Under the pieces are notes generated by a model that saw only the letters and a list, made by a program, of their open reading frames with translations, had not been told where the DNA came from and did no database searches. A stretch of 64,000 bases of DNA, taken from NCBI GenBank assembly GCA_949841355.1, contig CATKZP010000011.1, forward strand, positions 1 through 64,000, written 5' to 3'. The first letter of the stretch is position 1. Each line of letters begins with the position of its first letter. Shown here one piece after another: positions 1 to 64,000 of the stretch. Position numbers and translations under genes: made by a program. This DNA comes from an uncultured Oscillospiraceae bacterium. GTDB lineage: Bacteria > Bacillota > Clostridia > Oscillospirales > Oscillospiraceae.

Positions 1-95
1 CTCGGGCAAAACCCGCCTGCCGCTGTGCGGCGGCTGGGCTTTTGCCCTTGCTCTGCTCCAAGCTTCCTCGCTGTCCGCTTCTCCGCGCTTCGGTG
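1..95. repeat. Dispersed intergenic palindromic repeat, copy A
   Basis: The first ~65 bases match a segment at 26542-26605 almost base for base: CTC(G/A)GGCAAAACCCGCC, then a GCGGCGGCTGGGCTTTTGC block, then TCCAAGC. Outer arms GGGCAAAA and TTTTGCCC can pair around a GC-rich centre, so the unit can fold into a hairpin. A further motif at about 69-91 (CTGTCCGCTTCTCCGCGCTTC) recurs with one change near 2414-2436, between the two topoisomerase genes. Nothing here codes convincingly. The copy may extend left of the window. It resembles a non-autonomous (REP- or MITE-like) element. Confidence 0.55.
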
Positions 96-123
96 TGTCA
101 CGCTGCGCCTGTTCGCGGCGCGC

Positions 124-2388
124 TCACAACGGCTCCGCGCCAATCTTCATCTGCTCCTCTCCTCGGTCCTCCTCCTTCAAGAGGGCCCCGGCGGCGGGCA
201 GGGAGCGGGCGCGGTAGCGCGCGGCGTTGACGATGTGGGTGGCGGCCAGGGGGCGTGCCCACTCCAGCTTATGCCTGGCCTTCACCGCCATCACCCCCAC
301 GCCCTGGGTATTCCGGGTGGTCTTAGGGGTGAGGGAGGCGGTGTGGAACACCACGCACCGCCCGTCGCTGGCCCCCACCGCCATCTCCTGGTCCTCGGCC
401 AGCAGGCAGGCGGCCACCAGGGGGAACTTGTCGCAGTAGGCCCCCGTGAGCTTGCGCCGGCGGGTCTGGGTCTGGTAGGCGCTCAGCTCCACCCGGGCGG
501 CCTTGCCGTTGTCGAAGAAGAACAGCAGGTGGGCGGAGTAGTCCCCCGGGGCGCAGGCCCACACGAACCGCTCCTCCGGGTCCATGCCCAGCTTGGTGGG
601 CAGGTAGTCCCCCAGCACGCTGGCCTTGGTGTCGTCGAAGTCGGACAGGCGGGTTTTGTAGCACTGCTGCTTGTCGGTGAACACCAGCAGCTCGTCCCCG
701 TTGGTCCCCTCCCACTGGAGGAAGGGGCCGTCCCCCTCCTTGTACTTCTGCTCGCCGCTCATGCGCAGGGACTGGGGGGTGATCTTTTTGAAGTACCCCT
801 CCCGGGAGACGAACACGTTCACCGGGTAGGCGGGGACCTCGTCCGCGGCGGCGGCCAGTTCCTCCTGGGCCAGCCGGTATTCGTAGACGATTTCGGTGCG
901 CCGGGGGGTGGCGTACTTCTTTTTCACGTTGGCGAGCTCCTGGGTGATGATCCGCTTGATGCGGGCGGGGGAGCCGATGATGTCCTTGAGATCGGCAATC
1001 TCCTCCTCCAGGGAGGCGGTCTCCTCGGTGCGCTTGAGGATGTACTCCTTATTGATGTTGCGCAGGCGGATGTCCGCCACGTATTCCGCCTGAACCTGGT
1101 CGATGCCGAAGCCGATGATGAGGTTGGGCACCACCTCGGCCTCCTCCTCCGTCTCGCGGATGATGCGGATGGCCTTGTCGATGTCCAGCAGAATGCGCTT
1201 GAGGCCCTTGAGAAGGTGGAGCTTTTCCTCCTTCTTTTTGCAGATGAAGTAGGTGCGCCGGCGCACTCCGTCCATCCGCCAGGCGGTCCACTCCTCCAGA
1301 ATTGCCCCCACGCCCATCACCCGGGGCATCCCGGCGACGAGGATGTTGAAGTTACACGAGAAGGTGTCCTGCAAGGGGGTCATCTGGAACAGCCGGGCCA
1401 TGAGCTTTTCCGGGTCGGCGCCCCGCTTCAGGTCGATGGCCAGCTTCATGCCGTTCAGGTCGGTCTCGTCCCGCATGTCGGAGATCTCCCGGATTTTTCC
1501 CGCCTTCACCAGCTCGGCCACCTTGTCCAGAATGGCCTCCACGGTGGTGGAGTAGGGGATCTCGTAGATCTCGATGAGATTATCCTCCTTGACGTAGCGC
1601 CATTTGCCCCGCAGCTTGAGGGACCCCCGGCCGGTGCGGTAGATCTCCGCCAGGGCGGCGCCGTCGTACAGCAGCTGTCCGCCGGTGGAGAAGTCGGGGG
1701 CCTTCAGAATGCCCAGCAGGTCCACGCCCGGGTCCTTGAGGTAGGCGATGGCGGCGTCGCACACCTCCTCCAGGTTAAACCCGCACAGGTTGGAGGCCAT
1801 GCCCACGGCGATGCCCTGGTTGGCGCTCACCAGCACGTTGGGGAAGGTGGTGGGCAGCAGGGTGGGCTCGGTGAGCTTGCCGTCGTAGTTGGGCACGAAG
1901 TCCACCGCGTCCTGGTCGATGTCCCGGAACAGCTCCTGGCAGATGGGGTCGAGGCGCACCTCGGTATACCGGGAGGCGGCCCAGGCCATGTCCCGGGAGT
2001 ACACCTTGCCGAAATTGCCCTTGGAGTCGACGAGCGGGTGGAGCAGCGCCCCATAGCCCCGGCTCAGGCGCACCATGGTGTCGTAGATGGCGGCGTCCCC
2101 GTGGGGGTTCAATTTCATGGTGGCCCCCACCACGTTGGCGGACTTGGTGCGGTTCCCCCCCAGCAGCTTCATCTGGTACATGGTGTAGAGCAGCTTGCGG
2201 TGGGAGGGCTTGAAACCGTCGATCTCCGGGATGGCCCGGGAGACGATGACCGACATGGCGTAGGGCATATAATTGAGCTCCAGCGTCTCGGTGATGGGCT
2301 GCTCCAGCACCTGGGCCCGCAGGCCCATGACGTTGGGGTTGTTCACCTTTTTGGGGCCGTTTTGCTCGGCTTGCTTCTTCTTAGCCAA
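124..2388 (-). CDS. Type IIA DNA topoisomerase, A subunit (GyrA/ParC family)
   Basis: Breakage-reunion subunit of an ATP-dependent type II topoisomerase, 754 residues. The N-terminal domain carries the family signature (YAMSVIVSRAIPEIDGFKPSHRKLLYTM), and the catalytic tyrosine sits in AASRYTEVRL near residue 120. A coiled-coil tower follows, then a beta-pinwheel-like C-terminal half. Length is nearer to ParC than to GyrA. Translation appears to start at a TTG (2386-2388) with an AAGGA ribosome site about nine bases upstream. It lies 52 bp behind the B subunit and is very probably cotranscribed with it from the promoter at 4488-4517. Several family positions differ from housekeeping gyrase, so this looks like a second, Clostridia-type paralogue rather than the main gyrase; that last point is inference. 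Confidence 0.93.
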   Translation of the reverse strand: MAKKKQAEQNGPKKVNNPNVMGLRAQVLEQPITETLELNYMPYAMSVIVSRAIPEIDGFKPSHRKLLYTMYQMKLLGGNRTKSANVVGATMKLNPHGDAAIYDTMVRLSRGYGALLHPLVDSKGNFGKVYSRDMAWAASRYTEVRLDPICQELFRDIDQDAVDFVPNYDGKLTEPTLLPTTFPNVLVSANQGIAVGMASNLCGFNLEEVCDAAIAYLKDPGVDLLGILKAPDFSTGGQLLYDGAALAEIYRTGRGSLKLRGKWRYVKEDNLIEIYEIPYSTTVEAILDKVAELVKAGKIREISDMRDETDLNGMKLAIDLKRGADPEKLMARLFQMTPLQDTFSCNFNILVAGMPRVMGVGAILEEWTAWRMDGVRRRTYFICKKKEEKLHLLKGLKRILLDIDKAIRIIRETEEEAEVVPNLIIGFGIDQVQAEYVADIRLRNINKEYILKRTEETASLEEEIADLKDIIGSPARIKRIITQELANVKKKYATPRRTEIVYEYRLAQEELAAAADEVPAYPVNVFVSREGYFKKITPQSLRMSGEQKYKEGDGPFLQWEGTNGDELLVFTDKQQCYKTRLSDFDDTKASVLGDYLPTKLGMDPEERFVWACAPGDYSAHLLFFFDNGKAARVELSAYQTQTRRRKLTGAYCDKFPLVAACLLAEDQEMAVGASDGRCVVFHTASLTPKTTRNTQGVGVMAVKARHKLEWARPLAATHIVNAARYRARSLPAAGALLKEEDRGEEQMKIGAEPL

Positions 2389-2440
2389 TCAGATCAGTCC
2401 TTATCAATAGCGTTGTGCTGCTGTCCGCGTCTCCGCGCTT

Positions 2441-4429
2441 CTAGGAGATATCCGCCAGCTCCAGGTACTTATACCCGCTGTCCGCGATATGGTCCTTGCG
2501 GGCCTGGAGGTCGTTGCCCAAAAACATCTCGAAGATCTGGGCGGTGCGCTCCACGTCCTCGGGCATTACCTTGATGAGCCGCCGGGTGTCCGGGGACATG
2601 GTGGTCAGCCACATCATGTCCGGCTCGTTCTCGCCCAGGCCCTTGGAGCGCTGCACGTCGAACTTCTTCCCCGCCAGGGAGGCGGCGATCTCGTTGCGCT
2701 CCCGGTCGGAGTAGGCGAACCAGGTCTTTTCCTTATAGGTGATCTCGTACAGGGGGGACTCAGCGATATACACATACCCCTTCTGGATGAGGGTGGGGGT
2801 GAGGCGGTAGAGCATGGCCAGCACCAGGGTGCGGATCTGGAAGCCGTCCTCGTCGCCGTCGGTGCAGATGACGATTTTGTTCCAGCGCAGGCTGTCCAGG
2901 TCGAAGGCGTTCAGGTCCTTCACGTGCTTGTCCTTGACCTCCACCCCGCAGCCCATCACCTTGAGCAGGTCGGTGATGATCTCGCTTTTGAAAATACGGG
3001 CGTAGTCCGCCTTGAGGCAGTTGAGGATTTTGCCCCGGATGGGCATGATGGCCTGGAATTCCGCGTCCCGGGCCAGCTTGACGCTGCCCAGGGCGGAGTC
3101 GCCCTCCACGATGTAGAGCTCCCGGCGCTCCACGTCCCGGGTGCGGCAGTCCACGAACTTCTGGACGCGGTTGGATATGTCCACCGAGCCGGACAGCTTC
3201 TTTTTGATGCCCAGACGGGTTTTTTCCGCCGTCTCCCGGGAGCGCTTGTTCACCAGCACCTGTCCGGCGATTTTTTCCGCGTCCATGGGGTTTTCGATGA
3301 AGTAGACCTCCAGCTGGGCGCGGAGGAACTCCGTCATGGCATCCTGGACGAACTTGTTGGTGATGGACTTTTTGGTCTGGTTCTCATAGCTGGTCTGGGT
3401 GGAGAAATTGCTGCTCACCAGCACCAGGGCGTCCTGGATGTCGTTGAAGGTGATCTTGCTCTCGTTTTTCTGATACTTGCCGTTTTGCTTCAGCCACCCG
3501 TCCACGGCGGACACGAAGGCCAGGCGCATGGCCTTTTCCGGGGAGCCGCCGTGCTCCAGCCAGGAGGAGTTGTGGTAGTGCTCGATGACCTGCACCCGGT
3601 TGGAGAAGCAGAAGGAAACGGACAGCTTCACCTTATACTCCGGCTTATCCGCCCGGTCCCGGCCCCGGCGCTCCCCCTGCCAGAACACGGGGGCGGTGAG
3701 GGAATCCTCCCCCGCCAGCTCGGCCACGTAGTCGGTCAGGCCGTTTTCATAGCGGAAGTCGGTGGTCTCGAACTTCCCCCCCGTCTGATTGCGGAAGCGG
3801 AAGGTCACCCCGGCGTTCACCACCGCCTGGCGCTTCATCATGTCGGTGTAGAACTCCGCGGGTATGTCGATGTCGGTGAACACCTCCAGGTCGGGCTTCC
3901 AGCGGAAGCGGGAGCCGGTCTTTTTCCGGTCGGCGGGGGCCTTGTCCAGCCCTCCCGCGATCTCGCCCTTTTCGAAGTGGAGGGCGTACTTGAAGCCGTC
4001 CCGGTAGATGACCGCGTCGAAATACTCGCTGGCGTACTGGGTGGCGCAGGCGCCCAGGCCGTTGAGGCCCAGGGAGTACTCGTAATTGTCCCCGTCGCCG
4101 TTCTGGTACTTGCCGCCGGCGTACAGCTCGCAGAACACCAGCTCCCAGTTATAGCGGCCCTCGGCCTCGTTCCAGTCCACCGGGCAGCCCCGGCCGAAGT
4201 CCTCCACCTCGATGGACCTGTCCTCGTACCGGGTGACGGTGATGAGATCGCCGTGGCCCTCCCGGGCCTCGTCGATGGCGTTGGACAAAATTTCAAACAC
4301 GGCGTGCTCGCAGCCCTCCAGCCCGTCGGAGCCGAAGATGACGCCGGGGCGCTTGCGTACCCGGTCCGCCCCCTTGAGGGAGGAGATGGAGTCGTTGCCA
4401 TACTGCTGTTTTGGTGTGGACCTTGCCAT
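2441..4429 (-). CDS. Type IIA DNA topoisomerase, B subunit (GyrB/ParE family)
   Basis: ATPase/Toprim subunit, partner of the A subunit just downstream; 662 residues. The GHKL ATPase domain shows EILSNAIDEAREG (Mg-binding Asn), DFGRGCPVD and LGLNGLGA, with a QTK loop (ENQTKKSI). The Toprim domain shows YIVEGDSALG and CTDGDEDGFQIR. Housekeeping GyrB normally reads DNSVDEA, GGLHGVGAS and DADVDGAHIR, so this is a divergent paralogue that still keeps the catalytic residues. Start chosen at ATG 4429 (MARSTPKQQ) because GAGGTG lies five bases upstream; an ATG seven codons earlier lacks a good site. Promoter TTGACG-18-TATACT lies just upstream. Confidence 0.92.
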   Translation of the reverse strand: MARSTPKQQYGNDSISSLKGADRVRKRPGVIFGSDGLEGCEHAVFEILSNAIDEAREGHGDLITVTRYEDRSIEVEDFGRGCPVDWNEAEGRYNWELVFCELYAGGKYQNGDGDNYEYSLGLNGLGACATQYASEYFDAVIYRDGFKYALHFEKGEIAGGLDKAPADRKKTGSRFRWKPDLEVFTDIDIPAEFYTDMMKRQAVVNAGVTFRFRNQTGGKFETTDFRYENGLTDYVAELAGEDSLTAPVFWQGERRGRDRADKPEYKVKLSVSFCFSNRVQVIEHYHNSSWLEHGGSPEKAMRLAFVSAVDGWLKQNGKYQKNESKITFNDIQDALVLVSSNFSTQTSYENQTKKSITNKFVQDAMTEFLRAQLEVYFIENPMDAEKIAGQVLVNKRSRETAEKTRLGIKKKLSGSVDISNRVQKFVDCRTRDVERRELYIVEGDSALGSVKLARDAEFQAIMPIRGKILNCLKADYARIFKSEIITDLLKVMGCGVEVKDKHVKDLNAFDLDSLRWNKIVICTDGDEDGFQIRTLVLAMLYRLTPTLIQKGYVYIAESPLYEITYKEKTWFAYSDRERNEIAASLAGKKFDVQRSKGLGENEPDMMWLTTMSPDTRRLIKVMPEDVERTAQIFEMFLGNDLQARKDHIADSGYKYLELADIS

Positions 4430-4487
4430 AGCTGCACCTCTCATGCTCATTCATGGGCGCGGGGGAAGCCTCCGGCCCTAACAATCC

Positions 4488-4517
4488 AGTATACCGCAAA
4501 AATGCCCATACCGTCAA
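4488..4517 (-). promoter_or_regulatory. Sigma-A promoter of the topoisomerase operon
   Basis: On the minus strand TTGACG (4512-4517) and TATACT (4488-4493) are separated by 18 bp and point at the topoisomerase B gene about 60 bp away. Confidence 0.7.
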
Positions 4518-4608
4518 GGGAGCGGACGAAAAAATGTTCGCCTGACGCGTTTTTTCCCCGCGGCGGCGGCAGCGGGGAGAAAATGAAGGCCCCCGGGCGT
4601 TTGGGGGA

Positions 4609-4637
4609 TTGCCATTTCCCCGCATAAAGTATATAAT
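4609..4637 (+). promoter_or_regulatory. Sigma-A promoter of the Lrp/aminotransferase pair
   Basis: TTGCCA (4609-4614) and TATAAT (4632-4637) with a 17-bp spacer, about 38 bp before the regulator start. Divergent from the topoisomerase promoter. Confidence 0.75.
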
Positions 4638-4674
4638 AATAATTTGAAATTGATCCGTCACAGGAGGGACTACC

Positions 4675-5157
4675 ATGAAAAATCTGCTCCAGCTCTTGGA
4701 GAATGACTCCACCCTGACCCACGCCCAGCTGGCTGCCATGACCGGCATGACCGAGGGCGAGGTGGCTGCGGCGGTGGCACAATACGAGAAGGACCGCATT
4801 ATCCTGGGCTACAAGACCATTGTGGACTGGGACCGCACCCAGCAGGAGTCGGTGACCGCCCTGATCGAGGTGAGCGTCACCCCCCAGCGGGGGGAGGGCT
4901 TTGACCGGGTGGCCCAGCGCATCTACCAGTACGACGAGGTGGAGTCCCTCTACCTCATGTCCGGCGGGGCGTATGATATGACGGTGACCATCTCGGGCCG
5001 CACCCTGAAGGAGGTGGCCCAGTTCGTGGGGGAGAAGCTGGCCCCCATCGACGGCGTGACCGGCACCGCCACCCACTTCATTTTGAAGAAATACAAGGAA
5101 AAGCACCTGATCTTCCCCGTGCAGGAGGTCCAGGAGGAAAGGTTCGTGTTTGAATGA
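4675..5157 (+). CDS. Lrp/AsnC-family transcriptional regulator
   Basis: A 160-residue feast/famine regulator. Residues 1-50 form the winged HTH (LTHAQLAAMTGMTEGEVAAAV); residues about 60-145 form the RAM ligand-binding beta-alpha-beta domain (LIEVSVTPQRGEGFDRVAQRI). Family members sense amino acids and often control the adjacent enzyme gene. Here the stop codon overlaps the start of an aminotransferase by four bases (ATGA), so the two are translationally coupled and probably functionally linked. The ribosome site AGGAGGG precedes ATG by about six bases. The specific amino acid is unknown. Confidence 0.92.
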   Translation: MKNLLQLLENDSTLTHAQLAAMTGMTEGEVAAAVAQYEKDRIILGYKTIVDWDRTQQESVTALIEVSVTPQRGEGFDRVAQRIYQYDEVESLYLMSGGAYDMTVTISGRTLKEVAQFVGEKLAPIDGVTGTATHFILKKYKEKHLIFPVQEVQEERFVFE

Positions 5158-6320
5158 TGGACTACGGCAGAATCATGTGCCGGCGGGTGCAGGACATCCA
5201 GCCCTCCGGCATTCGGAAATACTTCGACCTGCTCCAGGGCATGGAGGGGGGCATCTCCCTGGGCATCGGGGAGCCCGACTTCCCCACCCCCTGGCACATC
5301 CGGGACGCGGGCATTTTCTCCCTGGAGAAGGGCTTCACCAAGTACACCCCCAACGCGGGGCTCAGCGACCTGCGCGCCGCCGTCTCCCGCTACCTCAAGC
5401 GCCGCTTTGACATGGAGTACGCCCCCGTGGGCCAGATCCTGGTGACGGTGGGGGGCAGCGAAGGGCTGGACCTCACCTTCCGCGCCCTGCTGGAGCCGGG
5501 GGACGAGGTGATTATCCCCACCCCGTCCTTTGTGTGCTACGCCCCGCTGGTGTCCATGGCCCACGCCGTCCCCGTGCTGGTGGAGACCCGCGCGGAGCAC
5601 GAGTTCCGCCTCACCCCCGACGAGCTGCGCGCCGCCATCACCCCCAGGACCAAGGCGCTGGTGCTGCCCTTCCCCTGCAATCCCACCGGCGGCGTCATGG
5701 GCCGGGAGGATCTGGAGGCCCTAGCGGACGTCCTCCGGGGCACCGATATCATGGTGGTGTCCGACGAGATCTACGCCGAGCTCACCTACGGCTCCCGGCA
5801 CGTGTCCATGGCCAACCTGCCCGACATGGTGGAGCGCACCGTGGTGGTGAACGGCTTTTCCAAGGCGTACTCCATGACGGGGTGGCGGCTGGGCTACGTG
5901 TGCGGCCCCAAGCCCATCATCGCCGCCATGACCAAGCTCCACCAGTACGGCATCATGTCCGCCCCCACCACCAGCCAGTACGCCGCCATCGAGGCCCTGG
6001 ACCACGGCGACGGGGACATCGAGGCCATGCGGGAGGAGTACGACGGCCGCCGCCGCTTCCTGGTGGACGGCTTCCGCCGGCTGGGCCTGTCCTGCTTTGA
6101 GCCCCGGGGGGCGTTCTACACCTTCCCCTGCATCCAGTCCACGGGGCTGACCAGCGAGCAGTTCTGCGACCGCTTCCTCAAGGCGGAGAAGGTGGCGGTG
6201 ATCCCCGGCTCCGCCTTCGGCCCCGGCGGGGAGGGCTATGTCCGGGCCACCTACGCCGCCTCCATGCACGACCTGGGCGAGGCGCTGGACCGGCTGGAGC
6301 GGTTCCTGGGCGCCCTGTGA
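5154..6320 (+). CDS. PLP-dependent aminotransferase, class I/II (fold type I)
   Basis: A 388-residue AspC/PatA-like aminotransferase that moves an amino group between an amino acid and a 2-oxo acid using pyridoxal phosphate. Visible motifs: GIGEPDFPTP near residue 38, FPCNPTGG around residue 180, VSDEIYAELTY around residue 200, and the PLP lysine in NGFSKAYSMTGWRLGY near residue 236. The arginine of YVRATYA near the C-terminus fits the carboxylate clamp. The start overlaps the Lrp stop. Substrate is uncertain; aspartate, aromatic amino acids and N-acetyl-diaminopimelate are all possible in this family. Confidence 0.9.
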   Translation: MMDYGRIMCRRVQDIQPSGIRKYFDLLQGMEGGISLGIGEPDFPTPWHIRDAGIFSLEKGFTKYTPNAGLSDLRAAVSRYLKRRFDMEYAPVGQILVTVGGSEGLDLTFRALLEPGDEVIIPTPSFVCYAPLVSMAHAVPVLVETRAEHEFRLTPDELRAAITPRTKALVLPFPCNPTGGVMGREDLEALADVLRGTDIMVVSDEIYAELTYGSRHVSMANLPDMVERTVVVNGFSKAYSMTGWRLGYVCGPKPIIAAMTKLHQYGIMSAPTTSQYAAIEALDHGDGDIEAMREEYDGRRRFLVDGFRRLGLSCFEPRGAFYTFPCIQSTGLTSEQFCDRFLKAEKVAVIPGSAFGPGGEGYVRATYAASMHDLGEALDRLERFLGAL

Positions 6321-6325
6321 CCGAA

Positions 6326-6341
6326 TGTTTCACGTGAAACA
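6326..6341. other. parS: parS centromere site (ParB-binding), perfect
   Basis: The 16-bp palindrome TGTTTCACGTGAAACA lies between the aminotransferase and thrH. It is identical to the consensus ParB/Spo0J site described in Bacillus subtilis and most Firmicutes. Two more sites occur at 35302 and 47957. Confidence 0.93.
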
Positions 6342-6369
6342 TAAGTTTTAGACTGAGAGGAGCGTTTGC

Positions 6370-6969
6370 ATGAACATCGTCTGTTTGGATATGGAGGGGG
6401 TTCTGGTCCCCGAGATCTGGATCGCCTTCGCCCAGGCCAGCGGCATCCCGGAGCTGTGCCGCACCACCCGGGACGAGCCGGATTACGACAAGCTGATGAC
6501 CTGGCGGCTGGGGGTGCTGCGGGAGCACGGCCTGGGCCTGGCCGAAATTCAGGCCGTCATCGCCAAAATCGACCCCCTCCCCGGGGCCAAGGAGTTCCTG
6601 GACGAACTGCGCCAGCTCACCCAGGTGGTGATTTTGAGCGACACCTTCGAGCAGTTCGCCAAGCCCCTGATGGCCAAGCTGGGCTGGCCCGCCCTGTTCT
6701 GCAACACCCTGGAAGTCGCCCCGGACGGCGCCATCACCGGCTACCAGATGCGCTGCCCCAAGTCCAAGCTCACCACCGTGAAGGCCCTCCAGTCCTGCGG
6801 GTTTGAGACCATCGCCGCCGGGGACAGCTTCAACGACCTGGCTATGATCCAGGCGGGCAAGGCGGGCTTCCTGTTCAAGTCCACCGACCAGATCAAGGCC
6901 GACTATCCGGACATTCCCGCCTTTGAGGAGTTCCCCGATCTGCTGGACGCCATCAAGGGGGTGCTGTAG
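6370..6969 (+). CDS. thrH: ThrH-type HAD phosphatase (phosphoserine phosphatase / homoserine phosphotransferase)
   Basis: A 199-residue HAD-superfamily enzyme closely resembling Pseudomonas ThrH, which dephosphorylates phosphoserine and can pass the phosphate to homoserine. Motif I is CLDMEGVLVPEIW (catalytic Asp pair replaced by D-M-E, as in ThrH). Motif II is VVILSDTF. Motif III is the lysine in CPKSKLTTVKAL. Motif IV is AAGDSFNDLAM. Length and order match the family. It probably supplies the last step of serine synthesis. Preceded by a TGAGAGGAGCG ribosome site; the next gene begins directly after its stop. Confidence 0.88.
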   Translation: MNIVCLDMEGVLVPEIWIAFAQASGIPELCRTTRDEPDYDKLMTWRLGVLREHGLGLAEIQAVIAKIDPLPGAKEFLDELRQLTQVVILSDTFEQFAKPLMAKLGWPALFCNTLEVAPDGAITGYQMRCPKSKLTTVKALQSCGFETIAAGDSFNDLAMIQAGKAGFLFKSTDQIKADYPDIPAFEEFPDLLDAIKGVL

Positions 6970-7167
6970 ATGCTGGGCCGGGTGAAGGATTCCCTGCGGT
7001 TCGCCCTGCTTTGCAGCGTCGGGGCCGTCCTGGGATGCCTCATCATGAGGGTTTATCAGGGGCCGGCGGAGTATGTCCGGTTCCTCCTGATCCAGTTCCC
7101 CATCGCGTTCGTGTTCCACATCCTGCTGTCCCTGCTCTCGGAGCGGCTCAAACGCAAAAAACAATAA
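6970..7167 (+). CDS. Small two-helix membrane protein, unknown function
   Basis: A 65-residue protein with two hydrophobic segments (about residues 9-27 and 36-55) and a basic tail RLKRKKQ. Its ATG abuts the thrH stop (6967-6969), which suggests translational coupling, but it has no strong ribosome site of its own. I recognise no family. Confidence 0.55.
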   Translation: MLGRVKDSLRFALLCSVGAVLGCLIMRVYQGPAEYVRFLLIQFPIAFVFHILLSLLSERLKRKKQ

Positions 7168-7199
7168 CGCATATCTTCCATTGAAAAGAGGTTTTCGCC

Positions 7200-8486
7200 G
7201 TGAAAGCTGATTTCTCCGCCCTCCCCTTCAAGCCCGCCGACATCCTCCTGCCCCAGGACTGTGATTACGACAAGTGGGCCGTGGTGGCCTGCGACCAGTA
7301 CACCTCCCAGCCCGAATACTGGCAGCGGGTGGAGGAGCGGGTGGGCCGCGCCCCCTCCGCCCTGCGCCTCATCCTGCCCGAGAGCAGCCTGGACGGCCCC
7401 CAGGTGGAGATGGACATTATGGACATCAACGCCACCATGTCCCGCTATGTCCGGGAGGGCCGGTTCAAGACCCTGCCCGGGGCCATGATCTACGTGGAGC
7501 GCACCCTGCACAGCGGCAGGCTCCGCCGGGGCCTGGTGGGCATGGCGGACCTCAAGGACTACGATTACGAGCCGGGATCGGACGCCCTCATCCGGGCCAC
7601 CGAGGGGGTGGTCATGTCCCGCATCCCGCCCCGCATCGCCGTGCGCAAAAACGCCCCCATCGAGCTGCCCCACGCTATGCTGCTCACCGACGACCCCCAG
7701 CGCACCGTCATCGAGCCCCTGTCCGCCCAGACAGAGGAGATGGAGCTGCTCTACGACTTCGACCTGATGGAGCAGGGGGGGCACGTGAAGGGCTGGCTGC
7801 TGGGCGAAAGGCAGCTGGAGCAGGTGGCCGCGGCCCTGTCCGCCCTGGCCGACCCGGCGGCCTTCAACGCCCGGTACGGCGTGCAGGATCAGCCCGTCAT
7901 GCTCTTCGCCATGGGGGACGGGAACCACTCCCTGGCCACCGCCAAGGAGTGCTATGAGCGGCAGAAGCGCCTCGTGCCGCCGGAGAAGTGGGATGTAATC
8001 CCCGCCCGGTTCGCCCTGTGCGAGCTGGTGAACCTTCACGACGAGAGCCTGGAGTTCGAGCCCATCCACCGGGTGGTGTTCCACACCGACCCCCAGGCCC
8101 TGCTGGACGCCCTGGTGCGCGCCTATCCCGGCGCCCGCCGGGGACGGACCGCCGGGGACGGCTTGCCTCTGCGCTGCCTGTGCGCCGGGGAGGAGGGCGT
8201 GGTCACAGTGCCCGCCGGCGCCGCGCGCCTGCCGGTGGGGGCCCTTCAGAGCTTTTTGGACGACTACCTCATGGACCACCCCGGCCGGGTGGACTACATC
8301 CACGGGGAGGACGTGGCCCGGGAGTTCGCCGCCCGGCCCGGCAATATCGCCTTCCTGCTGCCCCCCATGGACAAGGAGGAGCTGTTCCCCTCGGTCATCC
8401 ACGACGGGGTACTCCCCCGCAAGACCTTCTCCATGGGGGAGGCCCACGACAAGCGCTTTTACCTGGAGGCGCGGAAGATCCGATAA
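7200..8486 (+). CDS. DUF1015 family protein
   Basis: A 428-residue cytoplasmic protein of the DUF1015 family. The diagnostic motif GDGNHSLATAKECYE is near residue 240, and the N-terminal block KPADILLPQDCDYDKWAVVACDQYTSQ is typical. Starts at GTG 7200 with an AAAGAGG site upstream. The biochemical role is not established. Members often sit beside serine-biosynthesis genes, which agrees with the thrH gene two positions upstream. An intrinsic terminator follows immediately. Confidence 0.88.
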   Translation: MKADFSALPFKPADILLPQDCDYDKWAVVACDQYTSQPEYWQRVEERVGRAPSALRLILPESSLDGPQVEMDIMDINATMSRYVREGRFKTLPGAMIYVERTLHSGRLRRGLVGMADLKDYDYEPGSDALIRATEGVVMSRIPPRIAVRKNAPIELPHAMLLTDDPQRTVIEPLSAQTEEMELLYDFDLMEQGGHVKGWLLGERQLEQVAAALSALADPAAFNARYGVQDQPVMLFAMGDGNHSLATAKECYERQKRLVPPEKWDVIPARFALCELVNLHDESLEFEPIHRVVFHTDPQALLDALVRAYPGARRGRTAGDGLPLRCLCAGEEGVVTVPAGAARLPVGALQSFLDDYLMDHPGRVDYIHGEDVAREFAARPGNIAFLLPPMDKEELFPSVIHDGVLPRKTFSMGEAHDKRFYLEARKIR

Positions 8487-8491
8487 AAAGA

Positions 8492-8522
8492 GGCCGCCCG
8501 GCCATTGGCCGGGCGGCCTTCT
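8492..8522. terminator. Intrinsic terminator between convergent genes
   Basis: A perfect 12-bp GC-rich stem (8492-8503 with 8507-8518) around the loop ATT. The T-rich side is short on the plus strand, and an AAAAAG run upstream gives a U tract on the minus strand, so it can serve both convergent units. Confidence 0.8.
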
Positions 8523-8529
8523 CATGCGC

Positions 8530-8727
8530 TTACAGCGCGCCGTCGTCGAAGTCAGCGAACTCGTCGGGCTCAAAGCAGCGGTCGGCCCGCTTCTCCTCCA
8601 CCCGGTCGATCACGGTGTCGATCAGGTCCATGATCTGGTCCCAGAACGCGGCCACGGCGCACACCACGGCGGCTACCGCCATTGCCAATGCCACGACCTT
8701 CAAAATCAACCCCAGAGTTTTTTTCAT
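8530..8727 (-). CDS. Small membrane protein (65 aa), paralogue of the upstream 36-aa protein
   Basis: One N-terminal transmembrane helix (residues 5-28, LGLILKVVALAMAVAAVVCAV) followed by an acidic tail (EPDEFADFDDG). AAGGAGG lies seven bases before ATG. It starts 16 bp after the stop of the 36-residue gene at 8744-8854, and both share the pattern (L/F)ILK..A.A.A.A.V.CAV.A, so they look like a tandem duplication. Function unknown. The acidic tail would lie on one side of the membrane. Confidence 0.65.
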   Translation of the reverse strand: MKKTLGLILKVVALAMAVAAVVCAVAAFWDQIMDLIDTVIDRVEEKRADRCFEPDEFADFDDGAL

Positions 8728-8743
8728 TTCCGTAACCTCCTTG

Positions 8744-8854
8744 TCAGTCAGCGTCCTCGAGGGACGCGCACAGATGGGCGACCACCGCGCAGGTCACCGA
8801 GGCAGCCGCCAGGGCCACCGCCGTGGTCTTGAGTATAAAGCTGGCAATTTTCAT
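8744..8854 (-). CDS. Micro-protein (36 aa), single transmembrane helix
   Basis: ATG at 8852-8854 with an excellent AGGAGGG site six bases upstream and a stop at 8744. The protein is almost only a transmembrane helix: MKIASFILKTTAVALAAAS then VTCAVVAHLC and an acidic end. It resembles residues 1-35 of the next protein downstream. A TTGTAA-17-TAAACT promoter precedes it. Too short for routine gene calling, but ribosome site, promoter and paralogy all support it. Confidence 0.62.
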   Translation of the reverse strand: MKIASFILKTTAVALAAASVTCAVVAHLCASLEDAD

Positions 8855-8884
8855 AGAGCTGTCCCTCCTGATATGGATGGCATT

Positions 8885-8913
8885 AGTTTACACGATTTTG
8901 GAGGAAATTACAA
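8885..8913 (-). promoter_or_regulatory. Candidate promoter of the small membrane protein pair
   Basis: Minus strand TTGTAA (8908-8913), 17-bp spacer, TAAACT (8885-8890), about 30 bp before the 36-residue gene. Confidence 0.45.
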
Positions 8914-8944
8914 TGGGTATTTTGGGACAGGGGGAGCGGGATGT

Positions 8945-8976
8945 AAAAAACAGCGCCCCGGGACTCCGGGACGCTG
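8945..8976 (-). terminator. rpsU intrinsic terminator
   Basis: On the minus strand CAGCG and CCCGG arms (8951-8976) form a stem-loop followed by six T residues (8945-8950), eleven bases after the rpsU stop. Confidence 0.85.
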
Positions 8977-8986
8977 CTTTTACGCA

Positions 8987-9172
8987 TTAATAGAACTTTT
9001 TATTGCGGTTCTTGCGGGCCGCCTCGCTCTTCTTGCGGCGCTTGACGCTGGGGCTGTCGTAGAACTCGCGCTTACGCACCTCGGCCAGCACGCCGGACTT
9101 GGCGCAGGAGCGCTTGAAGCGCTTGAGCGCGTTCTCCAGAGACTCGCCTTCGCGGACATGGACTTCGGACAT
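8987..9172 (-). CDS. rpsU: 30S ribosomal protein bS21
   Basis: A 61-residue, highly basic protein matching bS21: [20 protein letters not shown] at the N-terminus, the [17 protein letters not shown] motif, and a lysine/arginine-rich tail. It binds the 30S platform near the 16S 3' end and helps initiation. GGAGGGAGGG precedes the ATG. A consensus promoter and a ~73-nt leader with a GCATCC/GGATGC stem precede it, and a terminator follows, so it is monocistronic. Confidence 0.96.
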
Positions 9173-9251
9173 CTATTTTCCCTCCCTCCGAGGCATCCGG
9201 TTATTTCCAGGATGCTTTAAGGGCCACTTTGGCTATGGCTTTAACAGCATT

Positions 9252-9280
9252 ATTATATGAGAAAATGCCCTCTTTGTCAA
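9252..9280 (-). promoter_or_regulatory. Strong sigma-A promoter of rpsU
   Basis: Consensus TTGACA (9275-9280), 17-bp spacer and TATAAT (9252-9257) on the minus strand. An inverted repeat CCGCAAAA/TTTTGCGG (9281-9305) abuts the -35 box; it might end leuS transcription or be a regulatory site. Confidence 0.85.
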
Positions 9281-9335
9281 CCGCAAAATATGGGGACTTT
9301 TGCGGGCGCTTACGGCCAGATGCTGTTGTCGCTTC

Positions 9336-11750
9336 TTATTTCACAATCAGGTTCACCAGCCGCCCGGGCACCACGATGGTCTTGACCAGGGCCATGCCGC
9401 CGGTGAACTTCTGCACCTTGGGGTCGGCCAGGGCGGCGGCGGCGACGGCGCCGTTGTCCGCGCCGGCGGGGACCATAATGTTGGCGCGCACCTTGCCGTT
9501 CACCTGGACGGCCATCTGGATGGTGTCCGCCACCGTCTTGCTCTCGTCGTAGGCGGGCCAGGGCTGGCGGCACACGAAGTCCTCGCCGCCCAGCATCTCC
9601 CACAGCTCCTCGGCCACGTGGGGGGCGAAGGGGGAGAGCAGTGTGACCAGCGTGCGCACATCTCCCTTGGAGCAGCCGTTCTTCTGGAACTCGCCCACCA
9701 GGGTCATCATGGCGGCGATGGCGGTGTTGAACTTCATGGCCTCGATGTCGTCCGCCACCTTCTTGATGGTCTTGTGGATGGCGGCCTCGTTGGCGCGGGT
9801 GTAGTCCGGGCTGTCCGAGCAGCTCTCGGCCAGGTTCCACACCTTGTCCAAAAAGCGCTTGCAGCCCTTGACCGCCTGGTCGGACCACACCGCGGCCTGC
9901 TCGAAGTCGCCAATGAACATGACGTACAGCCGCAGGGTGTCCGCGCCGTAGGCCTTCACGATATCGTCCGGATTGACCACGTTCCCCCGGGACTTGGACA
10001 TCTTCTCCCCGCCCTCGCCCAGGATCATGCCGTGGCTGGTGCGCTTCTGATAGGGCTCCTTGGTGGGCACCACCCCCAGGTCGTACAGGAACTTGTGCCA
10101 GAAGCGGGAGTAGAGCAGGTGGAGGGTGGTGTGCTCCATGCCGCCGTTATACCAGTCCACCGGGGACCAGTAGTCCAGCGCCTGCTTGGAGGCCAGGGCG
10201 GTATCGCAGCGGGGGTCCATATACCGCAGGAAGTACCAGGAGGAGCCAGCCCACTGGGGCATGGTGTCCGTCTCCCGGCGGGCGGGGCCGCCGCAGCAGG
10301 GACAGGTGGTCTTGACCCACTCGGTCATCTTGGACAGGGGGGACTCGCCGTCATCGGTGGGCTCATAGGACTCCACGTCGGGCAGCAGCAGGGGCAGCTG
10401 GTCCTCGGGCAGGGGGACCCAGCCGCACGCCTCGCAGTGCACCATGGGGATGGGCTCGCCCCAGTAGCGCTGGCGGGAGAACACCCAATCCCGCAGCTTG
10501 TAATTGACCTTGGCCGCGCCGATGCCCTTTTCCTCCAGCCACTTGGTGACGGCGGGGATGGCGTCCTTGACGGTGAGGCCGTTGAGGAAGTCGGAATTGA
10601 CCAGGATGCCCGTCTCGTCCTTGGCGGTGAAGGCGGCCTTCTGCACGTCCTCGCCGCCGGACACCACCTCGATAATCTCGCAGCCGAACTTTTTGGCGAA
10701 CTCCCAGTCCCGGTCGTCGTGGGCGGGGACGGCCATGATGGCCCCGGTGCCGTAGGTGGACAGCACGTAGTCGGAGATGAAAATGGGGATCTCCTTCCCG
10801 TTCACCGGGTTGACGCCCCCCACGCCGTCCAGCTTCACGCCGGTCTTTTCCTTGTTGAGCTCGGTGCGCTCCAAATCGGACTTGGACGCGGCGGTTTTCT
10901 GGTAGGCCCGCACTTCCTCGGCGTTGGCCAGCCGGCCGGCCTCCAGCCAGTTCTTCACCAGCTCGTGCTCCGGGGAGAGCACCATGTAGGTGGCGCCGAA
11001 CAGGGTGTCAGGCCGGGTGGTGAACACCACGATATCGTCCCCGGCGGTGGATTGGAAGGTGACCTCCGCGCCGGTGGAGCGGCCGATCCAGTTGCGCTGC
11101 TGAATCTTCACCCGCTCGATGAAGTCCACGTCGTCCAGATCGTCGATGAGCCGCTGGGCGTACTGGGTGATCTTCAGCATCCACTGGCTCTTCTCCTTGC
11201 GGATGACGGCGGAGCCGCAGCGCTCGCACACGCCCTCCACCACCTCCTCGTTGGCCAGCACGCACTTGCAGGAGGTGCACCAGTTCACCGGCATGGTGGC
11301 CTTATAGGCCAGCCCCTTCTTGAACAGCTGGAGGAAGATCCACTGGGTCCACTTGTAGTAATTGGGATCGGTGGTGTCCACCACCCGGTCCCAGTCGAAG
11401 CCGTAACCCAGCATTTTCAGCTGCCGGGTGAAGTTTTCGATGTTCTGCTTGGTGACGGCGGCGGGGTGGACGTGGTTTTTGATGGCGTAGTTCTCGGTGG
11501 GCAGGCCGAAGGCGTCGAACCCGATGGGGTAGAGCACGTTATACCCGTCCATCCGCTTTTTCCGGGTGACGATGTCCATGGCGGTGAAGGGGCGGGGATG
11601 GCCTACGTGGAGCCCCTGCCCGGAGGGGTAGGGGAACTCGATGAGGCCGTAGAACTTGGGCTGATCGCTGTGGTCGTCGGCGGCGTAGGCCCGGGCCTCG
11701 TCCCAGCGCTTCTGCCACTTGGGCTCGATGGCGGCGAAATCGTATTTCAA
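9336..11750 (-). CDS. leuS: Leucyl-tRNA synthetase
   Basis: Class I synthetase charging tRNA-Leu, about 804 residues. HIGH-type motif [12 protein letters not shown] near residue 40. CP1 editing domain in the middle, with a zinc-like CxxC pair (CTSCKC, CERCGS). KMSKS motif [11 protein letters not shown] near residue 575, followed by the anticodon-binding domain. Start assigned to TTG 11748-11750 ([12 protein letters not shown]) because AAGGGAG lies about eight bases upstream. A longer TTG start at 11783 would begin only a few bases after the predicted transcription start. No T-box leader fits between promoter and gene. Confidence 0.95.
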
Positions 11751-11791
11751 TGTGAACACTCCCTTGGGTGAGGATTTTTTCAAGTCTAAAC

Positions 11792-11820
11792 ATTATATAG
11801 GAAAACCGCTGGGATTGCAA
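11792..11820 (-). promoter_or_regulatory. Sigma-A promoter of leuS
   Basis: Minus strand TTGCAA (11815-11820), 17-bp spacer, TATAAT (11792-11797). The predicted start near 11785 leaves a leader of only ~35 nt, which fixes the TTG start at 11750 and excludes a T-box. Confidence 0.82.
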
Positions 11821-11832
11821 GGCCCTGACGGG

Positions 11833-11866
11833 AAAAAAGGGGCCGTCCGGTCATCCGGACAGCCCC
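11833..11866 (-). terminator. Intrinsic terminator of the hydrogenase gene
   Basis: Arms 11839-11850 and 11855-11866 (GGGG..GTCCGG with one bulged pair) around TCAT; on the minus strand the stem is followed by six T residues. Confidence 0.85.
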
Positions 11867-11896
11867 TCCTTATGCGTTTACACAGTTTGCACGCGT

Positions 11897-13390
11897 TTAT
11901 TCCACGGCCAGGCGGTTCTTTTCCACCGCGCCGCCGGGCTTTTTCTCGCTGCTGTCGGCCTCGCCCTGGCCGCCGGCCTGGTCCACCGCGCCATTGATGG
12001 TGCGCTCGCCGGCCTGCTTGGCGTGCTTGGCCACTTCGGCCTTGTTCTTGGGGCTGCGCATAATGACCGCCGGGCCCTGGACGCAGCCGCCCTGGCAGGC
12101 CATGCCCTCGATGAAGTTCTCGGGCAGCAGCCCCTTGGACATCTTCAGCAGGGCGATCTTGCACTCCTCGATGCCGGAGCAGGGCAGGGTGCGGGCTTCC
12201 ACAGAGCTGCCCATCTCCTTCAGAGCCTGGCCCACCGCCGCCGCCACGCCGCCGCTGGCGGCGAAGCTGCGGCCGAAGCCGCTGGCGTGGTCCAGGGACG
12301 CCTCGGGCATCTTGGCCACGTCGATGTCCTTGGCGGCCAGCATGGAGTACAGCTCCTCGAAGGTGATGACCAGATCCACGGAGGAGCGGGTGCGGCCCAG
12401 ATGGAACTCCCGCTTCTTGGCCACGCACGGACCGATGAACACCACCCGTGCCAGGGGGTCCCGGTCCTTGATGTACCGGCCCAGCATCACCATGGGGGAG
12501 GGAGTGGTGGACACCTTGGACACCATGTCGGGCATGTGCCGCTCCACATAGGCCACAAAGGCGGGGCAGCAGGAGGAGGTCATAGGCTCGCCCCCGCGCT
12601 CGTCGAACTCGGCGGCCTCCGCCTTGGCGGTGAGGTCGGCGCCAAGGGCCACCTCGCCCACGTCGTAGAAGCCCATCTCCTTCAGGGCGGACACCATCTG
12701 GCCGGGGGTGCAGTTGAACTGGCCCACAAAGGCGGGGGCCAGAATGGCGTAGACGTGCAGGCCCCACTTGTCCGCGCCCATGAGCATCTGGATCACGTCC
12801 ACAATGTAGGACTTGTCCATGATGGCGCCGAAGGGGCACTGAACCACGCACTCGCCGCAGGAGATGCACTTGCTGGCGTCGATGCTGGCCTTGCGGTCCT
12901 CGCCCATGGAGATGGCCTTGACGGGACAGCCCCGCTCGCAGGGGCGCATGTTCTTGGTGATGGCGCCGTAGGGGCAGGCGGCCACGCACTTGCCGCACAG
13001 CACGCACTTGGAGTGGTCGATGACGGAGCGGTGGTTCTCAATGCGGATGGCCCCCTTGGGGCAGGCCTCCATGCAGCGGTGGGCGATGCAGCCCCGGCAG
13101 CTGGGGCCCACGCTGATTTCGGTGACGGGGCACTCGTCGCAGGCGATGGGCAGCACCTCCACCAGGTTGGGGTTGGCCCGGTCGCCCCCGGTGGCCATCT
13201 TCACCCGGCTGCCCACAATGGCCCGCTCCTTGTAGATGCAGCAGCGCATCTGGGCCTCGGGGCCGGGGATGATCTGCTCGGGTATGTCCAAAATCTCGTT
13301 GGTCTGGAGCTTGTCGTTCCAGGCCAGGCGGGCCACGGCGGTAAGTACCTTGTCCTTCAGCTCCTGGACAGAAGTTTCGTAATGACGCAT
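11897..13390 (-). CDS. Monomeric [FeFe]-hydrogenase with ferredoxin-like domains
   Basis: A 497-residue iron-only hydrogenase that exchanges electrons between ferredoxin and protons/H2. Residues about 85-185 hold several 4Fe-4S cysteine sets (CDECP, CRGCIAHRCMEACP, CVLCGKCVAACP, CISCGECVVQCP). The H-cluster domain shows TSSCCPAF (L1), GPCVAKKREF (L2) and EGMACQGGCVQGP (L3). L1 ending in PAF and L2 beginning GPC rather than MPC point to the group B type rather than the well-studied group A enzymes; that is my reading of motifs, not a phylogeny. A long low-complexity C-terminal tail (~45 residues) follows L3. AAGGAGG precedes ATG. Single gene with its own terminator. Confidence 0.9.
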   Translation of the reverse strand: MRHYETSVQELKDKVLTAVARLAWNDKLQTNEILDIPEQIIPGPEAQMRCCIYKERAIVGSRVKMATGGDRANPNLVEVLPIACDECPVTEISVGPSCRGCIAHRCMEACPKGAIRIENHRSVIDHSKCVLCGKCVAACPYGAITKNMRPCERGCPVKAISMGEDRKASIDASKCISCGECVVQCPFGAIMDKSYIVDVIQMLMGADKWGLHVYAILAPAFVGQFNCTPGQMVSALKEMGFYDVGEVALGADLTAKAEAAEFDERGGEPMTSSCCPAFVAYVERHMPDMVSKVSTTPSPMVMLGRYIKDRDPLARVVFIGPCVAKKREFHLGRTRSSVDLVITFEELYSMLAAKDIDVAKMPEASLDHASGFGRSFAASGGVAAAVGQALKEMGSSVEARTLPCSGIEECKIALLKMSKGLLPENFIEGMACQGGCVQGPAVIMRSPKNKAEVAKHAKQAGERTINGAVDQAGGQGEADSSEKKPGGAVEKNRLAVE

Positions 13391-13604
13391 GGCAGCTCCT
13401 CCTTCTCGGCAATCAAAATTATGTTAAAAAAATGTCGATAACGTCATCTGCAATTATATCCCGTCCGGCCCCTCCCCGTCAAGAAGCAAGCGTCAGATTT
13501 CCCACGAAAATTCTGCCTGGCCTGGCAGGGACAGGGACGGTCATTTTGACGGACGCGCCCGGGGAGAGCGCCGGGGAGAACTGTGGATTTTTCCCTAATT
13601 TCCC
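13391..13604. other. Intergenic stretch, divergent control region
   Basis: AT-rich patch 13400-13460 likely holds the hydrogenase promoter on the minus strand, but no hexamer pair stands out. I looked for a Rex operator (TTGTTAA-N4-TTAACAA) around 13421-13442 and did not find a convincing one. The rest shows no gene. Confidence 0.3.
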
Positions 13605-13633
13605 TTGACAATCCCGCCCCGGTTGTGTTATGT
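13605..13633 (+). promoter_or_regulatory. Sigma-A promoter of the 13697 membrane-protein gene
   Basis: TTGACA (13605-13610), 17-bp spacer, TTATGT (13628-13633). Confidence 0.65.
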
Positions 13634-13696
13634 TTTTGGTAATGAGAATGGGCCGCCATAGGATTTGAGCGGCCGAGAGGAAGGGGCGCGGCGGCG

Positions 13697-14479
13697 GTGG
13701 GTCTGTTCCCAAGGTTCGACGAGGAAGAGCCGGAGCGCGCCCCCGACGCCCCGAGAAAGACGGGCCTGCCCCGGCTGTGGCAGCTGGTCCGGCGGGACTT
13801 GTGGGATAATTTCCGGGCGGGCTTTCTGGCCCTGGCCGGGTGCGTCCCCTTTGCGGTGGGGATGATATTTGCCGTGGCAGGCCGGGCGATGCTGCTGGCC
13901 CCCGCGGTAGGCTTGATCGGCGGGGCCATCGCCGGGCCGCAGCTGTGCGCCCTGGCGGACACGCTGCTGCGGGGCCTGCGGGACGACGTGGGCCTGGTGT
14001 GGTGGCGGGCCTACCGCAAAGCGTGGCGGCGCAGCGCCAAGGCGGCGCTGCTGCCCGGAGCGCTGGGGGGAGCCCTGCTGGGGACCCAGCTGTTTTTCCT
14101 GCTCCTCGCCGGGGAGCTTCAGGCGGATCTGGCGGCCAGCGTGGGGCTGGTGCTGGGCTTGTTGCTGCTGCTGGGCATGTCGCTGTACCTGTGGCCCCAG
14201 CTGGCGCTGATGGAGCTGTCCCTGGGCCAGCTCATCAAAAACTCCGCCCTGCTCTTCATCGGCCAGCTGCCCCGGACGGCGGGGGCCTTGGCCATTTTCG
14301 CGGCGTATATCCTGGTGTCCCTGCGGTATTTTTCCTTTGCGCTGAGCCTGCTGCCCATCACCAATTTCTGGGCGCCCGCCCTGCCCGCGCTGATGCTGGT
14401 TTATCCAGGGCTGGAGCAGGCCTTTGGCATTGAGGAAAAATTCCGGCAGGCCCGGCAGCTCCCCCAGGAGGGAGAATGA
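13697..14479 (+). CDS. Multi-pass membrane protein, unknown function (YesL/DUF624-like layout)
   Basis: A 260-residue protein. Residues 1-35 form a charged cytoplasmic head (GLFPRFDEEEPERAP). Hydrophobic helices lie at about 45-70, 75-90, 120-140, 145-170, 190-215 and 220-240. The 'GLF..' head followed by a first helix with F.AG..A..... and a final V.P.....F recalls the YesL/DUF624 family often found near sugar ABC transporters, and the next gene is a sugar ABC ATPase. The family assignment is weak. Start is GTG 13697 with AGAGGAAGGGG about ten bases upstream. Confidence 0.6.
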   Translation: MGLFPRFDEEEPERAPDAPRKTGLPRLWQLVRRDLWDNFRAGFLALAGCVPFAVGMIFAVAGRAMLLAPAVGLIGGAIAGPQLCALADTLLRGLRDDVGLVWWRAYRKAWRRSAKAALLPGALGGALLGTQLFFLLLAGELQADLAASVGLVLGLLLLLGMSLYLWPQLALMELSLGQLIKNSALLFIGQLPRTAGALAIFAAYILVSLRYFSFALSLLPITNFWAPALPALMLVYPGLEQAFGIEEKFRQARQLPQEGE

Positions 14480-14561
14480 CCGGCCCGGCGGGGCATATTT
14501 GATTCCGGTGGCACTGGCGGCCTGGCCGCCTCTCCATACCAGCGCCATAAGGGCGCGCAAT

Positions 14562-14736
14562 TTGACGGGCCGCGGACTACTCCATTACAATAGTGCGCGG
14601 TACTGAAAAAAGGAGGAAAAAATACCGCTTCGACTTGCGGTGCGGCAGTGTGGAGACCTGTCGCAAGGCCCCTGGGACGCATGCGCCCGCGGGCGAGGTG
14701 GAGATGGCGGAGGCCGCTCCATCAAAGTCGGGTACT
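14562..14736 (+). promoter_or_regulatory. ugpC promoter and ~140-nt leader with an unpaired ribosome site
   Basis: TTGACG (14562-14567), 18-bp spacer, TACAAT (14586-14591); transcription should begin near 14598. AAAAAGGAGG at 14606-14616 is a near-perfect ribosome site, but only an out-of-frame ATA follows at the right distance. The family start of the protein is 120 bases further on at 14737 and has no good site of its own. Confidence 0.55.
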
Positions 14737-15927
<1,191 letters not shown>

Positions 15928-15946
15928 TTTTTCTCAAGCATCAGTC

Positions 15947-15988
15947 AAGCCCGGGGGCCTGTATGGGGGCCTCCGGGCTTCTTTTTTG
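15947..15988 (+). terminator. ugpC intrinsic terminator
   Basis: AAGCCCGG.. arms at 15947-15959 and 15968-15980 with one mismatch, followed by CTTTTTT. Confidence 0.88.
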
Positions 15989-16031
15989 CGAAAAATGTCC
16001 GTATTGTGAATATGTGGAGCCGGAAAAGCCA

Positions 16032-16060
16032 TGGCCTGCCAGGCCCAGACGGGCTATAAT
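16032..16060 (+). promoter_or_regulatory. Candidate promoter of the MATE gene
   Basis: A perfect TATAAT at 16055-16060 with only a poor -35 (TGGCCT) 17 bp upstream. It lies downstream of the ugpC terminator and sets the earliest possible start of the MATE gene. Confidence 0.5.
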
Positions 16061-16115
16061 GGGAAAAACGGCGCGGCGGGGGAGACCGCCGCAGAGAAAG
16101 GATGGATGGCAGTCC

Positions 16116-17531
16116 ATGGCGGGCTTTTCCAAAAACGACGAGCGGTTCCGCACCTATGCCCTGAGCGCGCCGCCGCTGCGGGCGCTGGTGACGGTGTGCG
16201 CGCCGCTGGCGCTGTATCAGGCGCTGAACACCATCTTCAAAATACTGGACGCGCTGATGGCCGCCCATATCAGCTCCAACGCGGTGTCCGCCGTGTCCTG
16301 CCTGAGTCAGATCACCCTGATGATCACCGCGCTGGGCAGCGGCCTGGCGGTGGGCGGCAGCATCAAAATCTCCGAGGCCTACGGCCAGGGGGACGGCGAG
16401 CTGATGAGCCGGCGGGTGGCCACGGTATACGCCATGGCGGGGGTGGTGAGCGCCCTGGTGGCCGTCACCCTCATCCCCTTTGCCGAGCCATTTCTGCGCC
16501 TGCTTCAGACGCCGGAGGAGCTCATTGAGACCGGCTCGAGCTATTTCCGCATCGAGGTGTTCACCCTGGTGGTGAATTTCTTCAACACCGTATACATCGC
16601 CATCGAGCGCAGCCGGGGCCACGCCAAAAAGATCCTGGTGCTCAACGTGGTCATCATTGTGGTGAAGCTGGGGCTGTCCGCCCTGTTTGTGTACGTGCTG
16701 CAGGGGGATCTGGTGCTCATCGCCGTGGCCAGCCTGGCGGGGCAGCTGCTGCTGTGCGCCTACGCGGTGTTCTCCATGGTCCGGGACGAGGGGGTGTTCC
16801 GCTTCTCGGTGAAGAACATCTCTTGGCGGCGGGACACTACCCTGCCCATCCTGGACCTGTCGTATCCGGTGGCGGCGGAGAAGATGTTTTTTGCCGGCGG
16901 CAAGGTGGTCGTCAACTCCATGTCCGGCCTGTACGGCAGCCTGACGGTGGGGGCGCTGGGCATCTCCAACAACATCGGCGGGCTGACCACCTCCTGGCAC
17001 TCGGGGCTCCAGGACGGGGCTGCCCCCCTTATCAGCCAGAACCGGGGGGCGGGGAAATACCGCCGGACCCTCCAGCTCTATTTCTGGCTGGTGGCGGTGG
17101 ATGTGGCCATTGGGGCGCTGGGCATCGCGCTGGTGTCCTGGGGCCTGCCCTGGCTGGCGGACGTGTTCGCCCAGTCCAAAAACAGCTTCGACCAGGGCTT
17201 CCGGGAGCAGATCATCGCCATCCACCGCTGGGAGATGCTGGGCTATGTCACCCTGGGCGTCAATTCCGCCACCCTCAGCCTGCTGCTGGGGTACGGCAAA
17301 ACCAAGTGGACCATGTTTCTCAACATCACCCGGGTGTTCGTCTACCGTGTGCCAGTGCTGTGGTTTTTGCAGCGCTTCACCGCCATGGGCCCCGAGGCGG
17401 TGGGCGTCACCATGATGGTGAGCAATGTGTGCACGGGGCTGACCGCAGTGGCGGTGGCCATCCCCCTCATCCGGGACATCCGCAGGCTGTGCCTGGAGGA
17501 AGAGGCGGCGGAGAGGGCCGGAGCGGAATAG
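16116..17531 (+). CDS. MATE-family multidrug/Na+ antiporter
   Basis: A 471-residue, twelve-helix exporter of the MATE (MatE) family, which expels cationic drugs or metabolites using a Na+ or H+ gradient. Two homologous halves: the first begins PPLRALVTVCAPLALYQALNTIFKILDALMAAHI, the second near VAAEKMFFAGGKVVVNSM. The cytoplasmic loop ERSRGHAKKILVLNV is typical. Start assigned to ATG 16116 (AGFSKNDERFRTYALS); the open frame extends upstream through the ugpC terminator and promoter and cannot all be coding. Ends four bases before a strong terminator region. Substrate unknown. Confidence 0.88.
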   Translation: MAGFSKNDERFRTYALSAPPLRALVTVCAPLALYQALNTIFKILDALMAAHISSNAVSAVSCLSQITLMITALGSGLAVGGSIKISEAYGQGDGELMSRRVATVYAMAGVVSALVAVTLIPFAEPFLRLLQTPEELIETGSSYFRIEVFTLVVNFFNTVYIAIERSRGHAKKILVLNVVIIVVKLGLSALFVYVLQGDLVLIAVASLAGQLLLCAYAVFSMVRDEGVFRFSVKNISWRRDTTLPILDLSYPVAAEKMFFAGGKVVVNSMSGLYGSLTVGALGISNNIGGLTTSWHSGLQDGAAPLISQNRGAGKYRRTLQLYFWLVAVDVAIGALGIALVSWGLPWLADVFAQSKNSFDQGFREQIIAIHRWEMLGYVTLGVNSATLSLLLGYGKTKWTMFLNITRVFVYRVPVLWFLQRFTAMGPEAVGVTMMVSNVCTGLTAVAVAIPLIRDIRRLCLEEEAAERAGAE

Positions 17532-17538
17532 ACCAAGA

Positions 17539-17569
17539 GAGGCGCGCTGTGACGGCGCGCCTCTTTTTT
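17539..17569 (+). terminator. Intrinsic terminator after the MATE gene
   Basis: Nine-bp perfect stem GAGGCGCGC/GCGCGCCTC with a 7-nt loop, followed by six T residues. Confidence 0.9.
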
Positions 17570-17604
17570 GCGCCGGGCCCCATCCCGCAGAGGCGGGCGC
17601 GGGG

Positions 17605-18165
17605 TCACATGGGCCGCAGATTTTGATTGAGCCGGTCCACCAGCCAGGCGATGCGCCGGGTCCGGCCCGCGTCCGTTTTCGCGTCAAAATAGGCCCGGGT
17701 GTAGGTCTTTTTCACCGACAAGGGCATGGCCTGAAAGTTTGTAAAGGCGGGCTCATGCCCCTCCAGCAGCGCGCAGAGCACAGCGGTCTGCTCCGGCGTG
17801 ACCGCCATGGGGTCCGGGGCGGACCACTGGCCGTTTTCCTGGGCGCGCCGGATTTTCTCCCGCCCGAAATCGGTCATGAGGCCCCGCTGCTCGAGGCTCT
17901 GGGCCAGGGCCCTGTTTTTGGCCGACCACCTGCTGTTTTCCCTGCGCATGGCAAAATATTTCTGATAGCTTTGGCCGTCGATGCGCTTCATCCGCCCGTC
18001 GATCCAGCCGAAGCAGAGGGCTTCCTCCAGCGCCTCTCCGGCGGCGAGGGTGCGGGGCCCGCCGGCCCTGCCGAACAAGAGCCAGACGCCGGGGCTGGAC
18101 AGGCAGTGGACGGAGAGCCACGCGCGAAATTCTTCCCTGTCTGCAAATTGCAGCGGCTCGTCCAT
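17605..18165 (-). CDS. YdeI/OmpD-associated family protein
   Basis: A 186-residue cytoplasmic protein. The hallmark block EEALCFGWIDGRMKRIDGQSY lies at about residues 47-67, followed by FAMRRENSRWSAKNRALAQSLEQRGLM; the C-terminal part (LEGHEPAFTNFQAMPLSVKKTYTRAYFDAKTDAGRTRRI) matches the conserved end of the family. Known homologues have been linked to antimicrobial-peptide or bacteriocin tolerance, but no reaction is established. AAGGGGG lies about nine bases before ATG. Transcribed convergently with the MATE gene. Confidence 0.82.
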   Translation of the reverse strand: MDEPLQFADREEFRAWLSVHCLSSPGVWLLFGRAGGPRTLAAGEALEEALCFGWIDGRMKRIDGQSYQKYFAMRRENSRWSAKNRALAQSLEQRGLMTDFGREKIRRAQENGQWSAPDPMAVTPEQTAVLCALLEGHEPAFTNFQAMPLSVKKTYTRAYFDAKTDAGRTRRIAWLVDRLNQNLRPM

Positions 18166-18279
18166 GATAAGCGCCCCCTTTCGCTGATCCGGCCCTGCCG
18201 GCGGCCGGACAGCTTGAGTTTATCACAGCCGCCCGGCCCGCGTCAATCGCCTTTGGACGGGGAGGGCGCGTTTTCCCTG

Positions 18280-18308
18280 TTGAAATACTATTCGAAATTT
18301 GATATAAT
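18280..18308 (+). promoter_or_regulatory. Sigma-A promoter of recJ
   Basis: TTGAAA (18280-18285), 17-bp spacer, TATAAT (18303-18308), in an AT-rich patch about 50 bp before recJ. Confidence 0.82.
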
Positions 18309-18356
18309 AAATTGTTAATCTCGCGCCGCCCGGCGTTTTGGAAAGGAGGGGCGGGC

Positions 18357-20420
18357 ATGAAATACCACCAGTGGGACATGCGCCGCCCCGGCAGCGCCCA
18401 AGCCCGGCGCGCGCTGGAGGGCGCGGGGCTGTCCCCCCTGTGCGCGGCGGTGCTGGCCGCCCGGGGGATGGCCGGGCCGGAGGAGGCCGGGCGCTTCCTG
18501 GCCTGCGGGTCCGAGCGCTTCCACGACCCCTTCCTGCTCAGGGACATGGACCGGGCGGTGGCGCGCATACGCGCCGCCATCGACCGGGGGGAGCTCATAT
18601 GCGTGTACGGCGACTACGACGTGGACGGCATCACCGCCACCTGCCTGCTCACTGAGGCGCTGTGCTGGCTGGGCGGCCAGGTGGTCAGCTATATTCCCGA
18701 CCGGTCCGAGGAGGGCTACGGCCTCAACCCCGGGGCGGTGGCCCGGCTGGCCGGGCAGGGGGTGGGGCTCATCGTCACGGTGGACTGCGGCATCACCGCC
18801 GTGGATGAGGCGGAGCTGGCCCGCTCCCTGGGGGTGGACGTGGTGGTTACCGACCACCACCACTGTAAGGACAAGCTCCCCCCGGCCGTGGCGGTGGTGG
18901 ACCCCCGGCGGGAGGACTGCGCCTACCCCTTCCCGGAGCTGGCGGGGGTGGGGGTGGCGCTGAAAACGGCCCAGGCCCTGTTTCCCCCGGAGCGGCGGGA
19001 GGAGGTGTTCCGCCGCTTTGGCGAGCTGGCCGCCATCGGCACCGTGGCCGACGTGATGCGCCTGACCGACGAGAACCGGGCGCTGGTGCGCATGGGGCTG
19101 GAGCTGTTGGGACACACCGGCCGGCCCGGCCTGCGCGCGCTGATGCGGGAGGCCGGGCTGGAGCCCGGCGCCGCCCCCACCGCCGTCACCATCGGCTACG
19201 GGCTGGCCCCGCGGATCAACGCCGCAGGGCGGATGGAGCAGGCCATGGTGGCGCTGGAGCTGCTGCTCACCCGGGACGAGGAGCGGGGGGAGGCGCTGGC
19301 CCATACCCTGTGCCGGCTGAACCGGGAGCGGCAGGCTATCGAGCTGTCCATCTACGACGAGTGCGTGGCGCTGCTGGAGGCCCGCCCCCAGCTCACCGCC
19401 CCCGCCATCGTGCTGGCGGGCGAGGGCTGGCACCAGGGGGTGGTGGGCATCGTGGCCTCCCGCCTGGCGGAGAAATATTCCTGCCCAGCGTTCATGATCT
19501 GCCTGGAGCACGGCCAGGGGAAGGGCTCCTGCCGGTCCTTCGGGGGGTTCAACCTGTTCGCCGCACTGGAACGGTGCGCCCCCCTGCTGGAGGGCTTCGG
19601 GGGCCACGAGATGGCGGCGGGTTTCACCATCCTGGAGGGAAATATCCCCGCCTTCCGGGACGAGGTGTGCCGCCTGGTTACGCTGCGCACCGGGGGCGAA
19701 CCCATGGAGGCCGCCATCAGCGTGGACGCGGAGATAGACCACTGCGGCCAGCTCACCGCCCCCCAGGTGGAGTCGCTGTCCGAGCTGGAGCCCTTCGGCA
19801 CCGGAAACCCCAAGCCGGTGCTGCTGCTGCGGGGGGCGTGCGTGGTGTCCTGCTGCGACGTGGGGGGCGGGCGGCATTTGAAGATGAAGCTGCGGCGGGA
19901 TGCGGTGGTGCTGGACGCCATCTTTTTCTCCGCCAACGCCGCCGCCTGCGGCGTGTCCGCCGGGGACCGGCTGGACGTGATCTTTACCCCCCAGATTAAC
20001 GAGTTCCGGGGCAGCCGCGCGGTGCAGCTTCAGCTGTGCGACCTGCGCCCCGCCCCCGCCCGGGCCCAGCTGGAGCAGGAGCTGTTCCAGCGCCTACGGG
20101 AGGGAGAGGCGCTGTCCCGGTGGGAGGCCGGGCTGCTGCTGCCCAGCCGGCAGGACTTCACCCGGCTGTGGCGGTTTTTGGAGCACAACGCCGTGGGCGG
20201 CTTTCTGGACGCAGGCCCGGCCCTGCTGCGTCAGGCCGCCCGGCTGCCCGACGGCCGCTGTTCCTACGGCCGCACCCTGGTGTGCCTGTACGTGATGGGC
20301 GACCGGGGGCTGATCCGGCTGGAGGCGGAGCGGCTGCAGCTGTGCCGCCCCGAGTATAAGGTAGACCTGGAAGCGGCGGCGCTGATGTGCCGGCTGCGGG
20401 AATTTTTAGAAGATAACTGA
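18357..20420 (+). CDS. recJ: Single-stranded-DNA-specific exonuclease RecJ
   Basis: A 687-residue 5'-3' ssDNA exonuclease of the DHH superfamily used in recombination and mismatch repair. Motif I VYGDYDVDGITAT near residue 85, DCGIT near 145, the DHH motif VVTDHHHCKD near 165, the DHHA1 domain with GGHEMAAGF near 420, then an OB-fold region. AAAGGAGGGG precedes ATG 18357. Usual bacterial RecJ is 550-800 residues. Downstream are a tandem repeat and relA. Confidence 0.95.
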   Translation: MKYHQWDMRRPGSAQARRALEGAGLSPLCAAVLAARGMAGPEEAGRFLACGSERFHDPFLLRDMDRAVARIRAAIDRGELICVYGDYDVDGITATCLLTEALCWLGGQVVSYIPDRSEEGYGLNPGAVARLAGQGVGLIVTVDCGITAVDEAELARSLGVDVVVTDHHHCKDKLPPAVAVVDPRREDCAYPFPELAGVGVALKTAQALFPPERREEVFRRFGELAAIGTVADVMRLTDENRALVRMGLELLGHTGRPGLRALMREAGLEPGAAPTAVTIGYGLAPRINAAGRMEQAMVALELLLTRDEERGEALAHTLCRLNRERQAIELSIYDECVALLEARPQLTAPAIVLAGEGWHQGVVGIVASRLAEKYSCPAFMICLEHGQGKGSCRSFGGFNLFAALERCAPLLEGFGGHEMAAGFTILEGNIPAFRDEVCRLVTLRTGGEPMEAAISVDAEIDHCGQLTAPQVESLSELEPFGTGNPKPVLLLRGACVVSCCDVGGGRHLKMKLRRDAVVLDAIFFSANAAACGVSAGDRLDVIFTPQINEFRGSRAVQLQLCDLRPAPARAQLEQELFQRLREGEALSRWEAGLLLPSRQDFTRLWRFLEHNAVGGFLDAGPALLRQAARLPDGRCSYGRTLVCLYVMGDRGLIRLEAERLQLCRPEYKVDLEAAALMCRLREFLEDN

Positions 20421-20650
20421 GCGGACTTTGCAAAAAACGGGCCCCCGCAAAACCGGCCTTAGGTTTTGTGGGGAGAGGAGAAGCAAGGGAGCTTGTGGAG
20501 CTTTCGCCGGGAGGCGGAAGCGGAACGAAGCGGACTTTGCAAAAAAACGGGCCCCCACAAAACCGCCCTGTGGTTTTGCGGGGAGAGGAGAAGCAAGGGA
20601 GCTTGTGGAGCTTTCGCCGGGAGGCGGAAGCGGAACGGAGCGGACTTTGC
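20421..20650. repeat. Tandem repeat, 2.1 copies of a ~110-bp unit
   Basis: Unit 1 is 20421-20529 (109 bp), unit 2 is 20530-20639 (110 bp), and an 11-bp third start GCGGACTTTGC lies at 20640-20650. It fills the gap between recJ and relA. Each unit holds two stem-loops: arms CCCC(G/A)CAAAACC / GGTTTTG(T/C)GGGG, and GCTTTCGCC / GGCGGAAGC. Between units the first hairpin differs as if inverted: the wobble position is G..T in unit 1 and A..C in unit 2. No terminator U tract is present. Confidence 0.85.
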
Positions 20651-20672
20651 TTCGACGAAGGAGGCGCCATCT

Positions 20673-22907
20673 ATGGATCTGGCCCATGAACAATACGAAG
20701 CGCTGGAAAAAAGCATCCTCGCCGCCAATCCTGCGGCGGACGCGGAGCGCATCCGCGCGGCATTTGAATACGCCGACCACCACCACGGGTCCCAGCTGCG
20801 CAAGAGCGGGGAGCCCTATATCATCCACCCCATCGCCGTGGCGGAGATCGTCAACGAGCTGGAGCTGGATCAGGATTCCATCATTGCCGCCCTGCTCCAC
20901 GACTGCATTGAGGACACCGATTCCACCCACGACGACATCGCCCGGCTGTTCTCCCCGCAGATCGCTGATCTGGTGGAGGGCGTCACCAAGCTGACCCGGA
21001 TGCAGTATACCTCCCGGGAGGACGAGCAGATGGAGAACCTGCGCAAAATGTTCATGGCCATGGCCAAGGACGTGCGGGTCATCCTCATCAAGCTGTGCGA
21101 CCGGCTGCACAATATGCGCACGCTCCAGTACCAGTCGGACAAGAAGCAGAAGGAAAAGGCGCTGGAAACCATGGAGGTCTACGCCCCCATCGCCCACCGC
21201 CTGGGTATGCAGAAGCTGAAGTGGGAGCTGGAGGACCTGGCGCTGGAATATCTGGACCCGGTGGGCTACCACGACGTGAAGGAGGAGCTGGCCAACATCA
21301 CCACCATCCACGCCGGATTTGTGGAGAATATGCAGACCCATATCGAGCAGCGCCTGTCCGAGGAGGGCGTGAACTGCCGGGTATACGGGCGGCTGAAGCA
21401 CATCTACTCCATCTACCGCAAGATGTATACGCAGAGCAAGACCCTTAACGAGATCTTCGACCTGTACGCCTTCCGGGTGATTGTGGAGGATATCCCCGCC
21501 TGCTACAATGTGCTGGGCTGCGTCCACGACATGTTCAAGCCGGTGCTGGGCCGGTTCAAGGACTATATCGGCACCCCCAAGCCCAACGGCTACCAGTCCC
21601 TGCACACCACCGTGGTGGGCCGGGAGGGCATCCCCTTCGAGGTGCAGATCCGCACATGGCAGATGCACCAGACGGCGGAATACGGCGTGGCCGCCCACTG
21701 GAAGTACAAGGAGGGGATGGCCAACCAGAAGCTGGGCACCGAGCGGGAATTCGAGTGGGTGCGCAAGCTGCTGGAAAGCCAGCAGGACGCCGACCCGGAC
21801 GAGTTTGTGCGCACGCTGCGGGTGGACATGTTCTCCGACGAGGTGTTTGTCTTTACCCCCAACGGGGACGTGAAGAGCCTGCCCGCCGGAGCCACCCCCA
21901 TTGACTTCGCCTATTCCATCCACTCCGCCGTGGGCAATTCCATGACGGGGGCCAGGGTGAACGGGCGCATCGTCACCTTTGAGACGCCGCTGAAAAACGG
22001 CGACATTGTGGAGATCGTCACCTCTAAGTCCGCCCGGGGCCCCAGCCGGGACTGGATGAAGATTTGCAAATCCAACGAGGCGCGCAACAAGATCCGCCAG
22101 TGGTTCAAAAAGGAGCGCCGGGAGGAGAACATCGCCACCGGCCGCTCCATGTTCGAGTCGGAGCTGAAGCATCTGGGGCTGACCCTGGGCGCCATCACCG
22201 CCAGCGCCGACCTGCTGGACACCCTGCTCAAGCGGGTGCGCTTCGGCTCGCTGGACGAGCTGTACGCCGCCATCGGCTACGGCGGGCTGTCCGCCCAGAA
22301 GGCCGCCGGGCGTATGCGGGAGGAGATGACCCGGCTGGGCCGGCTGGAGCGCCAGCGGGCGGAGCACGAGGCCATCCAGGCCGCCGTCTCCTCGGGGGAG
22401 ACGGTCTATCCCTCCAGCGCCAAGGGGACCGCCCCCGCCCCCCGCCACTCCGTCAACGGCATCATCGTGGAGGGGCTGGACAACTGCATGGTGAAGTTCT
22501 CCAAGTGCTGCACCCCCGTCCCCGGGGACCCGGTGGTGGGCTTTATCACCAAGGGCTACGGCGTGTCCATCCACCGCAAGGACTGCCCCAACGCCGACCC
22601 CGCCAGGCGCAAGCCGGAGGAGGCGGGCCGCTGGGTGAAAGTGGCCTGGGCGCAGACGGGAGAGTCCACCTTCCGCACCTCCCTGGAGATCTCCGCCAAG
22701 GACCGGGACGGGCTGGCCCTGGACGTGGCCATGGCCCTGTCCGCCCAGAAGGCCAAGCTGAACACCCTGGCCGCCCGCAGCCAGCCCGACGGCTACGCCA
22801 TCATCAACCTGGAGCTGTTTGTCCAGGATCAGCGGGAGCTCACCGGGGTCATCAACAAGCTGTCCCAGATTCCCGGCGTGTTTTTGGTGCGCCGCGCCGG
22901 GGGATAA
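20673..22907 (+). CDS. relA: Bifunctional (p)ppGpp synthetase/hydrolase RelA/SpoT
   Basis: A 744-residue Rel enzyme making and degrading the stringent-response alarmone. HD hydrolase domain at about 25-180 (GEPYIIHPIAV, AALLHDCIEDT); synthetase domain at about 235-370 (YDLYAFRVIVED, RFKDYIGTPKPNGYQSLHT, EVQIRTWQMH); TGS domain at about 390-450 (VFTPNGDVKSLPAGATPIDFAY); C-terminal ACT domain. The intact HD motif implies hydrolase activity. Start at ATG 20673 (DLAHEQYEALEKS) behind GAAGGAGG. The open frame upstream runs through the tandem repeat and is not coding. First gene of an apparent operon with the D-Asp-ligase-like gene 16 bp on. Confidence 0.95.
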   Translation: MDLAHEQYEALEKSILAANPAADAERIRAAFEYADHHHGSQLRKSGEPYIIHPIAVAEIVNELELDQDSIIAALLHDCIEDTDSTHDDIARLFSPQIADLVEGVTKLTRMQYTSREDEQMENLRKMFMAMAKDVRVILIKLCDRLHNMRTLQYQSDKKQKEKALETMEVYAPIAHRLGMQKLKWELEDLALEYLDPVGYHDVKEELANITTIHAGFVENMQTHIEQRLSEEGVNCRVYGRLKHIYSIYRKMYTQSKTLNEIFDLYAFRVIVEDIPACYNVLGCVHDMFKPVLGRFKDYIGTPKPNGYQSLHTTVVGREGIPFEVQIRTWQMHQTAEYGVAAHWKYKEGMANQKLGTEREFEWVRKLLESQQDADPDEFVRTLRVDMFSDEVFVFTPNGDVKSLPAGATPIDFAYSIHSAVGNSMTGARVNGRIVTFETPLKNGDIVEIVTSKSARGPSRDWMKICKSNEARNKIRQWFKKERREENIATGRSMFESELKHLGLTLGAITASADLLDTLLKRVRFGSLDELYAAIGYGGLSAQKAAGRMREEMTRLGRLERQRAEHEAIQAAVSSGETVYPSSAKGTAPAPRHSVNGIIVEGLDNCMVKFSKCCTPVPGDPVVGFITKGYGVSIHRKDCPNADPARRKPEEAGRWVKVAWAQTGESTFRTSLEISAKDRDGLALDVAMALSAQKAKLNTLAARSQPDGYAIINLELFVQDQRELTGVINKLSQIPGVFLVRRAGG

Positions 22908-22923
22908 AGGAGTTTGGTTTTTC

Positions 22924-24147
22924 ATGTCTGATTGTTCGTTTCAGCCCCTGCTCTTCGGCGGGGATATCAATGTATACAGCGTGGCCCGGGCCTTTCACGA
23001 GGCGTATGGGGTGAAGAGCATCGCCTTCGGCAAGTTCGCCGCCACCTTTCCCTGCGCCTTCAGCGCCATCATCGACTACCGCCCCTGCCTGGGAAACGAG
23101 GACGAGGGGGTCTTTCTCCAAAACGTGAAGGACGTGGCGGCGGAGTGCGGGGACAAGACCGTCATCGTGGTGGGCTGCGGGGACAGCTACGTTAAGCTGT
23201 GTGCCCACCTGAAGGACCAGTTCCCCGCCAACGTGAAGTGTAACTATATCAGCGGCGGGATGCTGGACCAGCTCACCGACAAGGAGCAGTTCTATGCCCT
23301 GTGCGACCGCTACGGCATCGACCACCCGGCCACCTTTGTCTACGAGGGGGGGATGGGCCACGATTTCGAGCTGCCCTGGGGGGCGCCCTATGTGGCCAAG
23401 CCCGCCGACGGCGTGGCTTACTGGGCCACCGGCCACCGGGAGCTGAAAAAGGTGTATATCTGTCAGAGCCGGGAGGAGCTGCTGGCCGCGCTGGACGAGG
23501 TGTACGCCGCGGGCTATCCGGGCAAGATGATTTTGCAGGAGTTCATCCCCGGGGACGACACCTATATGCGGGTGCTCACCAACTACTCCGACACCCGGGG
23601 GCGGGTGAAGCTGATGTGCCTGGGCCATGTGCTGCTGGAGGAGCACTCCCCCCACGGCATCGGCAACCACGCCGTCATCATCACCGAGCACGACCGGGGG
23701 CTGTGCGATAAGATCCGGGGGATGCTGGAGGACATCGGCTACGTGGGCTTCTCCAACTTCGACATCAAGTTCGACCGCCGGGACGGCAGGTATAAGGCCT
23801 TTGAGATCAATACCCGCCAGGGGCGCAGCAATTACTACGTCACCGGCGCGGGGCACAACATCGCCCAATACCTGGTGGGCGACCTCATCGAGGGGCGGGA
23901 CCTGCCCCCGGCCATCACGGGCAATCGCTCCATCTGGCGGATGATTCCCCGCGCGCTGGCCTACCGGTATATCCCCCGGCGGTACCACGACGAGATGCGG
24001 GCATTGTTCAAGGCCGGGGCGGACCACCACTCCATGGAGTACCGCCCGGACTACACCCCCAAGCGCATTTGGCGCATCTGGAAAAACCACATCGGCTGCT
24101 GGGTTCGGTTCAACAAGTACTGCGTCAAGCCAAAGGAGAATTCATGA
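22924..24147 (+). CDS. ATP-grasp ligase resembling D-aspartate ligase (Asl-fm type)
   Basis: A 407-residue ATP-grasp enzyme. From memory it follows Enterococcus faecium Asl-fm, which adds beta-linked D-Asp to the peptidoglycan stem peptide, motif by motif: LLFGGDINVYSVARAFHEAYG at the start, VVGCGDSYVKL near 80, ILQEFIPGDDTYMRVL near 205, MCLGHVLLEE near 230, and the metal-binding FEINTRQGRSNYYVT near 300. It is followed, with an ATGA overlap, by an Asp/Glu racemase that could supply D-Asp, and then by a Mur ligase. AAAGGAG precedes ATG 22924. Function as D-Asp or D-amino-acid ligase is inferred. Confidence 0.78.
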   Translation: MSDCSFQPLLFGGDINVYSVARAFHEAYGVKSIAFGKFAATFPCAFSAIIDYRPCLGNEDEGVFLQNVKDVAAECGDKTVIVVGCGDSYVKLCAHLKDQFPANVKCNYISGGMLDQLTDKEQFYALCDRYGIDHPATFVYEGGMGHDFELPWGAPYVAKPADGVAYWATGHRELKKVYICQSREELLAALDEVYAAGYPGKMILQEFIPGDDTYMRVLTNYSDTRGRVKLMCLGHVLLEEHSPHGIGNHAVIITEHDRGLCDKIRGMLEDIGYVGFSNFDIKFDRRDGRYKAFEINTRQGRSNYYVTGAGHNIAQYLVGDLIEGRDLPPAITGNRSIWRMIPRALAYRYIPRRYHDEMRALFKAGADHHSMEYRPDYTPKRIWRIWKNHIGCWVRFNKYCVKPKENS

Positions 24148-24851
24148 AACAGGAAGCGAAGCTCGGCGTTCTGGGCGGCATGGGGCCCCAGGCCACCCAG
24201 GTGTTCTACCAGTTTGTGCTGGACCGCACCGACGCCGCCCGGGACCAGGACCATCTGCCCGCCCTCATCCTGTCCGACACCGGCATACCCGACCGCACCG
24301 CCGCCATCCTCTCGGGGGACACCGAGGGGCTGTACCGGCGGCTGCTGAAGGACGCGCGGCTGCTGGAGGGCTGCGGCTGCACGGCGCTGGCCATCCCCTG
24401 CAATACCTCCCACTACTTTGCCGACCGCCTTCAGGGGGAGATCGGCGTGCCCATCATCCACATGCTCCGGGAGACGGCAAAGGCGCTGGCCGCTCAGGGC
24501 AGAAAGCGCCCCGGCATCCTGGGCACCGACGGCACCATTCAGACGGGCCTGTACCAGAGGGAGTGCGCCGCGGTGGGGATGGAGGCGGCGGCGCCCGACC
24601 CGGACACCCAGAAGCTGGTCATGTCCATCATCTACGACGAGATCAAGCAGGGGGAGAAGGGCAGCCGGGACAAGTTCGCCAAGATCGACCGGGCCATCCG
24701 CCGCGCCGGGTGCGACTGCGCCATCCTGGCCTGCACCGAGCTGTCGGTGTTCGCCACCTACCACCCCCTGCCCCCCTTCTATGTGGACGCCATGATGGTC
24801 ATGGCCGAGCGGGCGGTGGAGCAGTGCGGCTATCCCCTGCGCACCATCTGA
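24144..24851 (+). CDS. Aspartate/glutamate racemase family enzyme
   Basis: A 235-residue cofactor-independent amino-acid racemase. The two catalytic cysteines are in AIPCNTSHYF (near residue 83) and LACTELSVF (near residue 200); the N-terminus LGVLGGMGPQATQVFY is typical of aspartate racemases (RacD/YgeA type) rather than MurI. Starts inside the stop codon of the ATP-grasp gene (ATGA, 24144-24147), so expression is coupled. Likely product is D-Asp for the ligase upstream; D-Glu is the alternative. Confidence 0.88.
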   Translation: MKQEAKLGVLGGMGPQATQVFYQFVLDRTDAARDQDHLPALILSDTGIPDRTAAILSGDTEGLYRRLLKDARLLEGCGCTALAIPCNTSHYFADRLQGEIGVPIIHMLRETAKALAAQGRKRPGILGTDGTIQTGLYQRECAAVGMEAAAPDPDTQKLVMSIIYDEIKQGEKGSRDKFAKIDRAIRRAGCDCAILACTELSVFATYHPLPPFYVDAMMVMAERAVEQCGYPLRTI

Positions 24852-24869
24852 TTTCGGGGAGGTTTATCC

Positions 24870-26396
24870 ATGGAATTGACGCTGTTTCCCCTGGGGGAGT
24901 ACTGCGAATTGCTGGACAAGCTGGGCCAGCTGGCCGCCCCCCTGCCGGAGGGGCTGGCGCTGGGCCGGACGGTGGAGTTCGTGTCCTACAGCTCCCGGGA
25001 GACGGTCCCCGGCACGCTGTTTTTGTGTAAGGGGGCCCATTTTAAGCCGGAATACCTGGCCGACGCCGGGCGGAAGGGGGCCTTCGCCTACGTCAGCGAG
25101 AGGGCCTATCCAGATGCGGACCTGCCCTGCATTCTGGTGCGGGACATGCGCTTGGTGATGGCTCCGCTGGCGGCGATGTACTATAACGACCCCGCCCGGC
25201 GGCTGAAGATCATCGGCGTCACCGGCACCAAGGGGAAATCGTCCACCGCTTACTACCTCAAGCATATACTGGACGAGTATCTGGCCCCCCGGGGGCAGAC
25301 CTGCGGGGTCATCTCGTCCATCGACACCTGGGACGGGGTGGAGCGGTTCGAGTCCCACCTCACCACCCCCGAGCCGCTGGAGCTGCACCGGCACTTCGCC
25401 CACGCCCGAGCGGCCGGGATGGAGTACGTGGTGATGGAGGCGTCCAGCCAGGCGCTGAAATACCACCGCACCCTGGGCGTCCGGTTTGCCGCCGCCGCCT
25501 TTTTGAACATCGGCTCCGACCATATCTCGCCCATCGAGCACCCGGATTTCCAGGACTATTTTCACTCCAAGCTGAAGCTCTTCTCCCAGGCGGAGCTGTC
25601 CTGCGTCAATTTGGACTGCGAGCACGGGGAGGAGACCCTGGCCGCCGCCCGGGACGCCTGCGCCCAGGTGCTCACCTTCTCCCAGCGGGACCCTGACGCC
25701 CGCGTCTATGCCCATGATGTGCGCAAGTTCGGGGACGACATCCTCTTCCAGGTGGAGGCGGAGGGGCTGAGCGGCCAATACCGGCTGACCATGCCGGGGC
25801 TGTTCAACGTGGAAAACGCCCTGGCGGCCATCGCGGTCTGCCTGGGGCTGGATATCCCGCGGCAGGCGGTTCAGGACGGGCTGGCCCGGGCCCGTGTGCC
25901 GGGGCGGATGGAGGTCTACTCCAACGCCGGGGGGGACGTCACCGCCATTGTGGACTACGCTCACAACCGCATGAGCTTCGAGACCCTGTTTCGCTCGGTG
26001 AAGCGGGAGTACCCCGGCCGGTGGATCGTTATTGTATTCGGCTGTCCCGGCAAGAAGGCGTTTGCCCGCCGCCGGGACCTGGGAGAGGTGGCCGGGGCTC
26101 ACGCGGACCTGGTGATTCTCACCGAGGAGGACTCCGGCGAGGAGGACACCCTGTCCATCTGCCGGGAGATCGCCTCCCACGTGGCCTGCGAATGCCGCAT
26201 CGAGCCCAACCGGGGGGAGGCCATCCGCCAGGCGGTGCTCAGCTGCGACACGCCCTCCCTCATTCTCCTCACCGGCAAGGGGGCGGAGACGAGGCAGAAG
26301 CGGGGGCTGGAGTATATCGACACCCCGTCGGACGTGGAGTATGTCCAGGCGTTTCTGCGGGAGCTGGACGCCAGGAGGGGCAGGCGGGGGCTGTAG
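24870..26396 (+). CDS. Mur ligase, MurE-like with atypical amino-acid pocket
   Basis: A 508-residue Mur ligase. P-loop GVTGTKGKSST near residue 115, substrate-binding TTPEPLELH near 168, EASSQALKY near 190, DYAHNRMSFETLF near 355, and a C-terminal LLTGKGAETRQKRG. Housekeeping MurE of DAP-type bacteria has DNPR in the amino-acid pocket; here the aligned stretch is TEEDSGEED, so the amino acid added is probably not diaminopimelate, or the acceptor differs. A second, DNPR-containing murE lies 0.8 kb downstream. Third gene of the ligase-racemase module, 18 bp after the racemase, with GGGGAGG before ATG. Confidence 0.82.
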   Translation: MELTLFPLGEYCELLDKLGQLAAPLPEGLALGRTVEFVSYSSRETVPGTLFLCKGAHFKPEYLADAGRKGAFAYVSERAYPDADLPCILVRDMRLVMAPLAAMYYNDPARRLKIIGVTGTKGKSSTAYYLKHILDEYLAPRGQTCGVISSIDTWDGVERFESHLTTPEPLELHRHFAHARAAGMEYVVMEASSQALKYHRTLGVRFAAAAFLNIGSDHISPIEHPDFQDYFHSKLKLFSQAELSCVNLDCEHGEETLAAARDACAQVLTFSQRDPDARVYAHDVRKFGDDILFQVEAEGLSGQYRLTMPGLFNVENALAAIAVCLGLDIPRQAVQDGLARARVPGRMEVYSNAGGDVTAIVDYAHNRMSFETLFRSVKREYPGRWIVIVFGCPGKKAFARRRDLGEVAGAHADLVILTEEDSGEEDTLSICREIASHVACECRIEPNRGEAIRQAVLSCDTPSLILLTGKGAETRQKRGLEYIDTPSDVEYVQAFLRELDARRGRRGL

Positions 26397-26541
26397 GGGT
26401 GGAGCTGCTTGGGGAGGCTGGGCAGACTTGTAGTCGTGCTGCGAAGCCTCCGCGACGGCTGCTAAGTCCCTGCGACAGGCGGACGATCCGCCTCCTTGTC
26501 ACGCTCGGATTGGCCGCGCGGCCAGGTCGCTTTCCCTCCGA

Positions 26542-26630
26542 CTCAGGCAAAACCCGCCCCCGCTTTGCGGCGGCTGGGCTTTTGCTTTTGCTTCGGTCCA
26601 AGCTCCCCTGCGCGGCTATCCTCGCGCTTC
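26542..26630. repeat. Dispersed intergenic palindromic repeat, copy B
   Basis: Matches the first ~65 bases of the window with few changes and can form the same GCAAAA/TTTTGC hairpin. The remaining sequence from 26397 to 26541 shows no open frame with a ribosome site and no terminator with a U tract. Confidence 0.6.
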
Positions 26631-26636
26631 CTGTTC

Positions 26637-26675
26637 GCAACCTAAAGTTGCGCGATAAATGGTGGACGCAACCGG
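26637..26675. promoter_or_regulatory. Cluster of GCAAC/GTTGC half-sites, candidate operator
   Basis: CGCAACC, GTTGCG and CGCAACC occur within 37 bp just before the HTH gene: GCAAC-N5-GTTGC is a short palindrome and GTTGCG-N14-CGCAAC a longer one. This could be an autoregulatory operator; no clear promoter hexamers were identified. Confidence 0.3.
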
Positions 26676-26717
26676 GATTTTTCGGTAGACTGGAGCCATC
26701 AAAAGGAGGTAATCACG

Positions 26718-27086
26718 ATGATTATTCCAGTTCGTACAGCATTCCCGGCTCTGCTCGTATTGCTCATCAACCTCGCGCTTTTGGGGGCGTTTGTCTGCGT
26801 GGTCGTGCTGCTCATCCGGGCGCTGCTGAAATACCTGCGCTCCGGCAATGACCGCCGCAGTCCCCCGGAGCAGGTCAAGAGCCTGGGCGAGGCACTCAAG
26901 GCCTGGCGCACCGCCGCGGGCTTCACCCAGGAGTACGTGGCCGAGGCTCTGGGCGTCAGCCGCCAGGCTGTGTCCAAGTGGGAGAACGGTGCCTCCGAGC
27001 CCAGCACCGCCAACCTGATGGCCCTGTCCAAGCTGTACGGCCTGCCGGTGGACGAGCTGCTGCGCCCGGCGGGAACAGACGAATAA
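26718..27086 (+). CDS. Membrane-anchored XRE-family HTH protein
   Basis: A 122-residue protein with one N-terminal transmembrane helix (residues 8-36, FPALLVLLINLALLGAF..) and a C-terminal Cro/CI helix-turn-helix (residues about 56-112: LGEALKAWRTAAGFTQEYV, VSRQAVSKWENGASEPS). The order membrane helix then HTH would tether the DNA-binding domain to the inner membrane face; most HTH_3 proteins with membrane helices have them after the HTH. AAAGGAGGT lies before ATG and a perfect terminator follows. Targets unknown. Confidence 0.82.
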   Translation: MIIPVRTAFPALLVLLINLALLGAFVCVVVLLIRALLKYLRSGNDRRSPPEQVKSLGEALKAWRTAAGFTQEYVAEALGVSRQAVSKWENGASEPSTANLMALSKLYGLPVDELLRPAGTDE

Positions 27087-27090
27087 CCGC

Positions 27091-27126
27091 AAAATGTCCC
27101 TCCCGGCCGCCGGGAGGGACATTTTT
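27091..27126 (+). terminator. Intrinsic terminator of the membrane-HTH gene
   Basis: A 16-bp perfect stem (AAAATGTCCCTCCCGG with its complement) around CCG, ending in TTTTT. Confidence 0.92.
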
Positions 27127-27172
27127 GCGCTCAAAATCATAGATTGGGGAAAATCTCACAGGAGGTTTCCCC

Positions 27173-28609
27173 ATGAAGCTGTCTCAGCTGCTGCGTGTCA
27201 TCGGGGCGCGGTGCCCCCAGGACCCCGACATCACCGCCCTCACCTGCGACTCCCGGGAGACGGTCCCCGGAGCGCTGTTCGCCGCCCTGCCCGGCCACCG
27301 CGCCGACGGCCGCGCCCACATACCCGAGGCCCTGTATAGAGGGGCGGCCGCCGTGGTGTGCGCCCCGCCCCTGCCGGGAGGCGTCCCCGGGGCGGCGGCG
27401 GACGACCCCCGGGCCGCTCTGGCCCTGCTGGCGGCGGAGTTCTACGGCCGTCCCGCCGACGCCCTCACCCTCATCGCCGTCACCGGCACCAAGGGCAAGA
27501 CCACCACCGCCCACATGATCCGGGATATCCTGTCCGCCGCCGGGTATAAAACCGGCATGATAGGCACTCTGGGGGCCTACGTCGGCCGGGAAAAGCTGTG
27601 CGATGCCGCCAACACCACCCCCGAGCCCATCGCCCTGCACCGCACCCTGCGTCAGATGGCGGACAGCGGCTGTACCCATGTGGTGCTGGAGGCGTCCTCC
27701 CAGGCCATGAAGCTGCGCCGCCTGTACGGGCTGACCTTTGCCGCCGGGGTGTTCCTCAACCTGACCCCGGACCACATCGGCCCCGGCGAGCACGGGGACA
27801 TCCAGGAGTACCGGGCCTGCAAGGCCGCCCTCTTCCGCCAGTGCCGCCGGGGGGTGGGCAATGGGGACGACCCCAGCTGGTCCGCCATGGCCGCGCAGCT
27901 GCCCTCCGGCGCGCCGGTCACAGCCTTCGGCTTCACGGCGGCGGCGGACGTGCGCGCCCTGGCCGTGGAGCCCGATCCGGAGCGTCCGCTGTCCGTCCGC
28001 CTCACCGTGGCGGGCGCGCCCCGCTACCACATCCCTCTGCCGGGGGACTTCAACGGGGCGGACGCCCTGGCGGCGGTGGCGCTGGCCCGGGCGCTGGGGC
28101 TCAACGACGGCGCGGTGCGGGCGGGACTGGCCCACGCCGCCGTGCCCGGCCGGGCCCAGCGCCTGCGCGTCCCCGCCCCCTTTGAGGTGGTTATCGACTA
28201 CGCCCACAACGGCGCCAGCTTTGACGCGGTGCTCTCCGCCCTGACGGCCCACCATCCCCGGCGGATCATCACGGTGTTCGGCGCGGGGGGCGACCGCCCC
28301 AAGCTGCGCCGGAGGGATATGGCCCGCTCGGCCGTTCGGTGGGCGGACTACGCCGTGGTCACCGCCGACAACCCACGCTCCGAGCCTGTGGAGGCCATCT
28401 GCGCCGACCTATCCGCCGCCCTGGGGGAGTTCCCCCACGAGGTGGTGCCGGACCGCCGGGCGGCCATCTTCCGGGCGCTGGATCTGGCGGGACCGGGGGA
28501 TATCGTCGCCCTGCTGGGCAAGGGCCACGAGGAGTACATCGAGGAGAAGGGCGTGCGCCGCCCCTTTTCGGAGCGCGCGGTGGTGGCGGAATACTTCGCC
28601 GGGCGCTGA
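27173..28609 (+). CDS. murE: UDP-MurNAc-tripeptide synthetase, DAP-adding type
   Basis: A 478-residue MurE that adds the third residue to UDP-MurNAc-L-Ala-D-Glu. GVTGTKGKTTT-type P-loop near residue 105 (AVTGTKGKTTTAHMIRDIL), NTTPEPIALH near 145, EASSQAMKL near 170, DYAHNGASFDAVL near 343, and DNPRSEP near residue 400, the meso-diaminopimelate recognition motif. C-terminal LLGKGHEEYIEEKG. It is probably the housekeeping enzyme, in contrast to the MurE-like gene at 24870. CACAGGAGG precedes ATG. Confidence 0.88.
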   Translation: MKLSQLLRVIGARCPQDPDITALTCDSRETVPGALFAALPGHRADGRAHIPEALYRGAAAVVCAPPLPGGVPGAAADDPRAALALLAAEFYGRPADALTLIAVTGTKGKTTTAHMIRDILSAAGYKTGMIGTLGAYVGREKLCDAANTTPEPIALHRTLRQMADSGCTHVVLEASSQAMKLRRLYGLTFAAGVFLNLTPDHIGPGEHGDIQEYRACKAALFRQCRRGVGNGDDPSWSAMAAQLPSGAPVTAFGFTAAADVRALAVEPDPERPLSVRLTVAGAPRYHIPLPGDFNGADALAAVALARALGLNDGAVRAGLAHAAVPGRAQRLRVPAPFEVVIDYAHNGASFDAVLSALTAHHPRRIITVFGAGGDRPKLRRRDMARSAVRWADYAVVTADNPRSEPVEAICADLSAALGEFPHEVVPDRRAAIFRALDLAGPGDIVALLGKGHEEYIEEKGVRRPFSERAVVAEYFAGR

Positions 28610-28613
28610 CGGG

Positions 28614-28648
28614 AAAAAACCGGCCCCCCTCGGAAGAGGGGAGCCGGT
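28614..28648 (-). terminator. Terminator for nifJ (minus strand)
   Basis: Stem ACCGGC.CCCCTC / GAGGGG.GCCGGT around GGAA; on the minus strand it is followed by six T residues. It also lies five bases after the murE stop on the plus strand. Confidence 0.8.
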
Positions 28649-28665
28649 GGAATGCTGTGGATGGA

Positions 28666-28720
28666 ATTACTGATACAGCTCGATGAGCTTTTGCAGGTGC
28701 GCCCAGCGGGCCATAGCGGC
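28666..28720 (-). repeat. Duplicated 3' end of nifJ, downstream copy
   Basis: Identical to 28866-28920 except for one base (28697 vs 28897). It contains the last 17-18 codons and stop of nifJ plus two bases. The two copies are exactly 200 bp apart, so this is a non-functional tail left after a duplication or insertion. Confidence 0.9.
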
Positions 28721-28865
28721 CGCCCCAACGCGTCCTATGGACGCGCCGGGGACCCCCGGATTTCAATGCTCGGTCGGAATGAATCCGCCCTGCGCAAATT
28801 CTCCGCTGCGCTCCGAATTTACGGCGCACCTGCGCCGCCCCGCCGCAGGCGGGGAAGCCGACCCG
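28721..28865. other. Structured 145-bp insert between nifJ tail copies
   Basis: Carries four short hairpins in a row: CGCGTCC-TAT-GGACGCG (about 28730-28746), CCGGGG-AC-CCCCGG (28747-28760), AAATTC..GAATTT (around 28797-28823) and CCCCGCC-GCA-GGCGGGG (around 28841-28857). No coding signal. The density of palindromes suggests a small mobile or RNA-forming element. Confidence 0.6.
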
Positions 28866-28866
28866 A

Positions 28867-32538
<3,672 letters not shown>

Positions 32539-32601
32539 AGGCGTTTTCCTCCTTTTCATATGCGAACGTCCCCGATTTGGTCCGTTCATTTCGCGCTGAA
32601 T

Positions 32602-32630
32602 AGTCTATCACATCTGTCCCGATTTTGCAA
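32602..32630 (-). promoter_or_regulatory. Promoter of nifJ
   Basis: Minus strand TTGCAA (32625-32630), 17-bp spacer, TAGACT (32602-32607); ATTC follows the -10 and ACGGACCAA lies downstream. Confidence 0.65.
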
Positions 32631-32714
32631 TTGTCAAAGCGGATTTTTTCCGGGAAGTTTTCGCATAAGATTGGATATCCTGGGGCTTTGATTCATTTCC
32701 AGCCCGTCCCGCCC

Positions 32715-32743
32715 TTGCGCGGCGGGCCGAAGCGTGGTAGACT
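32715..32743 (+). promoter_or_regulatory. Promoter of comM, sharing blocks with the nifJ promoter
   Basis: TTGCGC (32715-32720), 17-bp spacer, TAGACT (32738-32743), again followed by ATTC and then ACGGACCAA. Confidence 0.6.
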
Positions 32744-32787
32744 ATTCCAAACGGACCAATTAGAAAGGCAGAAAGGGGTGAGCGCCC

Positions 32788-34311
32788 GTGGTATGCAATG
32801 TGCCCTCCCTAGGGCTGAACGGGGTGGCGGGCTATCCCGTCACGGCCGAGTGCGCCCTGTCCGGCGGCCTGCCCGCCTTCGACGTGGTGGGCCTGCCCGA
32901 CGCCGCCGTGAAAGAGGCCCGGGAGCGGGTGCGCTCGGCGGTGAAGTCCAGCGGCTTTGACTTCCCCGTCTCCCGCATCACGGTGAACCTGGCCCCCGCC
33001 GGGCAGCGCAAGGCGGGCACGGTGTACGACCTGCCCATTCTGGTGGGCATTCTGTGCGCGGGCGGCCAGCTCTCGCTGAAAAACGAGCGGGACTCCGCCT
33101 TCATCGGGGAGCTGTCCCTGGACGGGCGGCTGCGGCCGGTGCCGGGGGTGCTGCCCATGGCGCTGGCGGCCGGCCGGGCGGGGGTGCGGCGCCTGTTTGT
33201 CCCCGCCGATAACGCCCCCGAGGCCACCCTGGCGGCGGGGCTGGAGGTCATCCCCGTGGGCACGGTGGAGCAGCTGGCCCTCCACCTGTCCGGCGGGCGG
33301 ACCATCCCGCCCGCTCCGGCGTGGCAGGACGAGCTGCCGCCCCTCCAAGGCCCCGACTTCTCCGAGGTGAAGGGGCAGGAGCACGCCAAGCGGGCGCTGG
33401 AGGTGGCTGCGGCGGGGGGCCACCACGTGCTCATGTCGGGCTCCCCCGGCTCGGGCAAGTCCATGATGGCCAAGCGCCTGCCCTCCATACTCCCCGACCT
33501 GACCCGGGCGGAGGCGCTGGCCTGCACGGAAATCTACTCCGTCATGGGGCTGACCAGCCGGGAGCACCCCATGGTGCGCCGCCGGCCCTTCCGCGCCCCC
33601 CACCACACCATCTCGGCGGCGGGGATGACGGGGGGCGGCTCCAGCCCCCGGCCGGGGGAGATCTCCCTGGCCCACAACGGCGTGCTCTTTCTGGACGAGC
33701 TGCCCGAGTTCCACTCCGACGTGCTGGAGGTCCTCCGCCAGCCCCTGGAGGACGGAGTGGCCCAGATCTCCCGCGTGTCCGGCTCTGTGACCTATCCCAG
33801 CCGGTTCATGCTGGTGTGCGCCATGAACCCCTGCAAATGCGGCTGGTATGGCCACCCGTCGGGCCGCTGCACCTGCACGGAGCAGGGGGTGCGGCGCTAC
33901 CTGTCCCGGCTGTCGGGCCCCATGCTGGACCGTATCGACATCTGTGTGGACGTGCCCTCCTTGGACTACGATGAGCTGTCGGGGAACGCCCCGCCTGCGG
34001 AGAGCTCGGCGGCCATCCGGGCGCGGGTGAACGCCGCCCGGGCCGTTCAGACGGCGCGCTACGGCCCAGACGGTCCCGCCTGCAACGCCCAGATGGGCCC
34101 CCGGGAGCTGCGGGCTTACTGCAAGCTGGACGAAGCCTGCCAGCAGCTCATACGGGGGGCCTATGACCGGCTGGGGCTAACCGCCCGGGGGTACGACCGC
34201 ATTTTGCGGGTGGCCCGCACCATCGCGGACCTGGACGGGGCGGAGGGCATCGCCGCCCACCACCTGGCGGAGGCGCTGCAATACCGGCCGCCCGAGCATT
34301 TGAGGGCATAG
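32788..34311 (+). CDS. comM: YifB/ComM-family AAA+ ATPase (Mg chelatase-like)
   Basis: A 507-residue ComM homologue; in naturally transformable bacteria ComM is a hexameric helicase that extends branch migration of incoming DNA. N-terminal Lon-like domain (GLPAFDVVGLPDAAVKEARERV), Walker A SGSPGSGKSMMAKRLPSILP near residue 215, Walker B NGVLFLDELPEF near 300, a zinc-like CNPC..C..C set (MNPCKCGWYGHPSGRCTC) near 345, and the C-terminal Mg_chelatase_C domain. Start at GTG 32788 with AAAGGGG upstream. Divergent from nifJ. Confidence 0.93.
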   Translation: MVCNVPSLGLNGVAGYPVTAECALSGGLPAFDVVGLPDAAVKEARERVRSAVKSSGFDFPVSRITVNLAPAGQRKAGTVYDLPILVGILCAGGQLSLKNERDSAFIGELSLDGRLRPVPGVLPMALAAGRAGVRRLFVPADNAPEATLAAGLEVIPVGTVEQLALHLSGGRTIPPAPAWQDELPPLQGPDFSEVKGQEHAKRALEVAAAGGHHVLMSGSPGSGKSMMAKRLPSILPDLTRAEALACTEIYSVMGLTSREHPMVRRRPFRAPHHTISAAGMTGGGSSPRPGEISLAHNGVLFLDELPEFHSDVLEVLRQPLEDGVAQISRVSGSVTYPSRFMLVCAMNPCKCGWYGHPSGRCTCTEQGVRRYLSRLSGPMLDRIDICVDVPSLDYDELSGNAPPAESSAAIRARVNAARAVQTARYGPDGPACNAQMGPRELRAYCKLDEACQQLIRGAYDRLGLTARGYDRILRVARTIADLDGAEGIAAHHLAEALQYRPPEHLRA

Positions 34312-34313
34312 AG

Positions 34314-34346
34314 AACCGGCCCCCGGCAAGCCGCCGGGGGCCGGTT
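34314..34346 (+). terminator. GC-rich stem-loop after comM
   Basis: A 14-bp stem AACCGGCCCCCGGC with its complement around AAGCC. The U tract is poor (GTTATG), so it may act as a bidirectional stop between convergent genes. Confidence 0.65.
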
Positions 34347-34347
34347 G

Positions 34348-34785
34348 TTATGTGTCCGCCAGTACCGCCAGAACCCGCTGGCTGGGTCCCGTGAGGATGA
34401 CCCGGGCCGCGCCCAGCCCCCGCCGGTCCACGCCGTAGGAGTAAGAGAAGGACACCGCGCCCTCCTCCCGGTTCACCCGGTCCAGCAGGCGCTGGCGCAG
34501 CGCCCCCTCGCCGTCCCCGTCCACGGGGATGTCCCGGATGAGGCAGCAGCGGTCCTCCGGCTGTCCGCCCAGCATGAAGTCGTAGACCTTGGCGTTGCGG
34601 TTGGCCGCCATGGCCCGGCGTGCGCCGCCGTCCTGGAACAGCCGCTGCACGTCCTCCGGGGAGAAGCGCCACGCGCCGTCCACCTTGGCGCCGGTGAGCC
34701 GCCCCTCCTGCAAATAGCTGCGCAGGGTGCGGTCGGTGAGGCCGGTGAAGCCGGCCAGATCCTCAATAGAGTAGGTTTTGTCCAT
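34348..34785 (-). CDS. MerR/excisionase-type HTH protein
   Basis: A 145-residue protein. Residues 4-50 form a winged HTH of the MerR/excisionase kind (YSIEDLAGFTGLTDRTLRSYLQEGRLTG then GAWRFSPEDVQRLF). The C-terminal ~85 residues (MLGGQPEDRCCLIRDIPVD..) form a separate domain I do not recognise, perhaps ligand-binding. Start at ATG 34785 behind CAGGAGGG; a longer frame upstream lacks a site. No recombinase lies nearby, so it is more likely a regulator than a phage excisionase. Confidence 0.75.
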   Translation of the reverse strand: MDKTYSIEDLAGFTGLTDRTLRSYLQEGRLTGAKVDGAWRFSPEDVQRLFQDGGARRAMAANRNAKVYDFMLGGQPEDRCCLIRDIPVDGDGEGALRQRLLDRVNREEGAVSFSYSYGVDRRGLGAARVILTGPSQRVLAVLADT

Positions 34786-34884
34786 AGATAAGCCCTCCTG
34801 ATTGTATTTCAGCGCGCCTGATGGTGTCATTGTACCAGGGGGGCGGGCGGGTTTCAATTTGAAATTCCAGGGGATTTTCCGGGC

Positions 34885-34921
34885 AAAAAAGCTCCCTCCG
34901 CCGGAGCGGAGGGAGCTTTTT
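34885..34921. terminator. Bidirectional terminator after secG
   Basis: Stem AAAGCTCCCTCCG / CGGAGGGAGCTTT with A and T runs on each side; it ends the secG message on the minus strand. Confidence 0.88.
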
Positions 34922-34932
34922 CACATTGCGCG

Positions 34933-35178
34933 TCAGGTCAGGGACAGCAGGCACAGCGCCAGGGTGAGGACCATGAACACGATGGCCACCCATTTGGTCA
35001 TCTTGGCCAGCCGGGCGTCGGCGGACTTGGCCTTGTTCTTGGACAGGAAGGTGTCCGCGCCGCCGGCGATGGCGCCGGACAGGCCCGCGCTCTTGCCGGA
35101 CTGGAGCATGACGATGGCGACCAGCGCCAGGGACACGATAAAGTAAATGATAGAGACAATAATCTGGGGAGTGGTCAT
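34933..35178 (-). CDS. secG: Preprotein translocase subunit SecG
   Basis: An 81-residue two-helix membrane protein of the Sec translocon. Helix 1 (IIVSIIYFIVSLALVAIVMLQ) leads into the conserved cytoplasmic loop GKSAGLSGAIAGGADTFL, then KNKAKSADARLAKMTKWVAIVFMVLTLALCLL. Length and loop are diagnostic. Promoter TTGCAA-17-TATTAT and a terminator enclose it as a single-gene unit. Confidence 0.95.
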   Translation of the reverse strand: MTTPQIIVSIIYFIVSLALVAIVMLQSGKSAGLSGAIAGGADTFLSKNKAKSADARLAKMTKWVAIVFMVLTLALCLLSLT

Positions 35179-35242
35179 GTTGACTCAAATCCTTTCGGTG
35201 ATGGCTTGGTAAAGGCGGGCAGGTCCCGCACAGGTATCTAGC

Positions 35243-35271
35243 ATAATACCACAGTTCCGGCTCGATTGCAA
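35243..35271 (-). promoter_or_regulatory. Sigma-A promoter of secG
   Basis: Minus strand TTGCAA (35266-35271), 17-bp spacer, TATTAT (35243-35248). Confidence 0.75.
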
Positions 35272-35301
35272 GCCTTTTCTTTTCAAGGGACTTAAAACGA
35301 A

Positions 35302-35317
35302 TGTTTCACGTGAAACA
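35302..35317. other. parS: parS centromere site, perfect
   Basis: TGTTTCACGTGAAACA, identical to the site at 6326, located eight bases after the DUF1846 stop codon. Confidence 0.93.
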
Positions 35318-35325
35318 TGCTCCGC

Positions 35326-36813
35326 CTACTTGTGGTAGAGCTGGCTGCCCTGATAGCGGGGGGTGCAGGTCAGGCGCAGGCCCAGCTTGGAGTAGGTTCC
35401 GCTGTCGGCGGCGGTGAGGATGACGGAGGAGTGGGCCTCGCAGTCGCGCAGCTTGTCCAGGCTGTCCAGCGCCTGGGCGGCCATGGGGACGGTGGCGGTG
35501 GAGATGGCCAGGGCGATGAGCACCTCGTCGGAGTGCAGCCGTGGGTTGCGGCTGCCCAGGTGGCCGATTTTCAGCGCCTGGATGGGCTCAATGGCGGCCC
35601 GGTCGATGAGGTGGGTCTTGCGGTGTATGCCCGCCAGGGCCTTCAGCGCGTTGAGCAGCGCGGCGGCGGCGGCCCCCATCAGCTCGGAGGTCTTGCCCAC
35701 CACAACCCGACCGTCGGGCAGCTGGATGGCGGCGGCGGGCTCCCCCCGCTCCTCGGCCTTGGCCTCGGCGGCGTGGATGACGGGGCGCAGCTCGGGACCG
35801 GCCTGGGCCTGCTTCATCAAAAGCTCCAGCTTGTAGACGATCTCGTCGCTGCCCTGGCCCCGGCGGCGGTCGCACAGGGCGGCGTAGTAGCGCCGGACGA
35901 TCTCCCGCTTGGCGGCGGCGCACACCGCCTCGTCGTCAGCGATGCAGCTGCCCACCATGTTCACCCCCATGTCGGTGGGGGACTTGTAGGGGCTTTCCCC
36001 CATGATCTCCTGGAACATGGCCTGGAGGACGGGGAACACCTCCACGTCCCGGTTGTAGTTCACCGTGGTCTCCTCATAGGCCTGGAGGTGGAAGGGGTCG
36101 ATCATGTTCACGTCGTTGAGGTCGGCGGTGGCCGCCTCGTAGGCCAGGTTCACCGGGTGCTTCAGGGGCAGGTTCCAGATGGGGAAGGTCTCGAACTTGG
36201 CGTAGCCCGCCTTTACCCCCCGCTTGTAGTGGTGGTAGAGCTGGGACAGGCAGACGGCCATCTTGCCCGAGCCGGGGCCGGGGGCGGTGACCACCACCAG
36301 GGGCCGGCCGGTCTCGATATAGTCGTTGCGGCCGAAGCCCTCGTCGGACACGATGCGCCCCACGTCGTGGGGATAGCCGGAGATGGTGTAGTGGAGGTAG
36401 ACCCGCACCCCCAGCTCCTCCAGCCGGCGCTTGAACGCGTCCGCCGCGGGCTGGGCGGCGTATTGGGTGATGGTGACGCTGCCCACATACAGCCCCTCGC
36501 CCCGGAATGTGTCGATGAGGCGCAGCACGTCCTCGTCGTAGGTGATGCCCAAATCCCCCCGGACCTTGCTCTGCTCGATGTCGGCGGCGTTGATGACCAT
36601 GACGATCTCCACGCTGTCCCGCATCTCCAGGAGCATACGGATCTTGCTGTCCGGGGCGAAGCCGGGCAGCACCCGGGCGGCGTGGTAGTCGTCGAACAGC
36701 TTGCCGCCGAATTCCAGGTACAGCTTGCCCCCGAACTGGGCGATGCGCGCCCGGATGCGGGCGGACTGGGTTTCCACATAGCGCTGGTTGTCAAATGCGG
36801 TTTTGCTGGACAT
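35326..36813 (-). CDS. DUF1846 family protein
   Basis: A 495-residue cytoplasmic protein of the DUF1846 family, common in anaerobic Firmicutes. Conserved features include LYLEFGGKLFDDYHAARVLPGF near residue 30, YPHDVGRIVSDEGFG near 150, and a P-loop-like VVTAPGPGSGKMA near residue 180, which suggests nucleotide binding. The C-terminal half continues with HSDEVLIALAISTATVP. Structures exist in the family but no reaction is firmly assigned. No clear ribosome site precedes ATG 36813; a promoter lies ~75 bp upstream. Confidence 0.9.
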   Translation of the reverse strand: MSSKTAFDNQRYVETQSARIRARIAQFGGKLYLEFGGKLFDDYHAARVLPGFAPDSKIRMLLEMRDSVEIVMVINAADIEQSKVRGDLGITYDEDVLRLIDTFRGEGLYVGSVTITQYAAQPAADAFKRRLEELGVRVYLHYTISGYPHDVGRIVSDEGFGRNDYIETGRPLVVVTAPGPGSGKMAVCLSQLYHHYKRGVKAGYAKFETFPIWNLPLKHPVNLAYEAATADLNDVNMIDPFHLQAYEETTVNYNRDVEVFPVLQAMFQEIMGESPYKSPTDMGVNMVGSCIADDEAVCAAAKREIVRRYYAALCDRRRGQGSDEIVYKLELLMKQAQAGPELRPVIHAAEAKAEERGEPAAAIQLPDGRVVVGKTSELMGAAAAALLNALKALAGIHRKTHLIDRAAIEPIQALKIGHLGSRNPRLHSDEVLIALAISTATVPMAAQALDSLDKLRDCEAHSSVILTAADSGTYSKLGLRLTCTPRYQGSQLYHK

Positions 36814-36886
36814 AAAAACACAGGACCGCGGCGGTCAGCACACGGCCCCTTCCCCCTCTCGTCTCTGCTGTGCGTTCACTCACCAG

Positions 36887-36915
36887 ATTTTAACACAATT
36901 CGGGGCGGGGGGCAA
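36887..36915 (-). promoter_or_regulatory. Promoter of the DUF1846 gene
   Basis: Minus strand TTGCCC (36910-36915), 17-bp spacer, TAAAAT (36887-36892). Confidence 0.6.
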
Positions 36916-36942
36916 GTGCGTTTTGCCGGGGGGCGCCGCCTC

Positions 36943-36972
36943 TTGACAGCGCCGCCCGGGTCAAGGTAAAAT
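36943..36972 (+). promoter_or_regulatory. Promoter of thiI
   Basis: TTGACA (36943-36948), 18-bp spacer, TAAAAT (36967-36972), about 33 bp before thiI. Confidence 0.72.
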
Positions 36973-37005
36973 AGGGGGAAATTCAATCAGAAAGCCAGGG
37001 ATAGT

Positions 37006-38178
37006 ATGGGAGAAATCATTCTGCTCAAGCAGGGGGAAATGGTGCTCAAGGGCCTCAACCGCCGGGGCTTTGAAGAGAAGATGATGGGGAACGTGAAGCG
37101 GCGGCTGAAAAAGTACGGCTCCTTCAAGGTCTACACCCGGCAGTCCACCACCTATGTGGAGCCGCTGGACGGGAGCTGCGACTTCGAGGGCGCGTGGCAG
37201 GCCATGGGCAAGGTGTTCGGCGCGGTGGGGGTGTGCCGGGCCCGGGCCTGCCCCAAGGACAAGAACGCCATCGTGGCCTGCGCCGTGGACTACCTGGGGG
37301 ACAAGCTGGCCGCCGCAGGCTCCTTCAAGGTGGAGTCCAAGCGGGCGGACAAGACCTTTCCCATGACCTCCATTCAGCTGTCCCAGTACGTGGGCGGGGA
37401 GCTCCACGACCGCTACCCCCACCTGACGGCGGACATGCACCACCCACAGCTCACCGTCCACGTGGAGGTGCGGGATTTCGACGCCTACATCCACGCCGAC
37501 CCGGAGCCAGGGGCGGGGGGGCTGCCCGTGGGCATGGGGGGCAGGGCGCTGTCCCTGCTGTCCGGGGGGATCGACTCCCCCGTGGCCTCCTGGATGATCG
37601 CCAAGCGGGGGGTCATCGTGGACATGATCCACTACTATTCCTACCCCTACACCTCTCCCGAGGCCAAGGAGAAGGTGCTGGACCTGGCCCGGCTGCTGGT
37701 GCCCTACACCGGCAAGCAGTGCGTCCACGTGGTGCCCTTCACCAAGGTCCAGGAGGAGCTGCGCCGGTCCTGCCCAGAGGAGCTCTTCACCGTCCTCATG
37801 CGGCGGTTCATGATGCGCATTGCCTGCCGGGTGGCGGAAAAAAACGGTATCCAGGCCCTGGTGACGGGAGAGTCGGTGGGCCAGGTGGCCAGCCAGACCC
37901 TGGACGCCCTGGCCTGCACCGACGGGGTGTGCACCCTGCCCGTGCTGCGGCCGGTGATCGGCATGGACAAGGAGGAGATCGTCCGCATCGCCCGGAAGAT
38001 CGGCACGTTCGAGACCTCCATCCTGCCCTATGAGGACTGCTGCACCGTGTTCACCCCCAAGCACCCCCGGACCAAGCCCAAGCTGGAGGAGCTGGAGGAG
38101 GCGGAGAAGGCCCTTGATATTGACGGCCTGGTGGACGAGGCGGTGGCGGGCATCGAGCGGGTGATGCTGGACCTCTGA
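37006..38178 (+). CDS. thiI: tRNA 4-thiouridine sulfurtransferase ThiI
   Basis: A 390-residue ThiI that adenylates and thiolates U8 of tRNA and can also donate sulfur for thiazole. N-terminal ferredoxin-like and THUMP domains (residues about 1-165), PP-loop SLLSGGIDSPVASWM near residue 185, and the C-terminal AANH ATPase part with GESVGQVASQTLDAL and EDCCTVFTPKHP. The rhodanese domain of the 482-residue E. coli enzyme is absent, as is usual in Firmicutes, so sulfur is probably passed directly from a cysteine desulfurase (not in the window). Confidence 0.95.
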   Translation: MGEIILLKQGEMVLKGLNRRGFEEKMMGNVKRRLKKYGSFKVYTRQSTTYVEPLDGSCDFEGAWQAMGKVFGAVGVCRARACPKDKNAIVACAVDYLGDKLAAAGSFKVESKRADKTFPMTSIQLSQYVGGELHDRYPHLTADMHHPQLTVHVEVRDFDAYIHADPEPGAGGLPVGMGGRALSLLSGGIDSPVASWMIAKRGVIVDMIHYYSYPYTSPEAKEKVLDLARLLVPYTGKQCVHVVPFTKVQEELRRSCPEELFTVLMRRFMMRIACRVAEKNGIQALVTGESVGQVASQTLDALACTDGVCTLPVLRPVIGMDKEEIVRIARKIGTFETSILPYEDCCTVFTPKHPRTKPKLEELEEAEKALDIDGLVDEAVAGIERVMLDL

Positions 38179-38196
38179 GGGGGTTGGACGGCCTTT

Positions 38197-39333
38197 TTAT
38201 GACAGAGCCGGGGCGGTGGCCTGATAGATCTGGCAGTTTTCCTCCTCCATGGCGTTCAGCGCCGCGCGCAGGAAGGCGGAGCCGCCCCGGCCGCAGCTGA
38301 CCTCCACGTAGTTCACCTGCTGGGGGTCCAGCGCCCGGGCCAGAGCCGCGCCGGTGGGATAGTCCGCCCCCCGCACCGTGGGGGACCACACCGCAAAGCC
38401 CGCCTGAACCAGCGCCTCGCGTCCGGCGCCGTCCAGATTGGGGGCGGCGGCCACCAGGGCGGGGCAGCGGGCGATGGCGGCCAGCAGCCCGCGGCCCTCC
38501 TGGGCCTGGGCGAGGCAGGCGCCGGTGCTGTCCCCGTCCAGGGCCAGCCCTACCGTGTGGCCCGCCCCCGCCAGGCGGCGGACCAGATCGTCCTGCTCCC
38601 GCAGCTGGGCGGGGGTGAACAGAAACAGCGCGCGCAGGCCGCGCCCCTCCGCCAGTTGGGCGCACTGGGCGCCGTCGCTCCCCCAGCGGCAGGCCAGGTA
38701 CAGCTCCCCGCCGCTGGGCGGCTGGGACGCGGCGGCGCTGCCGGAGGGAGCGGGGTCCGTCCCCTCGCCCGCGCCGCCCGCCTCCAGGTAGTGGTTCAGG
38801 CTGTCGGCCAGCAGGTTGTCCGCGGCGCTGACAAAGCTCTGGTCGCTGAGGATGGCGGCGCTGCTGGTCAGCCGGATCAGGGTGCCGTAGCGGGTGCGGA
38901 CGCGGGTGCAGCTGATGGACCCGAAGTATTCGCACAGCCAGTCGATGGGCAGGAACACCATGTTGTTGCGCACCATGGCCCGGGCGGTGACGGGATTGCC
39001 GGACAGGTCCGCGGCGGTGTTAGCGCGCGTGTCGAACAGCACGCCCCGCGTCTCGTCCGTGACCAGCACGGTGCGCTTGACGGAGCTGTAGATGGCCTTT
39101 ACGCCCAGGTTGATGTTGGTGTCCAGGTAGGACAGCATGGTGTAGGGCACGTACAGCACGCCGCCCACCGTCCTGGGCATATTGTCCGGGGTGACGTCGG
39201 TGAGCACGGTGTCGTTCACCGCCATCAGGTTCACGCCGCCCGCCGTCCCCGTGCCAAAGGCGGGTATGGCCATGCCCAGGGCCAGCGCCGCCGCCAGCAG
39301 GATCAGGATGAGCCGTTTTGTCCGGTGCGTCAT
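38197..39333 (-). CDS. Exported stalk-domain protein with deacetylase-like C-terminal half
   Basis: A 378-residue secreted protein. Signal peptide at residues 1-29 (RLILILLAAALALGMAIPAFG). Residues about 35-165 look like a copper-amine-oxidase N-terminal-like stalk domain (MAVNDTVLTDVTP, GGVLYVPYTMLSYL, VFLPIDWLCEYFG). A Ser/Pro/Gly linker (about 190-212) leads to a ~165-residue domain with an order like polysaccharide deacetylases (LFLFTPAQLREQDDLVRRLAGAGHTVGLAL), but I see no His-x-x-x-His metal site, so it may be catalytically dead. Lies 37 bp after cinA in the same direction. Confidence 0.65.
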   Translation of the reverse strand: MTHRTKRLILILLAAALALGMAIPAFGTGTAGGVNLMAVNDTVLTDVTPDNMPRTVGGVLYVPYTMLSYLDTNINLGVKAIYSSVKRTVLVTDETRGVLFDTRANTAADLSGNPVTARAMVRNNMVFLPIDWLCEYFGSISCTRVRTRYGTLIRLTSSAAILSDQSFVSAADNLLADSLNHYLEAGGAGEGTDPAPSGSAAASQPPSGGELYLACRWGSDGAQCAQLAEGRGLRALFLFTPAQLREQDDLVRRLAGAGHTVGLALDGDSTGACLAQAQEGRGLLAAIARCPALVAAAPNLDGAGREALVQAGFAVWSPTVRGADYPTGAALARALDPQQVNYVEVSCGRGGSAFLRAALNAMEEENCQIYQATAPALS

Positions 39334-39370
39334 GCCGCTTCCCTTCTTTCGCAGTTGTTGTTTGGCCGGC

Positions 39371-40630
39371 TCACGCGGGGGGGAGCCCCGCCAGCCAGCG
39401 CCGGGCCATGTCCAGGGCGTGGTTGGCGGCCAGGTTCCGGATGCGGTCCCGGCGGGCCCGCATTCCGGCCAGGTTGAGCTGCCTCACCCACACGCCGCCG
39501 GGGGTGGCCAGGGCGGTGAACACCAGCCCCACCGGATTGCCCCGCTCGTCCGGATCGGGGCCCGCAACCCCGGTGACGGCCACCGCCAGGTCCGTCCCCA
39601 GCGCCTGCCGGGCGCCCTGGGCCATCTGCTCCGCCACCGGAGCGCACACCGCGCCCCTCTCGTCCAGCAGGGCCTGGGACACCCCCAGCAGCCCCGCCTT
39701 TACCTCACAGTGGTAGCTCACCACGCCGCCCTTGAACACCGACGCCGCGCCGGGCACGTCGGTGAGGCGCTTGGCGATGAGCCCCCCGGTGCAGCTCTCC
39801 GCCGTGCCCAGGGTGAGGCCCCGGGCCCGGGCCCCCTCCAGCACCACCTGGGGCAGGCCGGACACGTCCGCGCCGTAGATGAGGTCCCCCAGGATGGCCC
39901 GCACCTGCCCCTCCACCGGGGCGATGAGGGCGTCCGCCGCCTCGATGGTGTCCGCCTTGGCGGTGATGCGCAGCTCCACCTCGCCCTCCTTGGCGTAGGG
40001 GGCCAGGGTGGGATTTTGCAGCTGGTTCATCCGGTCCCGGAGCTTATCCTCCACCGCCGACTCCCCCAGGCCGAACACCCGCAGGGTGCGGGAGCGGATG
40101 ACCCCCTCGCTCAGCCGGGCCAGCCAGGGCAGGGCCCGCTCCCGGAACATGGGCAGGCACTCGGCGGGGGGGCCGGGGAGCATGACCACATAGGTCCCGT
40201 CCGCCTCAAAGGCGCAGCCGGGGGCGGTGCCCCAGGCGTTGTCCAGCACGCGGCACCCTTCAGGCAGGTACGCCTGCTGGAGGTTGTTGTCCGTCATCTC
40301 CCGGCCCATGCGCGCGAAAAAGGCGCGGATCTCCCGGGCGCACTCGGGGTGGAACACCAGCTTTCTGCCGAAGCACTCCGTCAGGGTCTGCTTGGTGAGG
40401 TCGTCGCAGGTGGGGCCCAGCCCGCCGGTGGTGACGATGACGTCCGCCCGGCTTCTGGCCAGCTCCACCGCGGCGCGCAGGCGGCCCGGATTGTCCCCCA
40501 CCACCGAGTGGTACAGCACGTTCAACCCCAGCCCGGACAGCTCCCGGCTGAGGGCCTGGGCGTCGGAGTTGACGATGGAGCCAAGCAGCAGCTCGGTGCC
40601 CACGGACAGGATTTCCACGGTATGGCTCAT
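39371..40630 (-). CDS. cinA: CinA family protein (nicotinamide-nucleotide amidase / competence-damage protein)
   Basis: A 419-residue two-domain CinA. The N-terminal MoCF/COG1058 domain (EILSVGTELLLGSIVNSDAQ, TTGGLGPTCDDLTK, MLPGPPAE) hydrolyses ADP-ribose-type compounds in homologues. The C-terminal domain (GTAESCTGGLIAKRLTDVPGAASVFKGGVVSY, TGVAGPDP) deamidates NMN to NaMN in NAD recycling. Start at ATG 40630 behind AAGGAGG. Divergent from the aro operon; in many Firmicutes it sits near recA, which is not in this window. Confidence 0.94.
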   Translation of the reverse strand: MSHTVEILSVGTELLLGSIVNSDAQALSRELSGLGLNVLYHSVVGDNPGRLRAAVELARSRADVIVTTGGLGPTCDDLTKQTLTECFGRKLVFHPECAREIRAFFARMGREMTDNNLQQAYLPEGCRVLDNAWGTAPGCAFEADGTYVVMLPGPPAECLPMFRERALPWLARLSEGVIRSRTLRVFGLGESAVEDKLRDRMNQLQNPTLAPYAKEGEVELRITAKADTIEAADALIAPVEGQVRAILGDLIYGADVSGLPQVVLEGARARGLTLGTAESCTGGLIAKRLTDVPGAASVFKGGVVSYHCEVKAGLLGVSQALLDERGAVCAPVAEQMAQGARQALGTDLAVAVTGVAGPDPDERGNPVGLVFTALATPGGVWVRQLNLAGMRARRDRIRNLAANHALDMARRWLAGLPPA

Positions 40631-40760
40631 GATACGGCCTCCTTGCAAGGTTCTTGTGCTCTATTTTATCCCCCGTCCGCCGGTTATGTCAAGAAAAAGG
40701 CGAGCTGCCGGGCCGCGCCTGCGGGCGGCGCACGGTTTCGCGCCTTTGTTCAAAAACTTC

Positions 40761-40789
40761 TTGCATTTTACCTGGTTAAAGTATATAAT
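40761..40789 (+). promoter_or_regulatory. Promoter of the aro-pheA operon
   Basis: TTGCAT (40761-40766), 17-bp spacer, TATAAT (40784-40789). Transcription should begin near 40796, giving a ~230-nt leader before aroF. Confidence 0.85.
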
Positions 40790-40821
40790 GTCCCCAATCA
40801 AACATCAGCGAGGTAGCGTCA

Positions 40822-40917
40822 ATGACCCGACTCTGTGCCCACAGCTTCACCTTTACCTTTGGCTGGACTCGATTTAACGGGTCCGGCTGCTTTGGCGTGT
40901 TCAAGCGCGGCGCGTGA
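40822..40917 (+). CDS. Phenylalanine-rich leader peptide (31 aa) of the aro operon
   Basis: ATG 40822 is preceded by GAGGT nine bases upstream and lies ~26 nt into the predicted transcript; TGA is at 40915-40917. Six of 31 residues are Phe (both TTC and TTT), four of them inside the ten-residue run FTFTFGWTRF, with one Trp and no Tyr. An intrinsic terminator follows 42 bp after the stop, then aroF. This is the arrangement of the enterobacterial pheA leader, where a ribosome waiting for Phe-tRNA prevents termination. The peptide itself is expected to have no other function. Confidence 0.75.
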   Translation: MTRLCAHSFTFTFGWTRFNGSGCFGVFKRGA

Positions 40918-40958
40918 GTGAGGGGCGGCAGGCCCCGCCTGAATTTGTGCAGCATCGG

Positions 40959-41003
40959 GAAGCTCATGGACCGCGGGCGGTCTGTGGGCTTCTTTCTATT
41001 TTG
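40959..41003 (+). terminator. Attenuator terminator before aroF
   Basis: Arms 40959-40973 and 40978-40992 pair over 15 bp (GAAGC..GACCG with CGGTC..GCTTC, three G-T wobbles) around CGGG, followed by the T-rich run TTTCTATTTT. The 5' arm can instead pair with sequence at the leader-peptide stop codon: CGTGAGT (40913-40919) with GCTCATG (40962-40968), seven bp including two wobbles, a possible antiterminator. Confidence 0.75.
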
Positions 41004-41025
41004 AGGAAAAAGGAGTTTTTTTATT

Positions 41026-42048
41026 ATGGTAATTGTGATGAAGCCCGGCGTGAGCCAGGAGAAAATTCAGGCCCTGGCGACCCAGCTGGAGCGGGACCAC
41101 GGCGTGGCCGTGGGGATTACCAACGGCGTGGACTGCTCCATTCTGGGGCTGGTGGGGGATACCGCCCACATCGACATGGGCAAGCTGTCCATGAACGACG
41201 ATGTGGAGCGGGTCATGCGGGTGCAGGAGCCCTATAAGAAGGCCAACCGCAAGTTCCACCCGGAGGACACGGTGGTGGATGTGTCCGGCGCGCCCATCGG
41301 CGGCGGGGACCGGTTCACCGTCATCGCCGGGCCCTGCTCGGTGGAGAGCGAGGAGCAGATCGTGGGGGTGGCCCGGGACGTGAAGGACGCCGGAGCCGCC
41401 CTGCTGCGGGGGGGCGCGTTCAAACCCCGCACGTCGCCCTACTCCTTCCAGGGCATGGGCACCGACGGGCTGGAGCTGCTGCTGGAGGCCAGGGCGGACA
41501 CCGGCCTGCCCATTGTGTCCGAGATCATGGCGCCCCGGTACTGCCAGCTGTTTGAGGAAAAGGTGGATCTGGTGCAGGTGGGCGCCCGGAACATGCAGAA
41601 CTTTGACCTGCTGAAGGAGGTGGGCAAGCTGTCCAAGCCGGTGCTGCTCAAGCGGGGGCTGTCCAACACCTACGAGGAGTGGATCATGTCGGCGGAGTAT
41701 ATCATGGCCGCGGGCAATGAGAACGTGATCCTGTGCGAGCGGGGTGTGCGCACCTTCGAGACCTACACCCGCAACACCCTGGACCTGTCCGCCATCCCGG
41801 CCATCCGGAGGATGAGCCACCTGCCCATTGTGGTGGACCCCTCCCACGCCGCGGGGATGTACTGGATGGTGGAGCCGCTGGCCATGGCCGCCGTGGCGGT
41901 GGGGGCGGACGGCCTGATGGTGGAGGTCCACAACGACCCGCCCTGCGCCAAGTGCGACGGGGCCCAGTCCCTCACGCCGGAGAAGTTCCGGCACCTGATT
42001 GGGAAATTGAATCCGCTCATTGAGCTCATGGACAAAAAATTGGTGTGA
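41026..42048 (+). CDS. aroF: 3-deoxy-D-arabino-heptulosonate 7-phosphate synthase (type I-beta)
   Basis: First enzyme of the shikimate pathway: PEP plus erythrose 4-phosphate to DAHP. 340 residues. Residues 1-70 form a ferredoxin-like regulatory domain as in Thermotoga DAHP synthase, where Tyr/Phe bind for feedback inhibition. The TIM barrel shows VIAGPCSVES, LRGGAFKPRTSPYSFQG, QVGARNMQNFDLLKE, LLKRG and VVDPSHAAG, with Cys/His/Glu/Asp metal ligands. AAAAAGGAG precedes ATG after the attenuator. First structural gene of the operon. Confidence 0.96.
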   Translation: MVIVMKPGVSQEKIQALATQLERDHGVAVGITNGVDCSILGLVGDTAHIDMGKLSMNDDVERVMRVQEPYKKANRKFHPEDTVVDVSGAPIGGGDRFTVIAGPCSVESEEQIVGVARDVKDAGAALLRGGAFKPRTSPYSFQGMGTDGLELLLEARADTGLPIVSEIMAPRYCQLFEEKVDLVQVGARNMQNFDLLKEVGKLSKPVLLKRGLSNTYEEWIMSAEYIMAAGNENVILCERGVRTFETYTRNTLDLSAIPAIRRMSHLPIVVDPSHAAGMYWMVEPLAMAAVAVGADGLMVEVHNDPPCAKCDGAQSLTPEKFRHLIGKLNPLIELMDKKLV

Positions 42049-42061
42049 GGAGGGGCAGGCT

Positions 42062-42394
42062 ATGGCAAAATTGGAGCGCGCGATCACCGGCGATTTTGAC
42101 GAGGTGCTGGGGCGCCTGGAGCGTGCGGTGCTGAACGGCAGTATGTCCGCCAGCCTGGAGGACCGCTCGGATTTCACCGTCGGCCCGGCCCGGGTGGCGG
42201 TGCGGATGTACGAGCGGTACAGCGCCCTGGGCGGAAACCGGGTGGCCCTGTCCCTCACCCTGGCGGGGGAGGGGGACCGGCTCTATCTCACCGCCATCAC
42301 CGCCGGGGGCAGCCAGGCCATGTTCTTCAAGCTCAACACCTGGGGCGAGGAGGCGTTCCTGGACACGCTGGCCGGCGAGGCGGACCGGCTCTAA
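42062..42394 (+). CDS. Small conserved protein in the aro operon (DUF6054-like)
   Basis: A 110-residue soluble protein with the blocks ITGDFDEVLGRLERAVLNGSMSAS, VAVRMYERYS, GGNRVALSLTLAGEGDRLYL and GGSQAMFFKLNTWGEEAFL. I believe it matches a small Firmicutes DUF (DUF6054), but the function is unknown. It sits 13 bp after aroF and 15 bp before aroB with GTGAGGAGG before ATG, so it is made with the pathway enzymes. Confidence 0.72.
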   Translation: MAKLERAITGDFDEVLGRLERAVLNGSMSASLEDRSDFTVGPARVAVRMYERYSALGGNRVALSLTLAGEGDRLYLTAITAGGSQAMFFKLNTWGEEAFLDTLAGEADRL

Positions 42395-42409
42395 GGGAGG
42401 AGGCAGGCC

Positions 42410-43492
42410 ATGAAAACCCTCACCGTGGCCCTTCCGGGCCGGGAGTACGATATTTTGATCCAGCGGGGCCTGCTCTCCCAGGCGGGGGAGCGCATCCGCG
42501 CCGCCCTGCCCCGCGCCCGCAAGCTGGCGGTGGTCACCGACAGTCATGTGGAACCCCTTTACGGCAAAACGGTGCTGGACAGTTTGGCGGCCTCCGGGTT
42601 TGAGGCCCGGCTGTTCTCTGTCCCGGCGGGGGAGGCAAGTAAAAACCCTTCCCAGCTCGCCCAGCTGTGGGAGGACTTCATGGACTTCGGCCTCACCCGC
42701 ACCGACGCCGTGGCGGCCCTGGGGGGCGGCGTGGTGGGGGATCTGGCGGGCTTTGCCGCCGCCACCATCCTCCGGGGGGTGCCTTTCGTTCAGATCCCCA
42801 CCACGCTGCTGGCCCAGGTGGACAGCAGCGTGGGCGGCAAGGTGGCCATCGACCTGAAGGCGGGCAAGAACCTGGCCGGGGCCTTCTACCAGCCCAAGCT
42901 GGTGCTCATGGACCCGGAGGTGCTGAACACCCTGGCCCTGCCCCAGTTCATGGACGGCATGTCGGAGGTGATAAAGTACGGCTGCATCTGGGACGCCGGT
43001 TTCTTCGATTTCCTCACCGCCCGCCCCTCCAAGCCGGAATTGATGGCGGATATTGAACGCATTTTGTATACCTGCTGCGATATAAAACGCCAAGTGGTCA
43101 TGGAGGACGAGCTGGACACCGGCCTGCGGATGATTTTGAACTTCGGCCACACCCTGGGCCACGCCTACGAGCTGGCGGGGCGCTATACCCAGTGGAGCCA
43201 TGGCGAGGCGGTGGCGGCGGGCATGTGCGCGGCGGCCAAGCTGGGGGCGGCGCTGGGCGTCACCCCTGGGGACGTGCCGGGGCGCATTGAGGCTGCGCTG
43301 GGCGCCCTGGGCCAGGTCACCGGGCTGTCCTGCTCTATGGAGGAGTACGCCGCCGCCATCGGCCTGGACAAAAAGGGCGCGGGGGCGGACATCACCCTGA
43401 TTCTGCTGGACAAAATCGGCCATGCCGTCCCCCATACGCTGCCCAAGGCGGAGCTGCTGCGCCTGCTGGAATCCTTCCACAACGTCCTATAA
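42410..43492 (+). CDS. aroB: 3-dehydroquinate synthase
   Basis: Second shikimate enzyme, NAD- and metal-dependent, 360 residues. NAD/substrate motif LGGGVVGDLAGFAAATILRG near residue 105, PTTLLAQVDSSVGGKVAIDL near 130, KAGKNLAGAFYQP near 150, and metal ligands in LNFGHTLGHAYE (near 245) and HGEAVAAGM (near 265). GGGAGGAGG precedes ATG. Confidence 0.97.
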   Translation: MKTLTVALPGREYDILIQRGLLSQAGERIRAALPRARKLAVVTDSHVEPLYGKTVLDSLAASGFEARLFSVPAGEASKNPSQLAQLWEDFMDFGLTRTDAVAALGGGVVGDLAGFAAATILRGVPFVQIPTTLLAQVDSSVGGKVAIDLKAGKNLAGAFYQPKLVLMDPEVLNTLALPQFMDGMSEVIKYGCIWDAGFFDFLTARPSKPELMADIERILYTCCDIKRQVVMEDELDTGLRMILNFGHTLGHAYELAGRYTQWSHGEAVAAGMCAAAKLGAALGVTPGDVPGRIEAALGALGQVTGLSCSMEEYAAAIGLDKKGAGADITLILLDKIGHAVPHTLPKAELLRLLESFHNVL

Positions 43493-43505
43493 GGAGGTCT
43501 TTCCC

Positions 43506-45230
43506 ATGGATATCACCATCACCCCCGGCAGGCTGGCCGGGGCCGTCACCCCGCCGCCGTCCAAGTCCCAGGCCCACCGCCTGCTCATCGCCGCCGCCCT
43601 GGCCCACGGGGAGAGCGTGATCTCCCATGTGGCGCTGTCCCAGGACATCGAGGCCACCATCCGGTGCCTGGAGGAGCTGGGCGCGGGATTTTCCTGGGCG
43701 GGAGACACCGTGACCGTCCGGGGCATGGGGGCCAACGCCATGTCCCCCCTGCGGCGGATGGCCTATCCCCGGCTGGACTGCGGGGAAAGCGGTTCCACGT
43801 TACGCTTCTTGATTCCCATTGCGCTGGCGGTGCGGGGCGGCGGGATCTTCACCGGCCGGGGGCGGCTGATGGAGCGGCCGCTGAAGCCCTACTTCGACCT
43901 CTTCGACGAGAAGGGCATCTTCTATGAGCAGAAGGACGGCGTTCTCACCGTGGCCGGGATGCTCACCCCTGGGGAGTACCGCCTGCCGGGGGATGTGTCC
44001 TCCCAGTTTTTCACCGGGCTGCTGTTTGCCCTGCCCCTGCTGAACGGCCCGTCGGCCATCATCCCCACCACCCCCCTGGAGAGCGAGGGGTATATCCGGA
44101 TGACCCTCCAGGCCATGGGCCAGTTCGGGGTGGAGATGCCCGTCACCATGTCCCTGCCGCCCCACTACCACCCCCAGGGGAACCAGACCTACCGGGCGGC
44201 GGACGCGTCTGTGGAGGCGGACTGGTCCCAGGCGGCGTTCTGGTACGCGGCCATGTACCTCTGGGATGTGGACGTGCAGGGGATGAACCTCCGCTCCGCC
44301 CAGGGCGACCGGGTGATGGCCGACTATTACGACCGGTTTTTCATGTGGGCGGACTCCTTCGACCTGTCCAACTGCCCCGATCTGGCGCCCCCTCTGGCCG
44401 TCATGGCGGCGCTGCGTTCCGGCGGCGGCGGGACCCGGCTCACCAACGCCGCCCGCCTGCGCCTCAAGGAGAGCGACCGGCTGGCCTCGGTCACGGCGGT
44501 GCTCCGCGCCCTGGGGGCGGACGTCACCGAGGGGCCGGACTTCCTGGAAATTCGGGGCAGGGAAACGCTGGCCGGGGGCGTGACGGTGGACAGCTTCAAC
44601 GACCACCGCATCGCCATGATGGCCGCCATAGCCGCCACAAAATGTGTAAAGCCGGTTACCATTACAGGCGCTCAGTGCGTGGCCAAATCCTACCCCGGAT
44701 TCTGGGAGGACTTGGAGCGGCTGGGAGGAAAAATAGAGCGGCGCTATGACCTGTCCCTGGCCCCCATCGGGCCGGACAACTGGAAGCAGGCCGCCCTGCT
44801 CACCACCGACCCGGAGCGGCGCAATCCCCTGGACCAGCAGTGGGTGGTCAGCAACGCCTTCTCCATGCTTCAGGCGGCGTATGACCCCGCCTGGACCTGC
44901 CGGCTCATCTGCGCGGACGGCAGGCCGGTGGGCTTCGCCTTCTTCGGGCTGTGGGAGGAGCGGGGGAGCGTCCCGCTGCTGTGCCGGTATATGATCGACG
45001 TGGACCGCCAGGGCCGGGGGCTGGGGGCGCAGGCTCTGCCCCTGGTGGTGGAAGAGATGTACGCCCTGTACGGGCCTAAGGATATTTACCTCACGGTGGA
45101 GCCGGGGAACACCCGGGCGGTGCGGCTCTACGAGGGGTACGGCTTCCGGCCCACCGGGGAATTTGACTGCACGGAGGCGGTCTACCGCCTCCCCGCCCCC
45201 GGCGGCGAAAACGACCACAAGGAGTTATAA
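43506..45230 (+). CDS. aroA: EPSP synthase fused to a GNAT acetyltransferase domain
   Basis: A 574-residue fusion. Residues 1 to ~410 are 5-enolpyruvylshikimate-3-phosphate synthase: PPPSKSQAHRLLIAAAL, LDCGESGSTLRFLIP, LPGDVSSQFFTGLLFALP, LKESDRLASV, SFNDHRIAMMAAIAA. Residues ~412-574 form a complete GNAT domain, with the acetyl-CoA loop DRQGRGLGAQAL and the C-terminal NTRAVRLYEGYGFRPTGEF. The frame is open throughout, with no stop or separate start at the junction, and EPSP synthases are normally ~430 residues, so the tail is extra. AAGGAGG precedes ATG 43506. The acetyltransferase substrate is unknown. Confidence 0.93.
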   Translation: MDITITPGRLAGAVTPPPSKSQAHRLLIAAALAHGESVISHVALSQDIEATIRCLEELGAGFSWAGDTVTVRGMGANAMSPLRRMAYPRLDCGESGSTLRFLIPIALAVRGGGIFTGRGRLMERPLKPYFDLFDEKGIFYEQKDGVLTVAGMLTPGEYRLPGDVSSQFFTGLLFALPLLNGPSAIIPTTPLESEGYIRMTLQAMGQFGVEMPVTMSLPPHYHPQGNQTYRAADASVEADWSQAAFWYAAMYLWDVDVQGMNLRSAQGDRVMADYYDRFFMWADSFDLSNCPDLAPPLAVMAALRSGGGGTRLTNAARLRLKESDRLASVTAVLRALGADVTEGPDFLEIRGRETLAGGVTVDSFNDHRIAMMAAIAATKCVKPVTITGAQCVAKSYPGFWEDLERLGGKIERRYDLSLAPIGPDNWKQAALLTTDPERRNPLDQQWVVSNAFSMLQAAYDPAWTCRLICADGRPVGFAFFGLWEERGSVPLLCRYMIDVDRQGRGLGAQALPLVVEEMYALYGPKDIYLTVEPGNTRAVRLYEGYGFRPTGEFDCTEAVYRLPAPGGENDHKEL

Positions 45231-45234
45231 ACTG

Positions 45235-46281
45235 ATGAAATATTCCATCTTTGGCGAATCCCACGGCCCCGCCATCGGCGTGGTGCTGGAGGGCGTCCCC
45301 GCGGGGCTGGCGCTGGACCTGGACGCCGTCCGCGTGGACCTGGCCCGCCGGGCCCCGGGGAAAAACGCCCTGTCCACCGCCCGGCGGGAGGCGGACGAGC
45401 CCCGCATCCTCTCCGGCGTGTTTGAGGGCCGCACCACCGGCGCGCCCCTGTGCGCCGTCATGGACAACGCCGACGTGCGCTCCGGGGACTACGAGAAAAC
45501 CAAGGACCTGGCCCGCCCCGGCCACGCCGACTACGCCGCCCATGTGCGCTACCAGGGCTTCCGCGACTACCGGGGGGGCGGGCACTTCTCCGGGCGGCTC
45601 ACCGCGCCGCTGGTGTTCGCCGGAGGGGTGGCCAAGCAGCTGCTGGCGCAGCGGGGCGTCTTTGTGGGGGCCCACATCTCCACCATCTACGGCGTCAACG
45701 ACGGCGCGCTGGAGGAGTGGGAGAGCCTGAACGCCTGCGCCGCCAAGGACTTCCCCGTCCTGGACGACGAAAAGGGCGCGGAGATGCAGGCCGCCATCCT
45801 GGAGGCCAAAAACGAGCAGGACTCGGTGGGCGGGGCTATTGAGTGCGGGGTGTTCGGCCTGCCCGCCGGGCTGGGGGAGCCGGACTTCGGCCGCAACGCC
45901 GAGGGGATTTTCTCCCAGTACCTGTTCGCCGTCCCGGCGGTGAAGGCGGTGGCCTTTGGAGCGGGGACAGCCTTTGCCCTCATGCGGGGGTCGGAGGCCA
46001 ACGACCCGCTGTATGTGGACGAGGACGGCTCGGTGAAGGGGGAGCAGAACTGCGCCGGGGGGATCAACGGCGGCATCACCAACGGCATGCCCCTGGTGTT
46101 CGAGGTGACCATGCGCCCCACGCCCTCCATCGCCCGGCGGCAGTTCACCGTGGACCTGGCCAAGGGGGAGAACGCCGTGCTGGAGCTGTCCGGCCGCCAC
46201 GACCCCTGCGTGGTCCACCGGGCGGTGCCGGTGATCGAGGCGGCCGCCGCCCTGGCGGCTTGTGAGCTGCTGGGAATCTGA
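45235..46281 (+). CDS. aroC: Chorismate synthase
   Basis: Converts EPSP to chorismate using reduced FMN. 348 residues, slightly shorter than the common 360-390. Signatures: IFGESHGPAIGVVLEGVPAG at the start, RPGHADYAAHVRYQGFRDYRGGGHFSGR near residue 95, and the C-terminal RHDPCVVHRAVPVIEA. Begins at ATG 45235, five bases after the aroA stop, behind AAGGAG. Confidence 0.97.
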   Translation: MKYSIFGESHGPAIGVVLEGVPAGLALDLDAVRVDLARRAPGKNALSTARREADEPRILSGVFEGRTTGAPLCAVMDNADVRSGDYEKTKDLARPGHADYAAHVRYQGFRDYRGGGHFSGRLTAPLVFAGGVAKQLLAQRGVFVGAHISTIYGVNDGALEEWESLNACAAKDFPVLDDEKGAEMQAAILEAKNEQDSVGGAIECGVFGLPAGLGEPDFGRNAEGIFSQYLFAVPAVKAVAFGAGTAFALMRGSEANDPLYVDEDGSVKGEQNCAGGINGGITNGMPLVFEVTMRPTPSIARRQFTVDLAKGENAVLELSGRHDPCVVHRAVPVIEAAAALAACELLGI

Positions 46282-46300
46282 ATACTGCGAGGTATTTATC

Positions 46301-46789
46301 ATGGATTTAAAAACTCTGCGTCAAACCGATGAGAGCGCCGTCATCCTCCCCGGTGCGGCGGTGATGGGGGACGTGACCCTGGGCCCCGGCTGCTCGGTGT
46401 GGTTCAACGCCGTACTCCGGGGGGACGGCATGGCCATCGTGCTGGGCCGGGGCTGCAATGTTCAGGACTGCGCCGTGCTCCACTCGGAGAAGGCCCCCAC
46501 CGTGCTGGGGGAATACGTCTCGGTGGGCCATGGGGCCATTGTCCACGGCGCACGGGTGGGGGACAACACCATCGTGGGTATGGGGGCCACCCTGCTGGAC
46601 GGCGCCAGAATCGGCGCAAACTGCATGGTGGGGGCGGGAGCCGTGGTGACGGGGAAGATGGACGCCCCGGACGGCTCCCTGATCCTGGGCAATCCCGCCC
46701 GGGTGGTCCGGCCCCTGACGGAGGAGGAGACCGCCGGCCTGCGGGCCAACGCGGAGCACTACGAGGAGCTGAAGGAGAGGTACCGCTGA
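46301..46789 (+). CDS. Gamma-class carbonic anhydrase-like hexapeptide-repeat protein
   Basis: A 162-residue left-handed beta-helix protein of the YrdA/CaiE/gamma-CA group. The repeat runs from AAVMGDVTLGPGCSVWFNAVLRGD through IGANCMVGAGAVVTGKM. The three zinc-ligand histidines are present in CAVLHSEK, VSVGHGAIVHG, as in gamma-carbonic anhydrases. Inserted between aroC and pheA, with its stop overlapping the pheA start by one base; a link to the pathway is not obvious. Confidence 0.88.
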   Translation: MDLKTLRQTDESAVILPGAAVMGDVTLGPGCSVWFNAVLRGDGMAIVLGRGCNVQDCAVLHSEKAPTVLGEYVSVGHGAIVHGARVGDNTIVGMGATLLDGARIGANCMVGAGAVVTGKMDAPDGSLILGNPARVVRPLTEEETAGLRANAEHYEELKERYR

Positions 46790-47949
46790 TGGACGAGCTG
46801 GAAAATCTGCGCCGGGACATCGACGCCATCGACCGGGAGCTGGTGGAGCTGTTCCGCCGCCGGATGGACGTGACCGCTCATGTGGGGGAATACAAGCGGG
46901 AGCGGGGCGTCCCCGTGCTGGACCAGGCGCGGGAGCGCCAGGTGCTCCGCAACAAGGGGGAGCTGGCCGGGGAGGAGCTGCGTCCGGCGGTGATCACCCT
47001 GTACCAGACCATCATGGCCCTGTCCCGGCGGCAGCAGCGGGACATGATGGGCCAGGGGGCGGATAACCCCGGCGTGCTGCGCTGGCGGGAGGCCCAGGAC
47101 GGCGCCCGTGCGCCCGTGCCCGCCCCCCGGGTGGTATACCAGGGGGCGCCGGGGGCGTACAGCGAGCAGGCGGCGCTGGATTTCTTCGGCGGCGGCGCGG
47201 AAACCGCCGGGCTGGAGCAGTTTGAGGACTGCTTCCTGGCGCTGCGGGAGGGGCGGGCGGACTACGCCGTGCTGCCCATCGAGAACAGCTCCACCGGGGC
47301 CATCCGGCAGATCTACGACCTGCTCACCCAGTACGAGTGCTATATGGTGGGGGAGACCACGGTGAAGGTGGAGCACTGCCTCATGGCCCTGCCGGGGGCC
47401 ACGCTGGATGCCATCACCCAGGTCTACTCCCACGAGCAGGGCCTGTTCCAGTGCGAGCGGTATTTGAACGCCCACCCGGACTGGAAGCAGGTGCCCCAGG
47501 CGGACACCGCCGGGTCGGCCCAAATGGTGGCGGAGAGCGGCGACCTGACCCGCGCCGCCATCTGCTCCGCCCGGGCGGCGGAGCTGTACGGGCTGAACAT
47601 ACTGGCCCGGGGCATCAACCACAACACCCATAACACCACCCGGTTTGTGGTGGTGTCCCCCCGGCTGGAGCTGCGCCCCGGCGCGGACAAAATCAGCACC
47701 CTGTTCGTCCTGCCCCACCAGGCGGGGTCTCTCCACGAGGTGCTCACCGTGTTTGCCGTCCACGGGCTGAACATGGTGAAGCTGGAGTCCCGGCCCCTGC
47801 CGGGCCGGAGCTGGCAGTACATGTTCTTCCTGGAGTTCACCGGGGCCCCCGGCGACCCCGCCGTGGGCGACGCCCTCCACGAGCTGGCCCAGACCACCGG
47901 GGAGTTCCGGGTGCTGGGGTGGTTCCCCTCCAATCTGGGGCGGGAATAA
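46789..47949 (+). CDS. pheA: Bifunctional chorismate mutase / prephenate dehydratase
   Basis: P-protein taking chorismate via prephenate to phenylpyruvate, the committed route to Phe; 386 residues. Residues 1-90 form an AroQ-type chorismate mutase (LRRDIDAIDRELVELFRRRMD). Residues ~110-285 form the dehydratase (YQGAPGAYSEQAAL, VLPIENSSTGAI, HNTTRFVVV with the TRF motif). C-terminal ACT domain with KLESRPLPG, the ESRP Phe-binding site, so feedback inhibition by Phe is expected. Its presence fits the Phe-rich leader at the operon head. A parS follows. Confidence 0.96.
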   Translation: MDELENLRRDIDAIDRELVELFRRRMDVTAHVGEYKRERGVPVLDQARERQVLRNKGELAGEELRPAVITLYQTIMALSRRQQRDMMGQGADNPGVLRWREAQDGARAPVPAPRVVYQGAPGAYSEQAALDFFGGGAETAGLEQFEDCFLALREGRADYAVLPIENSSTGAIRQIYDLLTQYECYMVGETTVKVEHCLMALPGATLDAITQVYSHEQGLFQCERYLNAHPDWKQVPQADTAGSAQMVAESGDLTRAAICSARAAELYGLNILARGINHNTHNTTRFVVVSPRLELRPGADKISTLFVLPHQAGSLHEVLTVFAVHGLNMVKLESRPLPGRSWQYMFFLEFTGAPGDPAVGDALHELAQTTGEFRVLGWFPSNLGRE

Positions 47950-47956
47950 GAACGCG

Positions 47957-47972
47957 CGTTTCACGTGAAACA
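47957..47972. other. parS: parS centromere site, one mismatch, inside the aro operon
   Basis: CGTTTCACGTGAAACA: fifteen of sixteen bases match parS, with C in place of T at the first position. It lies between pheA and aroK within the transcribed operon. Confidence 0.85.
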
Positions 47973-47993
47973 TGTTTGGGAGGGGAGCGGGCC

Positions 47994-48503
47994 ATGGAAA
48001 AAAACATCGTTCTCATCGGCATGATGGGCAGCGGCAAGACCACCGTGGGCCGCCTGCTGGCCCGGCGGCTGGGCCGGGAGCTGGCGGACACCGACGCCCT
48101 CATTGAGCAGCGGACGGGCCGCTCCATCCCGGACATTTTCGCCCGGGACGGGGAGCCCGCCTTCCGGGCGCTGGAGCTGGAGCTGTGCCGGGAGCTGTCC
48201 GGGCGGGAGGGGCTGGTGATTGCCTGCGGCGGCGGCCTGCCCATGCAGGAGGAGGCCATCGCCGCCCTGAAGGAAAACGGCCTGGTGTTCTGGCTGGACC
48301 GGGACCCGGGGGAGACCTACGGCGGGCTGGACGTGTCCGGCCGCCCCCTGGCCCAGGGGGGACGGGAGGAGTTCTTGGAGCGTTACGCCCGCCGATCCCC
48401 CATCTACCGCCGCTGGGCGGACTTTATCCTGGTGAGGCCGGAAAGCCCCGAATACGCGCAGAGCCGCATTTTCACCATCTACACGGAGGTGTGCCAAGCA
48501 TGA
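47994..48503 (+). CDS. aroK: Shikimate kinase
   Basis: Phosphorylates shikimate at O3; 169 residues. P-loop IGMMGSGKTTVGRLLARRLG at residue 8, shikimate-binding DTDALIEQRTGRSI, ACGGGLPM near 80, the LID arginine region SGRPLAQ near 117. GGGAGGGG precedes ATG 47994. The stop overlaps the aroQ start (ATGA). Confidence 0.95.
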   Translation: MEKNIVLIGMMGSGKTTVGRLLARRLGRELADTDALIEQRTGRSIPDIFARDGEPAFRALELELCRELSGREGLVIACGGGLPMQEEAIAALKENGLVFWLDRDPGETYGGLDVSGRPLAQGGREEFLERYARRSPIYRRWADFILVRPESPEYAQSRIFTIYTEVCQA

Positions 48504-48931
48504 AATTCCTCGTCATCAACGGCCCCAACCTGAACCTGCTGGGCAGGCGGGAGCCGGGCATTTACGGCGATCAGAGCTACGAGGCGCTGTGCGCCCGCAT
48601 ACAGGACCACGCCGCCGCCCACGGCTCCACGGCCTGCTGCTTCCAGTCCAACCACGAGGGGGCCATCATCGACGCCATCCACGAGGCCGACGGGGCGTAC
48701 GACGCCATCGTCATCAACCCCGGGGCCTACACCCACTACAGCTACGCTATTCTGGACGCGCTCAAGGCGGTGGACGTGCCCGCCTATGAGGTGCACATCA
48801 GCCATATCGACCAGCGGGAGCCCTTCCGGGCCGTCTCCGTCACCGCCCCCGCCTGCGTGGGCCAGCTGTACGGCCATGGCTTCGACGGCTACCTGATGGC
48901 CATGGACTATTTTTTGGAGGGCGGAGCATGA
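48500..48931 (+). CDS. aroQ: 3-dehydroquinate dehydratase, type II
   Basis: Third pathway enzyme; 143 residues, the usual length of the dodecameric type II enzyme. FLVINGPNLNLLGRREPGIYG contains the catalytic Tyr of the flexible loop; FQSNHEGAIIDAIH, INPGAYTHYSYAI and YEVHISHIDQREPFR (catalytic His) follow. Coupled to aroK and aroE by four-base overlaps. Confidence 0.97.
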   Translation: MKFLVINGPNLNLLGRREPGIYGDQSYEALCARIQDHAAAHGSTACCFQSNHEGAIIDAIHEADGAYDAIVINPGAYTHYSYAILDALKAVDVPAYEVHISHIDQREPFRAVSVTAPACVGQLYGHGFDGYLMAMDYFLEGGA

Positions 48932-49773
48932 AGCTGCAAATCATCGGAGACCCGGTGCTCCACTCCAAATCCCCCGTCATCCAGGGGGCCATGCTGGCGG
49001 CGCTGGGGCTGGACGCGCCCTATACCCGCCGGCTGGTGCGCCGGGGAGAGCTGCCCCGGTACTTGGAGTGGGCCAGGGAGAACGGCGTCACCGGCTTCAA
49101 CGCCACCATGCCCCACAAGGAGGACCTGATCCCCCTGCTGGACGGGGTGGACCCCGCCGCCCGGACCATGGGGGCGGTGAACACCGTCTGCCTGCGGGAG
49201 GGGAAGTGGCTGGGCTTCAACACCGACGGGGCCGGGGCGGTGGAGGCGCTGGGCAGCGGGCTGAATCTGGACCCGGCGGGGCTCACCATCACCCTGCTGG
49301 GGGCGGGAGGGGCGGCCAAGGCGGTGGCCCTGGCCCTGTCCGCCGCGGGGGCGGAGCGGGTGCTGGTCTGCAACCGAACCCCGGCCCGGGCGGAGGAGCT
49401 CTGCGCCCAGGACCCGCTGGGGCGGCTGTCCCCCCACCCCTTCGGTGGGGACGCCCTGAGCCGCTGCGCGGCGCGGTCCCAGCTGCTGGTGAACTGCACC
49501 AACCTGGGCATGGCGGGCTGCCCCCACCAGTTTGAGGACTTCGCCTTTTTGGATGCCCTGCCCGCCGGGGCCGGGGTGTTTGACCTCATCTACCACCCAG
49601 CGCGGACCGAGCTGCTGGCCCAGGCAGAGCGCCGGGGGCTGCGTACGCTGAACGGCCTGCCCATGCTGGTGAACCAGGCGGTGCTGGCGCTGGAGCGCTT
49701 CCTGGACCGGCCGCTGGACCGGAAGGCCATGGCGGAGGCGGCGGCCAGCGCCCTGCGGGGGGAGGAAGCATGA
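48928..49773 (+). CDS. aroE: Shikimate dehydrogenase
   Basis: NADPH-dependent reduction of 3-dehydroshikimate to shikimate; 281 residues. HSKSPVIQGAMLAALGL near residue 13, FNATMPHKEDLIPLLD with the catalytic Lys near 65, NTDGAGAVEAL near 95, Rossmann GAGGAAKAVALAL near 125, and VNCTNLGM near 190. The start overlaps the aroQ stop and the stop overlaps the hydrolase start. Confidence 0.96.
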   Translation: MKLQIIGDPVLHSKSPVIQGAMLAALGLDAPYTRRLVRRGELPRYLEWARENGVTGFNATMPHKEDLIPLLDGVDPAARTMGAVNTVCLREGKWLGFNTDGAGAVEALGSGLNLDPAGLTITLLGAGGAAKAVALALSAAGAERVLVCNRTPARAEELCAQDPLGRLSPHPFGGDALSRCAARSQLLVNCTNLGMAGCPHQFEDFAFLDALPAGAGVFDLIYHPARTELLAQAERRGLRTLNGLPMLVNQAVLALERFLDRPLDRKAMAEAAASALRGEEA

Positions 49774-50711
49774 AAAAAGTACTCAAAATCCTGGCGGCCA
49801 TGGGCGGGGTTCTGGTGCTGCTGCTGGCCGCATGTACGCTCAATCACCGCATTCAGCTGAAACGGGAGGAGCCGCTTTGCTCTCCCTTCACCAAGCTGGT
49901 CACGGTGGACGGCGCGCGGATGAGCGTCTATGTGGAGGGCGGGGGAGAGCATACCCTGGTATTGATGTCGGGCAGCGGCACCTGCTCCCCTGTCCTGGAT
50001 TTCAAGGCGCTGTACTCCCAGCTCACCAATGCGTATCAAATCGCGGTGGTGGAAAAGTTCGGCTACGGGTTCAGCGACATCACCAATAAGAGCCGGGACA
50101 TTGACACCCTGCTGGAACACACCCGGACCGCCCTGGCGCAGGCGGGACTGGAACCGCCCTATGTCCTGTGCCCCCACTCCATGTCCGGGATCGAGGCGGT
50201 ATACTGGGCGCAGCAGTACCCCGATGAGGTGCAGGCCATCATCGGCCTGGACATGTCCACCCCCGCGGCCTATGGGGAAATGACAATCAGCGGACCGCTG
50301 CTGCAAGCGCTGCAATTGGGCGGGGCTGTGGGGCTGACCCGGTTCATTCCCGGCCTTTCGGACAGCGCCGCCATCCGGAGCGGAGCGCTGTCCCAGGACG
50401 AGCAGGCCATCTACCGCGCCATCTTTTACCGCCGCACCATGACCCGTGATATGGTCAATGAGGCCCTGTGCGTCAAGGATAACGCGGAGACCGTGGCCGG
50501 AGGCGGAATACCGCAGATCCCGTTCCTGCTGTTTTGCTCCGACGGAAGCGGCGGCAGCGGGTTTTCAAAGGAGGACTGGCGGGCCATTCAGGCCGGATTC
50601 GCGGCGGAATGCGGGGATGCGCGGGTAATCGAGCTGGACTGCGGCCACTATGTCCACGATTTTGAATATAAGCGGATTGCGGCGGAAATAAAAGATTTCC
50701 TCAACAAATAA
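49770..50711 (+). CDS. Putative alpha/beta-hydrolase lipoprotein
   Basis: A 313-residue alpha/beta-hydrolase. The N-terminus KKVLKILAAMGGVLVLLLAAC is a signal peptide ending in a lipobox (LAAC, Cys22), so the mature protein is probably anchored on the outer face of the membrane. The nucleophile elbow reads CPHSMSGIEA (HxSxG rather than GxSxG), the acid is likely in the FCSDGSG region, and the catalytic His is in LDCGHYVHDF. Substrate unknown. Coupled to aroE by ATGA. Its role in the aro operon is unclear; it may be a later insertion. Confidence 0.8.
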   Translation: MKKVLKILAAMGGVLVLLLAACTLNHRIQLKREEPLCSPFTKLVTVDGARMSVYVEGGGEHTLVLMSGSGTCSPVLDFKALYSQLTNAYQIAVVEKFGYGFSDITNKSRDIDTLLEHTRTALAQAGLEPPYVLCPHSMSGIEAVYWAQQYPDEVQAIIGLDMSTPAAYGEMTISGPLLQALQLGGAVGLTRFIPGLSDSAAIRSGALSQDEQAIYRAIFYRRTMTRDMVNEALCVKDNAETVAGGGIPQIPFLLFCSDGSGGSGFSKEDWRAIQAGFAAECGDARVIELDCGHYVHDFEYKRIAAEIKDFLNK

Positions 50712-50721
50712 GGAGACGGCT

Positions 50722-51570
50722 ATGGAGCTTTTTGCCAACGCGAAAATCAACCTCACCCTGGATATCCTGCGCAAGCGGGAGGACGGCTACCACGACCTTC
50801 AGATGGTGATGCAGTCCGTCACCCTGGCGGACGAGCTCACCGTCACCCCGGCGAAGGGGGCGCAGGGAGAGGCGGTGAGTGATCTGCACTTCCTGCCCAC
50901 CGGGGGGAAGAACCTGGCCCAGATGGCCGCCGCCGCCTTCCGGCAGGCCGCGGGGACGGGGGGAGAGGTGGATGTGTCCATCCGCAAGCATATCCCGGTG
51001 TGCGCGGGGCTGGCCGGAGGCAGCGCCGACGCCGCCGCCGTGCTCGTCGCCATGAACGAGCTGAGCGGGGCGGGGCTGTCCCCGGAGGAGCTGGCCAGGA
51101 TCGGGGAGCGGGTGGGGTCCGACGTGCCCTTCTGCGTGGCCGGGGGCACCGCCCTGGCGGAGGGCAGGGGAGAGCGGCTCACCCCGCTGCCCCCCCTGCC
51201 GCCCTGCCATATCGTCATCTGCAAGCCCCCCTTTTCCATCTCCACCCCCCAGCTGTTCTCCCGGGTGAACGTGCGCAGGATCGTGCGCCGCCCGGATACC
51301 GCCGGCATGACCGCCGCCCTGGAGGCCGGGGACCTGGCCGGGGTGGCCCGGCGGATGTATAACGTGTTCGAGGACGTGCTGGAGCCCCGCCGGCTGGCCG
51401 CGATCCGGGAGATCGAGGGGGTGCTCATCGACTGCGGGGCGCTGGGGGCGTCCATGTCGGGCAGCGGGCCGTCGGTGTTCGGGGTGTTCCACAGCGAGCG
51501 GCAGGCCCAGGAGGCCAAGGCCCGGCTGGAGGAGAGCTGGCGGGACGTGTTCCTGTGCGGGCCCCGGTAA
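50722..51570 (+). CDS. ispE: 4-diphosphocytidyl-2-C-methyl-D-erythritol kinase
   Basis: GHMP kinase of the MEP isoprenoid pathway; 282 residues. FANAKINLTLDILRKREDGYHDL at the N-terminus, ATP-binding VCAGLAGGSADAAAV near residue 95, SDVPFCVAGGTALAEGRGE near 133, and the C-terminal GASMSGSGPSVFGVF. Last gene of the aro operon by spacing (ten bp after the hydrolase, AAGGAG site). Confidence 0.95.
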   Translation: MELFANAKINLTLDILRKREDGYHDLQMVMQSVTLADELTVTPAKGAQGEAVSDLHFLPTGGKNLAQMAAAAFRQAAGTGGEVDVSIRKHIPVCAGLAGGSADAAAVLVAMNELSGAGLSPEELARIGERVGSDVPFCVAGGTALAEGRGERLTPLPPLPPCHIVICKPPFSISTPQLFSRVNVRRIVRRPDTAGMTAALEAGDLAGVARRMYNVFEDVLEPRRLAAIREIEGVLIDCGALGASMSGSGPSVFGVFHSERQAQEAKARLEESWRDVFLCGPR

Positions 51571-51584
51571 ATGTTCCACCGGGG

Positions 51585-51613
51585 GTATAAAATAAAAAAA
51601 CGCCGTCCATACT
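51585..51613 (+). promoter_or_regulatory. Candidate sigma-F promoter of spoIIR
   Basis: GTATA (51585-51589), 15-bp spacer, GTCCATACT (51605-51613). It fits the sigma-F pattern GYATA - GGNNANANT at all informative positions but one. spoIIR is a sigma-F gene in B. subtilis. Confidence 0.4.
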
Positions 51614-51667
51614 GTGCCCATAACGCCCCGCAAAGGGGAATTCAGGTACATAGGACGGTGTTTTTTT
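51594..51667. terminator. Long-loop inverted repeat between ispE and spoIIR
   Basis: AAAAAACGCCGTCC at the left pairs with GGACGGTGTTTTTT at the right (one mismatch), with an inner CCCC-GCAAA-GGGG stem. The T run just before the spoIIR ATG suggests it ends the aro operon while forming the spoIIR leader. Confidence 0.55.
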
Positions 51668-52300
51668 ATGACTTCTGCTTCTGCAAACAGGCTGCGCCGC
51701 TGGGAGGCGGCTTTGCTGCTGGCCTTCGGGCTGACCCTCACCGCCGGGGTATGGGCGGGGGCCAGCGAGTCGTCGCTGGCCAACCGGGTGCTGCGCCTGC
51801 ATGTGGTGGCCAACTCCGACTCGCAGGGCGACCAGGCCCGGAAGCTGCTGGTGCGGGACGCGGTGCTGGCTCGGGCCGCCGCCGTGCTGGACGGCGTGGA
51901 CGGCCGGGAGCAGGCGGAGGCCCTGCTGGCGCCCCGTCTGGACGAGCTGGCCCAGGCGGGGGCGGACGCCCTGGCCCGGACCGGAAATTACGACCCGGTG
52001 TCCGTCACCCTGGCCGACCAGTGGTTCCCCACCAAGGAGTACGACGGCTTTTCCCTCCCGGCGGGGCGGTACCGGGCGCTGCGGGTGACCATCGGGGCGG
52101 GGGAGGGCCGCAACTGGTGGTGCGTGGTGTTCCCGCCGCTGTGCCTGGCCTCGGTGGCGGAGCAGAGCGTGGAGAGCGCCGCCGAGGGCGTGCTGTCTGA
52201 GGATCAGGTGTCGCTCATCACCGGGCAGGACGGGGGATATGTGCTCAAATTCCGCCTCATCGAGTGGTGGGGGGAGCTGGTGAAGGGGCTGGGAGGGTGA
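51668..52300 (+). CDS. spoIIR: Stage II sporulation protein R
   Basis: Forespore-made secreted signal that triggers SpoIIGA processing of pro-sigma-E in the mother cell. 210 residues with a signal-like helix at residues 13-31 (AALLLAFGLTLTAGVWAG). Conserved LRLHVVANSDSQGDQARKLLVRDAVL, then YRALRVTIGAGEGRNWWCVVFPPLC. Start taken at ATG 51668 with a modest AGGACGG site. Convergent with spoIIE, stops only 13 bp apart. Confidence 0.93.
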   Translation: MTSASANRLRRWEAALLLAFGLTLTAGVWAGASESSLANRVLRLHVVANSDSQGDQARKLLVRDAVLARAAAVLDGVDGREQAEALLAPRLDELAQAGADALARTGNYDPVSVTLADQWFPTKEYDGFSLPAGRYRALRVTIGAGEGRNWWCVVFPPLCLASVAEQSVESAAEGVLSEDQVSLITGQDGGYVLKFRLIEWWGELVKGLGG

Positions 52301-52313
52301 CCTCCCGGCCTTT

Positions 52314-54632
52314 TCATTTGCGCACGTCCAGCTTGATGGCGATGACGGTGCGGTCGTCCCCGCTGCCCGAGCGCAGGCCGCTCTCCTGAAGGACCTGGGC
52401 CGCCAGGGCCTGGGGGGAGAGGCCGTCGAAGGCGCCGAGCAGATTGCGCAGCCAGCGGTCGTCCTTGCCGGTGGTCACCCCGTCGCTCACCAGCAGCACG
52501 CAGTCCCCGGCGTCCAGGGACAGAGGGAAGGCGTCCGGCGCGGACAGCGCCCCCGCCGCCACCCCCGCCGGGAGAGACTCGCCGGACAGCCGCTCCACCG
52601 CGCCGCCCCGGCGCAGGTAGGTGGGGGCCGCCCCCAGCTTGTATACCGCGCTTTTGCCGCTGAACAGGTCGATTTGCAGCAGGTCCACCGTGGTAAAGCC
52701 GCCCTCCTCCTCCCCCCGGAGGGCCAGGGCCTCCCCCACGGTGGTCAGGGCCTCCTCGGGGGGCAGTCCCGCGCGGAGAAACTTTTCCAGCAGGCGCAGG
52801 GCGTTCTCGCTGTCCTCCCGGGCGGCGGGGCCGCTGCCCATGCCGTCGCACAGCAGGAAGTTCAGCCTGCCCGCGTCGTCCTTGAACCACACCCCCGCGT
52901 CGCCGCTCATGGACTGGCCCGCCCGGTCCGCCCCGGCCACCCCGGCGACGGCCATCAGCGGCTCCTTCTGGGTCAGATGGGCGCGGCCGCGCTGGCTGTC
53001 CGCGTCCCGCAGGGGACAGCCCAGAATGGCGCTCAGCCGCCCGATCTCCCCCTCGCGGCTGAGCTGCTCCGCCCCCTGGCCCTCCACCTCCAATTGCAGG
53101 TGGCCGTACTGGTCGGGGTACACCGTCACCCGGCCCTCCAGCCCCAGAGCGGCCAGGCGCTGCTTCACCAGGCGCTGGCGGCGCACGTCCACCGCGGGCT
53201 CCTGGGCCAGCTCCGCCGCCGTCCGGTCCAGCAGCGCGGCCATATGGCTGTACTGGGCGCACACCGCCGCCCGGCTCTCCCGCACCCGGCTGTCGTACCG
53301 GCGGCGGCTGAGCAGGGCGGACAGCTCCCCGTTGGCGGCCACCAGGAAGGTCTCAAAGCGGATGCAGCGGCTGGAGAAGTGGGGCGGGAAGTCCTCCAGC
53401 GCCCCCGCGCCCCGGTCCAGCATGGGGGTGAGGGCGTCGGCCAGGGCGGTTTTGGTCACCTGATACTCCCGCTGCCAGCAGCGCTCCTTCTGCTTGCACT
53501 TGACGCACACACGGTCCGCCGCCCGGTCGAAGATGCGGGCGGCGTCCCCGTCGTTGGGGACGGCGGGGGCCTGAAACGCCCCGCGCAACCCCCCCGCCAC
53601 CGCCCGGAAGGCCTCGGCGGTCTGCTTGAGGCGGCCGGCGGCGAATTTGCGGGCGTGGAGGCTCTCCTCCTCCGGCTCTTCCTGGCGCAGCAGGGCGGCC
53701 AGGCGGCGCAGCAGCTTGTCCGGCAGCAGCAGGAACACCGCCGTTCCCGCCGCCAGCTCCCAGGCGAAGGCGTCCCCGGGGCCCAGGTCCCAGGTCCACA
53801 GGATGGCGGCCGCGCCGCTCAGGGCGTAAGCGGCGGCGCACATCAGGCGGCTCTGCCGGACGAATATGCCCGCCACCAGCCCGGGCAGGGCGTAGGCCAG
53901 GATGTACCAGGTGGGCGCTCCGGCGGAAAAGCCCATGGCCAGCCCGGACACCACCCCCGCCGCCGCCCCCAGGCCCACGCCGCCCTTCCACGCGGCGATG
54001 AGCACGATGGGCACGCACAAAACCCGGCCCAGGGAATACTCCCCCGCCACCGCCACCCGGGTGAGGGTCATCATCAGCGTGGCGCACAGGGTGACCGCCC
54101 CCGCCAGCCGGGGCAGGCCGATCTCCCCGCCGGGGCGGTATTTTTCCCAGAGGTCGAAGGCCTGCCGGTAGAGATAAACCGTCCCTCCGGTGAGGACCAC
54201 CTCGGTGAGAAAGCCCACCACCGCGCCCCGCCCCCAGCCGGCGGCGGACTGGTAGACAAAGCCCACCATGCCGTTGAGGGCGGCCGCCGCCGCGGGCATG
54301 AACCAGGGCCGGTGGTACAGCTCAAATTCCCCCATGGCCAGGGCCACGGCGTATATCATCATGGCCGCGGCGATGTAGCGCAGCCCCTCCAGCACCCCCC
54401 GGAAGGACAGGTAGCCCAGAGTCGCGCCCAAAAGAGCCGCCAGCCCCTCCGCCCCCGGCGGGCACACCGCCACCAGGGACAGGGCGAACAGGGAGTGCCC
54501 CCCCATCAGCTCCGCCCCCGCCAGCACCGCCGTGAGCAGGAAGCGCATCCCGCAGTCGGACAGCTTCATCACCGTGGGCACGGACAGCTGCCGCCTCTTC
54601 TTTTCCCGCCTGGTCCCTTCGTTTGCCGTCAT
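52314..54632 (-). CDS. spoIIE: Stage II sporulation protein E (SpoIIE phosphatase)
   Basis: PP2C-type phosphatase that dephosphorylates SpoIIAA to release sigma-F and also acts at the polar septum. 772 residues: about ten membrane helices in residues 25-300, a central coiled region with C-x-x-C..C residues (CVKCKQKERCW), and the C-terminal phosphatase (SGDAGVWFKDDAGRLNFLLCDGMGSGPAA, FTTVDLLQIDL, LVSDGVTTG, GDDRTVIAIKL) with the metal-binding aspartates. GGAGGGATG precedes ATG. A TATAAT-like -10 lies near 54700 on the minus strand; no clear Spo0A box was seen. Confidence 0.95.
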   Translation of the reverse strand: MTANEGTRREKKRRQLSVPTVMKLSDCGMRFLLTAVLAGAELMGGHSLFALSLVAVCPPGAEGLAALLGATLGYLSFRGVLEGLRYIAAAMMIYAVALAMGEFELYHRPWFMPAAAAALNGMVGFVYQSAAGWGRGAVVGFLTEVVLTGGTVYLYRQAFDLWEKYRPGGEIGLPRLAGAVTLCATLMMTLTRVAVAGEYSLGRVLCVPIVLIAAWKGGVGLGAAAGVVSGLAMGFSAGAPTWYILAYALPGLVAGIFVRQSRLMCAAAYALSGAAAILWTWDLGPGDAFAWELAAGTAVFLLLPDKLLRRLAALLRQEEPEEESLHARKFAAGRLKQTAEAFRAVAGGLRGAFQAPAVPNDGDAARIFDRAADRVCVKCKQKERCWQREYQVTKTALADALTPMLDRGAGALEDFPPHFSSRCIRFETFLVAANGELSALLSRRRYDSRVRESRAAVCAQYSHMAALLDRTAAELAQEPAVDVRRQRLVKQRLAALGLEGRVTVYPDQYGHLQLEVEGQGAEQLSREGEIGRLSAILGCPLRDADSQRGRAHLTQKEPLMAVAGVAGADRAGQSMSGDAGVWFKDDAGRLNFLLCDGMGSGPAAREDSENALRLLEKFLRAGLPPEEALTTVGEALALRGEEEGGFTTVDLLQIDLFSGKSAVYKLGAAPTYLRRGGAVERLSGESLPAGVAAGALSAPDAFPLSLDAGDCVLLVSDGVTTGKDDRWLRNLLGAFDGLSPQALAAQVLQESGLRSGSGDDRTVIAIKLDVRK

Positions 54633-54734
54633 GGTCCATCCCTCCGTGGTGAAATCATCGGTATAAGGCCCCCAGATTATGGAAACCTAATTCATTATAA
54701 AATGCCCGCTACAAAAAGCCGGTCGGAACCTGTC

Positions 54735-54763
54735 TTGCCTTTTGGGGCGTAATTTGGTATGAT
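54735..54763 (+). promoter_or_regulatory. Promoter of dusB
   Basis: TTGCCT (54735-54740), 17-bp spacer, TATGAT (54758-54763), ~34 bp before dusB. Confidence 0.75.
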
Positions 54764-54796
54764 ATGGGGTAAATTTACGAAGCGGGAGCGGAACCC

Positions 54797-55798
54797 ATGA
54801 AAATCGGCAATGTGGAAGTGAATACCCGGCTGGCCCTGGGACCCATGGCGGGGGTGAGCGACCTGGCGTTCCGGCAGGTGTGCCGGGAGCGGTCGGGGTG
54901 CTACACCGTGTCTGAGATGGTCAGCGCCAAGGCGCTGTGCTACGGTGACAAAAAGACCCCGGCGCTGCTGAAGCTGGGGGAGGGAGAGCACCCCGCTGCC
55001 GTGCAGATCTTCGGCTGCGACGAGCCCTTTATGGAAAAGGGGGCGGCCCTGGCGCTGGAGCGGTCGGGGGCGGACGTCATCGACATCAATATGGGCTGTC
55101 CCGTCCCCAAGGTGGCCAATTCCGGGGACGGCTCCGCCCTCATGCGCGACCCGGAGAAGGCCGCCCGGGTGGCCGCCGCCGTGGTCCGGGGGGCGGGGGG
55201 GAGGCCCGTCACCGTCAAGTGCCGCCTGGGCTGGGACAAGGGGTCCATCAACTGCGTGGAGTTCGCAAAGCGCATGGAGGGGGCCGGCGTGTCCGCCGTG
55301 GCGGTCCACGGCCGGACAAAGACGCAGATGTACTCCGGCACGGCAAACTGGGACTATATCCGGCAGGTGAAGGAGGCGGTGTCCATCCCGGTGATCGCCA
55401 ATGGGGACGTGTTTTCCGCCAAGGACGCGGTGCGCATTCTCAAGCTCACCGGGGCGGACATGGCCATGGTGGGCCGGGGGGCCTTCGGCAATCCCTGGCT
55501 GCTGGAGCAGTGCGCCGCCGCGCTGGAGGGGCGGGAGGTCCCGCCCCTGCCGCCGCTGGCCGCGCGGATGGACACGGCGGCGGAGCAGTTTGAGCTGGCC
55601 CTCCGGCACAAGGGGGAGAAGATCGCCTGCCTGGAGATGCGCAAGCATCTGGCCTGGTACCTGAAGGGGGTGCCCTACGCCTCCTTCTGGAAGGAGCGGG
55701 CGTGTAAAATCTCCACTGCGGAGGAGTTTGAGCGGGTGGTGTCCGGCATCAAGCGGGATTTGTCCGATCCGGAGGGGACGGATGAGACGGGGGAATAG
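54797..55798 (+). CDS. dusB: tRNA-dihydrouridine synthase (DusB family)
   Basis: FMN enzyme reducing uridines in tRNA to dihydrouridine. 333 residues: [15 protein letters not shown] at the N-terminus, [20 protein letters not shown] with the catalytic Cys near residue 105, [10 protein letters not shown] near 143, [16 protein letters not shown] near 175 and [10 protein letters not shown] near 203. First of three overlapping genes. Confidence 0.94.
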
Positions 55799-56438
55799 GC
55801 GGGCTTCCCCCTCCCTGCGCGCCACCTTCCTGCCGGTGGAGGGGGTGATCTACGCCTGCTTTCTGCTGCTGGACCTGACGGGGCACGGGGACCAGACCGT
55901 CCCCATCAAATACGCGGGCATTGTGCTGTGCCTGGGCTTTTCCCTGCTGGGGGAGGACCGGCTGGTCCCCCTGGCGCTGGCGCTCACCGCCGGGGCGGAC
56001 TGGTTCCTGCTGGTGCGAAACGACTGCTACCCCCTGGGCATCGGCCTGTTTTTGTGCGTCCAGACGGTCTACTTTGTCCGGCTGCGCGCCGCGGGAGCGG
56101 ACGGCGGGTATTTCCTGCGCGCCGCCCTGGCCCTGGGCGGGGGGATGGCGGTATACGCCCTGCATATGGCCTCGCCGGTGAATCTGCTGGCGGCGCTGTA
56201 CTTCTCCCAGCTGCTGGCCAATACCCTGCTGGCCTGGCGCCTGCGGGGCGGGCGCTGGCGGACCTTCGCCCTGGGCCTCACCCTGTTCGTGGGGTGCGAT
56301 GTGTGCGTGGGGCTGTTCAACGTTCTGCCCGCCGGTTCGCGGCTGTATCAGGCCGCGTCCGTGGGGATGTGGCTGTTCTATCTGCCATCCCAGGTGCTCA
56401 TTGCCCTGTCCGCCCTGGCGGAAAAGGAGGAAGCGTGA
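55782..56438 (+). CDS. Multi-pass membrane protein, perhaps YhhN/lysoplasmalogenase-like
   Basis: A 218-residue protein with about seven to eight hydrophobic helices. The pattern [35 protein letters not shown] followed by [16 protein letters not shown] loosely recalls the YhhN/TMEM86 family, which hydrolyses lysoplasmalogens; plasmalogens do occur in anaerobic Clostridia. The match is weak. ATG 55782 behind GGAGGGG lies inside the end of dusB (17-bp overlap), and its stop overlaps the next start. Confidence 0.6.
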
Positions 56439-57124
56439 TGAAAACAAGCAAGGTTCTGGCGGTGCTGCTGGCCGCGGCGTCGGCCCTGGCGCTGCTCACG
56501 GGGGCCGTCGCCGTGCCCATCCTGTGCCGCCCCTTTTACTACGCCCACATCGTCCCCCTGGAGCTGGAGGAGCGCACCGGCCTCGCCCGGGAGGAGATCG
56601 AGACCGCCTTCGATGAGATGCTGGACTATTGCCTGGGGCGGACGGAGGACTTCTCCACCGGCGTTCTGCGCTGGTCGGAGAGCGGGAAGAGCCACTTCAC
56701 CGACGTGCGGGGGCTGTTTCTGCTGGACCTGTGGGCGCTGGGAGGCTCCCTATGCGCGCTGGCGGCGCTGGGGACCGTGATGCGGCGGGGAGGGCTCCGG
56801 CCTGCCCTCCTGCTGGGCCGGAAGCCCGCCTTCTGGGCGGGAGCGGGCCTGGGCGGCGTGTTTTTGCTGGTGGGCGCCCTGGCCGCCCTGGACTTCAACC
56901 GGGCCTTCGTCATCTTTCACGCCCTGTTCTTCCCCGGCAAGGACAATTGGATGTTTGACCCGGCCGCCGACCAGATCATCAACATCCTGCCCCAGGAGTA
57001 TTTCCGCAGCTGCGCCCTGCTCATTCTGGGGCTTTTGGTGCTGGGCTGCGGGGCGCTGATGGCCGCCGGTTTGATGGGAACCGGAGGGCGGAAAAAAATT
57101 TTGCACAAAATTAAAAAAACTTAG
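56438..57124 (+). CDS. DUF1461 (TIGR01906) integral membrane protein
   Basis: A 228-residue membrane protein with four helices and a large outer loop. The hallmark FHALFFPGKDNWMFDPAADQIINILPQEYF lies at about residues 155-185, and EMLDYCLG near 65. Family function unknown. Start overlaps the previous stop by one base (TGATG). Its stop codon lies within the lexA operator region. Confidence 0.88.
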   Translation: MKTSKVLAVLLAAASALALLTGAVAVPILCRPFYYAHIVPLELEERTGLAREEIETAFDEMLDYCLGRTEDFSTGVLRWSESGKSHFTDVRGLFLLDLWALGGSLCALAALGTVMRRGGLRPALLLGRKPAFWAGAGLGGVFLLVGALAALDFNRAFVIFHALFFPGKDNWMFDPAADQIINILPQEYFRSCALLILGLLVLGCGALMAAGLMGTGGRKKILHKIKKT

Positions 57125-57162
57125 AACGAACGTTTGACATTTCGAACGACGTGTGGTATAAT
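57124..57162 (+). promoter_or_regulatory. SOS box and promoter of lexA
   Basis: GAACGAACGTTT (57124-57135) fits the Firmicutes LexA box GAAC-N4-GTTY. The -35 TTGACA (57134-57139) overlaps its right half-site, and TATAAT (57157-57162) follows a perfect 17-bp spacer. LexA binding would block this promoter, giving autorepression. Confidence 0.82.
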
Positions 57163-57229
57163 ACCGTCGTGAGCCGGAAATGTATAGCGTCCCACCCGTC
57201 ACGGGACGACTTTGGAAGGAGCTTGCGCT

Positions 57230-57832
57230 ATGGCTAAACTGACCCCAAAACAACAGCAGATTTACGATTACATCCTGGAGTTCGCCGCAGAACACGGCTA
57301 TCCCCCCTCCGTGCGGGAGATCGCCCAGGCGGTGGGGCTGAAGTCCCCCGCCACCGTCCACTTCCACCTGAAGGGCCTGCGGGAGGCGGGCTGCATCTCC
57401 CAGGCCGAGGGCAAGACCCGGGCCATCACCATCACCGATCCCTCCTACGGGCGCAAGGACCAGGTGCCCCTGGTGGGCTATGTGGCGGCGGGGTCCCCCA
57501 TCCTGGCCCAGGAGAACATTGAGGAGTACCTCACCTTTGACACCGGCGGGCTGGCCGGGGAGCACTTCGCCCTGAAGGTCCGGGGCGAATCCATGCTGGA
57601 GGCGGGCATTCTGCCCGACGACGTGGTGGTGGTCCACCAGCAGCCTCTGGCCCGCAACGGCGACATCGTGGTGGCCCTGTTTGAGGACGAGGCCACCGTC
57701 AAGACCTTCCGCCGGGAGGCGGACGGCCACATCTGGCTCTACCCGGAGAACTCCAGCGGGGAGTACCAGCCCATCGACGGCGAGGGCTGCTCCATCCTGG
57801 GCCGGGTGGTGGCGGTTGTCCGCCGCTACTGA
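57230..57832 (+). CDS. lexA: SOS repressor LexA
   Basis: A 200-residue LexA. N-terminal winged HTH (LTPKQQQIYDYILEFAAEHGYPPSVREIAQAVGLKSPATV); autocleavage site Ala-Gly in YVAAGSPI near residue 84; catalytic Ser in VRGESMLEAGI near 120 and Lys in EATVKTF near 158. RecA-ssDNA filaments induce self-cleavage. Start at ATG 57230 behind GGAAGGAG; an upstream in-frame codon at 57212 has no site. Confidence 0.96.
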   Translation: MAKLTPKQQQIYDYILEFAAEHGYPPSVREIAQAVGLKSPATVHFHLKGLREAGCISQAEGKTRAITITDPSYGRKDQVPLVGYVAAGSPILAQENIEEYLTFDTGGLAGEHFALKVRGESMLEAGILPDDVVVVHQQPLARNGDIVVALFEDEATVKTFRREADGHIWLYPENSSGEYQPIDGEGCSILGRVVAVVRRY

Positions 57833-57842
57833 GTTCCACTCT

Positions 57843-57893
57843 AAAACGCGCCGCTCCAGCTTGTGCAGAAGGCTGGGGCGGCGCGTTTTTGTT
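57843..57893 (+). terminator. lexA intrinsic terminator
   Basis: AAAACGCGCCGC.CCAGC pairs with GCTGG..CGGCGCGTTTT around a ~10-nt loop and ends in TTTTTG. Confidence 0.88.
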
Positions 57894-57967
57894 TCGGTAC
57901 TTTCCACAAAATCCCGTATGCATTTTTTGGCATTCCTCCGAAGTTGGCGAAAACGGCAAATTTCCCC

Positions 57968-57996
57968 TTGCAAAACGGACATAATGTTGTTACTAT
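57968..57996 (+). promoter_or_regulatory. Promoter of the sugar ABC operon
   Basis: TTGCAA (57968-57973), 17-bp spacer, TACTAT (57991-57996). Confidence 0.7.
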
Positions 57997-58011
57997 GATG
58001 ACACGGAGACC

Positions 58012-58046
58012 GGAAACGTTTTCGGTAGCGTTACCAGAAACGTTTC
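58012..58046. promoter_or_regulatory. Paired LacI-family operators
   Basis: GGAAACGTTTTC (58012-58023) and GAAACGTTTC (58037-58046) each contain AAACGTTT with a central CG, the form LacI-family repressors bind. Their centres are 24 bp apart. An imperfect third palindrome GGTAGCGTTACC lies between them. They sit just after the transcription start, so binding would block elongation. The LacI gene at 61440 is the likely ligand. Confidence 0.75.
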
Positions 58047-58079
58047 CAGCCTGCGACAAAAATTAGGAGGAAATGAAAA

Positions 58080-59438
58080 ATGAGTAAGAAGCTCTTCGCA
58101 CTCCTGCTGTCCGCCAGCATGGTCATGACCATGCTGCTTGCTGGCTGCGCCAGCAAGCCCAATGCCGATAGCAGCGAGCCCCCCGCCGACAACACCCAGT
58201 CCGGCTCCGATGCCAGCCAGCCCGTGGAGGACAACAATGAGGCCAAGGGCCGCGTGTACTGGCTCAACTTCAAGCCCGAGTCCGACCAGGTCCTCAACGA
58301 CGTGGCCAAGATGTATACCGAGAAAACCGGCGTGCCCGTGAAGATCGTCACCGCCGCCTCCGGCACCTACAGCCAGACCCTGAACGCCGAGATGGGCAAG
58401 AGCGAGGCTCCCACCATCTTCAACGTGGGCAATCAGGCCGGCGTGCGGGACTGGAGCGACTATGCCGTGGACTTGACCGGCACCGCCATCGCCAACGAGC
58501 TGAACACCGACGCCTATAACCTCTACGACGAGAACGGCAAGCTGGTGTCCATCGGCTACTGCTACGAGTGCTACGGCATCATCGTCAACCCCGACCTGGT
58601 GGAGCAGGCCGGCCACTCTATGGACGAGATCACCAACTTTGAAACCCTCAAGGCCGTGGTGGAGGACATCCACGCCCGCGCCGGCGAGCTGGGCTTCGAC
58701 GCCTTTACCTCCTGCGATATGGACGGCTCCTCCTCCTGGCGCTTCACCGGCCATATGGCCAACCTGGAGTACTACTACGAGCAGGAGGGCAGCGTCTGGA
58801 CCGAGTGCCCCCCCACCATCTCCGGCAAGTATATGGATAACTTCAAGAACCTGTACGACCTGTGCATCAACAACAGCCTGACCCCGCCCACCGACCTGTC
58901 CGTGGGCGGCCACGACGCCAGCGAGGAGTTCCGCTCCGGCAAGGCCGCCTTCCAGGTGCAGGGCTCCTGGGAGTACGAGGACATGAAGGAGCAGGTGCCC
59001 AACGCCGTGATGATCCCCTACTACTGCGGCGTGGAGGGTGAGGAGAAGGCCGGCCTGAACTGCGGCACTGAGAACTGCTGGGCCATCAACGCCAAGGTGT
59101 CCGAGGACGACCAGAAGGCCACCATGGACTTTATGGTCTGGTGCGTCACCGACCCCGAGGCCAGCCGGATGCTGGTGGACACCTTCGGCGTCATGCCCTA
59201 TAAGCAGGCCGCCGAGTCCACCAACGCCTTCCTGGCCGACGCCAACGAGTACAGCAATAACGGCTGCTACGTCATGAACTGGGCCACCAACTTCCAGCCC
59301 AACGTGGACGAGTACCGCGCCGCCCTGGTGTCCGCCCTGAACGCTTACAACGCCGACCAGTCCGACGCCAACTGGGCCAACGTGCGCACCGCCTTCGTGG
59401 ACGGCTGGGCCGCCCAGTACGCCGCGGTGAACGGCTAA
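58080..59438 (+). CDS. Extracellular sugar-binding lipoprotein of an ABC importer
   Basis: A 452-residue family 1 solute-binding protein. Signal peptide with lipobox LLAGC (Cys24), then an acidic Ser/Pro-rich linker (residues 25-55), then the ligand-binding fold: WLNFKPESDQVLNDVAKMYTEKTGVPVKIVTA, GKSEAPTIFNVGN, and GYCYECYGIIVNPDLVEQAG. Neighbouring permeases and malQ suggest maltose or maltodextrin as ligand. AGGAGG lies before ATG 58080. High-expression codon choice. Confidence 0.92.
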   Translation: MSKKLFALLLSASMVMTMLLAGCASKPNADSSEPPADNTQSGSDASQPVEDNNEAKGRVYWLNFKPESDQVLNDVAKMYTEKTGVPVKIVTAASGTYSQTLNAEMGKSEAPTIFNVGNQAGVRDWSDYAVDLTGTAIANELNTDAYNLYDENGKLVSIGYCYECYGIIVNPDLVEQAGHSMDEITNFETLKAVVEDIHARAGELGFDAFTSCDMDGSSSWRFTGHMANLEYYYEQEGSVWTECPPTISGKYMDNFKNLYDLCINNSLTPPTDLSVGGHDASEEFRSGKAAFQVQGSWEYEDMKEQVPNAVMIPYYCGVEGEEKAGLNCGTENCWAINAKVSEDDQKATMDFMVWCVTDPEASRMLVDTFGVMPYKQAAESTNAFLADANEYSNNGCYVMNWATNFQPNVDEYRAALVSALNAYNADQSDANWANVRTAFVDGWAAQYAAVNG

Positions 59439-59463
59439 CTCAACAGCACGCTTTGACATCAAG

Positions 59464-59492
59464 GCCGGGGCGGGCATGGCGCCCGCCCCGGC
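59464..59492 (+). terminator. Strong stem-loop after the binding-protein gene
   Basis: A 12-bp perfect GC stem (59464-59475 with 59481-59492) around ATGGC with no long U tract. In importer operons such loops often stabilise the binding-protein message and reduce read-through to the permeases. Confidence 0.65.
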
Positions 59493-59500
59493 TTCCCCTT

Positions 59501-59571
59501 TGTAGGGGCGGATATCATCCGCCCGCGCGCGGGGCTCCACGTCCAGCGGGCGCATCATATGCGCCTCTACA
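59501..59571. repeat. 71-bp palindromic miniature element
   Basis: Ends TGTAGGGGCG and CGCCTCTACA are inverted repeats (about 21 of 25 positions pair). Each arm is itself palindromic (GGGCGGATATCATCCGCCC and GGGCGCATCATATGCGCC), giving a cruciform fold. It lies between the binding-protein and permease genes and has no coding capacity. Confidence 0.7.
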
Positions 59572-59606
59572 ATCCACCCATCATCATAAGAAAGGGAGTT
59601 GTGACC

Positions 59607-60512
59607 TTGAGTCGGAAAAAGCTCGCCCGCGGCAATACCATCCGCAGGTCCACCCGGAAATGGTTCCCCCTGTTTCTGGGGCCGGTGGTGTGCGCCTTCA
59701 TCATCGGCTTTGTCTGGCCGTTTATCCAGGGCATCTACCTGTCCTTCTGCCAATTCAAGCTGATTGCCGACGCCAAGCCCATCGGCATCGGCAACTACGT
59801 CCGGGCCTTCAAGGACGCCGCCTTTACCCACGCCTTCTGGTATACCACGCTGTATACCGTGGTGTCCCTGGTGCTCATCAATGTGCTGGCCTTTGCCGTG
59901 GCCTACGCCCTGACCCAGGGGATCAAGGGCAGCAATCTCTTCCGCACGGTGTTCTTCATGCCCAACCTCATCGGCGGCATCGTGCTGGGCCATATCTGGT
60001 CCATGATCTTTGACGGCATTCTCAGCAAGTTCTCCACCTCCATTGTGATGGACTCCAAGTACGGCTTCTGGGGCCTGGTGATCCTGATGTGCTGGCAGCA
60101 GGTGGGGTATATGATGATTATTTACATCGCCGGACTTCAGGCGGTGCCCGAGGACATGCTGGAGGCCGCCCGCATCGACGGCGCCTCCAAGGCGCAGACC
60201 CTGTTCAAGGTGACCATACCCAATGTGATGCCCTCCATCACCATCTGCATGTTCCTCTCGCTGACCAACGGCTTCAAGCTGTTCGACCAGAACCTGGCCC
60301 TCACCAACGGCCAGCCCATCACCATGCAGCCCGGCGGCACGGCCGTCAAGACCACCGAGATGCTGGCGCTGAACATCTTCACCACCTACAACAATTCCAG
60401 CCCCAACGCCCACGGCACCGCCCAGGCCAAGGCGGTCATCTTCTTCATTTTGGTGGCGGGGCTCGGCCTGGCCCAGCTGGCCTACACCCGCAAAAAGGAG
60501 GTGCAGCAGTGA
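59607..60512 (+). CDS. Sugar ABC transporter permease (MalF/UgpA type)
   Basis: A 301-residue inner-membrane subunit with six helices. The EAA loop EAARIDGASKAQTLFKVTIPNV near residue 185 contacts the ATPase. Start assigned to TTG 59607 because AAAGGGAG lies eight bases upstream; GTG 59601 would be too close to that site. Ends one base into the second permease start. Confidence 0.9.
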   Translation: MSRKKLARGNTIRRSTRKWFPLFLGPVVCAFIIGFVWPFIQGIYLSFCQFKLIADAKPIGIGNYVRAFKDAAFTHAFWYTTLYTVVSLVLINVLAFAVAYALTQGIKGSNLFRTVFFMPNLIGGIVLGHIWSMIFDGILSKFSTSIVMDSKYGFWGLVILMCWQQVGYMMIIYIAGLQAVPEDMLEAARIDGASKAQTLFKVTIPNVMPSITICMFLSLTNGFKLFDQNLALTNGQPITMQPGGTAVKTTEMLALNIFTTYNNSSPNAHGTAQAKAVIFFILVAGLGLAQLAYTRKKEVQQ

Positions 60513-61366
60513 TGAACGGTTCTCTTGCCGCCGAGCGCAGGAACAAAATGATCCTGTCCGCCGTGCTGGGGGTTGTGTGCGTCATCTACGTGCTGCCGGT
60601 GGCGGCGGTGCTCATCAACTCCTTTAAGCTCAACACCTTCGTCAAGACCGACACCTTCGCCCTGCCCACCGGCGAGATGTGGGCGGGCATGGATAACTTC
60701 ATCAAGGGCATGACCTTCGGCAATTACCCCTTCTGGAACAGCGTGAAGTACAGCGTGGTCATCACCCTGCTGTCCACCGCCCTCATCCTGGTGGGCACCT
60801 CCATGGCCGCGTGGTATATCGCCCGGGTGAACTCCGCCTTCTGCCGGGCGCTGTACTTCCTGTGCGTGTTCTCCATGGTGGTCCCCTTCCAGATGGTGAT
60901 GTTCACCCTGTCCAACACCGCCGACCAGCTGAAGCTGAACACCCCCTGGACCATCCCCATCGTGTACCTGGGCTTTGGCGCGGGGCTGGCCATCTTCATG
61001 TTCGTGGGCTTCGTCAAGTCCATCCCCCTGGAGATCGAGGAGGCCGCCGCCATCGACGGCTGCGGGCCGCTGCGCACCTTCTTCCTGGTGGTGGTGCCCA
61101 TGCTCAAGCCCACCATGATCTCCGTGGGCATTCTGGAGATCATGTGGGTGTGGAACGACTACCTGCTGCCCTATCTGGTGCTGGACCTGGAAAAGTACCG
61201 CACCATTCCCATCCACATCCAGTACCTGAAGGGCAGCTACGGCACGGTGGACCTGGGCGCCACCATGGCGCTGATCCTGCTGGCCATCATCCCCGTCATC
61301 ATCTTCTACCTGGCCTGTCAGAAGCACATCATCAAGGGCGTGGCGGCCGGCGCGGTGAAGGGATGA
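60512..61366 (+). CDS. Sugar ABC transporter permease (MalG/UgpE type)
   Basis: A 284-residue six-helix permease. EAA loop EEAAAIDGCGPLRTFFLVVVPM near residue 175; helices at about 13-35, 78-100, 110-130, 143-165, 190-210 and 250-270. TGATG overlap with the first permease; AAAGGAGG upstream. No ATP-binding gene follows, so the importer must borrow an ATPase. Confidence 0.92.
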   Translation: MNGSLAAERRNKMILSAVLGVVCVIYVLPVAAVLINSFKLNTFVKTDTFALPTGEMWAGMDNFIKGMTFGNYPFWNSVKYSVVITLLSTALILVGTSMAAWYIARVNSAFCRALYFLCVFSMVVPFQMVMFTLSNTADQLKLNTPWTIPIVYLGFGAGLAIFMFVGFVKSIPLEIEEAAAIDGCGPLRTFFLVVVPMLKPTMISVGILEIMWVWNDYLLPYLVLDLEKYRTIPIHIQYLKGSYGTVDLGATMALILLAIIPVIIFYLACQKHIIKGVAAGAVKG

Positions 61367-61385
61367 TTTTTCCCGGAAGAAAGGG

Positions 61386-61414
61386 TTGCGTACAGGGCGG
61401 AAATGAGGTAAAAT
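61386..61414 (+). promoter_or_regulatory. Promoter of the LacI regulator
   Basis: TTGCGT (61386-61391), 17-bp spacer, TAAAAT (61409-61414), so the regulator can be made independently of the importer genes. Confidence 0.65.
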
Positions 61415-61439
61415 AGACGGCTGAAATGGAGGTGCGCCC

Positions 61440-62447
61440 ATGACCATCAAAGATATCGCCCGCATGTCCGGCGTGGGCGTCGCCACCGTATCCCGGGTGC
61501 TGAACAACCACCCCGACGTGTCCGAGGAGACCCGGCGCAGGGTGATGGCGGTGGTGGCCGAGCAGGGCTTTCAGCCCAACACCAACGCCCGGCACCTGAA
61601 GCAGGCCAGCAGCGCCTCCATCGCCATCATCGTCAAGGGCACCATGAACATGCTGTTTGCCGACCTGGTGGAGCGCTGCCAGCAGCTTTTGCAGGACGCG
61701 GGGCGGGACGCCGCCGTGTATTACCTGGACGAGGACGCCAACGAGGTGGTCTACGCCGTCCAGCTGTGCCGGGAGCGCAAGCCCCTGGGCATCCTGTTTT
61801 TGGGGGGCGACCTGGAGTTCTTCCAGGCGGAGTTCGGGCACATCACCGTGCCCTGCGTGCTGCTCACCAACTCGGCGGGGGAGCTGTCCTTTCCCAATCT
61901 GTCCTCCCTCACCACCGACGACAGCGAGGCGGCGTACCGGGTGGTGCGCTACCTAGTGGACCGGGGCCACCGGCACATCGGCCTGCTGGGCGGCAATTGG
62001 TCGTGCACCCAGATCAGCTACCGCCGGGTCCAGGGCTGCCAGCGGGCCTTTGACGAGCTGGACCTGCCCTTCGATCCCCGGCGCAGCGAGCCCTGCCGCT
62101 ACTCCTTCTCCGACGCCTACGACACCACCAAGCGCCTGCTGGACCGCTGCCCGGAGCTCACCGCCCTGTTCTGCATCAGCGACGTGATGGCCATGGGGGC
62201 CATCCGGGCCATCCGGGATTTGGGGCGGCGGGTGCCCGAGGACATCTCCGTGGTGGGGTACGACGGCATCCCTCTGTCCCAGTTCTCCGTCCCCCGACTC
62301 ACCACCGTCCGGCAGGACACCCAGCAGCTGGCCCGCCAGGGGGTGGACGTGCTGCTGAGCAATATCCAGCGGCCCCGCCCGCCGGTCCACCAGGTGGTGC
62401 CCTTCCAGCTCATCTCAGGGGAGAGCGTGGCTCCGCCCCGCACATGA
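61440..62447 (+). CDS. LacI-family transcriptional regulator
   Basis: A 335-residue regulator. N-terminal LacI HTH (IKDIARMSGVGVATVSRVLNNHPDVSEETR) and hinge helix (ARHLKQASS), then a periplasmic-binding-like sensor (LLGGNWSCTQISYRRVQGC, ALFCISDVMAMGAIRAI, VVGYDGIPLSQFSVPRLTTV). By position it should control the importer and malQ through the operators at 58012-58046. Effector is probably a maltodextrin; that is inference. Confidence 0.93.
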   Translation: MTIKDIARMSGVGVATVSRVLNNHPDVSEETRRRVMAVVAEQGFQPNTNARHLKQASSASIAIIVKGTMNMLFADLVERCQQLLQDAGRDAAVYYLDEDANEVVYAVQLCRERKPLGILFLGGDLEFFQAEFGHITVPCVLLTNSAGELSFPNLSSLTTDDSEAAYRVVRYLVDRGHRHIGLLGGNWSCTQISYRRVQGCQRAFDELDLPFDPRRSEPCRYSFSDAYDTTKRLLDRCPELTALFCISDVMAMGAIRAIRDLGRRVPEDISVVGYDGIPLSQFSVPRLTTVRQDTQQLARQGVDVLLSNIQRPRPPVHQVVPFQLISGESVAPPRT

Positions 62448-62467
62448 GCGTCCCATTACAAACCAGC

Positions 62468-62498
62468 GGCCCGCCGCCCTCCCGCAGGGCGGCGGGCC
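62468..62498 (+). terminator. GC stem-loop between the LacI gene and malQ
   Basis: A 13-bp perfect stem GGCCCGCCGCCCT/AGGGCGGCGGGCC around CCCGC, without a U tract. It may tune read-through into malQ or be another short repeat. Confidence 0.5.
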
Positions 62499-62517
62499 CT
62501 ACGAAAGGTTGATCGTT

Positions 62518-64000
62518 ATGAGAGCCTCCGGCATCCTGATGCCCATTTCCTCCCTGCCATCCCCCTGCGGCATCGGCGCCATGGGCGCCGCCGCCCGCCA
62601 GTTCGCAGACTTTCTGGTCGCCGGGGGACAGAGCTATTGGCAGATTCTGCCCATCTGCCCCACCAGCTACGGGGATTCCCCGTACCAATCCTTTTCCGCC
62701 TATGCCGGCAACCCCTACTTCATCGACCTGGACGATCTGGCGGCGGAGGGGCTGCTGGAGGGATCGGAGTACCGGGAGCTGGACTGGGGGGACGACCCGG
62801 AATACGTGGACTACGGCCTGATGTACCAGCGGCGCTACCCGGTGCTGAAACAGGCGGCGGACCGGCTGCTGGCCGCGCCTCCGGCGGAATACCAGGCGTT
62901 TTGCGCCGGATCGGACTGGCTGGAGGACTACGCGCTGTTCATGGCGCTCAAGGACAAGCACGGCGGCGCCTCCTGGTTCACCTGGGAGCCGGACATCCGG
63001 CTGCGCCAGGCGGCGGCGCTGGCCGCCGCCCGGGAGGAGCTGGCGGAGGAGGTCAGCTTCTGGAAGGCGGTGCAGTTCCTGTTCTTCCGGCAGTGGAAGG
63101 CGCTGAAGGCCTACGCCAACGGCAAGGGTGTGCGCATCATCGGTGATCTGCCCATCTACGTCTCCGCCGACAGCGCCGACGTGTGGGCCAACCCCGACCA
63201 GTTCCAGCTGGACGAGAACGGCATCCCCACCGAGGTGGCGGGCTGTCCCCCCGACGGCTTTTCGGCGGACGGCCAGCTGTGGGGCAATCCCCTCTTCGAC
63301 TGGGAGCGGATGAAGCAGGACGGCTATCAGTGGTGGATCAAGCGCATCGCCTTCCAGTTCACCATCTGCGACACCCTGCGCATCGACCACTTCCGGGGCT
63401 TCGACGCCTATTACGCCATCCCCTACGGCTCCGACACCGCCCGGGACGGCCGCTGGCGGCCCGGGCCCGGCTGGGACTTCTTCAAGGCGGTCAACAAGGC
63501 CCTGGGCAGGCAGGACATCATCGCGGAGGACCTGGGCTTTCTCGACGAGTCGGTGCGGGAGCTGCTGCGCAAAACGGGCTATCCCGGCATGAAGATTCTG
63601 GAGTTCGCCTTCGACAGCCGGGACAACGGCAGCGACTACCTGCCCCACTGCTACTCGCCCCACTGCGTGGTCTACACCGGAACCCATGACAACGACACCA
63701 TCCTGGGCTGGATGGACACCGCCCCCAAAAAGGATGTGTCCTTCGCCAAGGCGTACCTGCGCCTCAGCGCCCGGGAGGGCTATCACTGGGGGATGATGCG
63801 GGCGGCCTGGGCGTCCCCCGCCGACCTGGCGGTGATGCAGGCCCAGGACCTGCTGGGGCTGGGCAGCGAGGCCCGCATGAACATCCCCTCCACCCTGGGG
63901 AAGAACTGGAAATGGCGGGCGCTGCCCGGGGCGTTCACCCCGGCGCTGGCCCAGCGGCTGTACCGGGAGACCCGGGTGTATCAGCGCCTGCCCAAGAAAA
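62518..64000 (+). CDS. malQ: 4-alpha-glucanotransferase (amylomaltase), 3' end beyond window
   Basis: GH77 enzyme that transfers alpha-1,4-glucan chains and releases glucose from maltodextrins. 494 codons are visible with no stop, so the last few residues lie beyond the window edge (family length ~500). MPISSLPSPCGIGAMG at the N-terminus, SPYQSFSAYAGNPYFIDL, IIGDLPIYVSADSADVW, catalytic Asp in LRIDHFRGFDAYY near residue 285, catalytic Glu in IIAEDLGFL near 338, and TGTHDNDTILGW near 388. Start at ATG 62518 behind AAAGG. Fits maltodextrin use together with the importer upstream. Confidence 0.95.
   Translation, partial: MRASGILMPISSLPSPCGIGAMGAAARQFADFLVAGGQSYWQILPICPTSYGDSPYQSFSAYAGNPYFIDLDDLAAEGLLEGSEYRELDWGDDPEYVDYGLMYQRRYPVLKQAADRLLAAPPAEYQAFCAGSDWLEDYALFMALKDKHGGASWFTWEPDIRLRQAAALAAAREELAEEVSFWKAVQFLFFRQWKALKAYANGKGVRIIGDLPIYVSADSADVWANPDQFQLDENGIPTEVAGCPPDGFSADGQLWGNPLFDWERMKQDGYQWWIKRIAFQFTICDTLRIDHFRGFDAYYAIPYGSDTARDGRWRPGPGWDFFKAVNKALGRQDIIAEDLGFLDESVRELLRKTGYPGMKILEFAFDSRDNGSDYLPHCYSPHCVVYTGTHDNDTILGWMDTAPKKDVSFAKAYLRLSAREGYHWGMMRAAWASPADLAVMQAQDLLGLGSEARMNIPSTLGKNWKWRALPGAFTPALAQRLYRETRVYQRLPKK

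Follow-up and report, generated by a model that had tools for sequence, protein, structure and literature searches.

A probable phenylalanine-codon attenuator upstream of the aroF operon of an Oscillospiraceae bacterium, with tyrosine-rich counterparts at tyrA-linked aroF genes

In this uncultured Oscillospiraceae bacterium, the DAHP synthase gene aroF is the first gene of a long shikimate and phenylalanine operon, and the locus raises the question of how transcription of such an operon might be tied to the supply of phenylalanine. An earlier note on the 64,000-nucleotide stretch of DNA analyzed here (the window) had read the region upstream of aroF as a Phe-dependent, ribosome-mediated attenuator. 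The genes all lie on the + strand, in the order aroF (41026 to 42048, with its ATG at 41026), a DUF6054 gene (42020 to 42394), aroB (42410 to 43492), aroA for EPSP synthase (43422 to 45230), aroC (45163 to 46281), pheA with chorismate mutase, prephenate dehydratase, and ACT domains (46399 to 47949), shikimate kinase (47919 to 48503), type II dehydroquinate dehydratase (48185 to 48931), and aroE (48928 to 49773). The true start of aroC is probably internal to its open reading frame (ORF), and the same is probable for pheA and the dehydratase gene. The aroA frame continues past the EPSP synthase into a GNAT acetyltransferase domain and is apparently an AroA-GNAT fusion. At several other loci, as here, the aroB start was about 400 nt more distant from aroF. 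From the gene order, we infer that the leader described below would control the whole operon.

A σA-type promoter, TTGCAT-17-TATAAT, was present on the + strand at 40761 to 40789 (TTGCAT at 40761 and TATAAT at 40784), with the 17-bp spacer that the earlier note had given. The −35 element shares only 3 of its 6 bases with TTGACA, and this pair was not among the promoters listed by a promoter scan; a TTGCA..TATAAT-like pair was found upstream of aroF in most of the close relatives listed. The leader ORF (40822 to 40917, +; ATG at 40822, TGA at 40915 to 40917) encodes the predicted 31-residue peptide MTRLCAHSFTFTFGWTRFNGSGCFGVFKRGA and is preceded by a Shine-Dalgarno (SD) GAGG at 40810 to 40813 (+), which was strongly conserved in the leader alignment. 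Its six Phe codons start at 40846, 40852, 40858, 40873, 40891, and 40900, which bears out the earlier description of a 31-codon ORF with its own ribosome site and four Phe codons in ten residues. Sequence, comparison, and the ribosome model described below point to F9, F11, F13, and F18 (40846 to 40875, +) as the putative regulatory codons. Among 292 SD-preceded starts of ORFs of 15 to 45 residues on both strands of the window, at least four Phe in ten residues occurred in the aroF leader only. A candidate small hairpin, seen in the sequence alone, lies between the leader and the terminator (40922 to 40936, +). A scan with Rfam 15 produced no family match at the leader at either the gathering or a relaxed threshold. 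The sole gathering-level Rfam match in the window was a malK-I RNA (RF03069; 14562 to 14742, +; 143.4 bits).

The leader is followed by an intrinsic terminator stem at 40957 to 40994 (+), which had 17 pairs, including G-U pairs, in a terminator scan and 16 pairs with −25.1 kcal/mol on folding. Its T-rich tail runs to about 41004, ending roughly 22 bp upstream of the aroF ATG, so that the terminator hairpin of the earlier note was confirmed. The scan of 40300 to 41500 found four sites versus 1.3 expected, and the site at 40957 to 40994 had the most pairs.

Conservation of this arrangement was examined in a collection of AroF homologues, which comprised the 80 best loci from contigs, 300 family genomes, 196 class genomes, and 149 phylum genomes, as well as further aroF stretches taken by place. 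The loci were either the top matches from each search or hand-picked among the matches listed, and the fractions reported here are not unbiased frequencies. Close orthologues were defined as loci whose AroF was at least 67% identical, and their leaders were detected with a profile HMM that was trained on peptides from the same loci and is not independent of them. With this profile, a homologous leader peptide was detected at 85 of 106 close loci (73 of 90 after redundancy was removed), with a consensus near LTTASFxFxFGWARFMGAGFFGMGK, and Phe was the commonest residue in 69 nonredundant leaders (332 of 2,245 residues). A terminator lay between the leader and aroF for 169 of 173 aromatic leaders, compared with 26 of 173 after the region was shuffled (one shuffle per region, preserving base composition only, as in the antiterminator comparisons below). 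The earlier note would have been refuted had relatives lacked a conserved Phe-rich ORF and terminator, and these two counts indicated that relatives do carry them. The profile detected no leader in 17 of the 90 close orthologues (L003, L021, L023, L028, L042, L044, L045, L080, L084, L085, L086, L165, L166, L170, L176, L182, and L184). By eye, some of these (L021, L023, and L182) show diverged leaders farther upstream, which were not included in the count.

None of the 62 loci with less than 67% AroF identity matched the profile at E < 1e-3; they have other aromatic-rich leaders, such as FYFYFSLGFYFSAGFWFCKK in Clostridium ganghwense. We also screened for SD-preceded ORFs with at least five, or at least seven, aromatic residues in 12, and dinucleotide shuffles served as the control. 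Clusters of at least five were found in 173 of 223 nonredundant aroF upstream regions versus 35 of 1,115 shuffles, and clusters of at least seven in 80 of 223 versus 0 of 1,115. When residues present at least four times in 12 were counted with the same ORF filter, Phe led with 100 loci, followed by Tyr (75) and Gly (42). Of the 28 loci sampled across the phylum, 13 had an aromatic leader, 12 of them at 57% AroF identity or more. By these predictions, the leader is one of a set that is widespread in Clostridia and also occurs in Negativicutes (Phascolarctobacterium).

That the aromatic codons would act as the sensor is supported most strongly by the match between leader codons and operon content. 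A second aroF, with 64% identity to the first, is present in the source genome. Its leader, MDCRSYGYGYYRYCDSGILSCP, contains five Tyr and no Phe residues and is followed by a terminator-like hairpin. This second operon (L125) consists of aroF2, a gene for an MBL-fold hydrolase, and tyrA, and its tyrA is the only PF02153 match in the source genome; trpE (TIGR00564) was not found in the assembly, which is 94.6% complete. The set of aroF2-type paralogues comprised 40 loci, two of which were without a scorable ORF. Among the 38 scored, tyrA lay downstream in 37 and an aromatic cluster was present in 33, and Tyr outnumbered Phe in 30 of these 33. Conversely, for the 85 Phe leaders, the collected stretch contained tyrA in no case, aroB in 83, and pheA in 45, the pheA count being a lower bound because pheA often lies beyond the stretch collected. 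Hence the expectation of the earlier note that Phe is the signal at this operon was supported, since tyrA-linked paralogues carry Tyr-rich leaders instead.

The same pattern was observed when leaders were grouped by operon class. The leaders of operons with aroB, aroA, or pheA only contained 400 Phe and 139 Tyr codons (n = 76), those of tyrA-only operons contained 75 Phe and 204 Tyr codons (n = 37), and those of merged operons (aroF-tyrA-aroB and onward) contained 314 Phe and 258 Tyr codons (n = 56). Codon content differed between the classes in Mann-Whitney tests (P = 2e-17, 2e-12, and 2e-12). Each leader ORF was picked by its total aromatic content, and the pick is therefore biased to neither Phe nor Tyr. 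In 21 of 29 genomes, which were hand-listed as having both aroF copies among the loci collected, both copies had aromatic leaders, and in 20 of the 21 the aroB..pheA copy had the larger Phe share, with one tie. Independent contrasts on an AroF tree with 169 tips gave r = 0.23 (P = 0.0025), and 16 of the 19 contrasts that were informative went the way expected. Operon class changed 13 times on this tree by parsimony, and 8 of 500 label shuffles, which ignore the tree, reached the observed r.

We next consider how the leader might act on the terminator. The earlier note had suggested that the region around the leader stop codon pairs with the 5′ arm of the terminator. A candidate antiterminator strand at 40913 to 40919 (+; CGTGAGT), which overlaps the stop codon, can form seven pairs, two of them G-U, with 40962 to 40968 (GCTCATG) in the terminator 5′ arm, at −9.2 kcal/mol. 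The pairing is thus present, and it recurred in relatives, most of which have a stop-region strand that pairs with the terminator 5′ arm; for this single sequence it was no better than shuffles (z = +0.38). At this locus, support for the putative antiterminator comes from its conserved position in relatives, and its stability is modest. Matched changes in the helix were seen as GAGACC:GGTCTC in L016 and L020 and as GTGAGC:GCTCAC in L178. Swapping partners between leaders weakened the stop-region pairing (P = 0.0115), and a start-region control gave P = 0.54 (68 of 69 leaders; relatedness only partly controlled). Compared with shuffles, the antiterminator had a mean z of −0.83 over 167 leaders, with P ≤ 0.05 in 34 of the 167. 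RNAalifold predicted zero consensus pairs on a MAFFT alignment of 65 of the 69 nonredundant leaders (L057, L075, L089, and L183 were left out); we think that this alignment mixes two hairpin registers that are one base apart.

A thermodynamic folding model with a ribosome, which we assumed to cover positions −15 to +14 relative to the A-site codon, indicated when the antiterminator could form. For RNA made to 40970 or 40978, respectively, the predicted probability of the antiterminator was 0.81 or 0.985 with the ribosome at F11 or F13, 0.07 or 0.97 with a stall at F9, and 0.004 or 0.47 with a stall at F18. It was 0.00 at both lengths with the ribosome at the stop codon and 0.003 or 0.54 without a ribosome. 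Once the terminator 3′ arm was complete, the terminator prevailed at equilibrium in every modeled state (probability of 0.97 to 1.00), and the antiterminator would therefore have to act kinetically. When the model was applied to 168 leaders, sequestration of the terminator arm in the stalled state relative to the stop state went up in 37 and down in 21 of 72 Phe leaders (P = 0.004), and up in 41 and down in 12 of 55 leaders of merged operons (P = 1e-5). The test failed for Tyr leaders (12 up and 15 down of 37; P = 0.56), so for these leaders the claim is limited to codon content and a terminator and does not extend to the same antiterminator.

Other pairings were also considered. A protector (1:2) pairing between the early codons and the stop region was sensitive to partner swaps (P = 0.0005), as was its start-region control (P = 0.0455), and the pairing is weak at this locus (probability of 0.05 to 0.19 without a ribosome). 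Leader codons 5 to 16 were rejected as the partner of the terminator arm (swap P = 0.146). An alternative antiterminator, in which the 3′ arm of a hairpin inside the ORF (hairpin H, below) pairs with the terminator 5′ arm, had a swap P value of 0.0195; it has only about five pairs at this locus, and the stop-region strand is therefore preferred here. In several genomes, this H-arm pairing is stronger than that of the stop-region strand. In Flavonifractor-like leaders (L026, L078, and L079, the last from Flavonifractor plautii), the H 3′ arm has almost the same sequence as the terminator 3′ arm (ATGGGCGCC), and consequently it could provide a second antiterminator by pairing with the terminator 5′ arm.

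Taken together, the conserved leader, the terminator, the recurrent stop-region strand, and the Tyr-rich leaders of the paralogues support the attenuator reading of the earlier note, and we consider it very probable that the aroF leader attenuates transcription through the ribosome and that charged tRNA-Phe is what it senses. During a shortage of Phe-tRNA, the ribosome would stall on Phe codons 11 to 13 (40852 to 40860) and leave 40913 to 40919 free. The free strand would pair with 40962 to 40968 before the terminator 3′ arm is made, and RNA polymerase would then read on into aroF..pheA. When phenylalanine is plentiful, the ribosome would reach the stop codon and cover 40913 to 40919, and the terminator would form. 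The amino acid sensed would follow the operon: leaders of aroB..pheA operons would sense Phe, those of aroF-tyrA operons Tyr, and those of merged operons both.

Folding and comparison identified hairpin H at 40861 to 40888 (+; arms GGCUGGACUCG and CGGGUCCGGCU), the loop of which contains a Phe codon. Much of the conservation of the leader peptide coincides with this hairpin, which could be formed, in either of two registers, in 46 of 50 distinct blocks. Related hairpins occupy the same position in C. ganghwense (AGCTTGGGCTTTTACTTTAGCGCTGGCT in L106) and in a Tyr leader (CCGCTATTGCGATAGCGG in L150). Codon usage in the leaders was unlike that in aroF. The ratio of TTT to TTC among Phe codons was 262:70 in leaders versus 150:451 in aroF, and CGA accounted for 83 of 164 Arg codons in leaders versus 29 of 1,075 in aroF. 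This codon choice fits selection acting at the RNA level, and we infer that H may be a pause or protector hairpin.

One alternative gives H a larger role. Together with a frequent downstream U-rich run, it would be an early terminator or strong pause that is suppressed by translation, which would give the leader two checkpoints. In line with this idea, H was more stable than randomly recoded versions in Phe leaders (mean z of −1.19; 42 of 76 below −1), Tyr leaders (mean z of −1.38; 20 of 37 below −1), and merged leaders (mean z of −0.68; 24 of 56 below −1), and the 8 nt after H contained a mean of 4.5, 3.3, and 3.6 T in these three groups. However, the tract after H at this locus is only GCTTTGGC, compensatory changes within a fixed H register were few (12 cells over the pairs listed in 50 distinct blocks), and many merged leaders have a weak H or none. 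We regard this early checkpoint as rather unlikely, and it is not mutually exclusive with the attenuator. Conservation of the peptide beyond its Phe residues across many genera would also be expected if the nascent peptide halted the ribosome by contacts with the exit tunnel, perhaps in response to free phenylalanine and not to codon starvation. Yet the conservation extends to the nucleotide level, as seen in the TTT and CGA bias, and coincides with hairpin H, and Tyr replaces Phe where the operon makes tyrosine, as codon sensing predicts. Nascent-peptide arrest thus appears very unlikely.

A protein, TRAP-like or another antiterminator, might control the terminator, with the short ORF being incidental or encoding an unrelated small protein. 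Translation of the leader ORF is a prediction, which leaves some room for this idea, but leader codons match operon products across 13 inferred changes of class, which would be difficult to account for if the leader were not translated, and we judge protein control to be quite improbable. A T-box riboswitch, which would read uncharged tRNA-Phe directly, is predicted elsewhere: the source genome has 13 T-box matches at other places, 4 of them over the cut-off, and T-boxes lie directly upstream of aroF in two Erysipelotrichia, Faecalitalea and Faecalicoccus (L096:5728-5964 and L111:5735-5966), where the same need for control would be answered in another way. At the locus studied here, there was no T-box (RF00230) match at the gathering or relaxed threshold, and a T-box is extremely unlikely to be the regulator. 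The reading that we prefer is attenuation by a ribosome on the Phe codons.

Enterobacterial pheA and pheST leaders, like those of the trp and his type, consist of an ORF rich in codons for the end product, a terminator, and an antiterminator, with the position of the ribosome as the switch. Such attenuators are described in passing in PMC9413887 and PMC2659441. The aroF leader shares with them the end-product codons in the ORF, the terminator, the alternative antiterminator, and the proposed switch by ribosome position. Unlike the enterobacterial pheA and pheST leaders, it occurs in another phylum, matches no Rfam family, including the proteobacterial Phe leader, heads a whole shikimate-Phe operon, and has a conserved hairpin inside the ORF.

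The earlier note knew of no such leader at a DAHP synthase operon in Clostridia. This was only partly right, since uORFs at aroF of Acholeplasma and Corynebacterium glutamicum and two shikimate-gene motifs have been published. According to the text available for PMC8632094, the uORFC-13-1 motif upstream of Acholeplasma aroF has a uORF with at least one Phe codon and an adjacent terminator; it thus shares with the present leader aroF, a Phe-containing uORF, an extra base-paired substructure, a terminator, and the same proposed mechanism. Compared by its description there, it differs in that its 24 sequences come only from Acholeplasma and environmental DNA and include no Phe/Tyr paralogue pair. 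Figure 6b of PMC6429828 presents two candidate uORFs that encode Phe and Tyr at shikimate genes, as our leaders do. Clostridium novyi is among the five genomes of that study, and its uORFs may therefore belong to the same family, but the accessible text names neither the genes, the source genome, details of the mechanism, nor a link to tyrA or pheA. For C. glutamicum aroF, a putative attenuator leader peptide with Phe-Tyr-Phe is described in the part available of PMC4046766; like the leader studied here, it is of the attenuator type and lies at a DAHP synthase gene, but it concerns one actinobacterial species, and that part reports no match to operon products. PMC9413887 also reports His leader attenuators predicted in some Firmicutes, including Eubacteriales (17 genomes); these are likewise predicted to be ribosome mediated in Gram-positive bacteria but belong to histidine operons. 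A 2005 survey of Actinobacteria (PMC1262725), as far as its text is available, reports that operons for Phe or Tyr lack a conserved RNA element. In the literature searched, which left most subscription papers outside, we found no description of a Clostridia-wide match between Phe or Tyr codons and operon content. Phe/Tyr uORFs at shikimate genes were thus already in print, and what is fresh here is the breadth, the pair of paralogues with Phe and Tyr leaders, and the occurrence of a hairpin within the ORF.

A wider proposal, which we put forward tentatively and hold at somewhat less than an even chance, is that Clostridia and their relatives run their DAHP synthase isoenzymes via a codon-reprogrammable attenuator. 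After duplication of aroF, one copy may have kept Phe codons together with aroB..pheA, and the other may have taken Tyr codons together with tyrA. In many leaders, hairpin H, which has regulatory codons within its loop or next to it, might add a second checkpoint that pauses or terminates RNA polymerase until the ribosome arrives. The aroF leaders also make it possible to ask directly whether a hairpin within a leader ORF keeps RNA polymerase in time with the ribosome in Gram-positive bacteria. The match between codons and operons gives an unusually clean natural experiment, in which codon substitution would have rewritten the specificity of a sensor, and it makes each operon's signal predictable from sequence alone. 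In Escherichia coli, DAHP synthase is controlled by TyrR and by isoenzymes with specific feedback. If the proposal is true, the codons of the leader do what TyrR and feedback-specific isoenzymes do in E. coli. Many gut Clostridia, among them the culturable Flavonifractor and Pseudoflavonifractor, probably set entry into the shikimate pathway by leader-peptide attenuation and not by a T-box or a repressor.
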